Assembly (NCBI GenBank): GCA_003221695.1
Contig: QHSX01000044.1
Coordinates: forward strand, 124,001-188,000
Length of the DNA: 64,000 nucleotides
DNA from: Candidatus Rokuibacteriota bacterium
GTDB lineage: Bacteria; Methylomirabilota; Methylomirabilia; Rokubacteriales; CSP1-6
Direction: 5' to 3'
Numbering within the stretch: position 1 is the stretch's first letter; each line of letters opens with the position of its first letter. The notes under the pieces were generated by a model. That model did no database searches. It was given only the letters and a program-made list of their open reading frames with translations, and had not been told where the DNA came from. Positions 1-64,000 of the stretch are shown piece by piece. Made by a program: the position numbers and the translations under genes.

Positions 1-1124
1 CTGAGGTAGGGGTTGCAGGTCGGATCGGGCGTGCGGAACTCGATGCGCTTGGCCCCCTCGGACTTCGAGTACATCGGGATCCGGATACACGCCGAGCGGT
101 TGCGCTGGCTGTACACGAGGTTGATCGGCGCCTCGTAGCCCGGCACCAGCCGCTTGTAGGAGTTCGTCGAGGGCGCGATCAGCGCGAGGAGCGCCGGGGC
201 GTGCTTGAGGATGCCGCCGATGTAGTAGAGGCAGTTCTTGGAGATGTCCGCGTAACTGCCGCGCTCGTAGAAGAGGTTCTTCCCGTTCTTCCAGAGCGAC
301 TGGTGGGTGTGCATGCCGGAGCCGTTGTCCTGGAAGAGCGGCTTCGGCATGAAGGTGGCGGTCTTGCCCCACTTCCGCGCCGTGTTCTTGGCGCAGTACT
401 TGTACCACATGACCTTGTCCGCCATCTTGGTCAGCGTGTCGTAGCGCATGTCGACCTCGGTCTGGCCGCCCGTCGCCACCTCGTGGTGGTGGACCTCGAT
501 GCGGACGCCCACGGACTCGAGCGCCAGGACCATGTCCGAACGGATGTCCTGGAACTTGTCCATCGGCGGGACCGGGAAGTAGCCCTGCTTGTACCGCGGC
601 TTGTAGCCGAGGTTCGGCTGCTCGAGCGTCCCTTCCTTGCCGGCGTTCCAGAAGCCCGCCTCGGAGTCGATGAAGTAGTAACCGCAGTTGTAGCTCTGGT
701 CGAAGCGGATCGAGTCGAAGAAGAAGAACTCGAGCTCGGGGCCGATGTAGACCGTGTCCGCGAGGCCCGTCTTCTTGAGGTGCGCCTCGGCCTTCTGGGC
801 GATGTAGCGCGGGTCGCGCGTGTACCACTTGCCCGTGACCGGATCCTTCACGTTACAGATGAGCACCAGCGTCGGCACCGCGGTGAAGGGGTCCATGGCG
901 GCCGTCGCCGGCTCGGGCACGAGGAGCATGTCGGACTCGTCGATCGTCTGGAACCCGCGAATCGAGGAGCCGTCAAAGCCGAGTCCTTCTTCGAAGATGT
1001 CCTCGTTCAGCTCGGAGACCGGGATCGAGAAGTGCTGCCAGAGACCCGGCAGGTCGATGAACCGGAGATCGATGATCTTGGCGCCCTTCTCCTTGGCCAG
1101 CTTGAGCACGTCCTTCGCGGTCAT
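1..1124 (-). CDS. glnA: Glutamine synthetase type I (3' end beyond window)
   Basis: ATP-dependent ligation of ammonium to glutamate in the cytosol. The 374 residues present read as a classic GSI: beta-grasp domain with DGSS at 51-54, the metal-binding ELEFFFF strand, the [10 protein letters not shown] glutamate-binding segment and the NRSACIRIP arginine region. About 95 residues of the usual 470 lie past the window edge, including the adenylylation-tyrosine region, so covalent regulation cannot be judged. The ATG has an AAGGAG Shine-Dalgarno. It follows amt and a PII gene on the same strand with a 96 bp gap, forming an ammonium-assimilation set. Confidence 0.97.
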
Positions 1125-1220
1125 GCGGAACTCCTTTTCCTCAGTAGGTGATGGATGGCCCGATTACCTTAGGGGAACTCCCCCGCCGAATCAAGCGCCC
1201 CGGTTTGGCGTGCATCGGAT

Positions 1221-2648
1221 TCAGTGAGCCACGCGTGGTCGCGCCTCGGCGAACGCGCCCGGGTGCCCCGACCCGACCTCGCCGAACCCGCCGCCTGCGG
1301 CGTACGCCGTCTCGGAATGCTGCGAGATGTCGAGCCCGGCCACCTCGTCCTCGTCGGAGACCCGGAGCCCGACCAGGGCGTCGACCACTTTCAGGATGAT
1401 CGCGGTCCCCACGATCGCGAGCACGTACGTGGCCACGACCGCGACGATCTGGATCCACAGCTGGCCCGGGTTGCCGAAGAAGAGGCCGTCGCCGCCGCCG
1501 TCGTTGATCGCCTTGGAGGCGAAGAGCCCCGTGGCGAGCGCCCCCCACGTCCCGCCGACCCCGTGAACGCCGACGACGTCGAGCGAGTCGTCGTAGCCGA
1601 CCTTCCCCTTGAGGTTGCACGCGGTATAGCAGACGGCGCCCGCCACGGCGCCGATGATCAGCGACGAGATCGGGCCGACGTAGCCGGAGGCGGGGGTGAT
1701 CGCGACGAGCCCGGCGACGGCGCCCGACGCCGCGCCCAGCACCGTGGGCTTGCCGCGGCTCATCCACTCAGTGAACATCCAGCCGAGCGCGGCGGCGGCC
1801 GCGCCCGTGTTGGTCGCGGTGAACGCGCTCGCCGCGAGCCCGTTGGCCTCGAGCGCGCTGCCCGCGTTGAAGCCGAACCAGCCGAACCACAGGAGCGACG
1901 CGCCCGTGACCGTCATCGGCAGGTTGTGGGGCTGCATCGGCTGGTGGCCGTAGCCCCGGCGCTTGCCAAGCATGATCGCGCAGACCAACGCCGACATGCC
2001 CGACGAGATGTGGACGACCGTCCCACCCGCGAAGTCGAGCGCACCGAGTTTCTTGAGCCAGCCGCCGTCGCCCCAGACCCAGTGCGCCAGCGGATCGTAG
2101 ACAAAGGTCGCCCAGAGGACCGTGAAGAGCAGGAACGCCGAGAACTTTTTCCGCTCGGCGAACGCGCCCGTGATGAGCGCGGGCGTGATGACCGCGAACA
2201 TCATCTGGAAGAGCATGAACACCTGATGCGGGATCGTCTTTGAGTAGGCGTCGAAGGGCTCGACGCCGACGCCCCGAAGGCCGAACCATTCAAGGCCCCC
2301 GATGATCCCGCCTTTATCAGGGCCGAACGCGAGCGTGTAGCCCCAGAGGATCCACTGGATCGAGATGACCGCCAGGATGATGAAGCTCTGCATGAGCGTC
2401 GCGAGCGCGTTCTTCTGCCGCACCATGCCCCCATAGAACAGCGCGAGCCCCGGCGCCGTCATGAGGAGCACGAGCGCGGAAGAGGTCAGCATCCACGCGG
2501 TATCGCCCTTGTCGATCTTCGACGCCGCGGGCGCGGCGGCGGCCGCCGCGGCCGCCGGCGGGGGTCCGGCGGGCTGCTGAGCCCACGCCACCGTCGCTAC
2601 CGCACTCACGACCAGCGCCATTACGAGTGCGAGGCTGAGTCGCTTCAC
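1221..2648 (-). CDS. amt: Ammonium transporter, Amt family
   Basis: Inner-membrane ammonium channel of 475 residues. A cleavable signal peptide ending near AWAQQ is followed by an Ala/Pro-rich stretch and about 11 membrane segments. Family marks seen are the [11 protein letters not shown] segment, the first pore histidine in VVHISSG, the second in [10 protein letters not shown], and the C-terminal [12 protein letters not shown] helix that contacts PII proteins. The GTG start at 2648 is preceded by AAGGAGG, which fixes it against a long upstream extension in the same frame. The PII gene lies 17 bp upstream, so amt and the PII gene are co-transcribed as in glnK-amtB pairs. Confidence 0.96.
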
Positions 2649-2665
2649 GGGATCCTCCTTGTGGA

Positions 2666-3121
<456 letters not shown>

Positions 3122-3177
3122 CTACGAAATGGGCAGGAGCCGGGAACGTGCCTGCGTTTCGGGCGCCGGGGAGGGGC

Positions 3178-4566
3178 CTACGGCCGGCGCTGCGGGATGC
3201 CGTGCTTGCGCATCTTCGAGTAGAGCGTCGGGCGCCGGAGCCCGAGCAGCGCCGCCGCCGCCTGCTTGTTCCACTTCGTCGTCTCGAGCGCGCGCAGGAT
3301 CGAGGCGCGCTCGATCTCCTCGAGCGAGCCCACAGGCACTTCGGACGGTGCGACCGTCGGCGCGACCCCCGGCTCGGTGTCCGCGCCCTGGAGCGGCTCG
3401 GGGAGGTCCTCGAGGGTGATCTGCGGTCCACGGGTCACGAGCACCGCGCGCTCGAGCGCGTTCTGGAGCTCGCGCACGTTGCCGGGCCACGCGTAGGAGA
3501 GGAGCCTCCGGTACGCCTCCGGCTCGATGCCCCCGACGTCCCGGCTATGCTTGGTGCGATAGCGCTCCAGGAACGCGCGGACCAGGATCGGGATATCCTC
3601 CCGGCGCTCGCGCAGCGGCGGGACGTCGATCGAGACGGTGTTGATCCGGAAGAACAGGTCCTGGCGCAGGCGACCCTCGCGCAGGGCGGCCTCGGGGCTC
3701 CGGTTCGTCGACGAGATGAGGCGGAAGTCCACCGGGACCGCCTTGGCGGCGCCCACCCGGCGCACGGCGCGCTCCTCGAGGACGCGGAGGAGCTTCGCCT
3801 GGAGCTCCGCCGGCATCTCCGTGATCTCGTCGAGGAGGAGTGAGCCGCCGTCCGCCTCCTCGAGCAGGCCCGTCTTGTCGCTGGTGGCGCCCGTGAAGGA
3901 GCCGCGGGTGTGGCCGAACAGCTCCGACTCGATGAGATCCTTGGGCAGCGCGGCGCAGTTGATCTTCACCCACGGCCCGCCGCGCCGCCGGCTCCGCTCG
4001 TGGAGCGCGTCGGCAACGAGCTCCTTGCCGGTTCCGCTCTCGCCGATGATCAGCACGTTGGCGTCGGCGTCCGCGACCGCCGCGACCGTCTCCAGGACGC
4101 GCTGGATCCCGGGCGCCTGCCCGAGGATCTCGCTGTCGGCGGCGCGGTCGGCGAGACGGCGCCGCAGGTTGGTGTTCTCGACGACGACCCGCCGGTGGTC
4201 GAGCGCGCTCCGCACGAGACCGAGGAGCTCGTCCGGATCGAACGGCTTCTCGAGAACATGGAAGGCTCCGGCCCCTTTGGTCGCCTCCATCGCCTTGCGC
4301 ACCGAGCCGTACGCGGTGATCACGATCACCTGGATCGCGGGGTCGCGTCGCCGGAGCTCCCGCGTGAGGTTGAGGCCGTCGCCGTCCGGGAGCATCAGGT
4401 CCACGATCGCGGCCTCGGGCTCGCACTGCGCGAAGGCGGCGAGCGCGTCCCGCACGTTCCCGGTCGTGCGCACCGCGTAGCCCTCGCTCTCGAGCGTGAG
4501 CCGGAGCCCGTCGGCGATCGTCTTCTCGTCGTCGACCACGAGGACCACGCTGCTGTTCGCCTTCAC
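3178..4566 (-). CDS. Sigma-54-dependent response regulator (NtrC/GlrR type)
   Basis: Transcription activator of 462 residues with three domains: receiver (1-120, phospho-acceptor D56 in [12 protein letters not shown]107), AAA+ ATPase (about 145-380, Walker A GESGTGKE at 175-182, Walker B LLLDE) and a Fis-type helix-turn-helix at the C-terminus. The sigma-54-contacting loop reads GSFTGA rather than GAFTGA, a conservative change. The GTG start overlaps the stop of the upstream hybrid kinase by four bases (GTGA). The glnB-amt promoter lies just downstream, so that operon is its likely target. Gene order favours a GlrR-like over a strict NtrC assignment. Confidence 0.93.
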
Positions 4567-6053
4567 GGCGCTACCACCGGCAGTCGCACTTGCACGCGCG
4601 TGCCGTGGCCGAGCCGGCTCTGGAGGGTGAGCTCGCCCCCGTGCAGCTGGACGACCGAGCGCGCGATCGACATGCCGAGCCCGGTCCCGTCGGGCTTGGT
4701 CGTGTAGAAGAGGTCGAACGCCCGCGAGATCGTCTCATCGCTCATGCCCGCCCCGGTGTCCTCGATCGTCACGGTGATCGTGCCGGAGTCGGTCGCGTAC
4801 GAGGTCATCAGGCCGAGCCGGCCCGAGCCGCCGAGGGCTTCGAACGCGTTGACGATGAGGTTGAGGAAGGCCTTTCGGAGCTCGCGCGCATCGAGCATGA
4901 GCGCCTCCGGGCACGTCGGATCCCACCCGCGGACCACCTCGAGCGCCGTCGTGTCGAAGCGCGCGGCGGCGAGCTCGAGGCACTCGTCGAGGAGCGTGTG
5001 GACGTTCGTCGGCGCGCGGTGGAGCTCGGGTGGGCGCCCGAACGCGGTGATCTCGGCGACCACGTCGGCGAGGTGCTCCACGCCGGCCGCGATCTTGCTC
5101 GCGAGCTCCTGACCCTCCGTGTCGCCGGCGCGGCTGAGCCGCTGCTCGAGGTGGCGGGCGTAGAGGCGCAGGCCCGCGAGCGGATTCTTGATCTCGTGGG
5201 CAACCTGCGTCGCCATCCGGCCGAGCGCCGCGAGCGCGCCGCTCCGGAGGCGCTCCAGCTCGTGCGTGTTGCGGACCGCGATCGCCGCCTGCGACGAGAA
5301 GAGCGCCAGCAGCTCGAGGTCGTCCTCGGTGGGCTCGACCCGCGTGGGCGTCTCGATGACGAGCGCTCCGGTCGGCCCGCGCTGGACGACGAGCGGCGCC
5401 GCCACGATCGTGCCCACCTCGCCGTCGCCGCCCGCCGAGCTGGTGATCGGCACGCCCTTTTCCATCGCGGTGGCCGCGGCGGCCTCGAGCGCCTCCCACG
5501 ACGGCGGGGGCGACCCGGCGCTCGCCATCGGCACGAGGCGGCCGCGCTCGAGCTGGAAGACGACGCAGCGCTCCGCTTCGGTCGCCTCGACCGTCGCCTG
5601 GGCGACCGAGTCGAGCACGCGCTCCATGATCCCGGACGAGGCGAGCGTCTGACCGACGGTCAGGAGGCGTTCGCGGTCGCGCGCCCACCGTCGCGTGGTG
5701 AGCGCGCGCTCGATCTTCGTGCGGAGCTCGTCGCGCACGAACGGCTTCGTCAGATAGTCGAAGGCGCCGCGCCGAACCGCCTGCACGGCGTTGTCGATCG
5801 TGCCGTGGGCGGTCATGATGAGCACCGGCAGCCGGCGCTGCTGCGCGTGGAGCGCCTCCATGAGCTGGACGCCGTCCATCGGTCCCATGCGCAGATCGAT
5901 GAGCGCGAGGTCGAATCGCTGCGCCGCCGCGACGTCGAGCGCGCGGCGCGGCTCACCCACGGGGGTGACGTCGAAGCCCATCGCCCCGAGGCGCATGGCG
6001 AGCACCTCGAGGATCGCCGCGTCGTCGTCGACGACCAGAACTTTCCGGGTCAT
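4563..6053 (-). CDS. Receiver-GAF-histidine kinase hybrid
   Basis: Soluble 496-residue signalling protein with an N-terminal receiver (D53 in LIDLRMG, K103), a GAF-like sensor segment (about 135-265), a dimerisation and phosphotransfer domain with H286 in VAHEIKNPLAG, and a HATPase domain with N-box and DTGAGM. No membrane segment is seen. Having the receiver first suggests that a partner kinase controls this kinase, which then phosphorylates the co-translated sigma-54 regulator. The ATG at 6053 abuts the intercistronic repeat array and lacks a clear Shine-Dalgarno. Confidence 0.9.
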   Translation of the reverse strand: MTRKVLVVDDDAAILEVLAMRLGAMGFDVTPVGEPRRALDVAAAQRFDLALIDLRMGPMDGVQLMEALHAQQRRLPVLIMTAHGTIDNAVQAVRRGAFDYLTKPFVRDELRTKIERALTTRRWARDRERLLTVGQTLASSGIMERVLDSVAQATVEATEAERCVVFQLERGRLVPMASAGSPPPSWEALEAAAATAMEKGVPITSSAGGDGEVGTIVAAPLVVQRGPTGALVIETPTRVEPTEDDLELLALFSSQAAIAVRNTHELERLRSGALAALGRMATQVAHEIKNPLAGLRLYARHLEQRLSRAGDTEGQELASKIAAGVEHLADVVAEITAFGRPPELHRAPTNVHTLLDECLELAAARFDTTALEVVRGWDPTCPEALMLDARELRKAFLNLIVNAFEALGGSGRLGLMTSYATDSGTITVTIEDTGAGMSDETISRAFDLFYTTKPDGTGLGMSIARSVVQLHGGELTLQSRLGHGTRVQVRLPVVAP

Positions 6054-6342
6054 TGGAGCGAGGGCCCCGCGACCGGCGCACTCCGTGGGTGGCGTGCCGT
6101 GGGTACGGCGCGGCTCCGTTCGACCAATCCCCCTCGCACCAAGGGCCCCGCGACCGGCGCACTCCGTGGGTGGCGTGCCGTGGGTACGGCGCGGCTCCGT
6201 TCGACCAATCCCCCTCGCACCAAGGGCCCCGCGACCGGCGCACTCCGTGGGAGTGCGAAGCCGCAGCGCGTCCGACGCGCGAGGCGAGTCTGCGTGAGTC
6301 GGCGTGCCGTGGGTACGGCGCGGCTCCGTCCACGCGGGGTCC
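6054..6342 (-). repeat. Intercistronic tandem repeat, locus A (3 units)
   Basis: Three direct copies with an 81 bp period start at 6061, 6142 and 6223 on the plus strand. The third carries an insertion of about 70 bp that repeats part of the unit. Read on the minus strand, the array starts at the lipoprotein stop codon and ends at the hybrid-kinase ATG. The core includes CCACCCACGGAGTG, a GGTCGCGGGGCC block and the perfect hairpin GCCGTACCCACGGC. It is related to the arrays at 15052, 33713 and 41108. Confidence 0.85.
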
Positions 6343-6345
6343 GCG

Positions 6346-6681
6346 TCATTTCTTCTCCCCGCGGCGCTCGATGCGGAGGTCGAGCTCCTTCAGCCGCTCG
6401 AGGTCCGCCTCACGCTTGGCGAGGTCCTCTCGGAGCCGCGCGAGTTCCCGCTGGAGCGCGAGGATCGACGCCACCGTGTTCCGGCTCATCCGGACGCGCG
6501 TGTCGGAGCCGTGTTTTGCGAGGTAGCCGTCGTACGCCGCCACGGCCGCCGCGTAGTCGCCGTGCTCGACGAGGCGGTCGGCCTTCACGAGCTCCGGCGA
6601 ATACTCCCACGGCCACGGACGCAGGGACGCGCAGCCGCCGACGAGGATCACCAGAAGGAGGCCGGCGACCAGCCGGCTCAT
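6346..6681 (-). CDS. Small QseG/YfhG-like lipoprotein
   Basis: A 111-residue protein with a lipoprotein signal peptide (MSRLVAGLLLVILVGGC, lipid-modified Cys near 17), a short helical-repeat-like region (about 30-60) and a charged coiled-coil tail (75-110, rich in RELARLREDLAKREADLERL). The ATG overlaps the stop of the membrane kinase by four bases. In E. coli the lipoprotein QseG (YfhG) sits between glrK and glrR and modulates the kinase. This protein is about half as long, so the link rests on position and topology rather than visible sequence identity. Confidence 0.7.
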   Translation of the reverse strand: MSRLVAGLLLVILVGGCASLRPWPWEYSPELVKADRLVEHGDYAAAVAAYDGYLAKHGSDTRVRMSRNTVASILALQRELARLREDLAKREADLERLKELDLRIERRGEKK

Positions 6682-8111
6682 CCGCGCGGCAAGAGCACGG
6701 TGAAGCGGCTCCCCTTCCCTTCCTGCGACTCGGCGGTCACGCGTCCGCCGTGGGCATCCACGATCCCACGCACGATCGCCAGGCCCAGGCCCGTGCCGCC
6801 CCGCTCGCGGTGGGCCTGCCGGTAGGCGTCGAAGATGTACGGCAGCGCATCGGCGGGGATCCCCACGCCCGTGTCCTCGACCTGGAGCTCGATCTCCGGG
6901 CCCACGTCGATCACCCGCACGACGACGCGGCCCCCGCGCGGCGTGAAGCGGATGGCGTTGGCGCCGAGGTTGACCACCAGCTGGTGGAGCCGCTCCTCGT
7001 CGCCGAGGTACGTGAAGTTCGCTCCGACGCGCTCCCGCTCGAGGGTGACGTCCGCCTCCTCGGCGCGGGGGTGGAGCTCGTCGACGACGCGGTCCACGAG
7101 CCACGCGAGGTTGAGCGGCTTGCGGTCGAGCTCCACGAGCCCGGCGCGCAGACGCGACATCTCGAGGATCTGATTGACGAGCCCGAGCAGGCGCTCGGAG
7201 CTCTGCCCGATGATGTCCATGAGGCGTTCCTGCTTCTCCGTGAGCGGGCCGGGAACGCCGTCGCGGAGGAGGTCGGCCGCGCCGCGGATCGACGTGAGCG
7301 GCGACCGGAGCTCGTGCGAGACGGTCGCGAAGAACTCCCGCTTCGTCTCCTCCATCTGGTGCAGCTGGCTCGCCATCGAGTTGAACGAGCGTGCGAGCGC
7401 CCCGATCTCGTCGCGGCTCTCGATCGCGATGGGCTCGCGGAACGCGCCCGCGGCGACCTCGGCCGTCGCCGAGGACAACAGGGCGAGCGAGCGGGTCATC
7501 CGCTGGGCGACGACGGCGGTGCCGAGCAGCGCCAGGCCCACCGCGGCGCCGAGCGCGATCAGCACCGCGGTCCACGTGCGCGCCTCGAGGCGCGCGGCCT
7601 CGGCCTGCGCCGCGAGGACCCGCGTATGGGTCGCCGCCATCAGCCCGTCGAGGTTCTCCTGGACGTCCTCCGCGAGGACCCGTGCGTCGGTGTCGGTGAG
7701 ACGCAGCGCACGCGCGCGCTCCCCACGCTGGAGGAGCGCCTGCTCCTCGGCGACGACGCGCCGGTATCCCTCGAACGCGGCGCTCGCCTCGTGGAGGTAG
7801 AACGCCTCTCGTTCGCTCACCGCGTACTCGGCGAGGCGCTCGAGGTTGTCGGCGACCCGCGCGGCCCGCTCGGTCCACGCCGTCGCGTAGCGCGGGTCGC
7901 CCAGCACGATCGCGCGCGCCTCGAGCCGCACGAGCGGGGCGATCGCCTCGCGGGCGGACGCGGTGAGCCGCAGCGTCGGGACGGTCCGGGTCGCGATCTC
8001 CCGGTTGACCGACACGAGACGGCCGAGCGCGCGAAGGCTCAGAAACCCGACGCCCGCGAGTACGATGATCACGAGCGCGGAGGTCAGGAAGATTTTCGAA
8101 CCGAGTCGCAT
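6678..8111 (-). CDS. Membrane sensor histidine kinase, GlrK-like
   Basis: A 477-residue kinase with a transmembrane helix (about 7-27), an alpha-helical extracytoplasmic sensor (28-178), a second membrane helix (180-200), a HAMP linker, the phospho-acceptor H266 in FFATVSHELRSPLTS, and a HATPase domain with N-box VVNLGANAIRF and DTGVGIP. The four-helix-bundle-like sensor resembles GlrK/QseE-type kinases. The lipoprotein gene overlaps its stop. It is probably the partner of the downstream sigma-54 regulator, directly or through the hybrid kinase. Confidence 0.9.
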   Translation of the reverse strand: MRLGSKIFLTSALVIIVLAGVGFLSLRALGRLVSVNREIATRTVPTLRLTASAREAIAPLVRLEARAIVLGDPRYATAWTERAARVADNLERLAEYAVSEREAFYLHEASAAFEGYRRVVAEEQALLQRGERARALRLTDTDARVLAEDVQENLDGLMAATHTRVLAAQAEAARLEARTWTAVLIALGAAVGLALLGTAVVAQRMTRSLALLSSATAEVAAGAFREPIAIESRDEIGALARSFNSMASQLHQMEETKREFFATVSHELRSPLTSIRGAADLLRDGVPGPLTEKQERLMDIIGQSSERLLGLVNQILEMSRLRAGLVELDRKPLNLAWLVDRVVDELHPRAEEADVTLERERVGANFTYLGDEERLHQLVVNLGANAIRFTPRGGRVVVRVIDVGPEIELQVEDTGVGIPADALPYIFDAYRQAHRERGGTGLGLAIVRGIVDAHGGRVTAESQEGKGSRFTVLLPRG

Positions 8112-8123
8112 GCCCTCTCTGTC

Positions 8124-8474
8124 CTACCGACCCGGGCGGCCGGCGGGCGCGGTCGCCGGCGGGGCCGCCGGAGCCAGTTGAGTCGCCACGAGCTTTGCGA
8201 TTAGTCGTTGCTGCTCGTCGAGGACCGCGATCTCGACGACACGGGTGGTAGGACCACGATGCACGATCTGGGCCTCGGCTGTCAATGTCCCACGGCTGGT
8301 GTTCCGGATGAGGTTGACCGACAACTGTAAGGTCGGCGGGAACAGCTCCGGCCCGAGCTCGCCCGTCGGGTTCGTCTCCCACATCGCGGCGGGCGTCGCG
8401 GTCTCGTCGGCGAAGGCGACGATCGTGTTCACGTCACGCACCTCCGCGAAGCTCGTCATAGATGTTACGCCCAC
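8124..8474 (-). CDS. Short PaaI-like hotdog thioesterase
   Basis: A 116-residue protein (GTG at 8474, or ATG at 8459). Residues from about 20 on follow the second part of PaaI-type acyl-CoA thioesterases: a helix VAFADETATPAAM, a strand LQLSVNLIRN, and TLTAEAQIVHRGPTT before a final strand ending in VATQL. The first 30-40 residues of the usual 140, including the HGG motif ahead of the catalytic helix, are absent, and an in-frame stop blocks extension. It overlaps the MFS gene by 41 bases. Activity without the N-terminal strands is doubtful. Confidence 0.6.
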   Translation of the reverse strand: MGVTSMTSFAEVRDVNTIVAFADETATPAAMWETNPTGELGPELFPPTLQLSVNLIRNTSRGTLTAEAQIVHRGPTTRVVEIAVLDEQQRLIAKLVATQLAPAAPPATAPAGRPGR

Positions 8475-9720
8475 GCGTCTCGCGCAGGAGCAGGCTCAGG
8501 AGCGCGGCGGCCAGCGCCAAGGCCGCGCAGGCGGCGAACGCGCCCGCGTACGCCTCGAGCGGGTAGACGCGCGCCCCGCCCGAGACGGCCCCCGCCCAGC
8601 GCGCGTCCAGGATCGCACCGAGCGGCCCCTGCGTGAGCGCGGCGCCCAGAAAGCCCCCGAGATTCACGACCGCGACCGCGATGCCGGCGAGCCCGGGCGG
8701 GTTCACTTCGCGGCCAAGCGGCCACGTGAGCACGAAGGCGGCGCCGAGCGCGCCCATCGCGAAGAAGAGCGCGTACACGCCGCCGAGCGGGAGCGCGCCG
8801 AGCGTCGCGATGAGCACGAGCCACAGCGCGAAGGAGCACGACGCGAGGACCACGTACGGCAGCTTCCGACGTCCGAGCACGCGGTCGGAGACGAAGCCCG
8901 TCAGCGGCGCCGAGCCGAGGAGCGCCAGTGACGGCGCGGTCGCGTAGAGCGCGGCGTCGCGCGCCGAGAGGCCATAGACGTCGCGCAGGTACGGCACGAC
9001 CCAGAGCGACAGGTTCCCGAACGCGGAGTAGAGGCAGAAGAACGCGAGGAACGGCGGCCAGGTGTGCGGATTGCGTAGCACCCGGACCATCCCGACCGCG
9101 ACCGCCCGCGCGGCCGGCGCCCTCTCCGTGGCGCGCGCGGCCGGCTGGTCGCGCACGACGGCGAAGCAGAGCGCGGAGACCGTGAGCGTGACGAGACCCA
9201 CGATGCCGAGTGCTCCGCGCCATCCGGCGACCGCGACGAGGAGGGCGAGGGGGGCGGTCGAGGCGAGGGCGCCCACGATCCCGACGGTGACCGTCACGGC
9301 CGAGAGGAAGCCAAAGCGTCCGGGCGGAAACCACGTCGCGGCGACCTTGAGGGCGCCGATGAACGTCGTCGCGGCGCCGAGCCCCACCGCGAACCGCGCG
9401 GCGAACAGCGCCCGTGGGGTGGCCGCGAGCCCCATCCCGACGCTCCCGAACCCCATCACGAGCCCGCCGACGGAGACGACGCGTCGGACGCCGAAGGCGT
9501 CGATGCAGAGCCCTGCGGGGATCATGAGGCCGGCATACGCGTAGAAGTAGATCGCCGACAGGAGTCCGACGATCGCGGCCGTGGTGTTGAAGTCGTGCAT
9601 GAGGTCCTTCGCGATGATCCCCGGTGCGCTCCGGTGGAAGAACGCGATGAGGAACAGGAGCGCCGGCGGGGCCCACATCGCCCACCCGCGGCGCGCATCG
9701 GACACGGCGACGAACGTCAC
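8434..9720 (-). CDS. MFS transporter
   Basis: A 428-residue major facilitator protein with about 12 hydrophobic segments. The loop between helices 2 and 3 reads GLCIDAFGVRR, a form of the MFS motif A, and a second cytoplasmic loop carries GFVSDRVLGRRKLP. It resembles organic-anion or nitrate/nitrite-type MFS members, but the substrate cannot be read from sequence. A GTG start at 9720 is chosen because upstream residues in that frame are low-complexity and charged; an ATG at 9678 is possible. It is divergent from the F420 operon across about 100 bp. Confidence 0.85.
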   Translation of the reverse strand: MTFVAVSDARRGWAMWAPPALLFLIAFFHRSAPGIIAKDLMHDFNTTAAIVGLLSAIYFYAYAGLMIPAGLCIDAFGVRRVVSVGGLVMGFGSVGMGLAATPRALFAARFAVGLGAATTFIGALKVAATWFPPGRFGFLSAVTVTVGIVGALASTAPLALLVAVAGWRGALGIVGLVTLTVSALCFAVVRDQPAARATERAPAARAVAVGMVRVLRNPHTWPPFLAFFCLYSAFGNLSLWVVPYLRDVYGLSARDAALYATAPSLALLGSAPLTGFVSDRVLGRRKLPYVVLASCSFALWLVLIATLGALPLGGVYALFFAMGALGAAFVLTWPLGREVNPPGLAGIAVAVVNLGGFLGAALTQGPLGAILDARWAGAVSGGARVYPLEAYAGAFAACAALALAAALLSLLLRETRGRNIYDELRGGA

Positions 9721-9821
9721 CGCGCCGCAAAGACCTCGTGGGCGTCGGAGAAATGCATACCGCTTAGTGATACCATAGGCGCCGTCCCGATCGAGGCGTG
9801 CACTTTTCCCGGAGGATTGTC

Positions 9822-10835
9822 GTGGAGTTCGGCTTCGCCCTTCCCGGTCGCGGCCCGCTCGCCAAGCCCGACGTCGTCCTCCGGATGGCGGCGCAGGCCG
9901 ATTCGCTCCGCTACGACTCGATCTTCGTGACCGACCACGTGGTGCTTCCCGCCTCGATGGCACGCTCCGTGTACCCGTACTCGACGACGGGGCAACTCGC
10001 CGGCGGCGCCGCGCAGGATTACCTCGAGCCGCTCGCGATGCTCGGCTACCTCGCGCACGCGACGAAGCGGGTGCGGCTCGGGACGAGCGTCCTCGTCGTT
10101 CCCTACCGGAACCCGCTCGTGACGGCCAAGACCCTCGCGACGATCGACCAGCTCTCGCGCGGGCGCCTCATCCTCGGCGCGGGCGTCGGGTGGCTCCGGG
10201 AGGAGTTCGAGGCGCTCGCGGCTCCCGCGTTCGAGGCGCGCGGCGAGGTGACCGACGAATACCTGCGGCTCATGCGCGCGACCTGGACTACCGATCCCGT
10301 CACGTTCGAGGGCAAACACTACCGGGTCCGCGAGGTCCATGCGCTGCCGAAACCCGCACAGCCGGGCGGGATCCCGATCTGGATCGGCGGCCACACCGAC
10401 GCCGCGCTCAAGCGCGCCGGCACCCTCGGCGACGCCTGGCACCCGATCGGCCTCCGGCCGCCCGCGATGCTGCGGCCCGACGAGTACGCGCAGAAGGTCA
10501 AGCAGATCCACGCGTGGGCCCAGCGCGCCGGGCGCGACCCGAAGGCGCTGACGCTCACGTTCCGCGCGCCGATGGAGGTGCGGTCGCGAACCACCAAGGC
10601 CGCGACGGGCGAGCGGCCACTGCTCCAGGGCACGGCGGCCGAAGTCGCCGGCGACCTTCAGCAGTACGCCGCTCTCGGCGTGACGCACTTCGTCTTCGAC
10701 CCGACGGTACCCGATCTCAAGTCGGTCCTGGCCAACATGGAACACTTCGCCGACGACGTGCGGCCGAAGCTCAAGCACATGCCCACGGCCCGCCACCCAC
10801 GGCGTGCTCCGGCCTCACGGCACTCGCGACAGTGA
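9822..10835 (+). CDS. LLM-class F420-dependent oxidoreductase
   Basis: A 337-residue luciferase-like TIM-barrel protein. Markers are the N-terminal strand VEFGFALPGRG, FVTDHVVLP, LGTSVLVVPYRNP and GRLILGAGVGW, as in F420-dependent monooxygenase-type LLM proteins. The GTG at 9822 is chosen because GGAGG lies six bases upstream; an earlier GTG at 9798 has none. It opens the F420 biosynthesis operon and its stop overlaps the cofG start as GTGA, so a user of F420 is translated together with its makers. The substrate is unknown. Confidence 0.92.
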   Translation: MEFGFALPGRGPLAKPDVVLRMAAQADSLRYDSIFVTDHVVLPASMARSVYPYSTTGQLAGGAAQDYLEPLAMLGYLAHATKRVRLGTSVLVVPYRNPLVTAKTLATIDQLSRGRLILGAGVGWLREEFEALAAPAFEARGEVTDEYLRLMRATWTTDPVTFEGKHYRVREVHALPKPAQPGGIPIWIGGHTDAALKRAGTLGDAWHPIGLRPPAMLRPDEYAQKVKQIHAWAQRAGRDPKALTLTFRAPMEVRSRTTKAATGERPLLQGTAAEVAGDLQQYAALGVTHFVFDPTVPDLKSVLANMEHFADDVRPKLKHMPTARHPRRAPASRHSRQ

Positions 10836-11974
10836 TCTCACATTCCGAGGCGTGCGCGCTCATCGAGACGCCCGACGCGGGGCTCGACGAGCTCCTCGCT
10901 CGCGCGGGCGAGGTGCGCGACCGTGGCCGGGGACGAGTCGTCACCTTCTCCGCCAAGGTCTTCGTGCCGCTGACGACCCTGTGTCGCGACTACTGCGGCT
11001 ACTGCACCTTCCGCCGCGATCCCGGGGAGCCCGGCGCCCATACGATGACGCCCGAGGAAGTGCTGGCCCTCGCCCGGGCCGGCGCGCGGCTCGGGGCGAA
11101 GGAAGCCCTGTTCTCGCTCGGTGACAGGCCCGAGGCGGCCTTCCCCGGCCACCGCGAGTTCCTGCGTCGCCACGGTCACCGCACCACGCTCGGCTACCTC
11201 CGCGCGGTCTGCGAGCTCACGCTCAGCGAGTCGTCGCTCCTGCCCCACGCCAACCCGGGGGTGATGGCCGAGCGCGACCTCGCCGCCCTCCGCGAGGTCA
11301 CCGTGAGCATGGGCCTGATGCTCGAGACCGTGTCGGAGCGGCTCGGCGGCCCCGGCCTGGCGCACGACCGCGCGCCCGACAAGGTACCGGCGCGGCGCCT
11401 CCGAACGATCGCGCTCGCGGGGAAGCTCTCGATCCCGTTCACGACGGGCATTCTCGTCGGCATCGGCGAGACCCAGCGCGAGCGGGTGGACGCCCTCGCC
11501 GCGATCCGCGACCTCCACGAGCGGTACGGTCATATCCAGGAGGTCATCATCCAGAACTTCCGCGCGAAGCCGCGCATCCCGATGCGAGATCAGCCTGAGC
11601 CGCCGCTCGCGGACCTGCTCCGTACGCTCGCCGTCGCACGGCTCCTGCTCGGGCCCGAGGTGAACATTCAGGCACCGCCGAATCTCTCGCCGCGCGTCTA
11701 CCCGCGCCTGCTCGCCGCGGGGCTCAACGACTGGGGCGGTATCTCGCCGCTCACGCCCGACCACATCAACCCCGAGAAGCCGTGGCCGCTGATCACGGAG
11801 CTGCGCCGCGCCACCGAGGGCATGGGCTTCGTCCTCCGCGAGCGCCTCGCGATCTATCCCGAGTTCGCGACGCGCGCGGAGTTCCTGGACGAAGAGGTGC
11901 GCGGGCGCGTCGCGACGCTCGTCGACGGCGACGGCCTCGTGAAGGAGTCCCATGAACACTGGCGTCGCTGGTAG
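10832..11974 (+). CDS. cofG: 7,8-didemethyl-8-hydroxy-5-deazariboflavin synthase, CofG subunit
   Basis: Radical SAM enzyme that, with CofH, makes the deazaflavin Fo. The 380-residue protein has CRDYCGYC (C51, C55, C58), the CX3CX2C cluster motif of CofG, followed by EALFSLGDRPE and, further on, GILVGIGET, QNFRAKP and NDWGGISPLTPDHINPE-type conserved segments. The GTG start overlaps the upstream LLM gene by four bases and cofH begins 23 bases before its stop. It is a stand-alone CofG rather than the fused FbiC of actinobacteria. Confidence 0.95.
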   Translation: MISHSEACALIETPDAGLDELLARAGEVRDRGRGRVVTFSAKVFVPLTTLCRDYCGYCTFRRDPGEPGAHTMTPEEVLALARAGARLGAKEALFSLGDRPEAAFPGHREFLRRHGHRTTLGYLRAVCELTLSESSLLPHANPGVMAERDLAALREVTVSMGLMLETVSERLGGPGLAHDRAPDKVPARRLRTIALAGKLSIPFTTGILVGIGETQRERVDALAAIRDLHERYGHIQEVIIQNFRAKPRIPMRDQPEPPLADLLRTLAVARLLLGPEVNIQAPPNLSPRVYPRLLAAGLNDWGGISPLTPDHINPEKPWPLITELRRATEGMGFVLRERLAIYPEFATRAEFLDEEVRGRVATLVDGDGLVKESHEHWRRW

Positions 11975-13217
11975 CCTCTCCGCCGTCCTCGACGGGGCGT
12001 CGCGCGACGTTCGCCGCATCCTCGTCGGCGTCCTCGACGGCCACGAGCTCTCCGTCGACGACGGCATCTCGCTGACGGCTGCGGTCGGCCGCGACCTCCA
12101 CGCCCTCACCCTCGTCGCCGACGAGCTGCGCCGCCGGCAGGTCGGCGACGTCGTGACGTACGTCGTCAACCGCAACATCAACTTTACCAACGTCTGCATC
12201 AAGCACTGCGGCTTCTGCGCGTTCAGCCGCGACCACCGTCAAGAGGAAGGGTACCTCTTGCCCATCGACGAGGTCGTCCGGCGCGCTCGGGAGGCGTGGG
12301 AGCTCGGCGCGACCGAGGTCTGCATCCAGGCGGGGCTGCCCCCGAAGCTCGACGGGCGCTACTACATCGACCTCACGCGTGCGCTCAAGGCCGCCCTGCC
12401 CGGGCTCCATCTGCACGCCTTCTCGCCCGAGGAAGTCCTGTACGGATCGGTGAGGTCGGGGCTCCCGATCAAGGAGTACCTCGCGGAGCTCCGGGCGGCG
12501 GGGCTCGGGACCCTCCCCGGGACGTCGGCCGAGATCCTCGACCAGGAGATCCGCGACCGGATCTCGCGCGGTCGGATCACCGTGGGCCAGTGGGTCGAGG
12601 TGATCACGACCGCCCACGCGCTCGGCATCCGCACGACCTCCACGATCATGTACGGCCACGTCGAGACGCCCGACCACTGGATCCGCCACATGGCGCTGCT
12701 GCGCTCGATCCAGAAGGACACGGGCGGGTTCACCGAGTTCGTCCCGCTCTCCCTGATCCACTCGGAGGCACCGATGTACGCCAAGGGGCTCGTCCCGGGC
12801 GTGCGGCCCGGCGCCACGGGCGTCGAGGTCGTGAAGCTGCACGCGCTGGCGCGCCTGATGCTGGGCGACGCGCTAAGGAACATCCAGTCGTCGTGGGTGA
12901 AGGAGGGGCCGAAGCTCGCCCAGCTCCTGCTCGACGCCGGCGCCAACGACCTGGGGGGCACGCTGATCAACGAGTCGATCTCGACCGCCGCCGGCGCGCA
13001 GTACGGGCAGCTCGTCGGGCCCGCCGAGCTCCGGCGTCTCGTTCGCGACGCGGGGCGGATCCCGGCGCAGCGCGACACGCTCTACGTCATCGTTCGGACC
13101 TATCGGGACGGCGAGGATCCCGAGTCGCCGCTCGACCGGATCGACAACGCGGAGGCACGCTTCGGCTCGTACCGTCGCCTGATCGCGTCGGGCGAGTTTC
13201 GGTACACACGCAGGTAG
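11952..13217 (+). CDS. cofH: Fo synthase, CofH subunit
   Basis: Radical SAM partner of CofG that couples L-tyrosine to the ribityl-diaminouracil precursor. The 421-residue protein carries CIKHCGFC (C82, C86, C89), the following CAFSRD, TEVCIQAGLPPK, HAFSPEE and the terminal GGTLINESISTAAGA segment that separates CofH from menaquinone enzymes MqnC/MqnE. The ATG lies inside the cofG 3' end. Together they give a complete two-subunit Fo synthase. Confidence 0.95.
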   Translation: MNTGVAGSLSAVLDGASRDVRRILVGVLDGHELSVDDGISLTAAVGRDLHALTLVADELRRRQVGDVVTYVVNRNINFTNVCIKHCGFCAFSRDHRQEEGYLLPIDEVVRRAREAWELGATEVCIQAGLPPKLDGRYYIDLTRALKAALPGLHLHAFSPEEVLYGSVRSGLPIKEYLAELRAAGLGTLPGTSAEILDQEIRDRISRGRITVGQWVEVITTAHALGIRTTSTIMYGHVETPDHWIRHMALLRSIQKDTGGFTEFVPLSLIHSEAPMYAKGLVPGVRPGATGVEVVKLHALARLMLGDALRNIQSSWVKEGPKLAQLLLDAGANDLGGTLINESISTAAGAQYGQLVGPAELRRLVRDAGRIPAQRDTLYVIVRTYRDGEDPESPLDRIDNAEARFGSYRRLIASGEFRYTRR

Positions 13218-13286
13218 CCGTGCGCGGTGCGCTGTGGTATTAATTCACTTCGCGTTCACCCACACCCCTTCCAGAGGAGGCCGCCC

Positions 13287-13574
13287 GTGGCGAAGATGAT
13301 GACGAAATCCGCGACCCTGGGGCACCTTGCGCAGAAGACGACCCTGTCGAAGAAGCAGATCGCGGACGTCCTCGACGAGATGCTCTCGCTTGCCTGCAAA
13401 GAGGCCAAGAACGGATTCGTCCTGCCGGGCTTCGGCAAACTCGTCCTCGCCAACCGCAAGGCACGGATCGGACGGAACCCGCAGACGGGCGAGCCGCTCA
13501 AGATTCCCGCGAAGCGCGTCTGCAAGTTCCGCCTCGCCAAGAGCCTGAAGGACGCGGTGCTTGGGAAGAAGTAG
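13287..13574 (+). CDS. HU/IHF-family DNA-binding protein
   Basis: A 95-residue histone-like protein. The N-terminal helices (TLGHLAQKTTLSKKQIADVL) and the beta-arm RKARIGRNPQTGEPLKIP, with the family's GRNPxTGE signature, followed by KRVCKFRLAKSLKDAV, are plain. The GTG at 13287 follows AGAGGAGG by six bases. It lies inside the F420 operon, 69 bp after cofH and overlapping the next gene, an unusual setting for a nucleoid protein. A local terminator or promoter was not recognised. Confidence 0.93.
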   Translation: MAKMMTKSATLGHLAQKTTLSKKQIADVLDEMLSLACKEAKNGFVLPGFGKLVLANRKARIGRNPQTGEPLKIPAKRVCKFRLAKSLKDAVLGKK

Positions 13575-14124
13575 GACCCGGGCGAAGTCGGAGCTCCCGA
13601 CCTCCGCCCGCTCCGGGGGCGAGCACGCCCCCGCCACGACGCCGGCCTCCGCGACGCTACCACGCGTCTGGCAGGGGGTCGGCTATCGTCTCCTGCCCGA
13701 CGCGGGGGCCGCCCGCCCCCTCTTCGAGTTCGCCGCCCTCCCCTGGCCCGAGACAGACGTGATCTGTCTGGCCTGGGGAGCGTTCGCCCCGGTGGAGGAT
13801 GGCGAGCGGCTCGTCGGCGCGCTCGTGGCCGAGCGGAGCCGGAACGACGCGATGGTGTACGGTCCCGTCGTGATCGCGGAGACCGATCCGCTCGAGATCG
13901 CGGCTCAGCTCGTGGCGGCTCTCCTCGATCACGCGACGGCGTCCGGCGTCACGACGGTATTCTCCCGGCCGCAGGGCCTCGACCGCGTGTGGGTTCGCTA
14001 CGGCTTTATCCCGGTGCCGGAGAGCACGCTGCCCGCCAACCTCGCCCGCCCGGCGGGCGCCGGACTCTACGCGTGGCGCGGCGGCAGCGCCCTCTGGACC
14101 CTGCGGGAAGCCACGCCCGCGTGA
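13561..14124 (+). CDS. GNAT-like protein of unknown function
   Basis: About 187 residues if the TTG at 13561, which overlaps the HU gene, is used. The first 35 residues are low complexity and the true start may lie further in. The middle (LVGALVAERSRNDAMVYGP, then QLVAALLDHATASGVTTVF and VWVRYGFIPV) resembles the strand-helix-strand core of GNAT acetyltransferases, but no clear acetyl-CoA loop (Q/RxxGxG/A) is visible. It sits two bases before cofD, which hints at a role near F420 metabolism, though none is known to require it. Confidence 0.6.
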   Translation: MGRSRTRAKSELPTSARSGGEHAPATTPASATLPRVWQGVGYRLLPDAGAARPLFEFAALPWPETDVICLAWGAFAPVEDGERLVGALVAERSRNDAMVYGPVVIAETDPLEIAAQLVAALLDHATASGVTTVFSRPQGLDRVWVRYGFIPVPESTLPANLARPAGAGLYAWRGGSALWTLREATPA

Positions 14125-14125
14125 C

Positions 14126-15061
14126 ATGCGCCTGACCGCGATCGCGGGCGGCACGGGCGCGGCGAAGCTCCTGCGCGGCCTCGCGGCCGCGCGCCCCCGG
14201 GATACGCTCACCGTGATCGGCAACACCGGTGACGACGCCGAGATCTGGGGCCTCCACGTCTCCCCCGACCTCGACACCGTGATGTACGCGCTCGCGGGCC
14301 GGCTGGACACGGCGCGCGGCTGGGGCCTGACGGGAGAGACGTTCCGCTGCCTCGAGGCGATGGGCGACCTCGGCGCCCAGACGTGGTTCAACCTGGGCGA
14401 CCGCGACCTCGCCACGCATCTCCACCGGACGCGCGCGCTCCGCGAGGGCTTGCCGCTCTCGGCGGTAATGGCCGAGCTGTGCGGTCGTCTGGGCGTGGCG
14501 GCGCGCGTCCTCCCCATGAGCGACGAGCCCGTGCGCACGCGGGTCCGGACGCCGGACGGCTGGCTCTCGTTCCAGGAGTACTTCGTGCGCGAGAAGGCCC
14601 AGGTCCAGGTCCTCGACGTCGAGTACGCGGGCGCCTCCCAGGCCCGGCCGGCACCGGGCGTTCTCGAGGCGATCTGCGAGGCCGAGGTGGTCGTCGTCTG
14701 CCCATCGAACCCGGTGACGTCCGTCGGTCCGGTCCTCGCCGTCCCCGGCATCGCGGACGCGCTCACCGGCGCGCGCGCCCGCGTCGTCGCGGTGAGCCCG
14801 ATCGTGGGCGGCGCCGCGGTGAGCGGGCCGGCCGGTGCGCTCATGCGGGCCCGTGGCCTGTCCGTCTCCGCCGTCGGGGTCGCGGCGGCATACGCGCCTT
14901 GGCTCGGAACGCTCGTCATCGATCGGAGCGACACGGGGCGCGTCGCCGAGCTGGCGCGCCTGGGCGTCGAGGCCGTGCTGGCCGACATCGTCATGACCGA
15001 CCGCGATCGGGAGATCGCCCTGGCGCGCGTCGTTCTCGGTTCGCGGAGCCCTGTGAAATGA
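14126..15061 (+). CDS. cofD: 2-phospho-L-lactate (or PEP) transferase CofD
   Basis: A 311-residue enzyme that transfers the phospholactyl or phosphoenolpyruvyl group from its guanosine-diphospho form to Fo, giving F420-0. Family motifs are IAGGTGAAKLLRGL at the N-terminus, NTGDDAEIWGLHVSPDLDT, the TWFNLGDRDLATH segment and VVVCPSNPVTSVGP. The stop codon falls in the first unit of a tandem repeat, so its last codons are repeat-derived. cofC follows after the array. Confidence 0.95.
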   Translation: MRLTAIAGGTGAAKLLRGLAAARPRDTLTVIGNTGDDAEIWGLHVSPDLDTVMYALAGRLDTARGWGLTGETFRCLEAMGDLGAQTWFNLGDRDLATHLHRTRALREGLPLSAVMAELCGRLGVAARVLPMSDEPVRTRVRTPDGWLSFQEYFVREKAQVQVLDVEYAGASQARPAPGVLEAICEAEVVVVCPSNPVTSVGPVLAVPGIADALTGARARVVAVSPIVGGAAVSGPAGALMRARGLSVSAVGVAAAYAPWLGTLVIDRSDTGRVAELARLGVEAVLADIVMTDRDREIALARVVLGSRSPVK

Positions 15062-15317
15062 AACGCGTGTTGCAGAACGGTGCCGGGTCGCACCTGGCTC
15101 AGGCCACCCACGAAGTGTCCCCGGCCTCGCGGCCCCCGTGTGAAATGAAACGCGTGTTGCAGAACGGTGCCGGGTCGCACCTGGCTCAGGCCACCCACGG
15201 AGTGTCCCCGGCCTCGCGGCCCCCGTGTGAAATGAAACGCGTGTTGCAGAACGGTGCCGGGTCGCACCTGGCTCAGGCCACCCACGGAGTGTCCCCGGCC
15301 TCGCGGCCCCCGTTACG
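15052..15317 (+). repeat. Intercistronic tandem repeat, locus B (3 units)
   Basis: Three nearly identical 87 bp direct repeats begin at 15052, 15139 and 15226. Each starts TGTGAAATGAAACGCG and ends near GGCCTCGCGGCCCCCG. The first unit supplies the cofD stop codon (AAATGA) and the last ends directly at the cofC ATG, with no Shine-Dalgarno. Possible hairpins in each unit are GGTGC-loop-GCACC and GGCC-TCGC-GGCC. The near identity of the copies suggests recent expansion. Related arrays lie at 6054, 33713 and 41108. Confidence 0.92.
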
Positions 15318-15998
15318 ATGATCATTTGCGCCGTGCCGGCCAAGGACCTCGTCAACGCCAAGCAGCGCCTCGTCCCGGTGCTCGGCCCCAGGGAGCGCTG
15401 CGAGCTCGCCCGGGCGATGCTGAGCGACGTCTTCGCCGCCCTCCGCGCCGCGCGCCTCGACGGCGTCTGGGTCGTGACGCGCGATCCCGAGGTCGTCGGG
15501 CTCGCCGCCGCGTTCGGTGTCGAGCCGCTCGCCTCGCTCGGCGAGGCGGCGAACTCGAGTCACACCGCGGCGGTCGCCTTCGCCCAGGCCGAGGCCGCGC
15601 GACGGGGCGCACGCCTCTTCCTCACCGTGCCCGGCGACGTCCCGTGCCTCACCAGCGGCGAGATTCAGGCACTCGCCGCCGGGGCGCGGCAGGGCGCGCC
15701 CGCGTTCGCCCCGTCGCGCTCGGGGTTCGGCACGAACGGCGTGGCGCTCACGCCGCCCGACGCGATGCCGCTCAAGTTCGGCGAGCCCTCGTTTCAGAAC
15801 CACCTCGCGGTGGCGCGCGCCTGCGGCCTCGAGCCGCGAGTCCTGATGCTCGCCGGCCTCGCCCTCGACGTGGACGAGCCGGAAGATCTCGTGACGCTCG
15901 CAGCCGAGGGCGGGATCACCGAGAGCGCGCGCCTCGCCCGCGCGTGGGTGGATGCTGGAGCGGGGGCCACGAGACCGGTGCCGCCGAGAGTGGCCTGA
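15318..15998 (+). CDS. cofC: 2-phospho-L-lactate (or PEP) guanylyltransferase CofC
   Basis: A 226-residue nucleotidyltransferase that activates phospholactate or phosphoenolpyruvate with GTP for CofD. It starts IICAVPAKDLVNAKQRL, where the lysine-rich loop binds the nucleotide, and continues with TVPGDVPCL (metal-binding acidic motif), SGFGTNGVAL and GLALDVDEPEDL, all standard for CofC. The ATG directly abuts the repeat array. Whether it prefers lactyl, glyceryl or enolpyruvyl substrates cannot be read from sequence alone. Confidence 0.94.
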   Translation: MIICAVPAKDLVNAKQRLVPVLGPRERCELARAMLSDVFAALRAARLDGVWVVTRDPEVVGLAAAFGVEPLASLGEAANSSHTAAVAFAQAEAARRGARLFLTVPGDVPCLTSGEIQALAAGARQGAPAFAPSRSGFGTNGVALTPPDAMPLKFGEPSFQNHLAVARACGLEPRVLMLAGLALDVDEPEDLVTLAAEGGITESARLARAWVDAGAGATRPVPPRVA

Positions 15999-16003
15999 CA
16001 CCG

Positions 16004-16771
16004 ATGCGACCCGGCTCCGGACCGCCGCGCTACGAGGTGATCGGGATCGCGGGCCTCCCCGAGGTGCGACCGGGCGCCGACCTCGCGCGCCTCATCGTCG
16101 AGACGGCAGCGCGCCAGTCCACGCCGCTCATCGGAGGCGATCTCCTCGTCGTCAGCCAGAAGGTCGTCTCCAAGATGGAGGACCGCATCGTCCGGCTCGC
16201 CGACGTCACGCCCTCGCCCGTCGCCCTGGCCATGGGGGCGGGGCTCGGGCGCGATCCGCGCCTCGTGGAGGTCATCCTCCGCGAGTCGCGCCGCATCGTC
16301 CGCATGGACCAGGGCATTCTCATCACCGAAACGCACCACGGCTGGGTCTGTGCGAACGCCGGCGTCGATCAGTCCAACATGGACGTCGACTCCGTTGCGC
16401 TCCTCCCCGAGGACCCTGACGGCTCGGCGCGCGCCCTGCGCGATCGGATCCGCACCCTCGCGGGCGTCGACGTCTTCGTGATCATCGCCGACACCTTCGG
16501 GCGTCCCTGGCGCGAGGGGCTCACGAATGTCGCGATCGGGCTCGCCGGGCTGGCGCCGCTCCGAAGCTACCTGGGCGAACGCGACCCGGCGGGCCGGCCG
16601 CTCCAGGCGACGATCCTCGCCGTCGCGGACGAGCTCGCCGCCGCAGCGGAGCCCGTCATGGGCAAGCTCGACCGTATCCCCGCGGCGATCGTGCGGGGCG
16701 CGTCGCTCACCTCGAGCGAGGAGGGCTCGAAGCCGCTCTTGCGCGACCCCGCGCGGGACCTCTTCAGGTGA
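16004..16771 (+). CDS. cofE: F420-0:gamma-glutamyl ligase CofE
   Basis: A 255-residue GTP-dependent ligase that adds glutamates to F420-0. Conserved segments include GDLLVVSQKVVSKMED, GILITETHHGWVCANAGVD, DTFGRPWREGLTNVAIG and the ending VRGASLTSSEEGS. It is the stand-alone archaeal-type CofE; the FMN-reductase domain fused in actinobacterial FbiB is absent. The ATG at 16004 follows cofC by five bases, and the next gene starts inside its stop as GTGA. Confidence 0.94.
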   Translation: MRPGSGPPRYEVIGIAGLPEVRPGADLARLIVETAARQSTPLIGGDLLVVSQKVVSKMEDRIVRLADVTPSPVALAMGAGLGRDPRLVEVILRESRRIVRMDQGILITETHHGWVCANAGVDQSNMDVDSVALLPEDPDGSARALRDRIRTLAGVDVFVIIADTFGRPWREGLTNVAIGLAGLAPLRSYLGERDPAGRPLQATILAVADELAAAAEPVMGKLDRIPAAIVRGASLTSSEEGSKPLLRDPARDLFR

Positions 16772-17412
16772 ACATCGCGATCCTCGGTGGCACGGGCAAG
16801 GAGGGCGTGGGGCTCGCCGGACGCTGGGCGCTCGCGGGTCACTCGATCATCATCGGCTCCCGCGACCGCGACCGCGCGAAGGCGAAGGCGGCGGAACTAC
16901 GCGAGATCACCCGGAAGATGCCGATCATGGGCGAGGCGAATGTGGAGGCGGCGAAGCTCGGCGCCGTCGTCGTCCTCGCCCTCCCGGCCTCAGGGCTCGC
17001 GACCACGCTCCCCGAGGTGAGCGCCGCCTGCCGTGACAAGGTCGTGATCAGCACGGTCGTGGCGCTGGCGTTCGGCGGCCCCCGCCTCTACACGCCGCCT
17101 CCGGAGGGCTCGTCCGCCGAGGAGGCTCAAGCGCTTCTTCCGGGTGCGAAGGTCGTCGCCGCGTTCCACCACATCGCCGCCCACGAGCTCGCCGACGCCG
17201 ACCACCCGATCGAGTGCGACCTCCTCCTCTGCGGCGCCGACCAGGCGGCGAAGGAGACGGTCGCTGAACTCGGGCGCTCGATGGGGCTCCGGCCCGTCGA
17301 CGTCGGGCCGCTCTCGAACGCGGGGCTGCTGGAAGGGATCACGGCGGTCCTCGCGACGATCAACCGCCGCTACAAGGTCAAGAGCTCGGGCCTCAAGATC
17401 ACGGGCCTCTGA
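16768..17412 (+). CDS. npdG: NADPH-dependent F420 reductase, NpdG/Fno-like
   Basis: A 214-residue Rossmann protein expected to move hydride between NADPH and F420. It begins MNIAILGGTGKEGVGLAGRW with the dinucleotide-binding loop, has IIIGSRDRDRAKAKA (SR after the second strand, favouring NADP), KVVAAFHHIAAHEL and GPLSNAGLLEGITAVL, the usual NpdG/Fno core. The GTG start overlaps the cofE stop. Ending the biosynthetic genes with the reductase lets the cell make and charge the cofactor from one transcript. Confidence 0.9.
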   Translation: MNIAILGGTGKEGVGLAGRWALAGHSIIIGSRDRDRAKAKAAELREITRKMPIMGEANVEAAKLGAVVVLALPASGLATTLPEVSAACRDKVVISTVVALAFGGPRLYTPPPEGSSAEEAQALLPGAKVVAAFHHIAAHELADADHPIECDLLLCGADQAAKETVAELGRSMGLRPVDVGPLSNAGLLEGITAVLATINRRYKVKSSGLKITGL

Positions 17413-17423
17413 GGGGCTCCGCC

Positions 17424-18503
17424 ATGGCCGAGACGCCGATCATCGTCATGCACACGCGCCTCCACGACTTCATCGTCGACGTCCTGACCGCCATGAGGAT
17501 GGGCCGCCCCCCCGCCGAGACCACCGCCGGCCACATGGTGCAGACCGACCTCCGCGGCGTGGACTCCCACGGGATCGGCATGCTCCCGCGCTACGTCGAC
17601 TGGTGGCGCGAGGGCTACCTCCGGCCCGACAGCGAGCCCCGGGTCGTCCGGGACGACGGCGCGATGGCGCTCTTCGACGCGGGCCAGGGCCTCGGCCACT
17701 ACGTCGCGACGCTCGCAATGCGCACGGCGATCGCCAAGGCCCGGGCGTACGGCATCGGCGTCGCGACCGTGCGGAATTCGAGCCACTTCGGCGCCGCCGC
17801 CAACTACTCGATGCTGGCACTCGAGCACGACATGATCGGTTTCGCGACGACCAACATGCCCGTGCCCGCCGCCGTGCCGACCTTCGGGCGGAAGGGCATG
17901 CTCAGCACCAACCCGCTCTCCTTCGCCGCCCCCGCCGGTCGTCACGCGCCGTTCGTGCTCGACATGGCGACCACGACCGTCGCGATGGGCAAGCTCGTCG
18001 TCGCCTCGCGCTGGGGGACACCGATCCCCGAGGGCTGGGCCCTCGACGACCGCGGCCAGCCAGCCACCGACCCCGGGATTGCGCTCAGGCACCGGCTTCT
18101 GTCGCCCCTCGGGGGCTCGCGCGAGCTCGGCGGCCACAAGGGGTACGGACTCGGCGTCATGGTGGACATCCTGTCCGGCGTCCTCAACGGCGCCGTCTAC
18201 GGTAACCTCTTCGAGCGGAGCGACATGAAGGAGCGCAAGGTCCAGAACGCGGGCCACTATCTGGCGGCGATCGATCCGTCGCGCTTCCGGCCGATCGAGG
18301 AGTTCAAACGCGACATGGACGACATGCTCGAGGCCCTCAAGACGGCCCCGCGCGCCGAAGGCCAGGAGCGGATCTACGTCGCGGGAGAACCGGAGTTCGA
18401 GAGCGAGCGGAGGCGGCGGAAGGACGGCATCCCCCTCGCCCCGGTCCTCGTCGCCCAGTGCGCCACGATCGCGCGCGACCTCGGCGTCACGCCGCTGGCC
18501 TGA
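17424..18503 (+). CDS. Ldh-family (malate/L-lactate dehydrogenase-like) oxidoreductase
   Basis: A 359-residue NAD(P)-dependent 2-hydroxyacid dehydrogenase of the non-Rossmann LDH_2 family. Seen are DLRGVDSHGIGMLPRYVD, which holds the catalytic His, VATVRNSSHFGAAANY and GHKGYGLGVMVDILSG. Members act on malate, lactate, sulfolactate or ureidoglycolate. Being last in the F420 operon, it could supply L-lactate for the 2-phospho-L-lactate branch, but this is inference from position. It starts 11 bases after the reductase. Confidence 0.88.
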   Translation: MAETPIIVMHTRLHDFIVDVLTAMRMGRPPAETTAGHMVQTDLRGVDSHGIGMLPRYVDWWREGYLRPDSEPRVVRDDGAMALFDAGQGLGHYVATLAMRTAIAKARAYGIGVATVRNSSHFGAAANYSMLALEHDMIGFATTNMPVPAAVPTFGRKGMLSTNPLSFAAPAGRHAPFVLDMATTTVAMGKLVVASRWGTPIPEGWALDDRGQPATDPGIALRHRLLSPLGGSRELGGHKGYGLGVMVDILSGVLNGAVYGNLFERSDMKERKVQNAGHYLAAIDPSRFRPIEEFKRDMDDMLEALKTAPRAEGQERIYVAGEPEFESERRRRKDGIPLAPVLVAQCATIARDLGVTPLA

Positions 18504-18520
18504 GCCCCCGGGGCCGGCGC

Positions 18521-18970
18521 TCAGGCCCGCGACACCGCCACCCCCAGGTAGACGATCGCGACCGCGAACAGCAGCACGAGCCGGTCGAGCCACGCGATCC
18601 GCCTGAGCGCGTGCGCCGGATCCTGGCCCTCGGCGAGCGCGCGACCGAGTCTCGGCACGAGCGCGAAGTCGCGCTGCGCGGCGAGCGTGACCGCCGCGAG
18701 GACCAGCACGAACTTCCCTGCCAGGAGAAGGCCGGCGCCGCTCTCCATCACGCGCTCGAGCGGCCCGAGTCGCGTCACGTTGTAGAACCCCGTCAGGGCA
18801 ACCACCGCGATCGCGGTCCACGCGGTGGGACGTCCGCGCCGGGCGGCCTCGGCGAAGACGCCGGCACCCCCGCGTCGCGCCGCGGGGCCGAGGACGTGGG
18901 TCTGGTACGCGAGCCCGCCGACCCAGGCGACCACGCCCAGCACGTGGAGCCACACCGATACGAGCCCCAC
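18521..18970 (-). CDS. CopD-like integral membrane protein
   Basis: A 149-residue protein with four hydrophobic segments. The start VWLHVLGVVAWVGGLAYQTH and the later LTGFYNVTRLGP and LLLAGKFVLVLAAV follow the CopD/DUF2269-type pattern, with a His in the first helix and a Lys-preceded third helix. Its role, copper handling or heme-related, is not known for this subgroup. The GTG start lies one base after the HAD phosphatase stop, so it is the last gene of the tusA-cysteine-desulfurase-HAD operon. Confidence 0.75.
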   Translation of the reverse strand: MGLVSVWLHVLGVVAWVGGLAYQTHVLGPAARRGGAGVFAEAARRGRPTAWTAIAVVALTGFYNVTRLGPLERVMESGAGLLLAGKFVLVLAAVTLAAQRDFALVPRLGRALAEGQDPAHALRRIAWLDRLVLLFAVAIVYLGVAVSRA

Positions 18971-18971
18971 C

Positions 18972-19670
18972 CTACGACCCCGGGCCGTTGGTGAGGGCCG
19001 CGACGGTCCGGGCGACGTCCGAGAAGTCGCGGAACAGGAGGTCCGGCGCGCATGCGGCGAGCTCGTCCGCCGGGTACTGCCCCGTCGCCACGGCGACTGC
19101 GACGGCGCCCGAGGCGCGGGCGCAGTCCACGTCGTGGGGTGTGTCGCCGATGATCGTCACGCGTTCGTCATCGATATCGCGGCCGACCAGACGCGCCGCC
19201 CGCTCGCGCGCGATCGGGGGCAGGCGCCGGCGGTCGATGTGGTCCGAGCCGTAGGCGCCGACGCGAAAGTGCGGCAGGAGCCGCGTCGGGCGGAGCTTGA
19301 GCCGCGCACCCGCCTCGATGTTGCCGGTCAGGAGGCCCACGATCGCGTCGGGATGGGCGCTGAGCGCCCCGACGAGGTCGCGGATTCCGGGCATGAGCTG
19401 GACCGCGCTCCCGTCGCCCAGGAGCGTTTCGAGCTCGCGGACGTACGCCTCGAAGCAGTCGCGGAGGCGCGCCTCGATCGCCTCGCCCGGGATCCCGGCG
19501 GCAGTGAGGACGTCCCAGACGATGCGCGGGTCGGTCTTGCCGCGAAGGTCGTAGGCGTCAAGTGCGCCGGCGGTCCCGTAGGTCCCCTCGAGTGCCTGCT
19601 TGAAGGCGGCGCGTCCCACGCCGCGCGCGGTCAGCAGCGTGCCGTCGATGTCGAACAGGAAGAGCCGCAC
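18972..19670 (-). CDS. HAD-superfamily phosphatase (phosphoglycolate phosphatase-like)
   Basis: A 232-residue HAD hydrolase. Motif I is LFDIDGTLL (nucleophile Asp and acid/base Asp), motif II lies in VGLLTGN, motif III K/R is in the region before motif IV, and motif IV reads IIGDTPHDVDCA. An alpha-helical cap lies between motifs I and II, as in Gph/PGMB types. Substrates may be phosphoglycolate or other small phospho-compounds. The GTG start is one base past the stop of the cysteine-desulfurase homologue. Confidence 0.9.
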   Translation of the reverse strand: MRLFLFDIDGTLLTARGVGRAAFKQALEGTYGTAGALDAYDLRGKTDPRIVWDVLTAAGIPGEAIEARLRDCFEAYVRELETLLGDGSAVQLMPGIRDLVGALSAHPDAIVGLLTGNIEAGARLKLRPTRLLPHFRVGAYGSDHIDRRRLPPIARERAARLVGRDIDDERVTIIGDTPHDVDCARASGAVAVAVATGQYPADELAACAPDLLFRDFSDVARTVAALTNGPGS

Positions 19671-19671
19671 G

Positions 19672-20877
19672 TCAGCGCGGCGCGAGGCGGCGCAGGCGCG
19701 CGACCACGGCGGGCAGTGTCTCGACCGCGATGTCGATCTCGCTGGCGGTCGTCCAGCGTCCGAGCGTGAAGCAGAGGGAGCCCTCGAGCGCCTCGCGGTC
19801 GCAGCCGATCGCGCGGAGCACGTGGGAGGGCTCGCCCGTGACCGCGTTGCACGCCGAGCCGGACGAGGCGGCGATGCCTCTGAGATCGAGCTCGAGCAGG
19901 ACGCCGTCCGCCTTCACGCCGGGCACCACGAAGGACGCGTGGTGCGGCAGGCGGCCCTCGCCGCGCGCGCCCGTGAGCCGCGTCTCCGGGAGCCGCTCGA
20001 GCACCCGGGCGAGCAGCCGATCGCGGAGCCCACGAAGCCGGGCGACCTCCGCCGGCCCCTCGAGCCGGGCGAGATCCGCGGCGACGCCCAGCCCCACGAT
20101 CGCCGGCAGGTTCTCGGTCCCCGCGCGGTAGCCGCCCTCCTGCCCGCCGCCGAGGATCTGCGGGGCGAGCTTGACCTCGGCCCGCACCCACAGGGCGCCG
20201 GCGCCGGGCGGGCCGTACAGGTCGTTCGACGAGAGGGAGAGCAAGTCCACGTACGCCTCGTCCACCGTGAACGGCACGCGCCCCGCCGCGCCCACCCCAT
20301 CGACGTGGAAGGGCACGCCCCGCGCGCGCGCGAGTCTTCCGATCGCGGCGATCGGCTCGAGGGTGCCGATCTCACCGTTCGCCGCCATGATCGAGACCAG
20401 CGCCGTGTCATCGCGGATCCACCCCGCCACCGCGTCGGGATCCGCGCGCCCCTCCGCGTCCACCGGGACGTAGCTCACCGCAAAGCCCTGCTTCTCGAGG
20501 TCGCGGCACGCGTTGAGCACCGAGACGTGCTCGACGGCTGAGGTGACGATGTGGCGCCCCCGCGCCCGCGCCGCGACGCCTTTGATCGCGAGGTTGTTGG
20601 CCTCGGTGGCGCTCGCGGTGAAGATCACGCCCGACGGCGCACCGCCGATGAGGCGTGCCACCTTCGCCCGCGCGCCGTCGAGCGACGCGCGCGCCTCGAG
20701 CCCGAGGGAATGGGGCGCGCCGGGGTTGCCAACGCCACCCTCGAGGAACGGTCGCATGACCGCGACGACGCGAGGGTCGACGGGGGAGAAGCCCGCGTAG
20801 TCCAAGTAGACGCGCGGAACCGCCGCGTCAGGGCCACTACCGGGTCTTGCGGACGAAGAAGCGGAAGACCGTGCCAT
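19672..20877 (-). CDS. Cysteine desulfurase homologue lacking the PLP lysine
   Basis: A 401-residue fold-type I protein of the IscS/NifS family. It keeps YLDYAGFSPVDP, TASATEANNLAIKG, SAVEHVSVLN (H117), the substrate-binding R251 in YRAGTEN and the sulfur-accepting Cys (C343 in SSGSACNAVTGEPS). The segment that should read SGHKIYGPKG reads SSNDLYGPPG, so D219 replaces the Schiff-base lysine. The Q that contacts PLP is G196 and the NNEIG motif is NGEIG. Canonical desulfurase activity is unlikely. It overlaps tusA by 41 bases; the N-terminus may be about 20 residues shorter. Confidence 0.9.
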   Translation of the reverse strand: MARSSASSSARPGSGPDAAVPRVYLDYAGFSPVDPRVVAVMRPFLEGGVGNPGAPHSLGLEARASLDGARAKVARLIGGAPSGVIFTASATEANNLAIKGVAARARGRHIVTSAVEHVSVLNACRDLEKQGFAVSYVPVDAEGRADPDAVAGWIRDDTALVSIMAANGEIGTLEPIAAIGRLARARGVPFHVDGVGAAGRVPFTVDEAYVDLLSLSSNDLYGPPGAGALWVRAEVKLAPQILGGGQEGGYRAGTENLPAIVGLGVAADLARLEGPAEVARLRGLRDRLLARVLERLPETRLTGARGEGRLPHHASFVVPGVKADGVLLELDLRGIAASSGSACNAVTGEPSHVLRAIGCDREALEGSLCFTLGRWTTASEIDIAVETLPAVVARLRRLAPR

Positions 20878-21073
20878 TCTTCTCGATCTCCAGGAGTTCG
20901 TGGCCCGCGCGGGCGGTCCAGCTTTTCATGTCTGCCTCGGAGGCCGGGTCGTCGGACGTCATCTCGAGGACCTGACCGGGCGCCAGGTGCTTCATGGCCT
21001 CCCGTGTTTTGAGGATCGGCATGGGACAGAAGAGTCCCACGCAATCGAGCTTTGTGTCCGCACCGTGGGGCAT
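20837..21073 (-). CDS. tusA: TusA-family sulfur carrier
   Basis: A 78-residue sulfurtransferase-like protein. KLDCVGLFCPMPILKTREAM contains the CPMP motif whose Cys carries persulfide sulfur, and the fold ends in FRFFVRKTR. The ATG at 21073 follows AAGGGG at a proper distance. Coupling to a desulfurase homologue normally means sulfur relay from cysteine; here the partner lacks its PLP lysine, so the sulfur may come from elsewhere. The upstream region is AT-rich and shared with the divergent GGDEF gene. Confidence 0.92.
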   Translation of the reverse strand: MPHGADTKLDCVGLFCPMPILKTREAMKHLAPGQVLEMTSDDPASEADMKSWTARAGHELLEIEKNGTVFRFFVRKTR

Positions 21074-21104
21074 CGCGAAACCCCTTAAAATATTGACGTT
21101 CATA

Positions 21105-21140
21105 TTGACATTGACAGGGTGTCGCGGCAACAAGAATAAT
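21105..21140 (+). promoter_or_regulatory. Sigma-70-like promoter of the c-di-GMP genes
   Basis: TTGACA occurs twice in tandem (21105-21110 and 21111-21116). The second copy lies 18 bases before AATAAT (21135-21140), a good -35/-10 pair in an AT-rich island otherwise rare here. A start about seven bases on would fall at or next to the ATG at 21148, giving a leaderless or nearly leaderless message. The same island must also drive tusA on the other strand. Confidence 0.5.
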
Positions 21141-21147
21141 GCTAAGG

Positions 21148-22104
21148 ATGTCCACTGACGCGTTGCAGGACGTAACGGTCGTGGGGCGGCGACTGCGGCG
21201 GCGAGTCCTGCTCGCACTCGGCCTCTTCGGGGTGCTCCCCGTGCTTGTGCTCGCCTACGCGGTCCACCGCTACTTCTCCGCCGACGTCAGCTCCCTGAGC
21301 GGCGTCAACCTGGTCGCGCTCCAGAGCCTGGTGTTCTTCACGCTGCTCGCGATGATCGGCGGCGCCCGGATCCTCTGGGACATCGGTCGGGCCGTCAGCC
21401 GCATGGGGGAGCTCCTGTCGCAGCAGCCGGACGCCACGGCGCTCGGCGCCCGGAGCGACGAGGTCGGGGCACTGATGAAGTCGTTCACCAGCATGCTCGG
21501 GACGATCGAGCAGCAGGCGGTCGAGATCAACTCGTTCGCGACGCGCCTCGACGCCGCCTACAAGGAGCTCGAGGTCACGAACGCCAGACTCAAAGAGACC
21601 TCGTTCCGTGACGACGTGACCGGGCTCTACAACCGACGCTTCTTCTCCCTGCGCCTCGAGGAGGAGATCTCGCGCTTCCGGCGCTTCAGCCACCCCGTGT
21701 CGGTCGTGCTCCTCGACCTCGACGGCTTCAAGAGCGTCAACGACGAGTTCGGCCACGCGGTCGGCGACGAGACCCTGCGTGAAATCGCGCAGATCCTCAT
21801 GAAGCACTCGCGCGGAATCAACGTGGTCTCGCGCTACGGCGGCGACGAGTTCGCGATTCTGCTCGTCGAGACCTCGAAGGCAGGCGCCCGACTCTACGCG
21901 GACCGGATCCGGCAGGTCGTCGCCACGTTCCCGTTCTCGCACGGCAAGTCCATCACTGCATCCTTCGGCGTCGCGAGCCTCCCGGACGACGAAGCCGCCA
22001 ACTCGGAGGACCTTTTCCGCGCCGCCGACGAGGCACTTTACGCCGCGAAGCGTGCTGGGAAGAACCAGGTCGCCGCGGCAGGTCCGGCGGAGAGAGTCAC
22101 ATGA
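21148..22104 (+). CDS. Membrane diguanylate cyclase (GGDEF)
   Basis: A 318-residue protein with two membrane helices (about 20-40 and 55-75), a HAMP-like and coiled-coil linker and a GGDEF domain with RYGGDEFAIL, FRDDVTGLYNRRFF and DLDGFKSVNDEFGH, so it should make cyclic di-GMP from GTP. The product-inhibition site expected as RxxD reads RGIN, so feedback control is probably weak. An ATG at 21139 is possible, but the -10 element overlaps it, favouring 21148. The HD-GYP gene follows after one base. Confidence 0.92.
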   Translation: MSTDALQDVTVVGRRLRRRVLLALGLFGVLPVLVLAYAVHRYFSADVSSLSGVNLVALQSLVFFTLLAMIGGARILWDIGRAVSRMGELLSQQPDATALGARSDEVGALMKSFTSMLGTIEQQAVEINSFATRLDAAYKELEVTNARLKETSFRDDVTGLYNRRFFSLRLEEEISRFRRFSHPVSVVLLDLDGFKSVNDEFGHAVGDETLREIAQILMKHSRGINVVSRYGGDEFAILLVETSKAGARLYADRIRQVVATFPFSHGKSITASFGVASLPDDEAANSEDLFRAADEALYAAKRAGKNQVAAAGPAERVT

Positions 22105-22105
22105 T

Positions 22106-23158
22106 ATGGCCCAGCGGGACATCCTGATCGTTGACGATGACCGTCAGGTCCGTGAAGTCCTTCACCAGATCTTCGTCGCGGCCGGCTACAACTGCCTGCT
22201 CGCCAACGACGGTCGCGAGGGGGTGGAGGTGTTCAAGGCGGGACGTCCGCCGCTCGTGGTGACCGACCTCAAGATGCCGGGGATCACGGGCATCGATCTC
22301 CTGCAGCAGGTACGCGCGGTCGACGACGACGTCGCCGTGATCGTGCTGACCGGCGCCGCCGACGTGAAGACGGCGATCAACAGCCTGAAGCTCGGCGCCC
22401 ACGACTTCATCATGAAGCCCGTCAACATGGACGAGCTCCTCATCGCCACCGAGCGCGCGCTCGAGCGCCGCCAGCTCCTCATCGAGCGCCGCGAGTATCA
22501 CGAGCTCCTCGAGCGGCGCGTCGTTGAGGCCACGCGCGACCTGGCCTCCGCCTACCGGCAGCTCAAGGAGACGTACCACGCCACCCTGGAAGCACTCGGC
22601 TCGGCCCTCGACACGCGCGACGTCGGCACCGAGGCTCACTCGCGACGCGTGCACGGCTACGCGCTCGCGACCGCGCACGAGCACAGCGTGCCGGAGGCGG
22701 ACCTCCCCGACCTGGCCCACGGCGTCCTCCTCCACGACATCGGCAAGATCGGCATCCCCGACGCGATCCTGCTCAAGCCCGGGCCGCTCACCGCGGAGGA
22801 GTGGAAGATCATGCGGCGGCACCCGGAGATCGGCAAGGCGCTGATCGAGCGGATCCCCTTCCTGCGCGGCGCGGTGCCGGTCGTCTGGTCACACCACGAG
22901 AAGTGGGACGGGAGCGGCTACCCTCGGGGCCTCAAGGGTGAGGAGATCCCGCTCGGCGCCCGGATCTTCATGGTCGTGGACGCCTTCGACGCGATGACCT
23001 TCGACCGCCCGTACTCGAAGGCCAAGCCCTTCGACGTCGCCAAGTCCGAGATCAAACGCTGCGCCGGCGCACACTTCGACCCGACGGTCGTCAAGTCCTT
23101 CTTCCGTGTGCCGGAGGCCTTGCTAGAGGAGATCCGGCGCCGGAGCGTCGAGCCCTGA
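22106..23158 (+). CDS. Response regulator with HD-GYP phosphodiesterase domain
   Basis: A 350-residue protein with an N-terminal receiver (D54 in VVTDLKMPG, K104 region MKPVN), a helical linker, and an HD-GYP domain with EAHSRRVHGYA, the HD pair in LLHDIGKIGIPDAIL, and HHEKWDGSGYPRGLKGEEIP. It should hydrolyse cyclic di-GMP to GMP. It is paired with a GGDEF protein, so one transcript encodes making and breaking of the messenger. The ATG at 22106 is chosen over upstream starts because the receiver fold begins there. Confidence 0.94.
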   Translation: MAQRDILIVDDDRQVREVLHQIFVAAGYNCLLANDGREGVEVFKAGRPPLVVTDLKMPGITGIDLLQQVRAVDDDVAVIVLTGAADVKTAINSLKLGAHDFIMKPVNMDELLIATERALERRQLLIERREYHELLERRVVEATRDLASAYRQLKETYHATLEALGSALDTRDVGTEAHSRRVHGYALATAHEHSVPEADLPDLAHGVLLHDIGKIGIPDAILLKPGPLTAEEWKIMRRHPEIGKALIERIPFLRGAVPVVWSHHEKWDGSGYPRGLKGEEIPLGARIFMVVDAFDAMTFDRPYSKAKPFDVAKSEIKRCAGAHFDPTVVKSFFRVPEALLEEIRRRSVEP

Positions 23159-23386
23159 CGGCGGACGCCGCCTAACCGCTTCTCCAACCCCCGGTCCTTC
23201 CTGAGCCTCTCCGGTCGCGGCCGGCCCGGTGGATTTTCGGCTCGTTCCACCACCACTGCGTGGCGCCGCAACAGCAAGTGGGGATTCTTCCAGTCCTGCT
23301 GCTTGGTCCGGCCCTTGCTCCGACCTCTTGTGCCGTGACGAGAGCGCAATCGACCGACGGCCTGTCCCAAACAGAGGAGGTCAAGG

Positions 23387-24463
23387 ATGACCGCCATTCC
23401 CAGCGCGCAGGTTCGACTCTGGCGTCGAGGACTGGTGTTGTTCGTGCTGCTGTCCTTCTCGCTTGCGCCCGCGACGTTCGCCCACGACTCCAGCAAGCTC
23501 GTCTTCTTCGGCGACAGCCTGTCCGATCCCGGGAATTACTTCATCAGGTTCGGGACGACCTCTCATCCACCGTTCGTCCCGATTCCCGATGACCCGTACG
23601 CCATCGGTGGTCATCACTTCAGCAATGGCGCGACGTGGGCCGAGCAGCTCGCCAGGGGGCTGCACCACCCGGCGAGCGGGAAACCGGCCCTTCGCGCCCC
23701 TGGCGTTTTCACGAACTACGCCGTCGGTCGGGCCAGGGCACGCGCCGCCGCACCCGTGTTCTCGGCGTACGATCTCAGCACTCAAGTGGGCCTGTTCTTG
23801 TCTGACTTCGGCGGGCACGCGTCGTCCGACGACCTGTACGTGGTCTGGATTGGCGCGAACGATCTCGACGATGCCCTGAACGCCCTGGCGATCGATCCTT
23901 CGGGAGCGACGAGCACAGGCATCATTGGCGCTGCGATCACCGCCGTGGCGGGCAACATCCAGGCGCTCCACGCCGCGGGCGCGACAGCGTTTTTGATCCC
24001 GAACGTGCCGAATCTCGCGATCACGCCCGCGGTCCGTGCCCTCGGTCCGATCGCTCAGTTCCTGGCGACGCAGCTCACGGATGCCTACAATGGGGCGCTC
24101 GATCGGACGTTGAGCGCGCTGGAGGGGCGGCAAATCCACTTCGTTCGTCTCGACGTCAACGCGCTCTTGGACGACGTGTTGGCCGCGCCTCAGGCATTCG
24201 GCTTGACGAACGTCTCGGACTCCTGCCTCACGTTCTTCGTCGTCCGGGACGCCATCTGTGAAACGCCAAACGGGTACCTCTTCTGGGATGGCGTCCATCC
24301 GACGACAGCGGCGCACCACATTATCGCGAAGGCCGCGCTCCAGCTCCTCGCTCCTCCCAGACGGACGCACTGTATCGAGGACTCAGCCCCGTCGTACGCG
24401 ATGGGTATCACGGCTGCGGCCGGCGACGACGCAGCGGACGACTCGGATCGCGGGTGCAGGTGA
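23387..24463 (+). CDS. Secreted GDSL/SGNH-family esterase
   Basis: A 358-residue exported hydrolase. A signal peptide (about 1-32, ending PATFAHD) is followed by GDSL block I VFFGDSLSDPGNYF (nucleophile Ser), block III WIGANDLDD and block V FWDGVHPTTAAHH (catalytic Asp and His). It resembles plant and bacterial GDSL lipases/thermolabile hemolysins. The gene and the 228 bp before it use more A/T and varied codons than neighbours, which may point to transfer. An AGAGGAGG site lies just before the ATG. Nothing else was seen in the upstream gap. Confidence 0.88.
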   Translation: MTAIPSAQVRLWRRGLVLFVLLSFSLAPATFAHDSSKLVFFGDSLSDPGNYFIRFGTTSHPPFVPIPDDPYAIGGHHFSNGATWAEQLARGLHHPASGKPALRAPGVFTNYAVGRARARAAAPVFSAYDLSTQVGLFLSDFGGHASSDDLYVVWIGANDLDDALNALAIDPSGATSTGIIGAAITAVAGNIQALHAAGATAFLIPNVPNLAITPAVRALGPIAQFLATQLTDAYNGALDRTLSALEGRQIHFVRLDVNALLDDVLAAPQAFGLTNVSDSCLTFFVVRDAICETPNGYLFWDGVHPTTAAHHIIAKAALQLLAPPRRTHCIEDSAPSYAMGITAAAGDDAADDSDRGCR

Positions 24464-24472
24464 GAGCCGTGG

Positions 24473-24507
24473 GGCCTCGCGCGGCCGCCCAGCGGCGGCG
24501 CGGGGCC
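24473..24507. terminator. Bidirectional terminator-like hairpin
   Basis: Between the convergent GDSL and TPR genes lies a near-perfect inverted repeat. GGCCTCGCGCGGCCGC pairs with GCGGCGGCGCGGGGCC around a short loop with one wobble and one mismatch. There is no T-tract. It is placed where both transcripts must end. Confidence 0.55.
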
Positions 24508-24509
24508 GC

Positions 24510-26069
24510 TCACGCGCGGTCCTCCAAGCCGAGGCCCGCGCACAGGCGCTGGATCCGGGTGAAGGCGACCGACAGCTCCTCCGCCGAGAGGCCGAGCTCC
24601 ATGCAGCTCCGCAGGAGCTCGCGCAGCGTCTCGGTCCGCAGCAGAGCCCCGTCACGGTCGCCCGCGTCGTTGAGCTGCCGGATCGAGAGGGCGCGGAGCT
24701 CCGCGACGCCCTCGAGCGCGCGCACCAGCGCCGCGCGGGTCTCCGCCTGGCGGTCGGGACTGACATCGGGGAGCTTGAGCGCGCGCACGAGCGGGTCGAC
24801 CGCATCCTCGTAGTCGCCCGCTTCTAGGCGGCGCACGCCCAGCCGGGTATAGCCCCACCACAGGCGCTGGTCCACCTCCTCGCGGCGCTTCGGGGGCAGC
24901 GCCTCGTCGGGAATCGTCTCGAGCAGCTCCTCGGCGCGGCGGAGCGCGGCGAGCGCCTCCGACTCGCGCGCCTCCTGCATGGAGCGGATCGCCTGCGCCG
25001 TGAGCTGACCGATCTCACCCCCGAACGTGCCTGACAGCAACTCCTCGAACGGCGCCACGCGCGCCGTCGGGATCTCCGGATCCTCGAGGGCCTCGCGGAG
25101 CAGGCGCCGGGCCTCACGGAACTCCCGGCGCTGGAGGAACCTGTGGACCGACTGTTCATACACGGGCCAGAGCTCCGCGCGGGCGCTCTCGCGAGTCTCG
25201 GAGAGCCGCGCGTCGGAGGGCACGGCAGCGAGGCCGCGCTCGGTCCACGCGAGCGCACCGCGGAGCTCTGCGATGCGGTCGTCGGTATCGTGGTTCCCGG
25301 CGCGGGCCAGCGCGGTTTGGGCGGCGCTCAGCGCGAGCGCGGCGATGTGCTGCTGGTAGGTCATGCGCTCGTCCGCGGGCGCGACGCGGAGCGCGGCTTC
25401 GAGGGCCACGCCGGCGCCGACATCGTCGCCGAGCGCCTGCTTCGCAAGACCCACGACCGCCCAGAGCGCCGCCGCCTCACGCGCCTCCCGCGCCAAGCGC
25501 GGCGCGTCTCGGAGCCCCAGCAGCGCCTCCTCGCCGACCGACACCACCTCCTCGTACTGCCGGTCCTGGTGGAGCGACAGGCATCGCTCGATCAGCAGCG
25601 GATCAATCCGGAGCGTCGCGCCAGGCCCGAGGCTGCGCAGAGGCTCGGGCGGGGGGGCCGGTGGCGACGGCGCGGACGCGGTCGTGACGGGCGTTGGGGG
25701 TGCGATCGGCGCGGGTGGAACGCGCGCGGGAAGCGGCTCGCGCGCGGCGACGTGTTCGGCGTGCCCAGCGTGAGGGCGCGCGTGGGGCGAGACCTTGCTG
25801 CGGCGCATCCGCGTCCCCGACCCCGGCTCAACCGCGGGCGCCACTTTGGCCGGCGCCGGGGGCGCGGGCCTTGCGACAACCGGGAAGTTCACCTTGGCCA
25901 GAGCCGCGGGCGCGGGCTTCACCGGGATCGTCGTCGGCGCCTTCGCGGGCTGAGCGCGCCGAACGGGGTGGCGCGGTCGGGACGGCCAGATGAGCTCGAG
26001 GACGCCGAGCACCAGCAGGGCGCACGCCCCGACGACCGCGATGAGGATCAGCGCCTCTTCGCTCAGCAC
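24510..26069 (-). CDS. Membrane-anchored TPR-type repeat protein
   Basis: A 519-residue protein of unknown function. One N-terminal membrane helix (about 6-26) is followed by a long Pro/Ala-rich, probably disordered linker (30-165) and a helical-repeat region (170-515) with TPR-like pairs such as VGEEALLGL, GAGVALEAALRVAP and EAGDYEDAVDPLVRALKLP. The GTG at 26069 overlaps the preceding oxidoreductase stop by seven bases, so the two are translated together. The layout suggests a cytoplasmic or periplasmic scaffold tethered to the membrane. Confidence 0.75.
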   Translation of the reverse strand: MLSEEALILIAVVGACALLVLGVLELIWPSRPRHPVRRAQPAKAPTTIPVKPAPAALAKVNFPVVARPAPPAPAKVAPAVEPGSGTRMRRSKVSPHARPHAGHAEHVAAREPLPARVPPAPIAPPTPVTTASAPSPPAPPPEPLRSLGPGATLRIDPLLIERCLSLHQDRQYEEVVSVGEEALLGLRDAPRLAREAREAAALWAVVGLAKQALGDDVGAGVALEAALRVAPADERMTYQQHIAALALSAAQTALARAGNHDTDDRIAELRGALAWTERGLAAVPSDARLSETRESARAELWPVYEQSVHRFLQRREFREARRLLREALEDPEIPTARVAPFEELLSGTFGGEIGQLTAQAIRSMQEARESEALAALRRAEELLETIPDEALPPKRREEVDQRLWWGYTRLGVRRLEAGDYEDAVDPLVRALKLPDVSPDRQAETRAALVRALEGVAELRALSIRQLNDAGDRDGALLRTETLRELLRSCMELGLSAEELSVAFTRIQRLCAGLGLEDRA

Positions 26070-27040
26070 GGGATGTCGACCGGGCGGCGCTCGGCGATCG
26101 AGCGGTACGCGGCGAGGACGACGGCGAGATCGCGGCGGCCGTCGGCGCCGTCCGTCTCGGGCGTCTTGCCGATCCGCATCGCCTCGTCGAACGCGCTCAG
26201 CATGGCCACATGACCCCGCGTGTCGCGGAAGAAGAGCGAAAGCCGCGTGCCCCGACCTCCCCGGAGAAGCACCCAGCGACCGCGGTTGTCCGCGAAGCAC
26301 GTGCCGTCGGTCCCGGTCACTGTGGACCATTGAACCCGGGGAAGGCCGCGAGCGCCAAGCGAATTGGCGACGAATCCGACCACCCCGCCGGGAAGCTCGG
26401 CGAGGAGGTCCACGGCGTCCTCGCCCCCGAGGGCGACGGTCCGGGGCGGCACGAGGGCGAAGACACGCCGCGGCTCACCGCCCCACCGGCGCAGGTTGTG
26501 GACGTGATGGATCCCGCCGTCGATAAGGACGCCGCCCCCGCACGCCCCGGCGTCGAGCCGCCAGCCGCCCTGACGCCGATAGCCGCGCGCGACGAGGTGA
26601 AGCTCGCGGACCTCGCCGAGCCGACCGCCGGCGATCAGCCGCTGGACGTGGCGAAACGCGGGCATGAAATGGACGTTCTCGGCGACCATGAGGATTCGCC
26701 CCGCGGCGTCGGCGGCGCCGATCATCCGGTCGGCCTCCGCGAGCGTCGGTGCGATCGGCTTCTCCACCAGGACGTGCAGGCCCGCCTCCAGCGCCATGAG
26801 CGCGTCGGGGAGGTGCCGGTTGTGGGGCGTGCACACGATCGCTCCGGCGGCACGCCGGTCGCGCGTCGCTTCCTCGTACGAGCCGAACGCCGCCGCGGCG
26901 CCAAACTCGCGCGCGAAGGCGCGGGCCCGCCCGGCGTCGCGGCTCGCGGTGAGCAGCGGGATCCCGAGGCGGCGCGCGGCCCCGGCGTGGCGGCGCGCGA
27001 TCCAGCCGCACCCGAGTAAGACGAGCGCTCGCGCAGCCAT
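26063..27040 (-). CDS. Gfo/Idh/MocA-family oxidoreductase
   Basis: A 325-residue NAD(P)-dependent dehydrogenase-like protein. The N-terminal Rossmann loop reads VLLGCGWIARRHAGAARRL; AIVCTPHNRHLPDALMALE and HVLVEKPIAPTLAEADRMI contain the EKP motif; GGVLIDGGIHHVHNLRRW holds the catalytic-type Asp and His. Substrates in this family are sugars, inositols or related polyols; none can be assigned. It is divergent from the thiolase gene across about 40 bp. Confidence 0.88.
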   Translation of the reverse strand: MAARALVLLGCGWIARRHAGAARRLGIPLLTASRDAGRARAFAREFGAAAAFGSYEEATRDRRAAGAIVCTPHNRHLPDALMALEAGLHVLVEKPIAPTLAEADRMIGAADAAGRILMVAENVHFMPAFRHVQRLIAGGRLGEVRELHLVARGYRRQGGWRLDAGACGGGVLIDGGIHHVHNLRRWGGEPRRVFALVPPRTVALGGEDAVDLLAELPGGVVGFVANSLGARGLPRVQWSTVTGTDGTCFADNRGRWVLLRGGRGTRLSLFFRDTRGHVAMLSAFDEAMRIGKTPETDGADGRRDLAVVLAAYRSIAERRPVDIPC

Positions 27041-27079
27041 GAATGTTGATGCTAGCATGGGCCCGGACGAGGAGGAGCC

Positions 27080-28234
27080 ATGCGAGGTGTCGCGGTGATC
27101 GGTGTGGGCGTGACGAAGTTCGGCAAGCACGAGCGCACCTCGGCGGAGTTGTTCGCCGAGGCAGCGGCCGACGCGCTGCTCGACGCGGAGCTGACGCCGG
27201 GCGCCGTGCAGGCGCTCTACTACGGCAACGTCGTCGGGAGCGAGACGGAGCACCAGCTCCACACGGGCCCGCAGGCTGCGTCGATCCTCGGCATCCCGGC
27301 GATCCCGACGACGCGGTTCGAGGCGGCCTGCGCCAGCTCGCACGCGGCCTTCCGCCACGCCGTGATGGAGATCGCCGCGGGCGTCTCGGACGTCGTGCTC
27401 GTCGGCGGTGCCGAGCGCGTGCTCAATGTCCCCACCGCGGAGTCCACCGAGTACTTCGCCTACGCCTCGGACGCCATCTGGGAGCAGACGCTCGGCCTCA
27501 CCTTCCCCGGCGTCTTCGCGCTCATCGCGCGCGCTCACATGGAGAAATACGGGACGACCGAGGAGCAGATGGCGGCCGTCGCCGTGAAGAACCACAAGCA
27601 CGGGACGCTCAACCCGAAGGCCCAGTTCCAGAAGGCGATCACCGTCGAGCAGGTGCTGCAGAGCGCGTACATCGCCGATCCGCTCAAGCTCTTCGACTGC
27701 TGCCCCTTCACCGACGGAGGCGCCGCGGTGGTCCTCGCCTCCGAGGAGGTCGCGCGCAAGCGCACGAGGGCGGTCCGGGTGCTCGCTTCCGCCGCCGCGT
27801 CGGACTGGATGCTCCTGGGCGACAAGCGCGACCTCGCCCGCGTGCCCGCCACCGAGCGCGCCGCTGCGGCGGCGTACTCGCAGGCGGGCCTGCGGCCGGC
27901 CGACGTGGACGTGGTCGAGCTGCACGACTGCTTCACCATCGCGGAGATCGTCGCCACGGAGGGCCTCGGTCTCTTCGAGCCCGGCGCCGGCGGCCGCGCG
28001 GCCGCCGAGGGCCGGACGAGCCTCGGGGGCGCGATCCCCGTCAACCCGTCGGGCGGCCTCAAGGCGAAGGGGCACCCGATCGGCGCAACGGGCGCGGCGC
28101 AGATCGCCGAGATCGTCACCCAGCTCCGCGGCGAAGCCGGCCCGCGCCAGGTGGACGAGGCGCGTGTCGGTCTCACCCATACCCTCGGCGGCAACACCGC
28201 CACCGTGCTCGTGAGTCTCTTCGGCCGTGACTGA
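27080..28234 (+). CDS. Thiolase-domain protein (SCP2/archaeal acetyl-CoA acetyltransferase type)
   Basis: A 384-residue thiolase-fold protein. The nucleophilic Cys is in EAACASSHAAF, the second His is in VELHDCFTIAE and the third motif reads KAKGHPIGATGAAQ. This subgroup is typically encoded with a DUF35 zinc-ribbon/OB-fold partner, which here follows with an eight-base overlap. In archaea such pairs work in acyl-CoA condensation for mevalonate; in bacteria they also act in fatty-acid or steroid side-chain thiolysis. A ribosome site GGAGGAG precedes the ATG. Confidence 0.92.
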   Translation: MRGVAVIGVGVTKFGKHERTSAELFAEAAADALLDAELTPGAVQALYYGNVVGSETEHQLHTGPQAASILGIPAIPTTRFEAACASSHAAFRHAVMEIAAGVSDVVLVGGAERVLNVPTAESTEYFAYASDAIWEQTLGLTFPGVFALIARAHMEKYGTTEEQMAAVAVKNHKHGTLNPKAQFQKAITVEQVLQSAYIADPLKLFDCCPFTDGGAAVVLASEEVARKRTRAVRVLASAAASDWMLLGDKRDLARVPATERAAAAAYSQAGLRPADVDVVELHDCFTIAEIVATEGLGLFEPGAGGRAAAEGRTSLGGAIPVNPSGGLKAKGHPIGATGAAQIAEIVTQLRGEAGPRQVDEARVGLTHTLGGNTATVLVSLFGRD

Positions 28235-28607
28235 GCCGGTACTCACGCTGCACGGCTTCTTCCAGCGTGCGCGGGCGGGCCAGCTCACCGGGGTGCGCTG
28301 CGGGAAGTGCGGCGGGCTCGCCATCCCGCCCAAGGAGTTCTGCCCGGACTGCCACGCGCGCGCCTGGCAGCCCGTGCCGCTCGGTGGCGACGGTACGATC
28401 GTGAGCTTCACGGTGATCCGCGTCGCGCCGCGCGCCCACGCGGCCGACGCGCCCTATGCGGTGGCGGTGGTGAAGCTGAAGGAAGGCGTCTCGCTGCTCG
28501 GCCGGATCGTGGACATTCCCCTCGACAAGGTCGCCGTCGGCCTGCCCGTCCGCTTCCGCCCGCTCGTCAAGGGCGACCAGACCTCCGTCGGCTTCGGCCC
28601 GGCCTGA
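28227..28607 (+). CDS. DUF35 zinc-ribbon/OB-fold protein
   Basis: A 126-residue partner of the thiolase. The N-terminal helix GFFQRARAGQLTGVRC leads into a rubredoxin-like zinc knuckle with CGKC and CPDC, then an OB-fold (GTIVSFTVIRVAP, PYAVAVVKLKEGVSLLGRI). DUF35 proteins form stable complexes with thiolase-like proteins and may channel acyl-CoA intermediates. The GTG lies inside the thiolase 3' end. Confidence 0.93.
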   Translation: MTEPVLTLHGFFQRARAGQLTGVRCGKCGGLAIPPKEFCPDCHARAWQPVPLGGDGTIVSFTVIRVAPRAHAADAPYAVAVVKLKEGVSLLGRIVDIPLDKVAVGLPVRFRPLVKGDQTSVGFGPA

Positions 28608-28696
28608 CCCGCGTCCTTGCCCGCTCCGTACGGGTGAGCTATGTTCGACGCGCGTATGAAGCCGAACGCGCCAAACGCGCGAGCAGGGAGGGCCTC

Positions 28697-29587
28697 ATGA
28701 ACTACGGGGTCGTGCTTCCGATCTGGCAGCTCACGGTCGCCGACGCCGAGTCGTTGACGGCGCGCGCGGAGGCGTCAGGCCTGGACGGCGTCTTCGTCCC
28801 CGATCACATCCTTGCCAAGCCCGCCACCACCCAGCACTATGGGGCCCACTGGCCGGACCCGTTTTCGCTCCTCGCGTATCTCGCCGGGCGCACGCAGCGC
28901 ATCCGCCTCGGAGCCAGCGTGATCGTCCTTCCCTACCGGAACGCCCTCGTGGCGGCCAAGGCGGCAGCCACCGTCGATCAGGTGTCGGGTGGGCGCTTCA
29001 TCTTCGGCGTCGGCGTGGGCTGGGACGAGGCCGAGTTCGTGGACCTACGCCTGCCGTTCCGGGAGCGCGGGCGCCTGAGCGATGACTATATCCGGGCGAT
29101 CAAGGCGGCGTGGGCCAGCGACGTCCCGGCGTACAAGGGTGAGTACGTGAGCTTCGCCGGTGCGACGTTCTCTCCCCGGCCCGCGCAGCGGCCGCACCCG
29201 CCGATCTGGGTCGGTGGCGCGCCGGGCACCGTGTCCGCACCAGCGGTGCGCCGGTGCGCTGAGTTGGGCGACGCCTGGCATCCGTTGGCGCTCAGTCTCG
29301 ACGACATCGAGAAAGGTTTCGCGACCCTGCGCGACCTCGCCGCCCGGAGCGGCCGGCGGGACGCGCTCGGCCTCGCGCCGCGCAATCTCCTCGACCTGAC
29401 CGATGCGCCGAAGGGCAGGGGCCGCGCGGCGTTTCAGGGCTCCGTGGCCGAGGTGGTGTCCGACATCCGCCGGGTGCGCGCCCTCGGCGCCGCGTGGATG
29501 ACGTTCGATCTGCCGCGGACCGGCGTGCCGGCGATGGTCCGCGCCATCGAGCGTCTCTCCGGCGAGGTGAAGCCAGCCGCCGCGTAG
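28697..29587 (+). CDS. LLM-class F420-dependent oxidoreductase
   Basis: A 296-residue luciferase-like protein: NYGVVLPIWQLTVADAE, VFVPDHILAKP, RLGASVIVLPYRNALVAAK and GGRFIFGVGVGWDEAEF are the usual LLM/F420 strands. The ATG follows GGGAGGG. It is related to the protein at 9822 but not adjacent to cof genes. It lies 89 bp after DUF35, so it may act on the same acyl-CoA-derived compounds; the substrate is unknown. Confidence 0.9.
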   Translation: MNYGVVLPIWQLTVADAESLTARAEASGLDGVFVPDHILAKPATTQHYGAHWPDPFSLLAYLAGRTQRIRLGASVIVLPYRNALVAAKAAATVDQVSGGRFIFGVGVGWDEAEFVDLRLPFRERGRLSDDYIRAIKAAWASDVPAYKGEYVSFAGATFSPRPAQRPHPPIWVGGAPGTVSAPAVRRCAELGDAWHPLALSLDDIEKGFATLRDLAARSGRRDALGLAPRNLLDLTDAPKGRGRAAFQGSVAEVVSDIRRVRALGAAWMTFDLPRTGVPAMVRAIERLSGEVKPAAA

Positions 29588-29590
29588 AGG

Positions 29591-30103
29591 GTGGCGAGAA
29601 ACATCGAGATCAAGGCGCGGGTCTCAGACCTCCCACTCGTTCGGGTGAAAGTGGGGTCCCTCGCGTCCACGCCGCCCGAGGTCTTTTTGCAGACGGATAC
29701 GTTCTTTGTCGTCCCTCGGGGACGCTTCAAGCTTCGGCAGGTCTCCGAGGGAGCGGGCGAGCTGATCTTCTACCAACGCTCGGATCGAGCCGGCCCGAAG
29801 GAGTCCTCGTACGTGCGCTCCGCGTGCACCGACGCCAAGACCGTCTCGGCGGTCCTGGCTCGAGCGCTGGGCGTTCGGGGTGTCGTAGAGAAACGACGCG
29901 AGGTCTTCATGATCGGCCGCTCTCGCATCCACCTCGACGAAGTCCACGGACTCGGGACTTTCTTGGAGATCGAGGTCGTTCTGGCAGACGGCGAAGCCGC
30001 GGTCGAGGGGGAACGAGTCGCGCGCGAACTGATGGCGGCGTTCGGGATTCCGGAGTCCGCTCTGGTGGCGTGTGCGTACATCGATCTGCTCGAGGAGCCT
30101 TAG
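29591..30103 (+). CDS. CYTH-domain protein (class IV adenylate cyclase/triphosphatase type)
   Basis: A 170-residue tunnel-fold protein. It begins ARNIEIKARV, a variant of the ExExK motif with N for the first E, and continues with FKLRQVSEGAGELIFYQRSDR, KRREVFMIGRSRIHLDEVHGLGTFLEIEV, so most charged tunnel residues are present. Family members make cAMP or cleave triphosphates such as thiamine triphosphate. The GTG start lies three bases after the LLM stop. Its base composition is milder than its neighbours'. Confidence 0.85.
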   Translation: MARNIEIKARVSDLPLVRVKVGSLASTPPEVFLQTDTFFVVPRGRFKLRQVSEGAGELIFYQRSDRAGPKESSYVRSACTDAKTVSAVLARALGVRGVVEKRREVFMIGRSRIHLDEVHGLGTFLEIEVVLADGEAAVEGERVARELMAAFGIPESALVACAYIDLLEEP

Positions 30104-30122
30104 GCGGGTGCTCCCGCGGGGA

Positions 30123-31214
30123 TCACATCCTCAGTTCGCGCGAGGTCAGGTTGTAGCGGAACGCGCCAGGGTCGAGGCTGTCGCGCGGCTCGCCACCCGA
30201 CTCGGCCTGCGGGTACATGAAGAACGCGATGGGATCGCCCGACGCGTCCGGCAGCCGCACGTCGTGCGCGTAGTTGTATGCGAGGTAGTTCATCTCCCAG
30301 GCGCCGAAGAGCTTCGCGCGTGCGCGCTGGACGGTCGCGTCGCCGAGCGCCAGCCCCCCCTGCTCCTCGAGCACGACCTTCCGCACGTCGGCGGGATCGA
30401 CCGGGACCCAGCCGTGGGTCGGGAGGTAGAACTCCGCCCGGCAGTGCTGGGCACGGCTGATGTCACCGCTCTTCCCGAGGCTCTTGAACTCTGCCGAGTC
30501 GGCCACCCGCACGCCGTAGATGTCGCGCGACGGGATGCCGACGGAACGCGTCAGCCCGACGAAGAGGGCGTTGAGGTCGGCGCACTTGCCCCCGAGGTTC
30601 CCGGTCTCGAGCATCCCGCTGATGTCGCCGATGCCGCAGCCGCGCACCTTCGGATCGCGGAACGTGTTCTCGACGATCCACTCGTAGACCGCGCGCGCCT
30701 TGTCGAGCTCCGTCTTCGCGCCCTTCGTGATCTCGACCGCGGTCCGGCGGACGATTCCATCGGTCCGGATGAGACGTGTGGCTTCGAGGTATTTGGCGAG
30801 CTCGCGCCTGTCTTCGCGGCCGATGCGGCCCGGCGCCGTGAGGTCCACGGCGCGGTCGCGCGTGGCGAAGCGGGTCGTCACCTCGACCACGGGACTCGGT
30901 TCGCTCGCCGGCCACTCGGCGTAGAAGATGGCGGCGCCGTACTTCGGCTCCCGGTGGATGCGCGTGGCCGTCGCGTTCCCGGTCCAGCTCTGGCCCTGGT
31001 TCTTGTGGTAGTCCGTGTCCGGCATGAGCGGAAGCGGCAGCCATACCCGTGTCACGCCCGTCGGATTGACGATCTCGGCCCGCGTCGTCACCTCGAAGGC
31101 GCGCCACGTCGCCACACCTGGAGACGCCGCGCCGCCGAACACCCTCAGAGGGCGCGCGAGACCAGCGACCACCGCGGACGCGGTCCCGGTCGTGAGGAAT
31201 ACACGTCGGTCCAT
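30123..31214 (-). CDS. Exported transglutaminase-like protein
   Basis: A 363-residue protein with an N-terminal DRRVFLTTGTASAVVAGLA segment resembling a Tat signal peptide, then a beta-rich region and a transglutaminase/protease core. The triad is seen as Cys in NLGGKCADLNALFVGLTR, His in AQHCRAEFYL and Asp in HGWVPVDPADVRK. Such proteins act on peptides or the cell wall outside the cytosol; the exact reaction is unknown. GGAGAGGGGAAG precedes the ATG. It faces the CYTH gene and is 134 bp upstream of the molybdenum hydroxylase cluster end. Confidence 0.88.
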   Translation of the reverse strand: MDRRVFLTTGTASAVVAGLARPLRVFGGAASPGVATWRAFEVTTRAEIVNPTGVTRVWLPLPLMPDTDYHKNQGQSWTGNATATRIHREPKYGAAIFYAEWPASEPSPVVEVTTRFATRDRAVDLTAPGRIGREDRRELAKYLEATRLIRTDGIVRRTAVEITKGAKTELDKARAVYEWIVENTFRDPKVRGCGIGDISGMLETGNLGGKCADLNALFVGLTRSVGIPSRDIYGVRVADSAEFKSLGKSGDISRAQHCRAEFYLPTHGWVPVDPADVRKVVLEEQGGLALGDATVQRARAKLFGAWEMNYLAYNYAHDVRLPDASGDPIAFFMYPQAESGGEPRDSLDPGAFRYNLTSRELRM

Positions 31215-31348
31215 GTGGTCTTCCCCTCTCCCTTACAGACGCCCGGCCAACCACCTGCTGCTGATGTTTAGATGCGGATACTAGCAATCGGTTGCTGGGA
31301 GTCCAAACGGAAGAAGCGATACGACCGCCCCCGACGGATCGGGTGTCT

Positions 31349-33712
31349 CTATGGCGTCTCGGGCGATGATGTCGTACGCGGACGCGAAAGCAGACGGAAG
31401 AGGCGGTCGGGCGTCGCGGGAAGCTCGCTCAGCTCCATGCCGAACGGCTGGAGCGCGTCGGCGATCGCGTTGGCCACGGCGGCGGGCGCGCCGATCGTCC
31501 CCCCCTCGCCGACCCCCTTGAAGCCCCCGAGGGTCGTGGGCGACGGATGCTCGAGGTGAACGACCTCGACGGCCGGGAGCTCGGCGGCCGTCGGGACGAG
31601 GTAGTCCATGAGGCTACCCGTGAGGAGCTGACCGTCGTCCGCGTAGACGACCTCCTCTAAGAGCGCCGCGCCGACGCCCTGAGCGACGCCCCCGATCGCC
31701 TGGCCCTCCACGATCAGAGGATTGATGATCCGGCCGCAATCCTCGACGACCACGAAGCGGCGCACGATCACCGCGCACGTCTCCGGGTCGACCTCGACGA
31801 CGGCGATGTGCGTCGCGTTGGACGCCGTGCCGAAGTACGGATCGTAGAACCGCGTCGCCTCGAGGCCCGGCTCCATCCCCTTCGGCAGCCGTTTGGCGCC
31901 CGCGTACGCCGCACCCGCGATCTCGCGGAGCGTGAGCCCGCGATGCGGTGTGCCGCGCACCGTCGCGCGACCGTCCCCGAGCGTCAGATCGTCGGCGGAG
32001 ACCTCCAGCAGATGCGCCGCGATCGCGAGCGCCTTCTCCCTGAGGGCGCGCGCGGCGAGGATCGCGGCGCCGCCGCCGATGACCGCGCTCCGGCTCGCGT
32101 ACGTTCCGGTGCCCACGGGCCCGGCGGCGGTGTCGCCCGAGACCACGCGCACGTCCTCGAGCCGCGCGCCGAGCTCCTCGGCGACGACCTGGGCCAGCGT
32201 CGTCTCGTGTCCCTGGCCGTGGCAGGCGAGACCGAAGCTCGCCGTCACCGTCCCGCCGGGGTCCACCCGGACGGTCGCGCCCTCGGTCCCGGTGCTGATC
32301 GCGGCGCCCGGTGACGCCGGGATCGCCGAGCCGACGCCCGTCAGCTCGACGTAGCAGGCGACGCCGACGCCGACGTAGCGTCCCGCCCGACGCGCGCGCT
32401 CCTGCTCGGCGCGCACGTGCTCGTACCCCGCCGCGTCGCGCGCCCGCTCGAGCGACTCGACGAAGCTTCCACTGTCCCACACGACGCCGGACGGCGAGCG
32501 GTACGGGAGCTCGTCGGGCCGGATGAGGTTCCGGAGCCTGAGCGCGACCGGATCCATCCCCAGGCGGCGTGCCGCGCGGTCCACCAGCGCCTCGGTCACG
32601 AAGGTGGAGACCGGGCGGCCGACGCCGCGGTACGGTCCCATCGGCGCCTTGTTGGTCGCCACGCCCCACGCCTCGCCGCGGTAATGCTCCACGCGGTACG
32701 GCCCGGGGAGGAAGCTGATCACCTGGACGACTTCGATCGCGGCGGTCCACGGATGGATCGAGTACGCGCCGACGTCTGCGACGACGCGGGCTCGGAGACC
32801 TCGGATCGTCCCGTCAGCGTTCACGGCCAGCTCAGCGTCGATCGTCTCGTCCCACGCCTGCGTGCTCGTCAGGAGGTCCTCGCGCCGGTCGGCGACCCAC
32901 TGCACCGGCCGTCCCGTGAGCCGCGCGAGGGCGCAGACGGCGACCTCCTCGGGGTAGAGGGCGCTCTTCACGCCGAAGCCGCCCCCCACGTCGGGCGCGA
33001 CGACGCGGAGCCGGTGCACGGGCAGGTCGAGCAGCGCGGCGAGCCCCTCGCGCAGGAGGCCCGGGACCTGGGTGGACGACCAGAGCGTCAGCTCGCCGAC
33101 GCCCGGGTTCCAGTCGGCGAGACACGCCCGGTTCTCGATCGTCACGCCCGCGTGGCGGTGGAAGCGAAAGCGGTCGCCGACGACCAGCGCAGCGTCCCTC
33201 ATCGCTCCGTCGACGTCGCCCTGGACGAAGGCGCGCGTCAGGAGGACGTTGCTCCCGGCCGCCTCGTGAACGAGCGCAGCGCCCCCTGCCATCGCCGCCT
33301 CCGGCGTTCCGACGACCGGGAGCGTCGCATAGCGGACGTCGACCAGCTCCAGGGCATCCTCGGCCGTGTAACGGCTCTCGGCCAGGACGGCGGCCACCGC
33401 CTCGCCGGCGAAGCGGACCTTGCCCCGCGCCAACGGCGGACACTCGGTCGGGTGATAGCCCGCCATCCTCGACTCGGCACGCATCGGGCGGGCCTGCGTC
33501 GCGATCTCGTCGCCCGTGATGCACGCGAGGACGCCGGGCAGCTCGCGTGCGGGGTGCGCGTCGATCGAGACGATGCCGGCGTGGGCGTGCGGGCTCCGGA
33601 GGAATGCGACGTGCAGCATCCGGGGGAGCGTGAGGTCCGCGACGTACCGGCCCTGCCCTGTCAGGAAGCGCGCGTCCTCCACACGGCGGACGGGCGCGCC
33701 GATCAGCGGCAT
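31349..33712 (-). CDS. Xanthine dehydrogenase-family molybdopterin-binding subunit (large subunit 2)
   Basis: A 787-residue molybdenum hydroxylase catalytic subunit. It has GAPVRRVEDARFLTGQGRY, the Moco-binding APDVGGGFGVKSALYPEE, a PYRGVGRP loop as in form II (CoxL-like but not CO dehydrogenase), and the catalytic Glu in GGFKGVGEGGTIG. It is the last gene of a cluster that has one FAD and one FeS subunit for two large subunits. The ATG at 33712 abuts the intercistronic repeat and lacks a clear ribosome site. Confidence 0.93.
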   Translation of the reverse strand: MPLIGAPVRRVEDARFLTGQGRYVADLTLPRMLHVAFLRSPHAHAGIVSIDAHPARELPGVLACITGDEIATQARPMRAESRMAGYHPTECPPLARGKVRFAGEAVAAVLAESRYTAEDALELVDVRYATLPVVGTPEAAMAGGAALVHEAAGSNVLLTRAFVQGDVDGAMRDAALVVGDRFRFHRHAGVTIENRACLADWNPGVGELTLWSSTQVPGLLREGLAALLDLPVHRLRVVAPDVGGGFGVKSALYPEEVAVCALARLTGRPVQWVADRREDLLTSTQAWDETIDAELAVNADGTIRGLRARVVADVGAYSIHPWTAAIEVVQVISFLPGPYRVEHYRGEAWGVATNKAPMGPYRGVGRPVSTFVTEALVDRAARRLGMDPVALRLRNLIRPDELPYRSPSGVVWDSGSFVESLERARDAAGYEHVRAEQERARRAGRYVGVGVACYVELTGVGSAIPASPGAAISTGTEGATVRVDPGGTVTASFGLACHGQGHETTLAQVVAEELGARLEDVRVVSGDTAAGPVGTGTYASRSAVIGGGAAILAARALREKALAIAAHLLEVSADDLTLGDGRATVRGTPHRGLTLREIAGAAYAGAKRLPKGMEPGLEATRFYDPYFGTASNATHIAVVEVDPETCAVIVRRFVVVEDCGRIINPLIVEGQAIGGVAQGVGAALLEEVVYADDGQLLTGSLMDYLVPTAAELPAVEVVHLEHPSPTTLGGFKGVGEGGTIGAPAAVANAIADALQPFGMELSELPATPDRLFRLLSRPRTTSSPETP

Positions 33713-33872
33713 TGGGGGGACCGCGAGGCCGGCGCCCTCCGAGGGTCGCGTGCTGTGGGTACGACCTGGCTCCGTTGGAGCGAGGACCGCGGGGCCGGTA
33801 CGATCGGTGGGTGGCCCGAGACGAGGTGCGACCTGGCTCCGTTCCGCATGCCGCCTTTCATTCCATCGGCGG
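33713..33872 (-). repeat. Intercistronic tandem repeat, locus C (2 units)
   Basis: Between the FeS subunit stop and the large subunit 2 ATG, the minus strand holds two diverged copies of the repeat. The first begins TGGAATGAAAGGCGG, runs through GGAGCCAGGTCGCACC and GGCCACCCACCGATCG and ends GCCCCGCGGTCC; the second repeats ACGGAGCCAGGTCGTACC and ends GGCCTCGCGGTCCCCCCA next to the ATG. Order and orientation match loci A, B and D. Confidence 0.8.
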
Positions 33873-34346
33873 TCAGCGCATCTTCCGCGCGGCGGCCTCG
33901 ACGGCACGGACAATGCCGTGGTAGCCGGTGCAGCGACAGAGGACGGCGGAGATGCCCTCTCGGATCTCCGCCTCCGTGGGCGACGGATTCGTTCGGAGAA
34001 GATCGAGCGCCGTCATGAGCATGCCCGGCGTGCAGAACCCGCACTGGAGACCGTGGTGCTCGCGGAACGCCTCCTGGAGCGGGTGGAGCTTGCCGTCGCG
34101 CATGAGCCCCTCGATCGTCAAGAGCTCGGCGCCGTCGGCCTGGACCGCGAGCATGATGCAGGAACGCGCGGCCTCGCCGTCGATCAAAATAGTGCACGCG
34201 CCGCAGATGCCGTGCTCGCAGCCGACGTGCGTGCCCGTCAGGCCGAGGTCCTCGCGCAGGAAATCCACGAGCAGCTTGCGGGGCTCGCAGCGCCCCTCCC
34301 GCTCGACGCCGTTCACCGTGAGGCGAACGGTGACCGCGTCAGCCAT
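33873..34346 (-). CDS. Molybdenum hydroxylase small subunit, two [2Fe-2S] clusters
   Basis: A 157-residue CoxS/XdhC-type electron-transfer subunit. The plant-ferredoxin-like cluster is bound by CEHGICGAC and a later Cys in ARSCIMLA; the second cluster by CGFC and CRC in QCGFCTPGMLMTAL and LCRCTGYHGIV. It passes electrons from the molybdenum site to the FAD subunit. The ATG overlaps the FAD subunit stop by eight bases. Confidence 0.96.
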   Translation of the reverse strand: MADAVTVRLTVNGVEREGRCEPRKLLVDFLREDLGLTGTHVGCEHGICGACTILIDGEAARSCIMLAVQADGAELLTIEGLMRDGKLHPLQEAFREHHGLQCGFCTPGMLMTALDLLRTNPSPTEAEIREGISAVLCRCTGYHGIVRAVEAAARKMR

Positions 34347-35205
34347 GGGCGACCCTGAGCGCGCGCCTGAGCGCGCGCCGGGTGAGGACCGCCGTCAGGT
34401 GACGGCGGTAGTCGGCCGAAGCGTGGATATCGGAGTCCGGCGACACGAGCTCGGCGGCGCGCCCGGCCGCGGCGTCGATCGCCGCGTCGGTGAGCCCGTC
34501 GCGCTCGAGGATCTGCTCGGCGGCGCGGAGTCGCACGGGCACCGGCCCGGCGCCGGCCGTGGCCAGACGGGCCGCTCTGCAGCGCGCACCGTCCGGGACG
34601 ACCAGCGCGGCGATCGCGACGATCGCGAAGTCGCCGTGGCGTCGCGCGAACTCCTCGAGCGCGAAGCCCGCGCCCGCGTCCGTCGCCGGCAGGCGGACCT
34701 CGACGAGGATCTCGTCGGGCTCGAGGCTCGTCGTGAGGTACGTGACGAAGAGGTCCTTGGCCTTCACGACGCGCTCGCCCTTCGGCCCGCGCGCCACCAC
34801 CTCGCCGTCGAGCGCGGTGAGGACCGCCGGGTACTCCGCGGAAGGGTCGGCGTGCGCGATCGAGCCGCCGATCGTGCCGCGCGTCCGGATCGGCAGGTGC
34901 CCCACCCACTTCGTCGCTTCTCTGAGCAGCGGGAGCCGCCGCGCGACCAGTGGCGAGAACTCGATCATCCGCTGGCGCGTCATCGCGCCGAACCTCACCT
35001 GCCCGTCATGCTCCTCGATGTACGCGAGGCTCGGGATCCGGTTCAGGTCCACGAGCGCCGCGGGACGACTCAGGCGGAAATTGAGGAGCGGCATGAGGCT
35101 CTGGCCGCCGGCGAGGATCTTCGCGTCGCCGCCGTAGCGCCGGAGCAGCGCGAGCGCCTCGTCGAGGCTCGCGGGGGCGTGGTAGTCGAATTTGACGGGC
35201 TTCAC
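34339..35205 (-). CDS. Molybdenum hydroxylase FAD-binding medium subunit
   Basis: A 288-residue CoxM-type flavoprotein. It starts KPVKFDYHAPASLDEALALL, has the FAD-binding AGGQSLMPLLNFRLSRP, the second FAD motif TRGTIGGSIAHADPSAE, and a C-terminal CO-dehydrogenase flavoprotein domain. The GTG overlaps the large subunit 1 stop by four bases and its own stop overlaps the FeS gene, so L-M-S are tightly coupled. Confidence 0.96.
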   Translation of the reverse strand: MKPVKFDYHAPASLDEALALLRRYGGDAKILAGGQSLMPLLNFRLSRPAALVDLNRIPSLAYIEEHDGQVRFGAMTRQRMIEFSPLVARRLPLLREATKWVGHLPIRTRGTIGGSIAHADPSAEYPAVLTALDGEVVARGPKGERVVKAKDLFVTYLTTSLEPDEILVEVRLPATDAGAGFALEEFARRHGDFAIVAIAALVVPDGARCRAARLATAGAGPVPVRLRAAEQILERDGLTDAAIDAAAGRAAELVSPDSDIHASADYRRHLTAVLTRRALRRALRVAHG

Positions 35206-37619
35206 GTTCGCGCCTTCTGGATCAACTCGTAGAGCCTCGTCGGCGTCATCGGGAGCTCGGTGATCCGGATGCCGAGTGGTCCCAGCGCGTCGCTCACCGC
35301 GTTGGCGATGACGGCGGGGACCGTCATCGACGACGACTCGCCGAGCCCCTTCGAGCCGAGCGGCGTCAGCGGCGAAGGCGACACGACGTGGGCGATGTCG
35401 ATCGTCGGCGCCTCGCTCGCCGTCGGGACCAGGTAGTCCATGAACGTCCCGGTGAGGAGCTGGCCGTCCTCGGCATAGACGAGCTCCTCGTAGAGGGCCC
35501 CGCCCAGGCCGTGGAGAGCGCCGCCGTAGATCTGGCCCTCCGCGATCATCGGGTTGATGATCGTCCCCGCGTCGTGGACCGTGACGTAGCGGAGGATCGT
35601 GATCGCCGCCGTTTCCGGGTCCACCTCGACGGCCATCACCTCCGCGATGAAGCCGTAGGTGTTCGACGAGTTCACGCGGTCCTCCGCGTCCACGGCCTTC
35701 GAGACCGTGAAGCCGAAGACCGCGGTCGCCTGGAGGCCCGGCTCCATCCCCTCGGGAAGCGACTCGGTGTTCCAGTGGGCGCGCCCGGCGAGGTCCTTGA
35801 TCGAGTACGAGGGTCCCTTCCCTGTCGTAGGGCGGACGGCCCCGTCTCGGAACTCCAGCTGCTCCTTGGGAACGCCGAGCAGGTGCGCGCCGTACTCGAC
35901 GAGCTTGGCCTTGAGCTTGCGCGCGGCGAGGGCGACCGCGCTCGTTCCGACGGAGCCGAAGCGGCTCGAGTAGGTGCCCGACGAGATGGACCAGACGCGC
36001 GTGAACGTGTCCATCTCGTCCACGACCGTGATCTCCTCGGGGGTGAGCCCGAGCTCGTCGGCGACGATCTGCGAGACGATCGTCTGATGGCCCTGGCCCT
36101 GGGGTGTCGTGCCGAGAATCGCAGTGACACGCCCGAGCGGATCGATCTTGACCGTCGCCGAGTCGACGGCGCCCGACTTCGGCAGGTACTCGGGCTTGGC
36201 GCGGAACTGCGGGTCGAGCGCGGTCGCGACGTAGCCCATGTTCGAGACCGACGGGTCCACCGCGAGGGCCAGGCCGATCCCGAAATAACGGCCGGCCGCC
36301 CGCGCCCGCGCCTGCTCGCGACGGAGCTCGGAGTACTTCGCGAGCTCGAGCGCCTTCTCGAACGCCGCCTGGTAATCGCCCGAGTCGTACAGACCACCCG
36401 TCGGAGTTCGGTATGGAAACGCGTCGGCTGGGATGAGATTCCTTCGCCGTACCTCTGCCGGGTCCAGGCCGAGCTTGTCGGCGAGCCGATCGATCATCCC
36501 CTCGCTCTCGAAGTAGAGGTGGCCGCACGCGTAGCCGCGGTTCGGCCCCGTCAGGCTCTTGTTGGTCATGACGACGGAAGCGTCCACTTCCAGATTCCGG
36601 AAGCGGTACGGGCCGACAAAATTACCGGTCGGGCGAAAACTACATCCAGGTTCCGGGCTCCGGATGTACCCACCGACATTATCAAGCCAGCGGAAGCGCA
36701 TCCCGAGGATGGTCCCGTCTTTCTTCGCGGCGAGCTCGCGGTAGGCGACGCGGTCGGTGCCGCTCGAGGAGGCGAGCAAGTGCTCGCGGCGATCCTCGAT
36801 CCACTTGACCGGGACGCCGGTGCGCCGCGCCGCCAACGCGATCAGCGCGATGTAGGGGTAGATCGACGTCTTGATCCCGAAGGAGCCCCCGATGTCGGGC
36901 GGCACGATGAAGCGGAGCTTGTTCTCGGGGAGCCCGAGGACACGCGCCGTGAGCGGGTGCATGATGAACGGCCCCATGAAGTTGGACCACACGGTGCACA
37001 CGCCCTCGAGCGAGTCCCACGCCGCGATCACGCCGTACGTCTCGATCGGCGTCGAGCCGTACTTCGGGAACCGGAAGCGCTCCTTGAGAACGACGTCGGC
37101 CTCTCCGAAGGCACGGTCGGGATCGCCGTAGACGAGCCGCCGGTGGCCGGCGAGGTTCGTCCCGACGGCGTCGTGGAGCACGGGCGCGTCGGGTTCAAGC
37201 GCGCGCTCGGGATCGACCACGGCGGGCAGCGGCTCGTAGCGCACCCGCACGAGCTCCGCGGCGTCCTCCGCGATGTACCGGGTCTTCGCGACGAGGACGG
37301 CGACGGGCTCACCGACGAACCGCGCCTTGTCGGTCGCCGCACAGTAGTAGTGGACGGGCGCCGTGACACCGACCGAGAAGGGCTTCGTGTGGCGCAGGAC
37401 GTCCTCGCCCGTGACCGCGCCGACGACACCGTCGACGGCGAGCGCGGCCGTGAGATCGTAGCCGGCGATGCGCGCGTGGGCGTGGGGCGAGCGGACGATC
37501 GCCGCGTGATGGAGGTTGGCGACGGGCGGATGATCGTCGATGTACGTCCCACGGCCGGTGAGGAGGCGCGCGTCCTCGACGCGCTTCACCGGCTTGCCGA
37601 TCCAGCCCGTGGGGCTCAT
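35202..37619 (-). CDS. Xanthine dehydrogenase-family molybdopterin-binding subunit (large subunit 1)
   Basis: An 805-residue catalytic subunit. Seen are GKPVKRVEDARLLTGRGTY, PPDIGGSFGIKTSIYPY, GPNRGYACGHLYFESEG in place of the AYRGAGRPE loop, and the catalytic Glu in LGSKGLGESSSMT. The unusual GPNRGYACG loop separates it from CO dehydrogenase, xanthine dehydrogenase and large subunit 2, so a different substrate is likely. Upstream are an enamidase-like gene and an HpaB-type oxygenase, suggesting hydroxylation of an N-heterocycle. Confidence 0.93.
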   Translation of the reverse strand: MSPTGWIGKPVKRVEDARLLTGRGTYIDDHPPVANLHHAAIVRSPHAHARIAGYDLTAALAVDGVVGAVTGEDVLRHTKPFSVGVTAPVHYYCAATDKARFVGEPVAVLVAKTRYIAEDAAELVRVRYEPLPAVVDPERALEPDAPVLHDAVGTNLAGHRRLVYGDPDRAFGEADVVLKERFRFPKYGSTPIETYGVIAAWDSLEGVCTVWSNFMGPFIMHPLTARVLGLPENKLRFIVPPDIGGSFGIKTSIYPYIALIALAARRTGVPVKWIEDRREHLLASSSGTDRVAYRELAAKKDGTILGMRFRWLDNVGGYIRSPEPGCSFRPTGNFVGPYRFRNLEVDASVVMTNKSLTGPNRGYACGHLYFESEGMIDRLADKLGLDPAEVRRRNLIPADAFPYRTPTGGLYDSGDYQAAFEKALELAKYSELRREQARARAAGRYFGIGLALAVDPSVSNMGYVATALDPQFRAKPEYLPKSGAVDSATVKIDPLGRVTAILGTTPQGQGHQTIVSQIVADELGLTPEEITVVDEMDTFTRVWSISSGTYSSRFGSVGTSAVALAARKLKAKLVEYGAHLLGVPKEQLEFRDGAVRPTTGKGPSYSIKDLAGRAHWNTESLPEGMEPGLQATAVFGFTVSKAVDAEDRVNSSNTYGFIAEVMAVEVDPETAAITILRYVTVHDAGTIINPMIAEGQIYGGALHGLGGALYEELVYAEDGQLLTGTFMDYLVPTASEAPTIDIAHVVSPSPLTPLGSKGLGESSSMTVPAVIANAVSDALGPLGIRITELPMTPTRLYELIQKART

Positions 37620-37682
37620 GGGTGGCGCTGCACTCTAGCCAGCCGCACGCGTTCGTGTCAAGCGTCAGCGCCCGCGGGGACG

Positions 37683-37901
37683 CTATCGCCCCTGCTCGTC
37701 GATCCACTTCTTCGCCAGCTCGATCGCGTACTGGTTGGCCTGCTGAAGCGTCGGACGAGTTTCGCCGGGAGGGAAGATGGGGTGTTGCGCTCGGCGTGAC
37801 CCCCGCGGTGACACCACCCACGCCCTGGGCCTCCATCCGCCAGATGCGAGCGCGGGCGAGTCCGGTCGAATCAGGTGGTTCTTGTAGGGAATGGCTTGCA
37901 T
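37683..37901 (-). pseudogene. Small ORF or gene remnant, unrecognised
   Basis: A 72-codon minus-strand frame between enamidase and large subunit 1. The last 22 codons (TLQQANQYAIELAKK then WIDEQGR) look like a true amphipathic C-terminal helix, while the front is low in protein character and overlaps the enamidase 3' end. It may be the tail of a gene whose body was lost. I do not recognise it. The rest of the 37620-37870 gap shows nothing else. Confidence 0.3.
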
Positions 37902-39067
37902 GCGGTGACCGTGGCGAGGCGCATGGCGAGCGGCGTGTTGCGGCTCCGCCCCGCGTGGACCAGTCCATCGATCACCACGCAGGAGACCCCGGGAATGTCG
38001 CCGCGCGCGATCGCGTCGAGGGCGTCCTTCGCCAGCGAGGCGGCCGGCGCATCGCAGACGACGAGGTCCGCGGGCGCGCCGACGACGATGGAGCCCGTCC
38101 CGGGCTCGAGCCGGAAGATCCGGGCGTTGTTGCCCGTGGCGAGCGCGAGCGCCTCGGCGGGCGGCAGGTCACCGAGGGAGGCGAGCTCGCACACGCTCTT
38201 GACCACGCCCAGGGGCATGACGCCCGTCCCCGTCGGCGTGTCGCTCGCGACGCACAGGCGCGCGAGCGCGCCGGCCTCGCGGCAGCGCCGCAAGAGATAG
38301 AGGGCCGAGCGGAGGTTGCCCGCCTGAACCACCTGCAGCGCCATCGGCGTCTCGCGGACGATCGCGTCGATTCCCGCCTCGTCGAGCGACGTCGTCCCGC
38401 CGTTGATATGGCCGCAGACGTCGGGCCGGAGCTGGAGCAGCACGTCGTGGGTGATCGGGCTCGACCCCGGGATCGAGGTGCCGCCCGAGTGGGACATGAC
38501 GCAGAGCCCGTGCGTCTGCGCCCGTCGGATGTCGGCCTCGCCGTCCTTCGGATGGGCGTAGCCGCCGAAGCCGTACTTCGCGTGGCGGACGCCGTGCCGC
38601 GCCATCTCGGCGAAGTCGTCGTCCGTCAGGCCCGGCTCGAGCACGACCGAGCCCGCGTTGACCTTCATGCCGTTCGGCCGGAAATTCGCGAAGCACTTCG
38701 CCGCGGCGATCGCGAGCGCCTTTGAGGCGACCGGATCGTGCGGTCGGCCCGGCGCGTGCACGCCCTCGCCCGCGGAGACGACCGACGTGATGCCGCCGTG
38801 GACGTACGAGTCGAGGAAGTCGACGGTCTTCTGCCGCGGCGTGTAGTCGCCGAGCACGACGTGGCAGTGGGAGTCGATGAGCCCGGGGATCACGGTGGTG
38901 CCCCGGCAGTCCACGACGACGTCGGCGCTCCCCGCGCCGGTCTTGGACGCGGCGCCGAGGGCGGCGATCCGGCCGTGCTCGACCAGGATCGCCTCGGCGT
39001 CGAGTCGCGGCGACGCGAGGACCCCGGTCGCCAACGCGCCGATGTTCACGAGGCCGAGGGTCGTCAT
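37871..39067 (-). CDS. Amidohydrolase resembling enamidase
   Basis: A 398-residue metal-dependent hydrolase. Metal ligands include HCH in PGLIDSHCHVVLGDYTPRQK, the His of VMSHSGGTSIPGS, HINGGTTSLDEAG and the Asp in VASDTPTGTGVMPLG. These segments strongly resemble enamidase of nicotinate fermentation in Eubacterium barkeri, which opens 1,4,5,6-tetrahydro-6-oxonicotinate. Where I recall that enzyme using a bridging Glu, this one has Lys (HAKYGFGG), as in amidohydrolases with a carboxylated lysine. Its ATG overlaps the HpaB-type gene by four bases. Confidence 0.85.
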   Translation of the reverse strand: MTTLGLVNIGALATGVLASPRLDAEAILVEHGRIAALGAASKTGAGSADVVVDCRGTTVIPGLIDSHCHVVLGDYTPRQKTVDFLDSYVHGGITSVVSAGEGVHAPGRPHDPVASKALAIAAAKCFANFRPNGMKVNAGSVVLEPGLTDDDFAEMARHGVRHAKYGFGGYAHPKDGEADIRRAQTHGLCVMSHSGGTSIPGSSPITHDVLLQLRPDVCGHINGGTTSLDEAGIDAIVRETPMALQVVQAGNLRSALYLLRRCREAGALARLCVASDTPTGTGVMPLGVVKSVCELASLGDLPPAEALALATGNNARIFRLEPGTGSIVVGAPADLVVCDAPAASLAKDALDAIARGDIPGVSCVVIDGLVHAGRSRNTPLAMRLATVTACKPFPTRTT

Positions 39068-40509
39068 CGGTACTCGCCGAGGCAGCGGTCCACGTGGGCC
39101 TTCGCCGCCTGCCAGTCGTACGAACGGAACATGCGGCGGTTCACGACGGGCTGCGCCGCCGAGTAGAACATCTCGTACTGGAGCTGGCGCCCGCCGAACT
39201 CGGTGCCGACGAAGTCCCAGACGAGCTTGACGAGCTTGATCCGCGCGCGCGCGGGCGCGGCGGTGGACCGGTAGTACCGCTCGGTGTCGACGCGCGTCTC
39301 CTCACTCGCGAAGGCGGCCTCCGACGACGGCACCGTCTGGAAGGCGCCGCCCGCCAGCTCACGGAGCGTGCGCATCATGTCGACGATCAGACGCCGCTGA
39401 AGGGCCATGCCCGCGTACACGTACTGCGGGTGTGGCCGCGCCACGCCCGCGGAGAGCAGCGGGGAGCGCTCGGCCGCCTGGACGAGGGCGTCGAAGGCCG
39501 CGCAGAGGGCGGCGATCTCGCCACCGAGCGTCGCCTGGACGTTCGGGTCCCCCTCCGCCGTCTGCACCTCGGCGAGCCGCAGCGCGAGGCCGGCCATGAA
39601 CTCGAGCTTCACGCCGAACCGGACGAGCGACTGGAAGTTGGCCGTCGTGTGCGAGGGCGTCTCGTGGAACTGCGCGTTGACCAGGTCGACGTTCCGGTAG
39701 ATGAAGACCTGGTCCCAGGGCACGAACACGTCGTTGAACACGACGGTCGTGTCGATCTCGTCGAAGCGCGAGGAGAGCGGGTAGTCGAAGACGCTCGTCG
39801 CCGCGGTCGCGTACGGCCGGCGCGGATAGAGCCGGAGCCCCTCGGCGTGCATCGGCATGACGAGCGAGATCGCATAGTCCTCGTCGCCCGGGACGAGGGG
39901 CGTGATGTAAGAGAGGAAGAGCCAGTCGGCCATCGTCGCCGACGTCGCGATCGCCTGCGCGCCGCGCACGACGATCCCGCCGTCCCGCTCTCGGACGACG
40001 CCGGGATGGAGGAACGGCTCCGGATGGCGGTGCGCGGGCTGCGAGCGGTCCACCTGCGGCGGGACGATCGCGTAGGTGAGGTAGAGATCCTCGTCGCGGG
40101 CGCGCTCGTAGAAGCGCACGACGTTGTCGCCGAACCGCGCGCCGCCCCGGTCGAAGAACTGGCGCCACGCCGCGAAGGCGGTGAGCACGGACGCCACGTG
40201 GTCGGGGGTGCGCCCCATCAGGCCGTAGGACGGCTCCGCCCAGAAGCGGTGCACGCGTCGCCGCGCGCCGAGGTCCTCGGCGGAACGCGGCACGAGCCAC
40301 ATGTTGCTGTGGCGCGTCGCCCTCGCGGGATCGGCGTAGGTCAGCGCCGGATCGGCCTCGGCGGCGCGGGCGCGCTCGTAGGTCGCGGCGATGCGCCGGA
40401 TCGGCTCGGCGAACGCGGGATGGCTCGTGACGTCCTTGACCCGTTCGCCGTCCAGGTACACGGCGCGGCCGTCCCGCAGCGCGGCGACGTAGGCGGCTCC
40501 CGTTCGCAC
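39064..40509 (-). CDS. HpaB-family flavin-dependent monooxygenase
   Basis: A 481-residue protein of the 4-hydroxyphenylacetate 3-hydroxylase family. It begins RTGAAYVAALRDGRAVYLDGERV, the family start, and has the acyl-CoA-dehydrogenase-like flavin core with ATSATMADWLFLSYITPLVPGD, FDYPLSSRFDEIDTTVVF and VPWDQVFIYRN. Reduced flavin would come from a separate reductase not seen nearby. A GTG at 40509 is chosen because AAGGTGG precedes it; an ATG at 40539 has none. It heads the N-heterocycle-like cluster. Family members also include CoA-ester dehydratases, but the context favours an oxygenase. Confidence 0.88.
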   Translation of the reverse strand: MRTGAAYVAALRDGRAVYLDGERVKDVTSHPAFAEPIRRIAATYERARAAEADPALTYADPARATRHSNMWLVPRSAEDLGARRRVHRFWAEPSYGLMGRTPDHVASVLTAFAAWRQFFDRGGARFGDNVVRFYERARDEDLYLTYAIVPPQVDRSQPAHRHPEPFLHPGVVRERDGGIVVRGAQAIATSATMADWLFLSYITPLVPGDEDYAISLVMPMHAEGLRLYPRRPYATAATSVFDYPLSSRFDEIDTTVVFNDVFVPWDQVFIYRNVDLVNAQFHETPSHTTANFQSLVRFGVKLEFMAGLALRLAEVQTAEGDPNVQATLGGEIAALCAAFDALVQAAERSPLLSAGVARPHPQYVYAGMALQRRLIVDMMRTLRELAGGAFQTVPSSEAAFASEETRVDTERYYRSTAAPARARIKLVKLVWDFVGTEFGGRQLQYEMFYSAAQPVVNRRMFRSYDWQAAKAHVDRCLGEYR

Positions 40510-40596
40510 GCGCCCACCTTGCCACAGGCGGCGCGTCATGACAAACCCCGCGGCCGGTGCTAATGTCGCGCAACTTCGGCCCGGGAGGCTCTGGAT

Positions 40597-41115
40597 CTGA
40601 GGCGTCCACCCCTGGCGGTCGTCCTGGTCGTCGTCGTCGTGATCGCGCTCGGCGAGACCGGCGGGGCGGCCATGTCGCGGTTCCGCCCGCACATCGAGCG
40701 CTACGCCGCCGCCCGCGTGGAGCAGAACGCGCAGGCGCACGGCCTCTCGGGCTCGGCGGAGTACGACGCCGAGGTCCGCGACCGCGCCGTGTTCAGCGTC
40801 GAGGCCGGTCTCTCCTTCTTCCACACGCACGCCGAAGGGGTCGGCCTCATCCTCTTCTTCGCGAGCACGCTCGTGGCGAGCCTCGTCCCCCGGCGCCGGG
40901 CGCGCGCGGCGCTCTACCTCGCACTCACGGCCGGAGGGCTGTTCCCGCTCGGCTACCTCGTCTACGGCGTCGCCGTGCTCGAAGCCGGGCGCGACACGGG
41001 CATCGAGCTCGCCGAGCGCTGGGTGCTCACGCCCCTCGGCAGCGCCGCGATCCTCGGTGTGGCCGGCCTCGCGCTCGCCCTGGCGCTCGCAGGGCCGCGG
41101 GAACCTCTGGAATGA
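40597..41115 (+). CDS. Small membrane protein with HxHAEG motif, copy 1
   Basis: About 172 residues, unrecognised. An N-terminal hydrophobic helix, a charged extracytoplasmic segment (HIERYAAARVEQNAQAHG), then FFHTHAEGVGLILFFASTL, GGLFPLGYLVYG and a last helix: four membrane spans in all. The copy at 41236 shares the LFHxHAEGxGL and PLGYLV motifs. No ATG, GTG or TTG is in frame before the first helix. A CTG at 40597 lies eight bases after GGGAGG and is the likely start; a GTG at 40639 would remove most of that helix. Confidence 0.75.
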   Translation: MRRPPLAVVLVVVVVIALGETGGAAMSRFRPHIERYAAARVEQNAQAHGLSGSAEYDAEVRDRAVFSVEAGLSFFHTHAEGVGLILFFASTLVASLVPRRRARAALYLALTAGGLFPLGYLVYGVAVLEAGRDTGIELAERWVLTPLGSAAILGVAGLALALALAGPREPLE

Positions 41116-41235
41116 AAAGCGACTGGCTGGACGGCGCGCCTCCTCCGGAGTGGAAAGCGAAATGAGGACCGCAGCCGGGTCGTGCCTCGGCTCGGGCCGC
41201 CCACAGAGTGTCCCGGCCTCGCGGCCCTCGTTACA
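41108..41235 (+). repeat. Intercistronic repeat, locus D (1 unit with partial duplication)
   Basis: The gap between the two paralogous membrane genes is filled by the repeat. GGAATGAAAAGCG contains the stop of copy 1, a second short GTGGAAAGCGAAATGAGG follows, then CAGCCGGGTCGTGCC, GGGCCGCCCACAGAGTG, TCCCGGCCTCGCGGCC and CTCGTTACA ending at the ATG of copy 2. The junction matches locus B, where CCCGTTACG precedes ATGAT. Confidence 0.82.
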
Positions 41236-41787
41236 ATGATTCCGGAAACGCGGGCCCCGCTCCAATGGCGCCTCCCGCCCGTCGCCGTGCTCCTGACCGC
41301 GGTGGTGCTGATCGGGTGCGCGGAGGTCGGCGGCGCGTCGATGGTGCGCTTCAAGGTCGAGCTGACGCGGTGGGCCCGGCACGCGATGCTCGCGCGCCCG
41401 GCGACGCACGGGCTGGTCGGCGTGCGCGACGTGGACGAGCGCGTGCTCGACGAGGCGCTCGTGAAGTTCGACGCCGGCCTGCGCCTCTTCCACCTGCACG
41501 CGGAGGGAATGGGGCTCGTGATCATCGCCACGACCACGATCGCCGCGACGCTGGCGGGCTCGCCCGCCTCCCGACGGCCCATCATCGTTCTTCTCACCGT
41601 CGGCGGAGCAGGCTATCCTCTCGGCTACCTGGTCTGGAGCGGGCTGATCCCCTACTACGGACCCGAGAGGGGGAAGACGGTCGCGGAATGGCTCGTGTGG
41701 ACCCCGTTCGGCGGCGCCACGATCGTCGCCCTCTGGTGGCTCGCCGGCCTCGTCGCGTGGCGGATGATGCGGAGGGAACGCGGGTGA
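41236..41787 (+). CDS. Small membrane protein with HxHAEG motif, copy 2
   Basis: A 183-residue paralogue of the previous gene. An N-terminal helix VAVLLTAVVLIGCAEVGG is followed by a charged loop (MVRFKVELTRWARHAML), FDAGLRLFHLHAEGMGLVII, LTVGGAGYPLGYLVWSG and a C-terminal helix. The paired His of FHLHAEG at the membrane face could bind heme or metal; this is inference. The stop overlaps the next gene as GTGA. I know no named family. Confidence 0.78.
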   Translation: MIPETRAPLQWRLPPVAVLLTAVVLIGCAEVGGASMVRFKVELTRWARHAMLARPATHGLVGVRDVDERVLDEALVKFDAGLRLFHLHAEGMGLVIIATTTIAATLAGSPASRRPIIVLLTVGGAGYPLGYLVWSGLIPYYGPERGKTVAEWLVWTPFGGATIVALWWLAGLVAWRMMRRERG

Positions 41788-42416
41788 TCGGGCGTGCCCG
41801 GGTGGTGGCCGCCTCCCTCGCCGCGGCCGTCGCGCTCCTCGTCACGCTCTGCCCGGCCGCCGCCCATCATGTCGGCACCTACGTTCCGAAGGACAACGAG
41901 ATCACGACGAACTTCAAGCAGATCAAGTTCTCCGTCGAGGCGGGCAAGTTCGCCGTGGCGCGCCGTCTCTTCGACACGGGCCCCCTCCAGACCGACATGC
42001 GCGCGCGGGCGGCCAGGCTCCCGGCCGGCCTCGAGGCCGGGCTGCGCGCCGCCCTCGAGGGCGGCGACGGCGCCGAGGTCGAGCGCGGCCTGACGATCTT
42101 CTTCGCCGCGCTCGCCCGCGACCTGGCTCGCGAGGCCACACGCCAGACGGCGGATCCGACGCTGTCCCGCGAGGCCTGCGCGGCGATCGGCGCGCGGTTC
42201 CTCGAGGCGATCTGGCGCTACTACAACCTCGTGGACTTCGCCGTCGCGCGGCGCGACGACCGGACCTCGGTCGTCATCCGCCTCGCCTTCGACGAGGCGA
42301 CCGGCTACGCCAAGTCCATCGCGGCCCCGGACAAGCTCCGGGAACCGCTCACCCGGATCGCGCAGGCCCTCTCGGCCTTCATCGACGCGTCAACCCCAGC
42401 AAGGAGGGGCTCATGA
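41784..42416 (+). CDS. Exported protein of unknown function
   Basis: A 210-residue protein with a signal peptide (about 1-24, ending CPAAAHH). The mature part begins HHVGTYVPKDNEITTNF and is mostly helical, with FAVARRLFDTGPLQTDMR and FLEAIWRYYNLVDFAVARR. No known domain is recognised. The GTG overlaps the HxHAEG protein and its stop overlaps livJ (ATGA), so these three unknown genes belong to the Liv operon and may form a periplasm-facing module with it. Confidence 0.75.
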   Translation: MIGRARVVAASLAAAVALLVTLCPAAAHHVGTYVPKDNEITTNFKQIKFSVEAGKFAVARRLFDTGPLQTDMRARAARLPAGLEAGLRAALEGGDGAEVERGLTIFFAALARDLAREATRQTADPTLSREACAAIGARFLEAIWRYYNLVDFAVARRDDRTSVVIRLAFDEATGYAKSIAAPDKLREPLTRIAQALSAFIDASTPARRGS

Positions 42417-43630
42417 AGCGCATCGCCAGTGCCGTCGTGCTCACAACGGTCGCCGCCCTCGCAGTGGTCGCGGCGCCCGCGGTCTCGCAGCCGAAGGTCG
42501 TGAAGATCGGCGATCTCGGCTCCAAGGTCGGGGTCTTCGAGGGTTACGGGAAATACCAGACGATGGGCATCCAGATGGCGGTCGAGGAGTTGAACGCCAA
42601 GGGGGGCGTCCTGGGCCATCGAATCGAGATCCTCTCCGAGGATGACGAGACCAAACCCGCCCCCGCCGTGCGCAAGGCGGAGAAGCTCATCCTCCAGGAC
42701 GACGTGAAGCTGCTCGTCGGCGTCGTCTCGAGCGGTGCGACGATGGCGGTCATGGACGTCACCAAGAAGCACAAGACGATCCACTGGAACTCGGTCTCGT
42801 GCGCCGAGTTCATGCGGACGACGAAGTTTCACAAGTACTACTTCTCGAACCAGCCCGATTCGCGCATGCAGGCGAACGGCCTCGCGAAGTATATCGTCGA
42901 CAAGATGGGCAAACGCGTCTACATCTTCTACACGGATTACGCGATGGGGCAGTCGGACGGCCGGCAGTTCAAGACCGCGCTCGAGAAGCTCGGCGGCGAG
43001 GTCGTCGGCGTGGCCGGCGCGCCGCTCGACACCAAGGACTTCAGCCCGTGGTTCGGCGCGATCAACCAAGCGGCCCCCGAGGTCCTCTTCCTCGCGTTCG
43101 CCGGCACGGACTCGCTGCGCCTCATGACCCAGCTCCACTCGTTCGGCATGACCCGGAAGTACAAGCTCGCGGGGATCGATTGCTTCCTGCTGCAACAGGA
43201 TCTGCCCTCCATCGCCGAGCCGATGGAGGGCTTCGTCCAGCTCAACCACTTCTCCGCGTACAACCCGGACAAGAGCATGCAGGCGTTCAACGCCAAGTTC
43301 AGGAAGCGGTTCGGCGTGGACGCCAACATCGCGGCCGGCGCGTACGACGCCGTCCACTTCTGGGCGGCCGCGGTCGAGAAGGCCACGTCCTTCGACCCCG
43401 ACCGTGTCGCCGAGGCCCATGAGGGGATGTGCCGGGAGGAGACCCACATCGGCCGCCAGTGCATCCGCAAGGAGGACCACCAGGTCGTGATGGACATGCA
43501 CCTCTACCAGGTGAAGGGCGGCAAGAACATCCCGATCGCGCGCATCGCCGGCACGGATTCGATCGGCGAGCCGATGGTCGGCCGAGACCCGGTGGAAGGA
43601 TTCAGCTGGGAGATCAAGAAGAAGAACTAA
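42413..43630 (+). CDS. livJ: Liv-type ABC transporter substrate-binding protein
   Basis: A 405-residue periplasmic binding protein. A signal peptide (1-25) ends at AVSQPK; the mature protein starts VVKIGDLGSKVGVFEGYGKY and has type I binding-fold segments AVEELNAKGGVLGHRIEIL, DDVKLLVGVVSSGATMAV, YIFYTDYAMGQSDGRQF and AGAYDAVHFWAAAV. Members bind branched-chain amino acids, amides, urea or aromatic acids; the ligand here is not evident. AAGGAGGGG precedes the ATG. Confidence 0.93.
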   Translation: MKRIASAVVLTTVAALAVVAAPAVSQPKVVKIGDLGSKVGVFEGYGKYQTMGIQMAVEELNAKGGVLGHRIEILSEDDETKPAPAVRKAEKLILQDDVKLLVGVVSSGATMAVMDVTKKHKTIHWNSVSCAEFMRTTKFHKYYFSNQPDSRMQANGLAKYIVDKMGKRVYIFYTDYAMGQSDGRQFKTALEKLGGEVVGVAGAPLDTKDFSPWFGAINQAAPEVLFLAFAGTDSLRLMTQLHSFGMTRKYKLAGIDCFLLQQDLPSIAEPMEGFVQLNHFSAYNPDKSMQAFNAKFRKRFGVDANIAAGAYDAVHFWAAAVEKATSFDPDRVAEAHEGMCREETHIGRQCIRKEDHQVVMDMHLYQVKGGKNIPIARIAGTDSIGEPMVGRDPVEGFSWEIKKKN

Positions 43631-43631
43631 G

Positions 43632-44510
43632 CTGGACTATCTCGTCGCCGTCCTGCTGCCGCAGCTCCTGCACGGCCTCGTCTTCGGCGCCGCGCTGGGG
43701 CTCCTGGCGCTCGGCCTGACCGTGATCTTCGGGCTGCTGGGCGTGATGAACTTCGCCCACGGCGAGCTCTACATGCTGGGTGCGTACGCGGGGATCGCGG
43801 TCATCGGGGTCACCCACTCGTTCTGGGTGGCCCTGATCGCCGCACCCCTCCTCGTCGCCGCGCTCGGCGCCGTCACCGAGGTCGCGACCCTGCGCCCGCT
43901 CTACCGCCGCGAGCCCCTCTACGGCCTCATCCTCACCTTCGGCCTGGCGCTCGTCTTCCGCGAGGGCGCACGTCAGATCTGGGGCGGCGACATGCGACGC
44001 GTCCTGCCGCCCGTCACGGGCTCGACGCCGCTCCTCGGGATGACCTACCCGAACTATCGTCTCTTCCTGCTCGGAGCCTCGTCCGCGCTGCTGCTCCTGA
44101 TCTGGCTCTTCTTCACCCGCACGCGCGCGGGGGTCCTGGTGCGGGCGGCCGTGCAGGACGCGGAGATGCTCGACGGTCTCGGCGTCAACGTCCCGCGCCT
44201 CTTCACGCTCACCTTCGCCGGCTCGGCGGCGCTCGCCGCCCTCGCCGGGCTGCTCCTGGCGCCCGTCTTCACCGTGTACCCGCAGATGGGCGTCGAGATG
44301 ATCCTGCTCGCGTTCATCGTCGTGATCCTGGGCGGCATGGGCTCGATGGGCGGCTCCGTCGTGGCCGCGCTCGTCATCGGCACGGCCCAGAGCCTCTTCT
44401 CGCTGTGGATGAACCCGCAGCGCGTGGCGATCGCGATCTTCGCGATCATGATCGTGGTCCTGATCGTCCGCCCGCGCGGCTTCTTCGGCCGGGAGGGCGT
44501 CCTTGAGTAG
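43632..44510 (+). CDS. livH: Liv-type ABC permease LivH
   Basis: A 292-residue membrane permease. FGLLGVMNFAHGELYMLGAY is the LivH signature and about eight helices follow. The first helix (LVAVLLPQLLHGLVFGAAL) is encoded upstream of any ATG, GTG or TTG. A CTG at 43632, one base after the livJ stop, would give the usual LivH start. The first canonical codon, GTG 43722, would remove 30 conserved residues. The gene ends inside the livM start. Confidence 0.9.
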   Translation: MDYLVAVLLPQLLHGLVFGAALGLLALGLTVIFGLLGVMNFAHGELYMLGAYAGIAVIGVTHSFWVALIAAPLLVAALGAVTEVATLRPLYRREPLYGLILTFGLALVFREGARQIWGGDMRRVLPPVTGSTPLLGMTYPNYRLFLLGASSALLLLIWLFFTRTRAGVLVRAAVQDAEMLDGLGVNVPRLFTLTFAGSAALAALAGLLLAPVFTVYPQMGVEMILLAFIVVILGGMGSMGGSVVAALVIGTAQSLFSLWMNPQRVAIAIFAIMIVVLIVRPRGFFGREGVLE

Positions 44511-45453
44511 GGTCGTGACGTGGCGGGTCCTCGTCGCCTTCGTGGCGCTGGCGGCGCTGCCGGCCCTGCCCGGGATTCCGACGTACTACCTGCTCCTCGC
44601 CTTCGACGCGCTCCTCTTCGGCGCGATCGCGATGAGCCTCGACCTCCTCATGGGTTACACGGGGCTCGTCTCGTTCGGCCACGCCGCCTTCTACGGGCTC
44701 GGCGCGTACGCCACGGCGATCCTCCTGGAGCGCGGCGTCCTGTCCCTCTGGGCGTGCCTCGGCGGCGCGCTCGTGGTCGTCGGCGTCTACGCGGCGATCG
44801 TGGGGTACTTCGCCACCGCGCGCCGGGGCATCTACTTCGCGCTCCTCACGCTGATCTTCGCCGAGGTCGTCTACACCTTCTTCCGCTACACGCAGACCTT
44901 CGGCGGCTCGGACGGCATCCAGGGCCTGCCCGACGCCCACCTCTGGCGCGGCGTCCCGATCGACACGCCGCAGCGCAAGTACTACCTCGTGCTCGTCTAC
45001 CTCGCGGTCGCCTACGCGATCTGCCGCGTCGTCGTCACGTCGCACTTCGGCCGGGTCCTCGTGGCGATCCGCGAGAACGAGGACCGCGCGCGGTTCCTCG
45101 GGTACCGCGTCCAGCGCTACAAAATGGCCGCGTGTATGATCTCGGCGTTGCTCACAGGGCTCGCGGGCGCGATCTACCCGATGCGCGCGGCGTTCGCGAC
45201 GCCCGACCTCATGCTCTGGACGGAATCGGGCGAGTTCATCATCTCGGTGATGATCGGCGGGCTCGGGACCCTCGTGGGCCCGATCCTCGGCGGCGCGTTC
45301 TTCACGATCCTCCGCGACAAGGTCTCCTCGTTCGTGGACTGGTACTTCATCGTCATCGGCGTCGTCCTGGTCTTGATCGTGCTGTTCATGCCCAAAGGGC
45401 TCCTCGGCATCCGGCGTCTCCACGGCTTCCGGCAATGGCGGCAGGGGGCGTAG
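44503..45453 (+). CDS. livM: Liv-type ABC permease LivM
   Basis: A 316-residue permease. LDLLMGYTGLVSFGHAAFYG, the family counterpart of the LivH NFAHG region, YTFFRYTQTFGGSDGIQGLP and SLD-type helices are seen, and the C-terminal LLMPKG-like FMPKGLLG ends the transmembrane part. A TTG start at 44503 overlaps livH by eight bases, consistent with translational coupling. Confidence 0.93.
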   Translation: MSRVVTWRVLVAFVALAALPALPGIPTYYLLLAFDALLFGAIAMSLDLLMGYTGLVSFGHAAFYGLGAYATAILLERGVLSLWACLGGALVVVGVYAAIVGYFATARRGIYFALLTLIFAEVVYTFFRYTQTFGGSDGIQGLPDAHLWRGVPIDTPQRKYYLVLVYLAVAYAICRVVVTSHFGRVLVAIRENEDRARFLGYRVQRYKMAACMISALLTGLAGAIYPMRAAFATPDLMLWTESGEFIISVMIGGLGTLVGPILGGAFFTILRDKVSSFVDWYFIVIGVVLVLIVLFMPKGLLGIRRLHGFRQWRQGA

Positions 45454-46196
45454 TCCTCGAGGTCGACGGGGTCTCGAAGAGTTTCGGCGCGCTCTCGGCG
45501 CTGAGCCGCGTCGGTCTCGCCGTGTCCGAGGGCGAGGTCTTCTCGATCATCGGGCCGAACGGCGCCGGCAAGTCCACGCTCTTCAACGTGATCGCGGGCC
45601 TTCACGCCCCGAGCGCTGGCCGCGTGGTCTTTCGCGGCCACGAGATCACCGGCCTGCCGCCCGAGCGGATCAATCGGCTTGGCATCGCGAAGACCTTTCA
45701 GATCACGAACGTCTTCCCCGAGATCTCGGTCGGGGAGAACGTCCGCGTGGCCGCTCAGTCGCGCTCGGCGGACTCCGGTCGCGTCGCGTCGTTGTGGCGT
45801 GCGGCCGACGTCGAGGTGCGGGTGACGGAGCTCCTCGAGTCGTTCGGCCTCGCCGTCAAGCGCGACGAGCTGGCCCAACACCTGTCGCACGGCGAGCAGC
45901 GCTACCTCGAGATCTGCCTGGCGCTCGCGACCGAGCCGACGCTGCTCCTGCTCGACGAGCCGACGGCGGGGATGACGCCGGGCGAGACCAGGGACGCCAC
46001 CGCGCTCGTCCGGAAGATCGCGCTCCAGCGCGGGCTCACGGTCCTCCTGATCGAGCACGACATGTCCGTCGTCATGGGGATCTCCGACCGGATCGCGGTC
46101 CTCCACTTCGGCGAGAAGATCGCCGAGGGGACGCCCGAGGCAATCCGGAGCGACGCGCGGGTGATCGAGGCGTACCTCGGGGGCGCCGACGACTAG
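45435..46196 (+). CDS. livG: Liv-type ABC ATPase LivG
   Basis: A 253-residue ABC ATPase. Walker A is GPNGAGKST, the Q-loop lies in KTFQITNVFPEISV, the signature reads LSHGEQRYLEI (LSHGE in place of LSGGQ, common in LivG), Walker B is LLLLDEPTAGMTP and the H-loop is IEHDMSVVM. The ATG lies inside livM. Confidence 0.93.
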   Translation: MAAGGVVLEVDGVSKSFGALSALSRVGLAVSEGEVFSIIGPNGAGKSTLFNVIAGLHAPSAGRVVFRGHEITGLPPERINRLGIAKTFQITNVFPEISVGENVRVAAQSRSADSGRVASLWRAADVEVRVTELLESFGLAVKRDELAQHLSHGEQRYLEICLALATEPTLLLLDEPTAGMTPGETRDATALVRKIALQRGLTVLLIEHDMSVVMGISDRIAVLHFGEKIAEGTPEAIRSDARVIEAYLGGADD

Positions 46197-46200
46197 CGGG

Positions 46201-46905
46201 CTCAGGATCACCGACGTCCACGCCGGCTACGGGGCGACGCCGATCCTCTTCGGCGTGTCGCTCGAGATCCGGTCGGGCGAGGCCGTCGCGCTCCTCGGCA
46301 AGAACGGCATGGGCAAGACCACGCTCATGAAGACCGCGATGGGCTTCCTCAAGCCGTGGCGCGGCGCGATCGAGTTCGACGGCCACGACCTCACCCGGCT
46401 CACGCCCCACGAGATCGCCCGGCTCGGCATCGGGTTCGTGCCGGAGAGCCGGCGCATCTTCCCGGGACTGACCGTCCGCGAGAACCTCGAGCTGGGCCTG
46501 TCGGCCGTCCGCGATCGGTCGACCGCACTCCGGCGCCGGCGCTTCGAGGACGTCTTCCACCACTTCCCGCGCCTCTCCGAGCGGCTGGACCAGCCTGGCA
46601 AGACGCTCTCGGGAGGCGAGCAGCAGATGCTCGCGATCGCGCGCGTGATGATGGCGGGGGCCCGGCTCATCCTGATGGACGAGCCCACGCAGGGGCTCGC
46701 CCCCGCGGTCATCCGCCTGATCCGCGGCATGATCACGGAGCTCAAGCGCCTCGGCGTGGCGGTGCTCCTCGTCGAGCAGAACGCGCGCGTGGCCCTGGGC
46801 GTGTGCGACCGCGGCTATATTATGGAGAAGGGACTGATCGTGTTCGCGGCCTCGGCGACGGAGCTGCGGGAGAGTCCGGTGACCCGTGAGAAGCTGGGCG
46901 TCTAG
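46201..46905 (+). CDS. livF: Liv-type ABC ATPase LivF (start unresolved)
   Basis: A 234-residue ABC ATPase by homology. The coding frame starts LRITDVHAGYGATPILFG at 46201; then Walker A GKNGMGKTT, signature LSGGEQQMLAIARVMM, Walker B LILMDEPTQGLAP and H-loop VEQNARVAL. Upstream of 46201 to the in-frame stop at 46162 no ATG, GTG, TTG or CTG exists. The first canonical codon, GTG 46255, would cut the first strand and the A-loop aromatic residue Y10. A rare start codon or a base error is likely. Confidence 0.88.
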   Translation, partial: LRITDVHAGYGATPILFGVSLEIRSGEAVALLGKNGMGKTTLMKTAMGFLKPWRGAIEFDGHDLTRLTPHEIARLGIGFVPESRRIFPGLTVRENLELGLSAVRDRSTALRRRRFEDVFHHFPRLSERLDQPGKTLSGGEQQMLAIARVMMAGARLILMDEPTQGLAPAVIRLIRGMITELKRLGVAVLLVEQNARVALGVCDRGYIMEKGLIVFAASATELRESPVTREKLGV

Positions 46906-47527
46906 CCTCATCGGCGTGAGCCGCTACCAGTCGCTCGCGCGCGCGGGGCTCGCCGTCCTCCTGCTCGGTGGCCTCCTCTGGGCGCTGCCGGAGAGGCGCC
47001 CCGGCGAGGAGGGCGGCCATCACGCGCGACCCGCCGTACCGGCGCTCGACCCCTTCGAGAAGGCCGGCGTGACCGAGTTGACGGACGGCCAGCACGGGCC
47101 CCCGTTCCGGCTCGCGACGCTCGACGGGGGCGCCGCGTCGCTCGCCGACCACGTGGACCGGCTGGTCGTCCTGAATTTCTGGGCCACCTGGTGCGAGCCG
47201 TGCCGGCTCGAGATGCCGACGCTCGAGACTCTGTGGCGGGAATACCGCGACCGCGGCCTGGTCGTCCTCGCCGTGTCTCAGGACCGCGGCGCGCCACGCG
47301 CGCTCATCGAGCCGTGGGTGCGCCACCAGCGGCTGACGTTCCCGATCCTGCTCGACCCCGACCTCCGGACGTCCCGCGCCTGGCGGGTCACCGGGCTGCC
47401 GGCGACGTTCCTCGTCCGCCCCCGTGGTGAGGTCGCCGGCCTGGCGGTCGGTCCGCGCGAGTGGACCAGCGGGGAGATGCGCGCGCTGGTGGAGACGATG
47501 CTCCCGTCTGCGCACCAGAGCCACTAG
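46886..47527 (+). CDS. TlpA-like thioredoxin-family protein
   Basis: A 213-residue exported thiol-disulfide protein. An N-terminal helix (ARAGLAVLLLGGLLWALP) anchors or exports it; the thioredoxin domain has LVVLNFWATWCEPCRLEMP with the WCEPC active site, and GLPATFLVRPRG with the cis-Pro. It may reduce disulfides in the periplasm, for cytochrome maturation or for its operon partners. The GTG at 46886 overlaps livF; a GTG at 46916 is an alternative. Confidence 0.9.
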   Translation: MRSWASSLIGVSRYQSLARAGLAVLLLGGLLWALPERRPGEEGGHHARPAVPALDPFEKAGVTELTDGQHGPPFRLATLDGGAASLADHVDRLVVLNFWATWCEPCRLEMPTLETLWREYRDRGLVVLAVSQDRGAPRALIEPWVRHQRLTFPILLDPDLRTSRAWRVTGLPATFLVRPRGEVAGLAVGPREWTSGEMRALVETMLPSAHQSH

Positions 47528-47537
47528 GACAGCGGCG

Positions 47538-47568
47538 GCGGGGGCTTCGGTCAGGTCCGAGCCCCCGC
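47538..47568. terminator. Bidirectional terminator-like hairpin
   Basis: GCGGGGGCTTCGG pairs with CCGAGCCCCCGC around a six-base loop, with one bulge. It sits at the convergent ends of the TlpA-like gene and the acyltransferase, partly inside the last codons of the latter. No T-tract follows on either strand. Confidence 0.6.
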
Positions 47569-48651
47569 ACCAGCCGATGCGCCCCGTGTCGCGCTCGAGC
47601 GCACGAGGGCCAGCGCCCGCCGCTTGAACGGCGGCCAAGCCCGAGCGAGGACGACGAGCGCCGCGATCAGGAGCGCGTTGGCCAGCACGTAGGGCCACCA
47701 CGAGTGGAAGAGCACGCCAAACCGCTGGCGGAGGAAGGTCAGGACGATCACCTGGTGAACGAAGTAGAGCATGAGTGCGTTCTGGCCGAGGACGACCAGC
47801 CAGGGCACCTGCACCCGCCGCACCTTCATCAGGTAATACGTGGCTGGCAGCAGGGAGAAGAGGATGCCGAGGATCCACAGACACGTCACGGCCCCCGGGT
47901 TCCAATGTTGATTGAGGACGAGATCGCGCCCGGAGAAGAAGTGCGGCGTGGTCCCGATGGTGACCTCGAGACCGAGGAACGCCGCCAGACATAGCACGCC
48001 CACGAGGCTCATCACCTCGAAGTACCGCCGATCGTCGTCGCCCCGCCGCTGGCCCTCGGTCCACACCCATCCCAGCACCCCGCCGAGGAGTGCGAAGGCG
48101 AACCACGGCCAGAGCGGGAAGTCGTAGAGCCAGACGTCGGCAAGGCCGGGATGGGCCTTCACCCACGTGCGGAGGAAGGGATGCGCGAGGGCGAAGCTCG
48201 TGTAGATGCCGAGCGCCGCGGCCAGCAGCACCCAGCGCGCGACGCGCGAGACCATCACCGGCAGGAGCGCCGTCAGCCCGATGATCGAGAGGCCGATCGT
48301 CTGGAGCACCCCGCCGGCGAACAGGGGCTCGTCGGGAAACACGAGCAGGTTCAGGAACCAGCCCGCGACGACGAGCTGGGCGCCACGCCGGGCGTACTTC
48401 CACGCGACCGACATGTAGCGCTCGCCGCGCGTGACCGTCGAGTTGAGAAACGAGAGCGGCATGCAGAAACCGGCGAGGAACAGGAAGATCGGCGCAGCGA
48501 GGGTCACCGTCAGGTAGACCAGGTGATACCGCGGCCACCCCATCGGGCGCTCGAGCCACCACCGGCCCGTGTGGTTCAGAACCATGAAGATCAGGGCCAG
48601 CCCACGGAAGCCGTCCAGGAAGAGCTGTCGGCCCGATGCCGGCGTCGCCAC
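47551..48651 (-). CDS. Membrane acyltransferase (heparan-alpha-glucosaminide N-acetyltransferase/DUF1624-like)
   Basis: A 366-residue protein with about ten membrane helices. The start QLFLDGFRGLALIFMVLNHTG matches the LDxxRGxA...H motif of acyltransferase 3/DUF1624 proteins, with the catalytic-type His in the first helix; LFLAGFCMPLSF and GQNALMLYFVHQVIVL follow. OpgC-like glucan succinylation or sugar acetylation are possible roles. The GTG start is divergent from the GNAT gene across 42 bp. Confidence 0.8.
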   Translation of the reverse strand: MATPASGRQLFLDGFRGLALIFMVLNHTGRWWLERPMGWPRYHLVYLTVTLAAPIFLFLAGFCMPLSFLNSTVTRGERYMSVAWKYARRGAQLVVAGWFLNLLVFPDEPLFAGGVLQTIGLSIIGLTALLPVMVSRVARWVLLAAALGIYTSFALAHPFLRTWVKAHPGLADVWLYDFPLWPWFAFALLGGVLGWVWTEGQRRGDDDRRYFEVMSLVGVLCLAAFLGLEVTIGTTPHFFSGRDLVLNQHWNPGAVTCLWILGILFSLLPATYYLMKVRRVQVPWLVVLGQNALMLYFVHQVIVLTFLRQRFGVLFHSWWPYVLANALLIAALVVLARAWPPFKRRALALVRSSATRGASAGAGART

Positions 48652-48693
48652 GGGCCCGAGTCTACCTCAAAGACGAGGTGAGAAAATGGCTCC

Positions 48694-49263
48694 GTGACGA
48701 CGACACCCGCCGACTATCCACGCGATCTCGTGCACGACGCCAAGCTGAGGGACGGCTCGTACGTCCACATCCGTCCGATCCGTCCGGAGGACGCGCCGCG
48801 GCTCCAGGAGCTCTACGGCCGGCTGAGCCGCGAGACCGCCTACCATCGCTTCTTCACGGTCATGAAGCGCCTGCCGCCCGACTGGGCGCAGATTCTGGCC
48901 ACGGTGAACTACCGCCGCCGGCTCGCGCTGGTCGCCGAGCACGAGGGCGCCTCCGGGGCCGGGGTCGAGATCATCGGGGTCGGACGCTACGAGCCGACGG
49001 ACGAGCCGGACACGGTCGAGGTCGCGTTCGTCGTCCAGGACGACTGGCAGAACCGGGGGCTCGGGACGATCCTTGTCCGCGACGTGCTCGCCGCCGCCGC
49101 CGCGCGAGGGATGCGCCGGTTCCGCGCCTACGTCCTCTCCGACAACCGCCGCATGCTCGACCTCATCACCCGCTTCGGCGACGTCCACGAGCGCAAGACG
49201 GACCAGGGCGTCACGGAGCTCCTCTTCACGCGCCGCGCGGAGCGCGCCGGCGCTACGCGATGA
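48694..49263 (+). CDS. GNAT-family N-acetyltransferase
   Basis: A 189-residue acetyltransferase. LRDGSYVHIRPIRPEDAPRL and LYGRLSRETAYHRFF match the GNAT domain found C-terminally in Pat-type protein acetyltransferases; VEVAFVVQDDWQNRGLGTIL contains the acetyl-CoA loop (QNRGLG). It ends 11 bases inside the convergent VIT1 gene. The target, protein lysines or a small molecule, is unknown. Confidence 0.9.
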   Translation: MTTTPADYPRDLVHDAKLRDGSYVHIRPIRPEDAPRLQELYGRLSRETAYHRFFTVMKRLPPDWAQILATVNYRRRLALVAEHEGASGAGVEIIGVGRYEPTDEPDTVEVAFVVQDDWQNRGLGTILVRDVLAAAAARGMRRFRAYVLSDNRRMLDLITRFGDVHERKTDQGVTELLFTRRAERAGATR

Positions 49264-49948
49264 GGCGGGCGATGAGGAAGGCCGCGCCGGCTGCCAGGCC
49301 GCCGATCAGCACGGTCTGGAGCGCGCTCCGGAGCGGTGTCGTCCCCGCGAAGTTGCCCTTGACCCAGCCGAAGACGGCCAGCGCCGTCAGTGTCACGAGG
49401 GCTGACCACGGTAGGGCGCTCCGCGCGCTCGCCATGAGCATGTAGGGTGTAAGCGGGATCAACCCGCCCGCCACGTACGCCCCGCCGATGACGAGGGCGC
49501 TCGTCCGCGCGCGGGCTGGATCGGGCTTCTCCAGCCCGAGCTCGAAGCGCATCATGAAGTCGCGCCACGCCTCCGGGCGCCTCCGGAGCGCCTCGACGAC
49601 GGGCGCGCTCTCCTCGGCGGTGAGACCGTGCGACTGGAGCAGCTCCATGACCTCCTCGGCTTCGACCTCGGGCTTCTCCGCGATCTCGACCTCCTCCCGC
49701 GCGCGTTCCCTGATGTAGTGCTCGAGATCGCTCTTGCCGGCCAGGTAACCCCCGAGGCCCATGGCGATGGCGCCGGCTGCGATCTCGGCGACGCCAGCGG
49801 TGACGACGAGGCCCGTCGAATCGACGGCGCCCGAGACTCCCGCCGCCAGCGCAAACGGCACCGTGAGCCCGTCGGACATGCCGATCACGATGTCCCTGAC
49901 GACCGCGCTCGCGGTGAAGTGGTGCTCGACGTGTGGCGTCAGCGGCAT
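49253..49948 (-). CDS. VIT1/CCC1-family iron/manganese transporter
   Basis: A 231-residue membrane protein. VVRDIVIGMSDGLTVPFALAAG is the VIT1 first helix, and GAIAMGLGGYLAGKSDLEHY then EREEVEIAEKPEVEAEEV-like acidic segments lead into the cytoplasmic metal-binding loop. Three more helices follow. It would move Fe(II) or Mn(II) out of the cytosol. It begins 10 bases inside the YeeE/YedE gene, so it is the last gene of that operon. Confidence 0.9.
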   Translation of the reverse strand: MPLTPHVEHHFTASAVVRDIVIGMSDGLTVPFALAAGVSGAVDSTGLVVTAGVAEIAAGAIAMGLGGYLAGKSDLEHYIRERAREEVEIAEKPEVEAEEVMELLQSHGLTAEESAPVVEALRRRPEAWRDFMMRFELGLEKPDPARARTSALVIGGAYVAGGLIPLTPYMLMASARSALPWSALVTLTALAVFGWVKGNFAGTTPLRSALQTVLIGGLAAGAAFLIARLIA

Positions 49949-50523
49949 AGCCCTGCTCCCGCCTTGGGCTCGAGCCGCCTGACGAGCCAGAACGTCCCGA
50001 GCGCCATCAACACCACCAGCGCCGCCAGCAACCAGAACGGAAGCCCGAGCACCTCGGCGAGAGTAGCGCTCTGGAGCGAGCCGCTCCAGACGAAGGTCGC
50101 GATCGCCGTGTAGACCTCCGCGAAGACGATGACGCCCGCGATCAGGCCCAGCATGAAGACCACGGCGTCCAGCCGACCCGAGGCCGCACCTGCGGCCGAG
50201 GAGCCGGGTCAGTAGCCGCCGAGCGCAAAGCCGACCCCGAGGATCAAGCCGCCAACGGCTTGCGGCCAGAGATAGGTCGGCTGGACGGCGATTTCGGTGA
50301 GATCGACCACGCCGAGCAGCGACAGGGCGCCGAGCCCCGCGGCAGCGACGGCGATCGCGGTGAACATGACCTGCAGCATCGTGAAGTCTTCGAGATAGAA
50401 GAGGGCGGTGAGCTTCTTCGGGTCACCCAGACCGCCGCGCTCGAGGACGAAGCCGAAGGCCACGCCCGCGAGGAGCCCGACGAGGAGCCCGCCCGCGCCT
50501 CCAAGGCCGAGCGGCCAGCTCAT
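49939..50523 (-). CDS. YeeE/YedE-family (DUF6691) membrane protein with in-frame TGA: predicted selenoprotein
   Basis: If TGA at 50211-50209 is read through, the frame encodes 194 residues: MSWPLGLGGAGGLLVGLLAG, ALFYLEDFTMLQVMF, then GGY-U-PGSSAAGAASGRLDA and VVFMLGLIAGVIVFAEVYT. Homologues carry Cys in GGYCPGT, the channel motif of thiosulfate/selenium-related YeeE/YedE transporters, and TGA stands exactly there. Both halves stay in one frame and match the family across the TGA, and the hairpin that follows fits a bacterial SECIS. The other reading is a Cys-to-stop mutation. The ATG overlaps the partner gene by four bases. Confidence 0.85.
50178..50208 (-). promoter_or_regulatory. Predicted bacterial SECIS element
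   Basis: Directly after the TGA, on the minus strand, 17 bases lead to the loop AGGT, closed by a perfect six-pair stem GGCCGC/GCGGCC, with a 2x2 internal loop and two more pairs below. E. coli fdhF also has 17 nt between UGA and an apical loop beginning AGGU. G residues at loop positions 2-3 and the 16-37 nt spacing fit the known bacterial SECIS pattern. Confidence 0.7.
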
Positions 50524-51032
50524 CGCCACGCCCTCCTGACGATCCACGCGGTGGCGAAGCCGCCCGCCATGAACGCGGCGAGGAACGCCCACGCGCCCGG
50601 CGCGAGGACGGCGCCACCGGAGAGCGCGACTCCGCTCGTGCACCCCTGGGCGACGCGGCTCGCGAAGCCCACCGTGGCCCCGCCCAGGAATGCGAACGCC
50701 AGGCGGCGGCCCGCGCCGATCCGCGGGCCCTTCTCGAGCCGCCACGCGAAGCGCCCCGCCGTCCACGCGCCGAGGCCGGCGCCAACGAGCACGCCGACCA
50801 TCTCGACCACGATCCACTGCGCCCACAGCCGGCCGGCCTCCAGGTAGCCCATCAGGTACGGGGTCGCCTGGGCCCGGCCGGGCGCCACGGCCACCTCGAG
50901 ACGCGCGGCGATCTGGGCGAAGGCACCCGAGGCGCCGAGGCCGAAGCCCATCAGAAGATAGGTGGCAAGGAGCGTAACGCCGAGCGCCAGGCCGGCGACG
51001 TATGGTGACCAGTACGGGCGCGTGCCGTTCAT
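50520..51032 (-). CDS. YeeE/YedE-family membrane protein, first component
   Basis: A 170-residue protein with about four helices: SPYVAGLALGVTLLATYLLMGFG, WIVVEMVGVLVGAGLGAW, and the half-site RVAQGCTSGVALSGGAVLAPG with the conserved Cys in QGCTSG. In family members this half and the GGYCPGT half form one channel, either fused or as two genes; here they are separate and overlap by four bases. Sulfur- or selenium-compound uptake is the known theme. It is divergent from the TauE exporter gene across about 55 bp. Confidence 0.9.
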   Translation of the reverse strand: MNGTRPYWSPYVAGLALGVTLLATYLLMGFGLGASGAFAQIAARLEVAVAPGRAQATPYLMGYLEAGRLWAQWIVVEMVGVLVGAGLGAWTAGRFAWRLEKGPRIGAGRRLAFAFLGGATVGFASRVAQGCTSGVALSGGAVLAPGAWAFLAAFMAGGFATAWIVRRAWR

Positions 51033-51086
51033 GCCATCATCCTCGCACGACCCCGAACCCGAAGATCACTGCGATGAGGAGGCCGG

Positions 51087-51896
51087 GTGACGTATCTCTC
51101 CGCGGCGACGCTGGTCGCCATCGGGTTCTTCGTCGGCGCGTTCGGCACACTGATCGGTGCGGGGGGCGGCTTCCTGCTGGTGCCGCTCCTGCTCATCGGC
51201 TATCACTTCCTCCCCGCCGACGCCGTCGGCACGTCCCTCTCGCTGGTGTTCCTCAATGCCGCCTCCGGAAGCTTCGCCTACCTGCGCCAGCGCCGGGTGG
51301 ACCTCCAGCTCGGCTGGAAGTTCGCGGCCGCCACCATCCCCGGGGCGATCGGTGGCGCCTACCTCACGCGCGCGATGTCCTCGCGTGAATTCAGCGTCGC
51401 GTTCGGCGCGCTCCTGGTCCTGATCGCCGTGTTGCTCTTCTCGGGGATCACCGCGGCGCCCTCGGCGCGTGCCGGCGCCCGCCGGATCGTGGACACGAGC
51501 GGGGCGGCCCACGTCTACCACGTGGACACCTGGAAGGGCGTGGTCGTCAGCTTCCTCGTCGGGATCCTCTCGAGCGTGTTCGGGATCGGCGGCGGGATCA
51601 TCCACGTGCCCTTCCTCATCGTCGTGCTGAGCCTGCCGGTGCACATCGCCACGGCAACCTCCCACTTCGTCCTCTCGATCTCCACGCTCGTCGGCGCCGC
51701 CACGTTTTTCGCCCTCGGCCACGTCGATCTCACCACGACCGCCCTCATGGGTGCGGGTATCCTCGCCGGCGCGCAGCTCGGCGCCCGCGTGTCGATCCGG
51801 ACGCGCCCCGTCGCGATCCGGCGCATCCTCGCCTTCGCGCTGGCCGCGGTCGGGATCCGCATGGTCCTCCACGGGCTCGCCATCGGGCTCTGGTGA
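51087..51896 (+). CDS. TauE/SafE-family sulfite exporter-like protein
   Basis: A 269-residue membrane protein. The duplicated motif is seen as VGAFGTLIGAGGGFLLVPLLL in the first half and LSSVFGIGGGIIHVPFLIV in the second, with TATSHFVLSISTLVGA. Family members export sulfite or organosulfonates. Together with the divergent YeeE/YedE pair it suggests a local theme of sulfur-compound traffic. The GTG has GAGG nearby. Confidence 0.9.
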   Translation: MTYLSAATLVAIGFFVGAFGTLIGAGGGFLLVPLLLIGYHFLPADAVGTSLSLVFLNAASGSFAYLRQRRVDLQLGWKFAAATIPGAIGGAYLTRAMSSREFSVAFGALLVLIAVLLFSGITAAPSARAGARRIVDTSGAAHVYHVDTWKGVVVSFLVGILSSVFGIGGGIIHVPFLIVVLSLPVHIATATSHFVLSISTLVGAATFFALGHVDLTTTALMGAGILAGAQLGARVSIRTRPVAIRRILAFALAAVGIRMVLHGLAIGLW

Positions 51897-51917
51897 CGCT
51901 CACCGGCCGTGGCCGAC

Positions 51918-52097
51918 TCAAAGCGCCAAGCGCCGCGGGCGGAGCGCGTTGGCGATTACGGAGACGGAGCTCAGACTCATCGCCGCGCTCCCGGCGCGCT
52001 GCGCACGATCTGGGGGTGCATCGGGCAGACGTACTCGGTCCGCGCGGTGGGCGCCGCGGCGCCAACGGACTCGAGCGCCATGTCACACGCGTTGCAC
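51918..52097 (-). pseudogene. Relic of a copper-translocating P-type ATPase
   Basis: Read on the minus strand, CDMALESVGAAAPTARTEY and VCPMHPQIVRSAPGA match the tandem heavy-metal-binding N-terminus of CopA-type ATPases. After a frame change near 51985 the next residues AAMSLSSVSVIANALRPRR match the very C-terminal helix. The roughly 600 residues between, including phosphorylation and ATP domains, are gone. This is an internal-deletion remnant and cannot be functional. Confidence 0.75.
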
Positions 52098-52118
52098 GCT
52101 ATCATGGTGAATCGCGCC

Positions 52119-52235
52119 ATGGAGCTGATCGCGAACCGGACGTTCGACGCGATCGACGTCGGCGACACCCCGCGCACGTCGACGAAGAGTACGCCAAGAG
52201 CGATCTCTTTCACAAGATCGCCGCGCACGGGCCCG
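52119..52235 (+). pseudogene. Relic of a MaoC-like enoyl-CoA hydratase
   Basis: MELIANRTFDAIDVGDT is followed, in another frame and with about 20 residues missing, by PAHVDEEYAKSDLFHKIAAHG. These are the first strand and the hydratase motif of MaoC domains, as in enoyl-CoA hydratase/phosphate acetyltransferase fusions. The rest is absent and the sequence runs into the next gene. The remaining 51897-52246 stretch holds only this and the ATPase relic. Confidence 0.7.
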
Positions 52236-52246
52236 CATCCACACCC

Positions 52247-53029
52247 TTGACCTCGTCGGCGCCTGACGCCCTCACCCCGCGTGCCTTCGGCTGGCGCGTC
52301 GGCGGGCTGCTGGCGCTCGGCGCGATCGCGACCGCCGCGGTCTTCACGCTCCCGCCGATCCCGCAGGACCCCGCATACCACGACTTCGCCGACCACCGAC
52401 GAGTGCTCGGCATCCCCAGCGCGCTCAACGTCCTCTCGAACCTGCCGCTCGCGCTCGTCGGGAGCATCGGGCTGGCGGTGGTCGCGCGCGGGCGTGGCGG
52501 CTGGGAGCGTGCGGCGCTCCTCGTCCTCTTCACGGGCTTGGCGCTGACCGGCGTGGGCTCCGCCTACTACCACGCTGCGCCCACCACGGCGACGCTCTTC
52601 TGGGACCGCCTGCCGATGGCGGTCGCCTTCATGGCGTTCTGCGCACTCACGCTCGGCGAGCGCGTGAGCCCGCGCGCCGGCCCGTGGCTGCTCGCCGCCC
52701 TCGTCATGATCGGGGTCGCCAGTGTCGTGATCTGGCGCCTCGGCGAGACCGCGGGCGCGGGCGACCTCAGGCTCTACGGCCTCGTGCAGTTCCTGCCGGC
52801 GGTCCTCCTCCCGCTGGCGCTCGTCCTGTTTCCGGCGCGCTGGCTTCGAACCTCAGATCTCCTGGGGGCCATCGGCTGGTATGCGGTGGCGAAACTCTGC
52901 GAAGCGCTCGACCGACCGATCTTCGCCGTGGGCGGGATCGTCAGCGGGCACACGCTCAAGCACCTGGCGGCGGCGACGGCCGCCGCGTGGCTCCTGCGCG
53001 TGGTGGCAGGCTCGCCGGAGCCACGATAA
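52247..53029 (+). CDS. CREST-superfamily (ceramidase-like) membrane protein
   Basis: A 260-residue protein with seven predicted helices. AYHDFADHRRVLGIPSALNV followed by LSNLPLALVGSIG, then GSAYYHAAPTTATLFWDRLP and GHTLKHLAAATAAAW carry the Asp, Ser-His and His-His pattern of alkaline ceramidase/PAQR-type metal hydrolases. Bacterial substrates are unknown. A TTG start at 52247 gives a normal N-terminus but has no clear ribosome site; the gene begins right after the MaoC relic. The stop lies in a 13 bp tandem duplication (GCCACGATAATA twice). Confidence 0.85.
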   Translation: MTSSAPDALTPRAFGWRVGGLLALGAIATAAVFTLPPIPQDPAYHDFADHRRVLGIPSALNVLSNLPLALVGSIGLAVVARGRGGWERAALLVLFTGLALTGVGSAYYHAAPTTATLFWDRLPMAVAFMAFCALTLGERVSPRAGPWLLAALVMIGVASVVIWRLGETAGAGDLRLYGLVQFLPAVLLPLALVLFPARWLRTSDLLGAIGWYAVAKLCEALDRPIFAVGGIVSGHTLKHLAAATAAAWLLRVVAGSPEPR

Positions 53030-53055
53030 TAAGCCACGATAATAGAGGTCGCTCA

Positions 53056-53091
53056 CCAGGCCACGCCGGCTGTCTTTGCCGGCGTGCCTGG
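53056..53091. terminator. Bidirectional terminator-like hairpin
   Basis: CCAGGCCACGCCGGC pairs with GCCGGCGTGCCTGG, one bulge, loop TGTCTTT. It lies between the convergent CREST gene and the small exported protein. It is the strongest inverted repeat in the neighbourhood. Confidence 0.7.
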
Positions 53092-53100
53092 CCTACCGAC

Positions 53101-53502
53101 TCACCGACAGAAGACCGTCTGGCGGAGTTGGACGTATCCCGGGCCGCACGGCACGGACTTCTCGTTACCGCCGAGCTCGATGTCGCTGACCGTCGCGGTT
53201 AACACATCGCCCGGCGTCACGACCTCGTGCGCGTACTTCACGATCGTCCAGGCCGTGAGATTCTTCTCAGGGTCGATCACGTACTCTCGGACGTTGTCGG
53301 CAACGATCGCGGTACCGTTCACCGACAGCTGGGCGTTGACCAGATCCGCCGTCCCGTGCGCGACGACCACTGCGATGAAATAACCGAAACTGAATTGTGC
53401 CGCCACGACCCGATCGACGGTGACGTCACCCGCGATCGCCGGACGCGCGACGACGGACAGACAGAGGAAGATCAGCACGGCCAGAATCCTCAAGGTACGC
53501 AT
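53101..53502 (-). CDS. Small exported protein of unknown function
   Basis: A 133-residue protein with a signal peptide (RTLRILAVLIFLCLSVVARPAIAG) and a beta-rich mature part (DVTVDRVVAAQFSFGYFIAVVV, AQLSVNGTAIVADNVREYVID) ending in a Cys-containing GPGYVQLRQTVFCR. The ATG at 53502 is fixed by GGGAGGTGA. No family is recognised. Codons are less GC-rich than in neighbours, and it lies next to the tRNA fragment, so it may be acquired. Confidence 0.75.
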   Translation of the reverse strand: MRTLRILAVLIFLCLSVVARPAIAGDVTVDRVVAAQFSFGYFIAVVVAHGTADLVNAQLSVNGTAIVADNVREYVIDPEKNLTAWTIVKYAHEVVTPGDVLTATVSDIELGGNEKSVPCGPGYVQLRQTVFCR

Positions 53503-53625
53503 CGTCACCTCCCGGCAGCTCACTTCGCCGCGTGGATCAGTGCACGGCATACGACTCGTCGACGGTCACCAGGGTAGCAAGACGGTCGACGCGGCTTCAA
53601 TGAGGAAAGCGCCTCAATTCGACGA

Positions 53626-53655
53626 GGGGGGCTACGGGTCGTCCCGTAACCCCCC
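53626..53655. terminator. Strong hairpin after the tRNA fragment
   Basis: GGGGGG-C-TACGGG-TCGT-CCCGTA-A-CCCCCC: two six-pair stems with one mismatch and a four-base loop. It lies 10 bases past the 3' end of the tRNA-Gly fragment in its direction of transcription, where a tRNA terminator would be. Confidence 0.65.
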
Positions 53656-53665
53656 CCTGAAGATT

Positions 53666-53710
53666 TGGAGCGGCCGACCGGATTCGAACCGGCGACGACC
53701 AGCTTGGGAA
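53666..53710 (-). pseudogene. 3' fragment of a tRNA-Gly (CCC), possible attachment site
   Basis: On the minus strand the sequence runs from the anticodon loop TTCCCAA (anticodon CCC) through GCTGG, the T-arm GCCGGTTCGAATCCGGT, acceptor strand CGGCCGC, discriminator T and encoded CCA. The 5' half is missing: no GCGGCCG acceptor partner, D-arm or anticodon 5' strand is found upstream. The break at the anticodon loop is where many integrases recombine. A 7 bp inverted repeat (AAGATTT/AAATCTT) frames it. The rest of 53503-53954 shows no gene. Confidence 0.75.
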
Positions 53711-53954
53711 ATCTTTCGCGGCGGATCCGCTGGTATCCCACGGTATACCTATCGCGAAGTTAGCGAGCTGGGCTTGTATGGCGCAAGGCCTGAGAGAGGG
53801 TCATCTACCGACGTTTTGTCAGAAAATTGTCAGAATCGGTACCCGCGCCGAGAGCCGCGTTCCTCCAGCGTCACTCGGCCGACCGGCTGTACGAACCCCA
53901 GCTCGAATTGGAGCCCGGGCTGGACGAGCAGCACCGCGGAAGGGAGTCCGGCGC

Positions 53955-56078
53955 TCAGTCGGCAGCGCCGACTCCCCGCACCTCAAACGTCGCGCTGGTG
54001 CGCAGACGGCCGTCTACATCCACGAGTGACAGTCGGTGTTTGCCCGAGCGTGGCGCCCACAGCACGAGAGACGTGGCAATGCCGATATCGGCGCCGTCCA
54101 GAACCCAACGCAAATCGGGCGATGCGTGCTCGGCCTCGAAGGCGACTCGTTGGTACGTGGCCGGAATATCGGGGTCGAGCGCGATGCGTGTCCCCGAGGT
54201 CGGAGCCACAATGCGTGGATGCCCGTAGCCGCCGATCCTCGGCAGCGCGATCGGCTCTGTGCCCCTGAGGAACCACTCCTCGCGCGCCGGCTCCGCGGTC
54301 CGGGCGAAGTCGACCCGCGCCCGAACGACGCCAGCCGGCGGCGCGGGAGCGTGACTGGACCGCGCACGGTGGAGGTACGTCATGATCTCCAGCCACACAG
54401 GAGCGGCACCGGTAATACCGCTCACATTCCACATCGGCTCACCGGAAAAATTTCCCGCCCAAACCCCCACGGTGTAGTCGCGCGAGTATCCGACGCACCA
54501 GTTGTCGCGCATGTCCTTGCTCGTTCCTGTCTTCACCGAGGTCCAGAAGGGTGTGGCCAGGGCGTTTTCGAGCCCAAAGGTGGCGCTGCGACTCTCGCGG
54601 TCGGCGAGCATGTGTGACACGAGGAACGCGGCGGCCTCAGAGTACACGCGTCGCTCCTCGCCCGTCGTCTCCCCGGGCGTGAGACGCAGGCGGCTCCACC
54701 GACCGCTATTGGCGAGCGTCCGGTAAGCGTTGACGAGCTCCCACAGGCTTACGTCGGCGGAGCCGAGCGCGAGGGACGGGCCGTAGAAGTCGCCCCCCTC
54801 GCGCAGCCCCTCGAAGCCGAGGCGCCGCAATCGTTGCGCGAACACCTCGTCGCCGACGAGACCCAGCGTTCGCACGGCGGGGACGTTGAGCGAGGAGGCG
54901 AGCGCAGTGCGCACGCTGACAAGGCCGAGGAACCGCTCGTCGTAGTTTTGGGGCCGGTAGAGCCCGCCCGAAACCAATATTTCAACCGGGCTGTCCTCGA
55001 CGAGGGAGGCCGGCGTAACGAGACGCTCGTCGAGGGCGAGGGCGTAGAGGAACGGCTTGAGCGTCGAGCCTGCTTGGCGCCTGGCCCGGACGCCATCGAC
55101 CCAGCGTGCGCTCGACGCGTCACCCGCGCTGCCAACGTAGGCGAGCACGCCTCCCGTGGCGTTATCCACGACGAGGACGGCGCCGTCCTGGACGTGCTGG
55201 GCACGCACAGAAGCGAGTTGGGCCAGGAGCGCGTCTGCGGCGAGCCGCTGGAGTGGGGCATCGAGCGTGGACCGCACCACGACGGCCGCGGGTGCCGCCG
55301 CCGTCGACGGCCCGAGCAGCCGCGATGCGACGTGCGGTGCGAGCACCACCCGCGGGCCCGTGCCTCTCGGCGCCCGCGCAGCGCGGGCCACGGCGGCCCT
55401 GATCGCCGCCGGCGCGGCCCCGCCGAGCGCTGACGGCGCTCGGCGGACCCAGGTCTCGGGCGTCGCGTTTGGCGAGCGTAACCGCACCGCGAGCACCGCG
55501 GACTCCGCAGCATCCAACCCGTGCGGCGTCTTGTCGAACAGCACCGCAGCGGCGGCCGCCACGCCTTGGAGTTCCCCGCGGAACGTCACGAGGTTCAGAT
55601 ATGCCTCAAGGATCTCGCGCTTCGACCAGTTCGACTCGAGCGCCCAGGCGAGCCGCATCTGCCGCAACTTCTGCGTGAGCGTCCGGGGACCGCCCTGACG
55701 GTGGAGCGCCGGATCGAAGAGCGCGGCGAGCTGCATCGAGATCGTGCTGGCACCGCGCAGCGAGCCCCCCATCAGACGCCGTACGGTCGCAGCGACCAGG
55801 GCGGCACCGTCCACACCACCGTGACGATAGAACCGCCGATCCTCTGAGGCGATGACCGCCTCTTGAAGCGCCGGCGAGATGTCGGTCAAGGGCGTCCACT
55901 GTAGGCGCCGGCGTCGCGCGTCGATTCGCAGCTCGTGCAGCGTCTCACCATGACGATCGACGAGGCGGACGTCGGACGTTCGCCAGGCCGCACGCACCGA
56001 CTCGAACGAAGGCACCGGAGACGGCACCACGCTGGCACCTGCGGCCAGTACGACAACGGCCCCGAGCGCGGCGATCAC
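53955..56078 (-). CDS. pbpC: Penicillin-binding protein 1C
   Basis: A 707-residue periplasmic peptidoglycan synthase. The N-terminal helix (1-17) is followed by a GT51 glycosyltransferase domain (EAVIASEDRRFYRHGG, catalytic E79; GASTISMQLAALF), a transpeptidase domain with the SxxK motif in AGSTLKPF, SSLNVPAVRTLG and KTGTSKDMRDNWCVGY, and a C-terminal BiPBP domain. The GTG at 56078 overlaps the alpha-2-macroglobulin stop (GTGA). pbpC next to a bacterial alpha-2-macroglobulin is a known partnership, thought to repair the wall after a breach. Confidence 0.94.
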   Translation of the reverse strand: MIAALGAVVVLAAGASVVPSPVPSFESVRAAWRTSDVRLVDRHGETLHELRIDARRRRLQWTPLTDISPALQEAVIASEDRRFYRHGGVDGAALVAATVRRLMGGSLRGASTISMQLAALFDPALHRQGGPRTLTQKLRQMRLAWALESNWSKREILEAYLNLVTFRGELQGVAAAAAVLFDKTPHGLDAAESAVLAVRLRSPNATPETWVRRAPSALGGAAPAAIRAAVARAARAPRGTGPRVVLAPHVASRLLGPSTAAAPAAVVVRSTLDAPLQRLAADALLAQLASVRAQHVQDGAVLVVDNATGGVLAYVGSAGDASSARWVDGVRARRQAGSTLKPFLYALALDERLVTPASLVEDSPVEILVSGGLYRPQNYDERFLGLVSVRTALASSLNVPAVRTLGLVGDEVFAQRLRRLGFEGLREGGDFYGPSLALGSADVSLWELVNAYRTLANSGRWSRLRLTPGETTGEERRVYSEAAAFLVSHMLADRESRSATFGLENALATPFWTSVKTGTSKDMRDNWCVGYSRDYTVGVWAGNFSGEPMWNVSGITGAAPVWLEIMTYLHRARSSHAPAPPAGVVRARVDFARTAEPAREEWFLRGTEPIALPRIGGYGHPRIVAPTSGTRIALDPDIPATYQRVAFEAEHASPDLRWVLDGADIGIATSLVLWAPRSGKHRLSLVDVDGRLRTSATFEVRGVGAAD

Positions 56079-59000
56079 GGCCGCACCTCCACGGGGGCGT
56101 TCGGCAGCTCGCCGAACATCTCCGGCGCGTAGAGCGCGTCGACGCGGGTCGTCGGGAGCAGGAAGCGCCCAGTCTGGTTGAGCCTGAGCGTGTACTCGAC
56201 GGTGAAGGTTCCCTTCGGCACCCACGCGTAGTAGGCGCGGAACGCCTCGAAGGCGCGCTCCTCATACGCCGGCCATGCGGCGCCACTCTCGCTCTGGCCC
56301 TTGGTCGCGATCGACGACTCGCGCCGGAGGCCGCGGCCCACGTGTGACGCACCGCCCGGAATTGGATCGTTCACAACCACCCAGGACATGTCAGCCTGCG
56401 CCTCGACCTCCAGCTTCACGCGGAGCAGGTCGCCGCGGCTCCAACGCCCCGGATGCTGCTGCTCGATGGGCGTGATGGTCTTGGCGATCTTGTAGCCGCT
56501 CGAGAGCGGCGCGGCGAGTGGGATCGCGGCCTGCGCCTGCACAGTAATCCACGGCTGACCTGAGCCTTCGTGGCTGAGCGCCACCTCCGAGCGTTCGGTG
56601 GGCCACGGCAGTGCGAGCGTGCCGCCCTTCGGGACGGCCAGCCAATCAATCCGTTGCGAGACCGCCGCGAGCGTGGCCGAGGTCCTGCCGCCGACTGGCG
56701 TCCGCTCGAAGCTGCGCGAGAATTTCTCGAGCGCCAGCACGCCCCACGCGTTCGCGGTCGTCAGATCCCAGGCGCCCCGCTGCTGGCGGGCGAGCGCGCC
56801 GCCGACCAGTCGCGGAAGATCGTCGCGCCACTTGTCAGCATCGAGCAGCGCGAGGATGAGCCGAACGGCGTTCGAGTCCGACGAGACCATGAGCCACCAG
56901 AGGGCATCCGACCGCTCCGTCGAGAAGCCCATCGTCGTTCCTTGGAGGTTGAGCCGCGCGCGCAGGACTCGCTCGGCCTCGGCGAGGCGCGCGGTGCGGT
57001 CGGCGATGCCGTCCACGCGCCGGAGGATGGACCACCAGTCGAGAACGGCGGAGGTCGGCCAGAGGTTTGGCTCGACCCGAAGGCTTGCCAGCAGCGCCGG
57101 CTCCGCCCGGCCGTAACGCGCGAGCGCCTCGAGCGCGGCGAGCTTGCGCAGAGTGAGATCGGGTGACGGCACTTCCGAGCGCCGCACGATCCGGCCCTCG
57201 ATGAAAGCGCGGAGTCCGCCCTCCAGGCGGCCGCGCACGTCCTCGGGGATTGGCCACCCCGCCTCGTTGCTCAGTGCCAACACGTAGGCCGTGAGCACCT
57301 CGCTGCCCGACACCATCGACGGAAAGTACTTGAGCAGGCCGTCGGCGTCGAGGTGCGCGGGGAGGGCGTTGAGGACGATCCGCCACTGCGCCTCATCGCG
57401 GAGGGCGACGGCGCGTGAGACGAGCTGCTCGAGGCACGTGTACGGATACGCGCGCATCCAGCCGCGCAAAGCGTCCAGGCCCTCAACCAGCGTCGGTCGC
57501 AGCGCGATCTGCACGCCGCCCCGGCCAGGGACGGCGTCGGCCGGGCGCTCGACGGCCTGGCGCATGATGCGCTGCCGCGGGTCCCACTGAAACAGCGTTG
57601 CCTGGAACGTTCGGACGCTCACCGCGGCGACCACCTGTTGGGCTACGACGACCCGGTCCATCCGGCCGCCGGCCTCGCCCGCCTCAATCTCGTAGCGCAG
57701 CGTGCGCGCGCCGACCGGGGCCGTCACCTCCCACGCGACGGTGTGTGCCTCGCCGGCGGCCAGCGCGACCGTCTGCCGCCGAAGCGGCGTCGCGAGCCCC
57801 TCGACACGGGCCGCGGCGACAACCTCCATCGGCCGCTCTGTGGCGTTTCGAAGCGTGACCTCGGCGGGGAAACGATCGCCCTCGCGGACGAGCGGCGCGA
57901 TCCCCGGCAGCACCATCAGGTCCTGCGTGGTGCGGACGGTGAGGGCGCCCGTACCGAAGGCGTCGACACCGCTCGTGGCGACAGCGACGATCCGGAAGCT
58001 CGTCAGCGAGTCGTTGAGGGGAATCTCGAGGGCGGCGTCGCCCCGTCCATCCAGCGCGACGCGTGCCTTCCAGAAGAGGAGCGTATCGAACAGTTCGCGG
58101 GTTGTTTTGCTACCGCCACCACCGCCCTGCGGGAGCGCCTTGAGTCCGAAGTGGCGCTGGCCGACCACGTGCCCCTGCGCGGTGCTGGTCTCGACGGCAT
58201 AGTCGCGACGCTGCATCATCCCCTCGAGGAGGTTCCAGCTCTCATTCGGCAAGAGCTCGAGGAGCCCTTCGTCCACCGCAGCGACGGCGATCTCGCTCCC
58301 AGGCGCGGGCGCCTTGCCGTCTGACGTGCGCACGGCTATCGAAACGGGAACCGTGTCGCGCACCCGATACGTCGTGCGCCCGGAGGTCACCTTGACGGTG
58401 AGCTCGTGGGCTCGCCAGCCCACGCGGATCTCTGCGATGCCAAGCTTGAACGCCGGGCGGCCCAGGTCCACCATCGCCGTCGGTTGGATACCGCCGACCC
58501 GCCCGCGCACCACAAGGACCGAGACAAACACGTTGGGTGCATACGCGCCGCGGAGCGGCACCTCCACCCAGGGTTCGCTGCCGGACACCGGCCTCACCCA
58601 CGCGTCAAGGACGCCCTCGCGCTCGACCGTGACCAGCGCCGTGGCCTCGCGGAACGGCATCCGTACCTGAAGGCGCGCTGTCTCATTGGGCTCGTATCGA
58701 CGCCGCTCGGGCAGGAGGTCGATACGATCGCTCTCACTCACGTCGAACCACCACTGCGCCTCCGGGCTGACCATCCACACGTCAGCCTGTGCGGTCGTCG
58801 TGTGACCGGCTGAATCCGTCGTGAGCGCCTGGAGGATGATGTGGCCGCTCACACCCGGAGCGCCCTCGCAGACCAGCACGCCGCCGACCGGTGTCACGCC
58901 TCGGCAGAACTCGCCCCGGCGGCGGATCTGTTGGACGTGTTCGTACGCGTAGAAGCCACCGACGAGCCGTTTGCGGTGCGAATAGAGCGTCCGCTCGAAG

Positions 59001-61816
59001 ACGTCGACGCGGACCTCGGCGCCAGCCACCGGCCGCCCGGCGAGATCGACGACGGCGACCTGCGTACTGATGTGATCCCCGAATGCCACGCTGGACTCAG
59101 GCCGGATGCCGACCAGGCGCGACGCCGGCCAGAGCGGGATGCGGGTCGAGACCGTCTGGACTTCGCCCGCCGGGTCGCGGAATTCGAGCTCGGTCAGCAG
59201 GTCGCGTGGCGTCGCCGCGGGCGGCAGGCCCCGAATGGTCGCGCGCGCCGTCCCGGCTGCGTCGAGCGTGAGCTGGTCGCGCTGATGGATGACGGGCTTC
59301 GCGCGCCTGATTTGCCCCGCGGGAGCTTCCGCGCCCTCCCCACCCTCGTCCGTGTCCGCTAGCCCGCGCCGAGTGGTCCCTTCGGCGACGACACCGTTAG
59401 CGAACGCGAACCGGTCGAAGCCGTCGAACGGCGGTGGCGTTTTCGGAAGGATCTGGGCGCGCAGTGTCACCGGCAGCCGTCTGGCGCCGCCGCCTGCGAG
59501 GTACCGGACGCTGAGGTCGAGCGGGATCTCCGTCGCGTTGACCTGTGGCTCCGCCGGTGGCCTGAGCACCGCCTTCATGAATGGGATACGGAACTCCTCG
59601 ACCCTGAACTCACCCCCTTCCCGCTCACCCTCGCGTTCGAAGCGAGGCGGCGCGCCCCGCGAACCGGCATCGAAGGCGACGACGTAGCGGCCGAGCTTCG
59701 CGCTCTTTGGGATCGCCCACGTGCTCTCCGCGGCGCCGACCGCGTCCCACGCAAGCGGCAGCTCGTATTTCTCGTCGCTGCCGGTGTGGCGGATGATGGC
59801 CTTCGTCGGCCGGTCCTTCGGCGGCGTCGGCGCGAAGCCGGTCAACGTCCGCGTCCTGACCACATGCTTCATGTGGACGGTGTCACCCGCTCGCAGCAGC
59901 GGCCGGTCGAAGATCGTGTGAACCGCCGCCGCCCCCTGCCACGACGAGGGCCGCGGGAGCTGGAAGCGCCAGGGCTCGACGCCGTCGTCCCAGCTCGAGT
60001 GGACGAAGCTCAGGTCGTCGAGCGTCTGTGCGATGACGAAGAGGCCCGAGCCCAGCTGGCTCAGCGCACGCGATTGGGTCCAGTCATCACCGTACGAGTG
60101 GTCGCAGTCCGGCAGCGCGGTCCGCGCCGGAAGACCCGTCACAATCGCGAGTCCCCGTGCGTCGGTCCACCCCTGCCATCGCACGTCGCCCCTGCAGTCC
60201 TGTACGGTCACGCGCGCGCCCTCGACCGGCCGCGCGTGGTCGAGCGTGGTGACCCAGACCAGCCCGTTCTCCGCTCCCCATTTGAAGTGGACGGAGAGGT
60301 TCGTGACAAGCGCAGCCGCGGGAACGTACATCGGCGTGGCCGGACCAAGGAATGACGCGCCGAGGCGCGCGCTCTCGAGCTCGACAATGTAGAGCCCCGG
60401 CTCACCGAGTGGGATGCCGACCACCTCGAACGCGTCCGCACCGCCAGGCTTAGGCAGGGTGAACTCGCGGCGCGCGCGCTCGTTCGGGCCGAAGACCGAC
60501 GCCGCGCGCCGCGCGCCGGCGACACGCCGGAGCCACGGCACGATATCCCGACTGTAGGCGGGCGGAATTCTCAAGACTGTCGTCGTTACGCGCTGGAGGA
60601 GCTCACCCAGCACACCGCGCTCGTCACGCTCGGCCCGGAGCATCCGCGCGCGCACCTCGGGCTCCAGCCGACGCAGCGTGACCGGGAGCACCGGGTCGGC
60701 GCGCTCGACGATGCCGAAGCGCGCGGAGAACTTCGCGAGTGGCGGAAACGGCGCTGTCTTCACCGTCAGCGGGAACCTGTCAGCATTGATGGCAACGCGC
60801 CCGGCGTCATCCTTGAGGTCGGCGGGCACCTCCAGACTGAACGCCGAGGATTCCGGGAACGGCCCCTTGAACGCGACCGCGTAGTGCAGCGCGGCGCCTT
60901 CGTCGCGCGCCTCAGGCTTCCACCGCCGACCTCGCGGGCCGACGAGGGCCACGCGCCGGGCCTGCTCCCAGAGAACTGGCGCCGAGAAGCGCAGCTGCAT
61001 CGGGGTCACGGGGATACATGCAGCGTCCCGGTGCTCGCGCTCGCACTCGAAGGCGATCTTGAAGGTGTCACGCGCCCTGAAGCTGAGCACCTGGTCTTCG
61101 GTAGTCGCCACGCCGCTCGCAGTCGCCACGCCGCTGCCCCAAACCAAGCGCACGCCGGCGCCGCTCGGAAAATGCTGTCTCGCTTGGATCACGAGCCGGG
61201 GCCCCGGGGGGAGCCACCGCCCTTGGGTTTTCAGGATCTCGTCCCGCACCGCGCCCGAGACGATCCCGACACCAACCGGATCGACGACGCCCTCCACAGA
61301 GAATCGGACATGGTCTATGACCGTGCGCTCCACCGCATCCGCGTCGAGCACCAGCAGGAAGGCTTGGGTTTCGTCGATCCCGCCTGCACCCGCGTATGGC
61401 AGCGAGGCGATGATCGCCGGGCCGCCCGTCGAGAATGAAAACTCGTGCTGGCCGCCTACGGGCTTGCCCCCCAGCGTCACAAGTCCTGCGCGCAGGCGGA
61501 ATGTGCAGCGCACGCCCGCCGGCAGGTCGCGTGCGAAGTCGTAGGCCCAGTCGCGGCTGTCCACCCAGCGAGCCGTCCCCGCCTCTGGGCAGGCGATCTC
61601 AAAGACGTCGGACGCCGGCCGCGGATCGCCCAGAGGAACCATCGGTTCTGAAAAGCGGGCAGTCACCTGCCGGATTTTCTTGATTGTCCCTTCGGGGGAG
61701 AAGTGGACCACGTGCGGGCCGGCAGACTCCTGAGCGGTCGAAGCGGACGGGCCGAGCGGTCCGAGCGCCGGAGCGCCCCACACGACGAGCACCAACGCCA
61801 CGACCGTCTGTCTCAT
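56075..61816 (-). CDS. Bacterial alpha-2-macroglobulin (YfhM/MagD type)
   Basis: A 1913-residue protease trap. A signal peptide (RQTVVALVLVVWGAPALG) precedes MG-type beta domains, a central region with LPSDVE-like strands and DVAVRTSDG motifs, a thioester domain with CLEQ at 1461-1464 (the Cys-Gln thioester), and a C-terminal receptor-like domain ending near MFGELPNAPVEVRP. The intact CLEQ means it should still bond attacking proteases covalently. The ATG at 61816 starts the signal peptide; an ATG 33 bases upstream is less likely. Nothing was seen in the following 61817-62054 gap. Confidence 0.94.
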   Translation of the reverse strand: MRQTVVALVLVVWGAPALGPLGPSASTAQESAGPHVVHFSPEGTIKKIRQVTARFSEPMVPLGDPRPASDVFEIACPEAGTARWVDSRDWAYDFARDLPAGVRCTFRLRAGLVTLGGKPVGGQHEFSFSTGGPAIIASLPYAGAGGIDETQAFLLVLDADAVERTVIDHVRFSVEGVVDPVGVGIVSGAVRDEILKTQGRWLPPGPRLVIQARQHFPSGAGVRLVWGSGVATASGVATTEDQVLSFRARDTFKIAFECEREHRDAACIPVTPMQLRFSAPVLWEQARRVALVGPRGRRWKPEARDEGAALHYAVAFKGPFPESSAFSLEVPADLKDDAGRVAINADRFPLTVKTAPFPPLAKFSARFGIVERADPVLPVTLRRLEPEVRARMLRAERDERGVLGELLQRVTTTVLRIPPAYSRDIVPWLRRVAGARRAASVFGPNERARREFTLPKPGGADAFEVVGIPLGEPGLYIVELESARLGASFLGPATPMYVPAAALVTNLSVHFKWGAENGLVWVTTLDHARPVEGARVTVQDCRGDVRWQGWTDARGLAIVTGLPARTALPDCDHSYGDDWTQSRALSQLGSGLFVIAQTLDDLSFVHSSWDDGVEPWRFQLPRPSSWQGAAAVHTIFDRPLLRAGDTVHMKHVVRTRTLTGFAPTPPKDRPTKAIIRHTGSDEKYELPLAWDAVGAAESTWAIPKSAKLGRYVVAFDAGSRGAPPRFEREGEREGGEFRVEEFRIPFMKAVLRPPAEPQVNATEIPLDLSVRYLAGGGARRLPVTLRAQILPKTPPPFDGFDRFAFANGVVAEGTTRRGLADTDEGGEGAEAPAGQIRRAKPVIHQRDQLTLDAAGTARATIRGLPPAATPRDLLTELEFRDPAGEVQTVSTRIPLWPASRLVGIRPESSVAFGDHISTQVAVVDLAGRPVAGAEVRVDVFERTLYSHRKRLVGGFYAYEHVQQIRRRGEFCRGVTPVGGVLVCEGAPGVSGHIILQALTTDSAGHTTTAQADVWMVSPEAQWWFDVSESDRIDLLPERRRYEPNETARLQVRMPFREATALVTVEREGVLDAWVRPVSGSEPWVEVPLRGAYAPNVFVSVLVVRGRVGGIQPTAMVDLGRPAFKLGIAEIRVGWRAHELTVKVTSGRTTYRVRDTVPVSIAVRTSDGKAPAPGSEIAVAAVDEGLLELLPNESWNLLEGMMQRRDYAVETSTAQGHVVGQRHFGLKALPQGGGGGSKTTRELFDTLLFWKARVALDGRGDAALEIPLNDSLTSFRIVAVATSGVDAFGTGALTVRTTQDLMVLPGIAPLVREGDRFPAEVTLRNATERPMEVVAAARVEGLATPLRRQTVALAAGEAHTVAWEVTAPVGARTLRYEIEAGEAGGRMDRVVVAQQVVAAVSVRTFQATLFQWDPRQRIMRQAVERPADAVPGRGGVQIALRPTLVEGLDALRGWMRAYPYTCLEQLVSRAVALRDEAQWRIVLNALPAHLDADGLLKYFPSMVSGSEVLTAYVLALSNEAGWPIPEDVRGRLEGGLRAFIEGRIVRRSEVPSPDLTLRKLAALEALARYGRAEPALLASLRVEPNLWPTSAVLDWWSILRRVDGIADRTARLAEAERVLRARLNLQGTTMGFSTERSDALWWLMVSSDSNAVRLILALLDADKWRDDLPRLVGGALARQQRGAWDLTTANAWGVLALEKFSRSFERTPVGGRTSATLAAVSQRIDWLAVPKGGTLALPWPTERSEVALSHEGSGQPWITVQAQAAIPLAAPLSSGYKIAKTITPIEQQHPGRWSRGDLLRVKLEVEAQADMSWVVVNDPIPGGASHVGRGLRRESSIATKGQSESGAAWPAYEERAFEAFRAYYAWVPKGTFTVEYTLRLNQTGRFLLPTTRVDALYAPEMFGELPNAPVEVRP

Positions 61817-62054
61817 GCTCGACCCCCAAAACCGACTTGGGTTCGCCATAAGTTCGCAGGTCTCATGGCATTAAGGGGGAACATCTCGACTACCAACCAA
61901 ATTAGCCGGAATGCATGCCATCGGCATAGCTATTTGCTGGGATCTGATCGAAGGACACTTGACCTGCGCAGTCTTCGACAGGACGGACAGCGCCGCCATG
62001 GCGCCACCGGGCAGGAACTCCTACGAGCCGCTACTGCCGGGGAGGCCCCTGCGC

Positions 62055-63422
62055 TTATCCACCCCAGAGGCGTTGCCACCACTTCCGCGGCTGGCCGGGC
62101 AGGTCACCATAGTCGGCGCGCATCTTCTTGCGGATTTCGTCGATCGACCAACTGGTGAGCGCGGCCAAGGTCTGCGCCTCGCGATCGGCGCGGCGGTACA
62201 GCTCCTCGCGGTATCGCTTCGCGGCCTCGCAGACCTCCGTGCCCTTCCACGGATGGCGCAGGATATAACGGCCCTGGAAGATCGCCCGATCCGCGGTCTC
62301 CTGGAACACGAGGTCTTCGGGGAAGTGGGCGGCGTCGTAACGCACGTGCAGCCGCGTCACAAACACATCGACCGCGCCGCCGGGAGCGAAGCGGGGGCTC
62401 CGGGGACCCGGGATCGCCGGGCCGGTAGGCCGCTGATCCACCCAGAACACGCCGAGCTGGAGCAGCTCGTCCGGCGTCAGCGGGTCCGCCGCGCAGGGAT
62501 CGCACCAGTTCATGTCCCAGGCGTACTCGAGGAAGACCACGCGCATATCCTCCTTCTTCACCTGCTGGGCGAACATGTCGCGATAAAAGCGCGGAAACTC
62601 GCCGCGGATGAAGAGAGGGATCTCGACGTCGCTCGGCAGCCGCACCGTCCGGTAGTTCGTGGTCTCCACGCGGCCCCGAGGCGTGAGCGCGTAGACGAAC
62701 AGTTCCTGTGGTCCGGCGGCATTCACGGTGCCCAGGCGGATCGGCAGCATGAACTTCGGCGACTCGTAGGCCATCTGAATCGGCCGGAGATAGGTGAAGC
62801 CCAGCTTCGACTGCTCCTGGAGATTCACCTTGGCCACGAAGAACTTCATGTTCTGCTTGATATAGCTGCCCAGGATGGCCGAGGTGCCTGCGGGGATGCG
62901 ATAGCCATTCTCGCGGAGCCAGGTTTCGAGCCCGGCACTCTCGCCGGCCGACAGGATCAGGATGTCGTACTCGCCGATGGTATAGCGCGCCTCGATCGTG
63001 ACACCGAGGCTCTTGGCCCGCGCCTCCGCGTCACCCTTGGCCCCTGCCATCATCCCCGGCGCCGACCGCAGTGGGCTGAGCATGCGCGGCCGGCACGGGT
63101 CCTCGTCGAAGTACTCGACCAGGCGCGGCGCCGTGTAGGCGTCGAGGTGCTCGACGACCGCCCGCTCGCCGACGTGGATCTGCCCTTTCTCGAGGACGGT
63201 GGGCACCGGCACGACGAGGGCGAACTCCTTGGGGTCGCCCCTGAAGTCGTTGACCATCGTGAGCACGGTCTTGTCCGCGTTCCGCGCCAGGACGACCAGC
63301 GACGCCTGGTTGAACAGCTTGGTGTCGGCCTTGGCGACATAGAAGCCGCAGAACGCGAGCACCGCCGGCGCGCAGGCCAGCGCGGCCAGCGCACTCGTTC
63401 CCAGGATGAGCAGTCGTTTCAT
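62055..63422 (-). CDS. Exported DUF2330 protein
   Basis: A 455-residue protein of unknown function. A signal peptide (LLILGTSALAALACAPAVLA) is followed by FCGFYVAKADTKLFNQAS, the DUF2330 opening, FALVVPVPTVLEKGQIHVG, and a Cys-rich middle (NWCDPCAADPLTPDELL). DUF2330 genes are often near RnfD-like genes, as here, where the ATG overlaps the RnfD-like stop by four bases. Secretion and paired Cys suggest metal or disulfide use; this is inference. Confidence 0.85.
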   Translation of the reverse strand: MKRLLILGTSALAALACAPAVLAFCGFYVAKADTKLFNQASLVVLARNADKTVLTMVNDFRGDPKEFALVVPVPTVLEKGQIHVGERAVVEHLDAYTAPRLVEYFDEDPCRPRMLSPLRSAPGMMAGAKGDAEARAKSLGVTIEARYTIGEYDILILSAGESAGLETWLRENGYRIPAGTSAILGSYIKQNMKFFVAKVNLQEQSKLGFTYLRPIQMAYESPKFMLPIRLGTVNAAGPQELFVYALTPRGRVETTNYRTVRLPSDVEIPLFIRGEFPRFYRDMFAQQVKKEDMRVVFLEYAWDMNWCDPCAADPLTPDELLQLGVFWVDQRPTGPAIPGPRSPRFAPGGAVDVFVTRLHVRYDAAHFPEDLVFQETADRAIFQGRYILRHPWKGTEVCEAAKRYREELYRRADREAQTLAALTSWSIDEIRKKMRADYGDLPGQPRKWWQRLWGG

Positions 63423-64000
63423 GCTGAGCTCCTTTCCAGTGCCGAGGGGAATCGAGCGCGTTCGCGGTCGGGGTGCGCCCCGAGGCCCGTCTCGGTGGGC
63501 GCGACTGCCGACGGCCATCGATAGCGCCGTCCGGGCAAAAGCCAGTCGATGACCGGCACGAGCAGCGAGGCGACCGCCAGGGACCAGAGGAAGCCATTCG
63601 TCCGAAACAGGACGAACTGGACGACGTATGCGCCGGCGGCGACGAGGCCTGCGAAGAGCATGCGACCGACCCGAGAGTCCGGCGTCGTCTTGGGGTCGGA
63701 GATCATAAAGAACGCGAAGAGGATGAGGGCCCCGCTCTCGAGGCGGTGGATCGGAACGGCGACTGGTTCGCGCAGCCACATCGAGCGGCCGAAGAGGAGC
63801 GCGGCCCAGGTGCCGAGGAACACCAGCGTCACATCGGCCCGCCTGGCCCGCGTGACCACCAGGCACCCTGCCGACGCCATGAGGAAGCCGAAGGTCGCGG
63901 CGCTCCCCCACTGGCCCGGGGACACCCACACCTGCCCGGTGACCAGCATCATCACCACGAGGCCGAAATTCGTGGGGTTGAAGACGTGCTTACGACGCCA
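63419..64000 (-). CDS. RnfD/NqrB-like membrane protein (5' end beyond window)
   Basis: The last 193 residues of a membrane protein. KHVFNPTNFGLVVMMLVTGQ, VWVSPGQWGSAATFGFLMAS and ILFAFFMISDPKTTPDSRVG are RnfD/NqrB-type segments; in RnfD a Thr in such a helix can carry covalent flavin, but the true flavin site cannot be confirmed on this fragment. No other rnf genes are in the window. It is coupled to the DUF2330 gene. Confidence 0.8.
   Translation of the reverse strand, partial: WRRKHVFNPTNFGLVVMMLVTGQVWVSPGQWGSAATFGFLMASAGCLVVTRARRADVTLVFLGTWAALLFGRSMWLREPVAVPIHRLESGALILFAFFMISDPKTTPDSRVGRMLFAGLVAAGAYVVQFVLFRTNGFLWSLAVASLLVPVIDWLLPGRRYRWPSAVAPTETGLGAHPDRERARFPSALERSSA

Follow-up and report, generated by a model that had tools for sequence, protein, structure and literature searches.

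What a protein built like the cysteine desulfurase IscS could do without its PLP lysine, and in such close company with the sulfur carrier TusA, is the question raised by one operon in the window, the 64,000-nucleotide stretch of Candidatus Rokuibacteriota DNA that we analyzed. The first gene of the operon is tusA, located at 20837-21073 on the minus strand (-), which encodes 78 amino acids and matches Pfam TusA with 86 bits (E 1.6e-24). The second is the iscS-like gene at 19672-20877 (-), a 401 aa ORF that matches Pfam Aminotran_5 with 216 bits and whose ATG start at 20877 places its 5′ end within the 3′ end of tusA, the two genes overlapping by 41 bp at 20837-20877 (-). One base past the iscS-like stop is the third gene, encoding a HAD-family hydrolase (Pfam HAD; 18972-19670 (-)), followed in the window by a gene for a CopD-like membrane protein, while genes for a GGDEF protein and an HD-domain response regulator lie upstream of tusA in the divergent orientation. 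No Rfam elements were found near the tusA/iscS-like operon. The window TusA scored 50 bits against E. coli TusA (1dcj/3lvj) and carries the motif LDCVGLFCPMP, containing the active-site Cys16 of the CPxP type and an extra Cys11. Elsewhere in the window, a row of F420 genes at 14126-17412 includes cofD-like, cofC-like and cofE-like genes (by eye) and an F420-dependent NADP reductase-like gene (by Pfam), and the cofD-like gene is followed by a tandem repeat of three 87-bp copies (15041-15313) that is present nowhere else in the host genome.

The active site of the IscS-like protein was examined by mapping residue numbers through alignment onto the E. coli IscS (EcIscS) sequence from PDB. The original prediction had read the lysine motif as SSNDLYGPPG, the PLP-contacting Gln as Gly and NNEIG as NGEIG, and the alignment agreed on each. 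Asp219 (codon GAC, 20221-20223 (-)) occupies the place of the Schiff-base lysine K206, preceded by Asn218 at the position of H205, Gly196 (20290-20292 (-)) that of Gln183, which contacts PLP O3′, and Gly168 (20374-20376 (-)) that of Asn155, the counterpart of the substrate carboxylate ligand Asn150 of SspA. It had further been claimed that the active Cys, the substrate Arg and the overall fold are all kept. This holds for the catalytic persulfide cysteine of the mobile loop (EcIscS Cys328), found at Cys343 (19849-19851 (-)), and for the fold, predicted as a full-length class V aminotransferase fold with a pLDDT of 90.6 and a TM of about 0.88-0.91 to IscS structures, but not for the arginine. 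The position of the substrate carboxylate arginine, Arg354 in EcIscS and R340 in SspA, is taken by Cys369 (19771-19773 (-)), and the surviving Arg374 aligns with R359 rather than R354. Of the sequences compared, all 62 canonical ones have Arg in the Arg354 column, and the lysine-less proteins sampled from the two clades never do. Other pocket residues are retained, including His117 (20527-20529 (-); EcIscS His104, which stacks on PLP) and Asp193 (20299-20301 (-); EcIscS Asp180, the pyridine N ligand), both present in 26/26 members of the clade of Asp-for-lysine proteins described below (the Asp clade). The phosphate anchors Thr91, Ser216 and Thr254 (EcIscS T76, S203 and T243) are likewise kept, also across the Asp clade, and together with His117 and Asp193 this set of residues would also suit a bound cofactor. 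Two of the E. coli TusA contacts, D52 and R55, have counterparts here (Asp67 and Arg70), and the other two, W45 and E49, are replaced by Leu60 and Ala64.

Mutational work on EcIscS found that changes at His104, Asp180, Gln183, Lys206 or Cys328 each abolish activity, with H104Q alone or K206A alone being sufficient, whereas the conservative R354K change does not abolish activity and PLP binding persists in K206A (PMC9978102). In SspA, Arg340 and Asn150 hold the substrate carboxyl, and IscS is described as sharing both (PMC7188994); taken by alignment, these would be R354 and N155 of EcIscS, both absent in the window protein. Since the lysine, the Gln contact and both carboxylate ligands are lost, the protein should neither activate PLP through a Schiff base nor hold cysteine, and we consider the case strong that it is no cysteine desulfurase. 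Loss of activity is inferred here by analogy to the A. fulgidus IscS (AfIscS) and to the EcIscS mutants.

The closest solved structures to the predicted fold include human NFS1 and AfIscS (TM 0.89-0.91, with 0.91 for AfIscS 4eb5). AfIscS, which the original prediction had already picked as the comparator, is also the best PDB sequence match at 357 bits (318 for the next protein) and falls in the same clade with a support of 99/94. The window protein does not reach the threshold of any NCBIfam desulfurase model, its best score being 405 bits vs a cut-off of 531, with 253 bits vs 304 for NF002806. In 38/38 distinct Rokubacteria genomes, at identities down to ~60%, the lysine is replaced by Asp (as 'ND') and the active Cys is present, in keeping with the earlier view of a selected variant rather than decay. 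Decay, frameshift, chance and sequencing error were ruled out, as the gene is intact in every relative compared, and a lysine supplied by a shifted motif was ruled out by an alignment that is ungapped in every relative. Cys369 is Cys in 37 of the 38 genomes and Val in the remaining one. The proposed pairing with TusA proved real and conserved: tusA is directly upstream of the iscS-like gene in 38/38 genomes, the 41-bp overlap is identical in most loci, the exceptions still adjoin tusA directly, and the TusA motif C-x-G-L-F/Y-C-P-x-P is maintained. Most Rokubacteria loci have the HAD hydrolase downstream too, and our neighbourhood comparison found neither iscU nor dsrE in the flanks of any Rokubacteria tusA/iscS-like locus. 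An orthologue is present in 55/60 genomes searched from the host order and in 0/35 searched from other families of the host class.

The host genome (4.6 Mb, estimated completeness of 100%) was also searched for a canonical desulfurase, a check suggested along with the original prediction, and one was found at C35:91850 with the motif SSHKIYGPKG and an IscU-like neighbour; the window protein is 47% identical to this paralogue. A SufS-type protein gene adjoins another IscU-like gene, and the three IscU-like genes of the genome are all away from the window locus, beside other desulfurase-like genes. Among the loci read, a lysine-bearing desulfurase was also seen in 11/12 other genomes with a lysine-less IscS, and none was among the matches read from the twelfth. 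With canonical desulfurases alongside, the module would therefore add to cysteine-derived sulfur and not replace it. The host also has an ISC operon consisting of an IscS gene (C35:97780-99045 (-)), an IscR-type gene, iscU, an IscA-like gene and hscB, and in this IscS K206 is changed to Leu and H104 to Gln. Leu or Met at K206 and Gln at H104 were found in the ISC-operon IscS of 30/30 Rokubacteria genomes; these proteins keep Gln183, Arg354 and the active Cys. The host operon is without tusA and its IscS groups among canonical IscS in the tree, and this lysine loss is therefore independent. NCBIfam would still name the host protein IscS (606 bits vs a cut-off of 548). On host contig C14 (locus positions 4783-6411 (-)), a metallo-beta-lactamase/rhodanese/TusA fusion adjoins a YeeE-type transporter gene, and beside this pair is a flavocytochrome c sulfide dehydrogenase-like gene; it is possible that these genes represent sulfur inputs.

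The original prediction was incomplete in that it saw a single-gene oddity, whereas lysine loss turned out to be widespread. In a wider sample of loci found by similarity in GTDB genomes, the lysine is replaced by Asp in Rokubacteria, archaea and Desulfobacterales, by Gln in Nitrospirota, Aminicenantes and Chloroflexi, by Tyr or Leu in Aquificota, by Ser or Ala in Desulfobacterales and bins labelled Deltaproteobacteria, and by other residues elsewhere, and the active Cys is present in all of the lysine-less proteins. The Asp proteins, including AfIscS, form one clade in a 62-row tree (99/94, as above) and have a single origin on a 174-row tree, with the T76 and S203 equivalents nearly invariant. 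A second, mixed clade that spans many bacterial phyla is separate from the Asp clade (support 100/99 in the 62-row tree) and has lost Gln183, Arg354 and usually the lysine. Its phosphate anchors drift, but 41/41 members retain His104, Asp180 and Cys328. A new base at the lysine position was considered as a general rule and fails in the mixed clade, where Q, L, Y, S, A, R, M, V, G, N and T all occur at this site. Nor do the trees support one origin for all of the losses, since they place the Asp clade, the mixed clade and the ISC-operon IscS of Rokubacteria apart. Judging from these sequences, lysine loss is widespread and arose at least three times, with tusA involved in two separate clades. 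Six proteins of the tusA-linked clade from the Nitrospirota phylum sample keep the lysine but carry Met for Gln183, Ala for Thr243 and, in most cases, Leu for Arg354, and could possibly be intermediates or cases of secondary retention. In 15 Aquificota loci, the Leu/Tyr NifS-like genes are directly downstream of one conserved gene.

Linkage was scored in the first sample as a same-strand tusA no more than 3 kb away, which held for 43/54 lysine-less loci vs 2/21 lysine-bearing loci. A second sample, drawn from the phyla of a Methanothrix-type and a Nitrospira genome, gave 28/31 vs 6/29, the 29 lysine-bearing loci including seven Gln183-less sequences. Fisher tests of tusA against lysine loss gave p of about 3e-8 and 5e-8, values that ignore relatedness and come down to only ~3 independent contrasts, meaning that the association rests on few independent events. 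Linkage to tusA does appear in two clades that the tree separates. All of the exceptions, i.e. the lysine-bearing loci with tusA (all six in the second sample), have lost Gln183, and none of the canonical loci with both Lys206 and Gln183 have an adjacent tusA (0/22 and 0/22, together 0/44). Lysine loss was dropped as the best marker of tusA linkage in favour of Gln183 loss, because some tusA-linked proteins of Nitrospirota and Hydrothermarchaeota keep the lysine but are without Gln183. In relatives, the genes mostly run tusA-(dsrE)-iscS-iscU, and some bacteria add a gene for an IscR-type regulator. In close relatives of AfIscS (66-68% identical), the gap to the upstream tusA is 5-8 bp and that to the downstream iscU 10-29 bp, and iscU is directly downstream in most Asp-clade members outside of Rokubacteria. 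At two Hydrothermarchaeota loci, tusA sits between two IscS-like genes, one with Arg in place of the lysine and one that keeps it, and two iscU-like genes follow.

Read directly from the sequences, the losses, their conservation, the operon and the clade are best accommodated by a desulfurase-dead IscS-like protein that serves as a persulfide relay or docking partner of TusA, a reading to which we give a probability of roughly 55%. The IscS-like protein would keep its fold and mobile-loop Cys and work without cysteine desulfuration. TusA may be loaded with sulfane sulfur by a canonical desulfurase or, through rhodanese-type enzymes, from sulfide, thiosulfate or polysulfide, and would then exchange a persulfide with Cys343, after which the IscS-like dimer would hand the persulfide to an acceptor. 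In relatives with an adjacent iscU the acceptor is probably IscU, and candidates in Rokubacteria would be the three IscU-like proteins with genes elsewhere in the genome and other targets of thiolation. As the Rokubacteria locus is without iscU and dsrE, acceptor and donor are guesses, and the direction of transfer is likewise something we infer, as is any role for Cys369, which sits in the former substrate pocket and might act as an additional relay thiol or a resolving thiol.

The strongest competitor, possible in our view but rather unlikely, is that the loop Cys carries no sulfur and instead ligates a nascent cluster on IscU, with TusA feeding IscU or being unrelated. AfIscS is in the same clade, its IscS-IscU complex (4eb5) is solved and is reported to have this role, and the iscU genes directly downstream in most members outside of Rokubacteria fit such a scaffold. 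However, tusA and not iscU is the constant partner in Rokubacteria, and the missing iscU weakens a scaffold at that locus. We consider it unlikely that the protein is instead a residual PLP or PMP enzyme in which His117, Asp193 and the phosphate anchors hold the cofactor without a covalent bond and Asp219 is the base for some other chemistry, whose substrate might be a persulfidated or thiolated molecule brought by TusA. The persistence of PLP in EcIscS K206A (PMC9978102) would allow for this, and Asp at 219 is fixed across a clade of archaea and bacteria in which the equivalents of His104, Asp180, T76 and S203 are nearly invariant, in contrast to the other tusA-linked clade with its freely varying lysine-site residue and drifting anchors. 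That same free variation argues that the pairing with TusA needs no base there, and the loss of Gln183 and both carboxylate ligands and the reported inactivity of AfIscS also speak against an enzyme. Less probable still is a regulatory decoy that controls sulfur flow to TusA-dependent paths by forming a heterodimer with canonical IscS or by sequestering TusA. A canonical paralogue does exist in the same genome, the IscS fold is kept, and in E. coli TusA competes with IscU for IscS (PMC11302665), but the protein is only 47% identical to the paralogue, a decoy would have no need of an invariant catalytic Cys, and the overlap with tusA, by which expression is probably coupled, points to a partner made in stoichiometric amounts. 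Finally, an ordinary desulfurase that uses another lysine or has a misaligned motif would agree with the whole-length homology to desulfurase models, but is very improbable given the ungapped motif in every relative, the four lost pocket ligands and scores below all NCBIfam desulfurase cut-offs.

Extending the relay reading beyond this locus is a more tentative step. We consider it possible, though less likely than not, that there is a widespread and repeatedly evolved class of desulfurase-dead IscS proteins driven by TusA rather than by cysteine, with Cys369 as a second relay thiol in Rokubacteria. Sulfane sulfur of inorganic origin would pass from TusA to the loop Cys of the dead IscS and on to IscU, or in Rokubacteria to another acceptor. 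If true, sulfur could enter Fe-S cluster assembly or thiolation without being drawn from cysteine. How organisms supply sulfur for Fe-S clusters when cysteine is not the source is still debated, mostly in terms of free sulfide, and these loci offer a concrete candidate route from TusA through a lysine-less IscS to IscU, in many phyla and with defined residues. Additionally, proteins annotated as cysteine desulfurases but without the catalytic lysine, such as the Aquificota NifS-like and Rokubacteria ISC-operon IscS proteins, mean that genome-based tallies of desulfurases may be inaccurate, as may reconstructions of how Fe-S systems first looked.

Parts of this picture are already known. An Asp-for-lysine IscS without desulfurase activity has been described in A. 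fulgidus, its Cys reportedly ligating the IscU cluster, and the essential lysine is likewise reported absent from M. acetivorans IscS1 (PMC7585200). No mention was found of the general tusA linkage, the loss of Arg354 or its change to Cys, the other lost ligands, the second clade or the Rokubacteria cases in the literature covered, from which key subscription papers are missing. A. fulgidus IscS 2 (4eb5, 4eb7, 4hvk; D199K variant 4r5f) is the nearest system, sharing with the window protein the SSND motif (Asp199 there), the catalytic Cys, the lost Gln183 and Arg354 equivalents and the clade at ~45% identity. It differs in having Leu at the Arg354 position where Rokubacteria have Cys, and its close relatives have both tusA and iscU where Rokubacteria have tusA without iscU. 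M. acetivorans IscS1 and MisS are also IscS-type proteins that form an IscS-IscU pair. MisS of the minimal MIS system (MisS-MisU) is described as a cysteine desulfurase, in papers that do not mention tusA (PMC12192291, PMC11559095), and unlike MIS the Rokubacteria pair is without MisU at the locus.

From the side of TusA, the pair resembles DsrE3A-TusA of Metallosphaera cuprina (PMC4175335) and YeeE-YeeD (PMC11073785), in which TusA-family proteins carry inorganic sulfane sulfur, though the abstracts describe both systems without an IscS-like partner. A further likeness to the TusA/DsrE relays is the dsrE found beside tusA in many related loci, a feature of the relatives rather than of Rokubacteria. 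The metallo-beta-lactamase/rhodanese/TusA fusion that the host encodes next to a YeeE-type transporter adds to the resemblance. The E. coli IscS-TusA complex (3lvj, 3lvk), with its two Cys ~4 Å apart (PMC2854127), shares the fold, the TusA partner and the active Cys on a mobile loop. E. coli IscS, however, is PLP-dependent and donates sulfur to TusA, whereas the window protein is predicted to be dead and sulfur may flow in the opposite direction.
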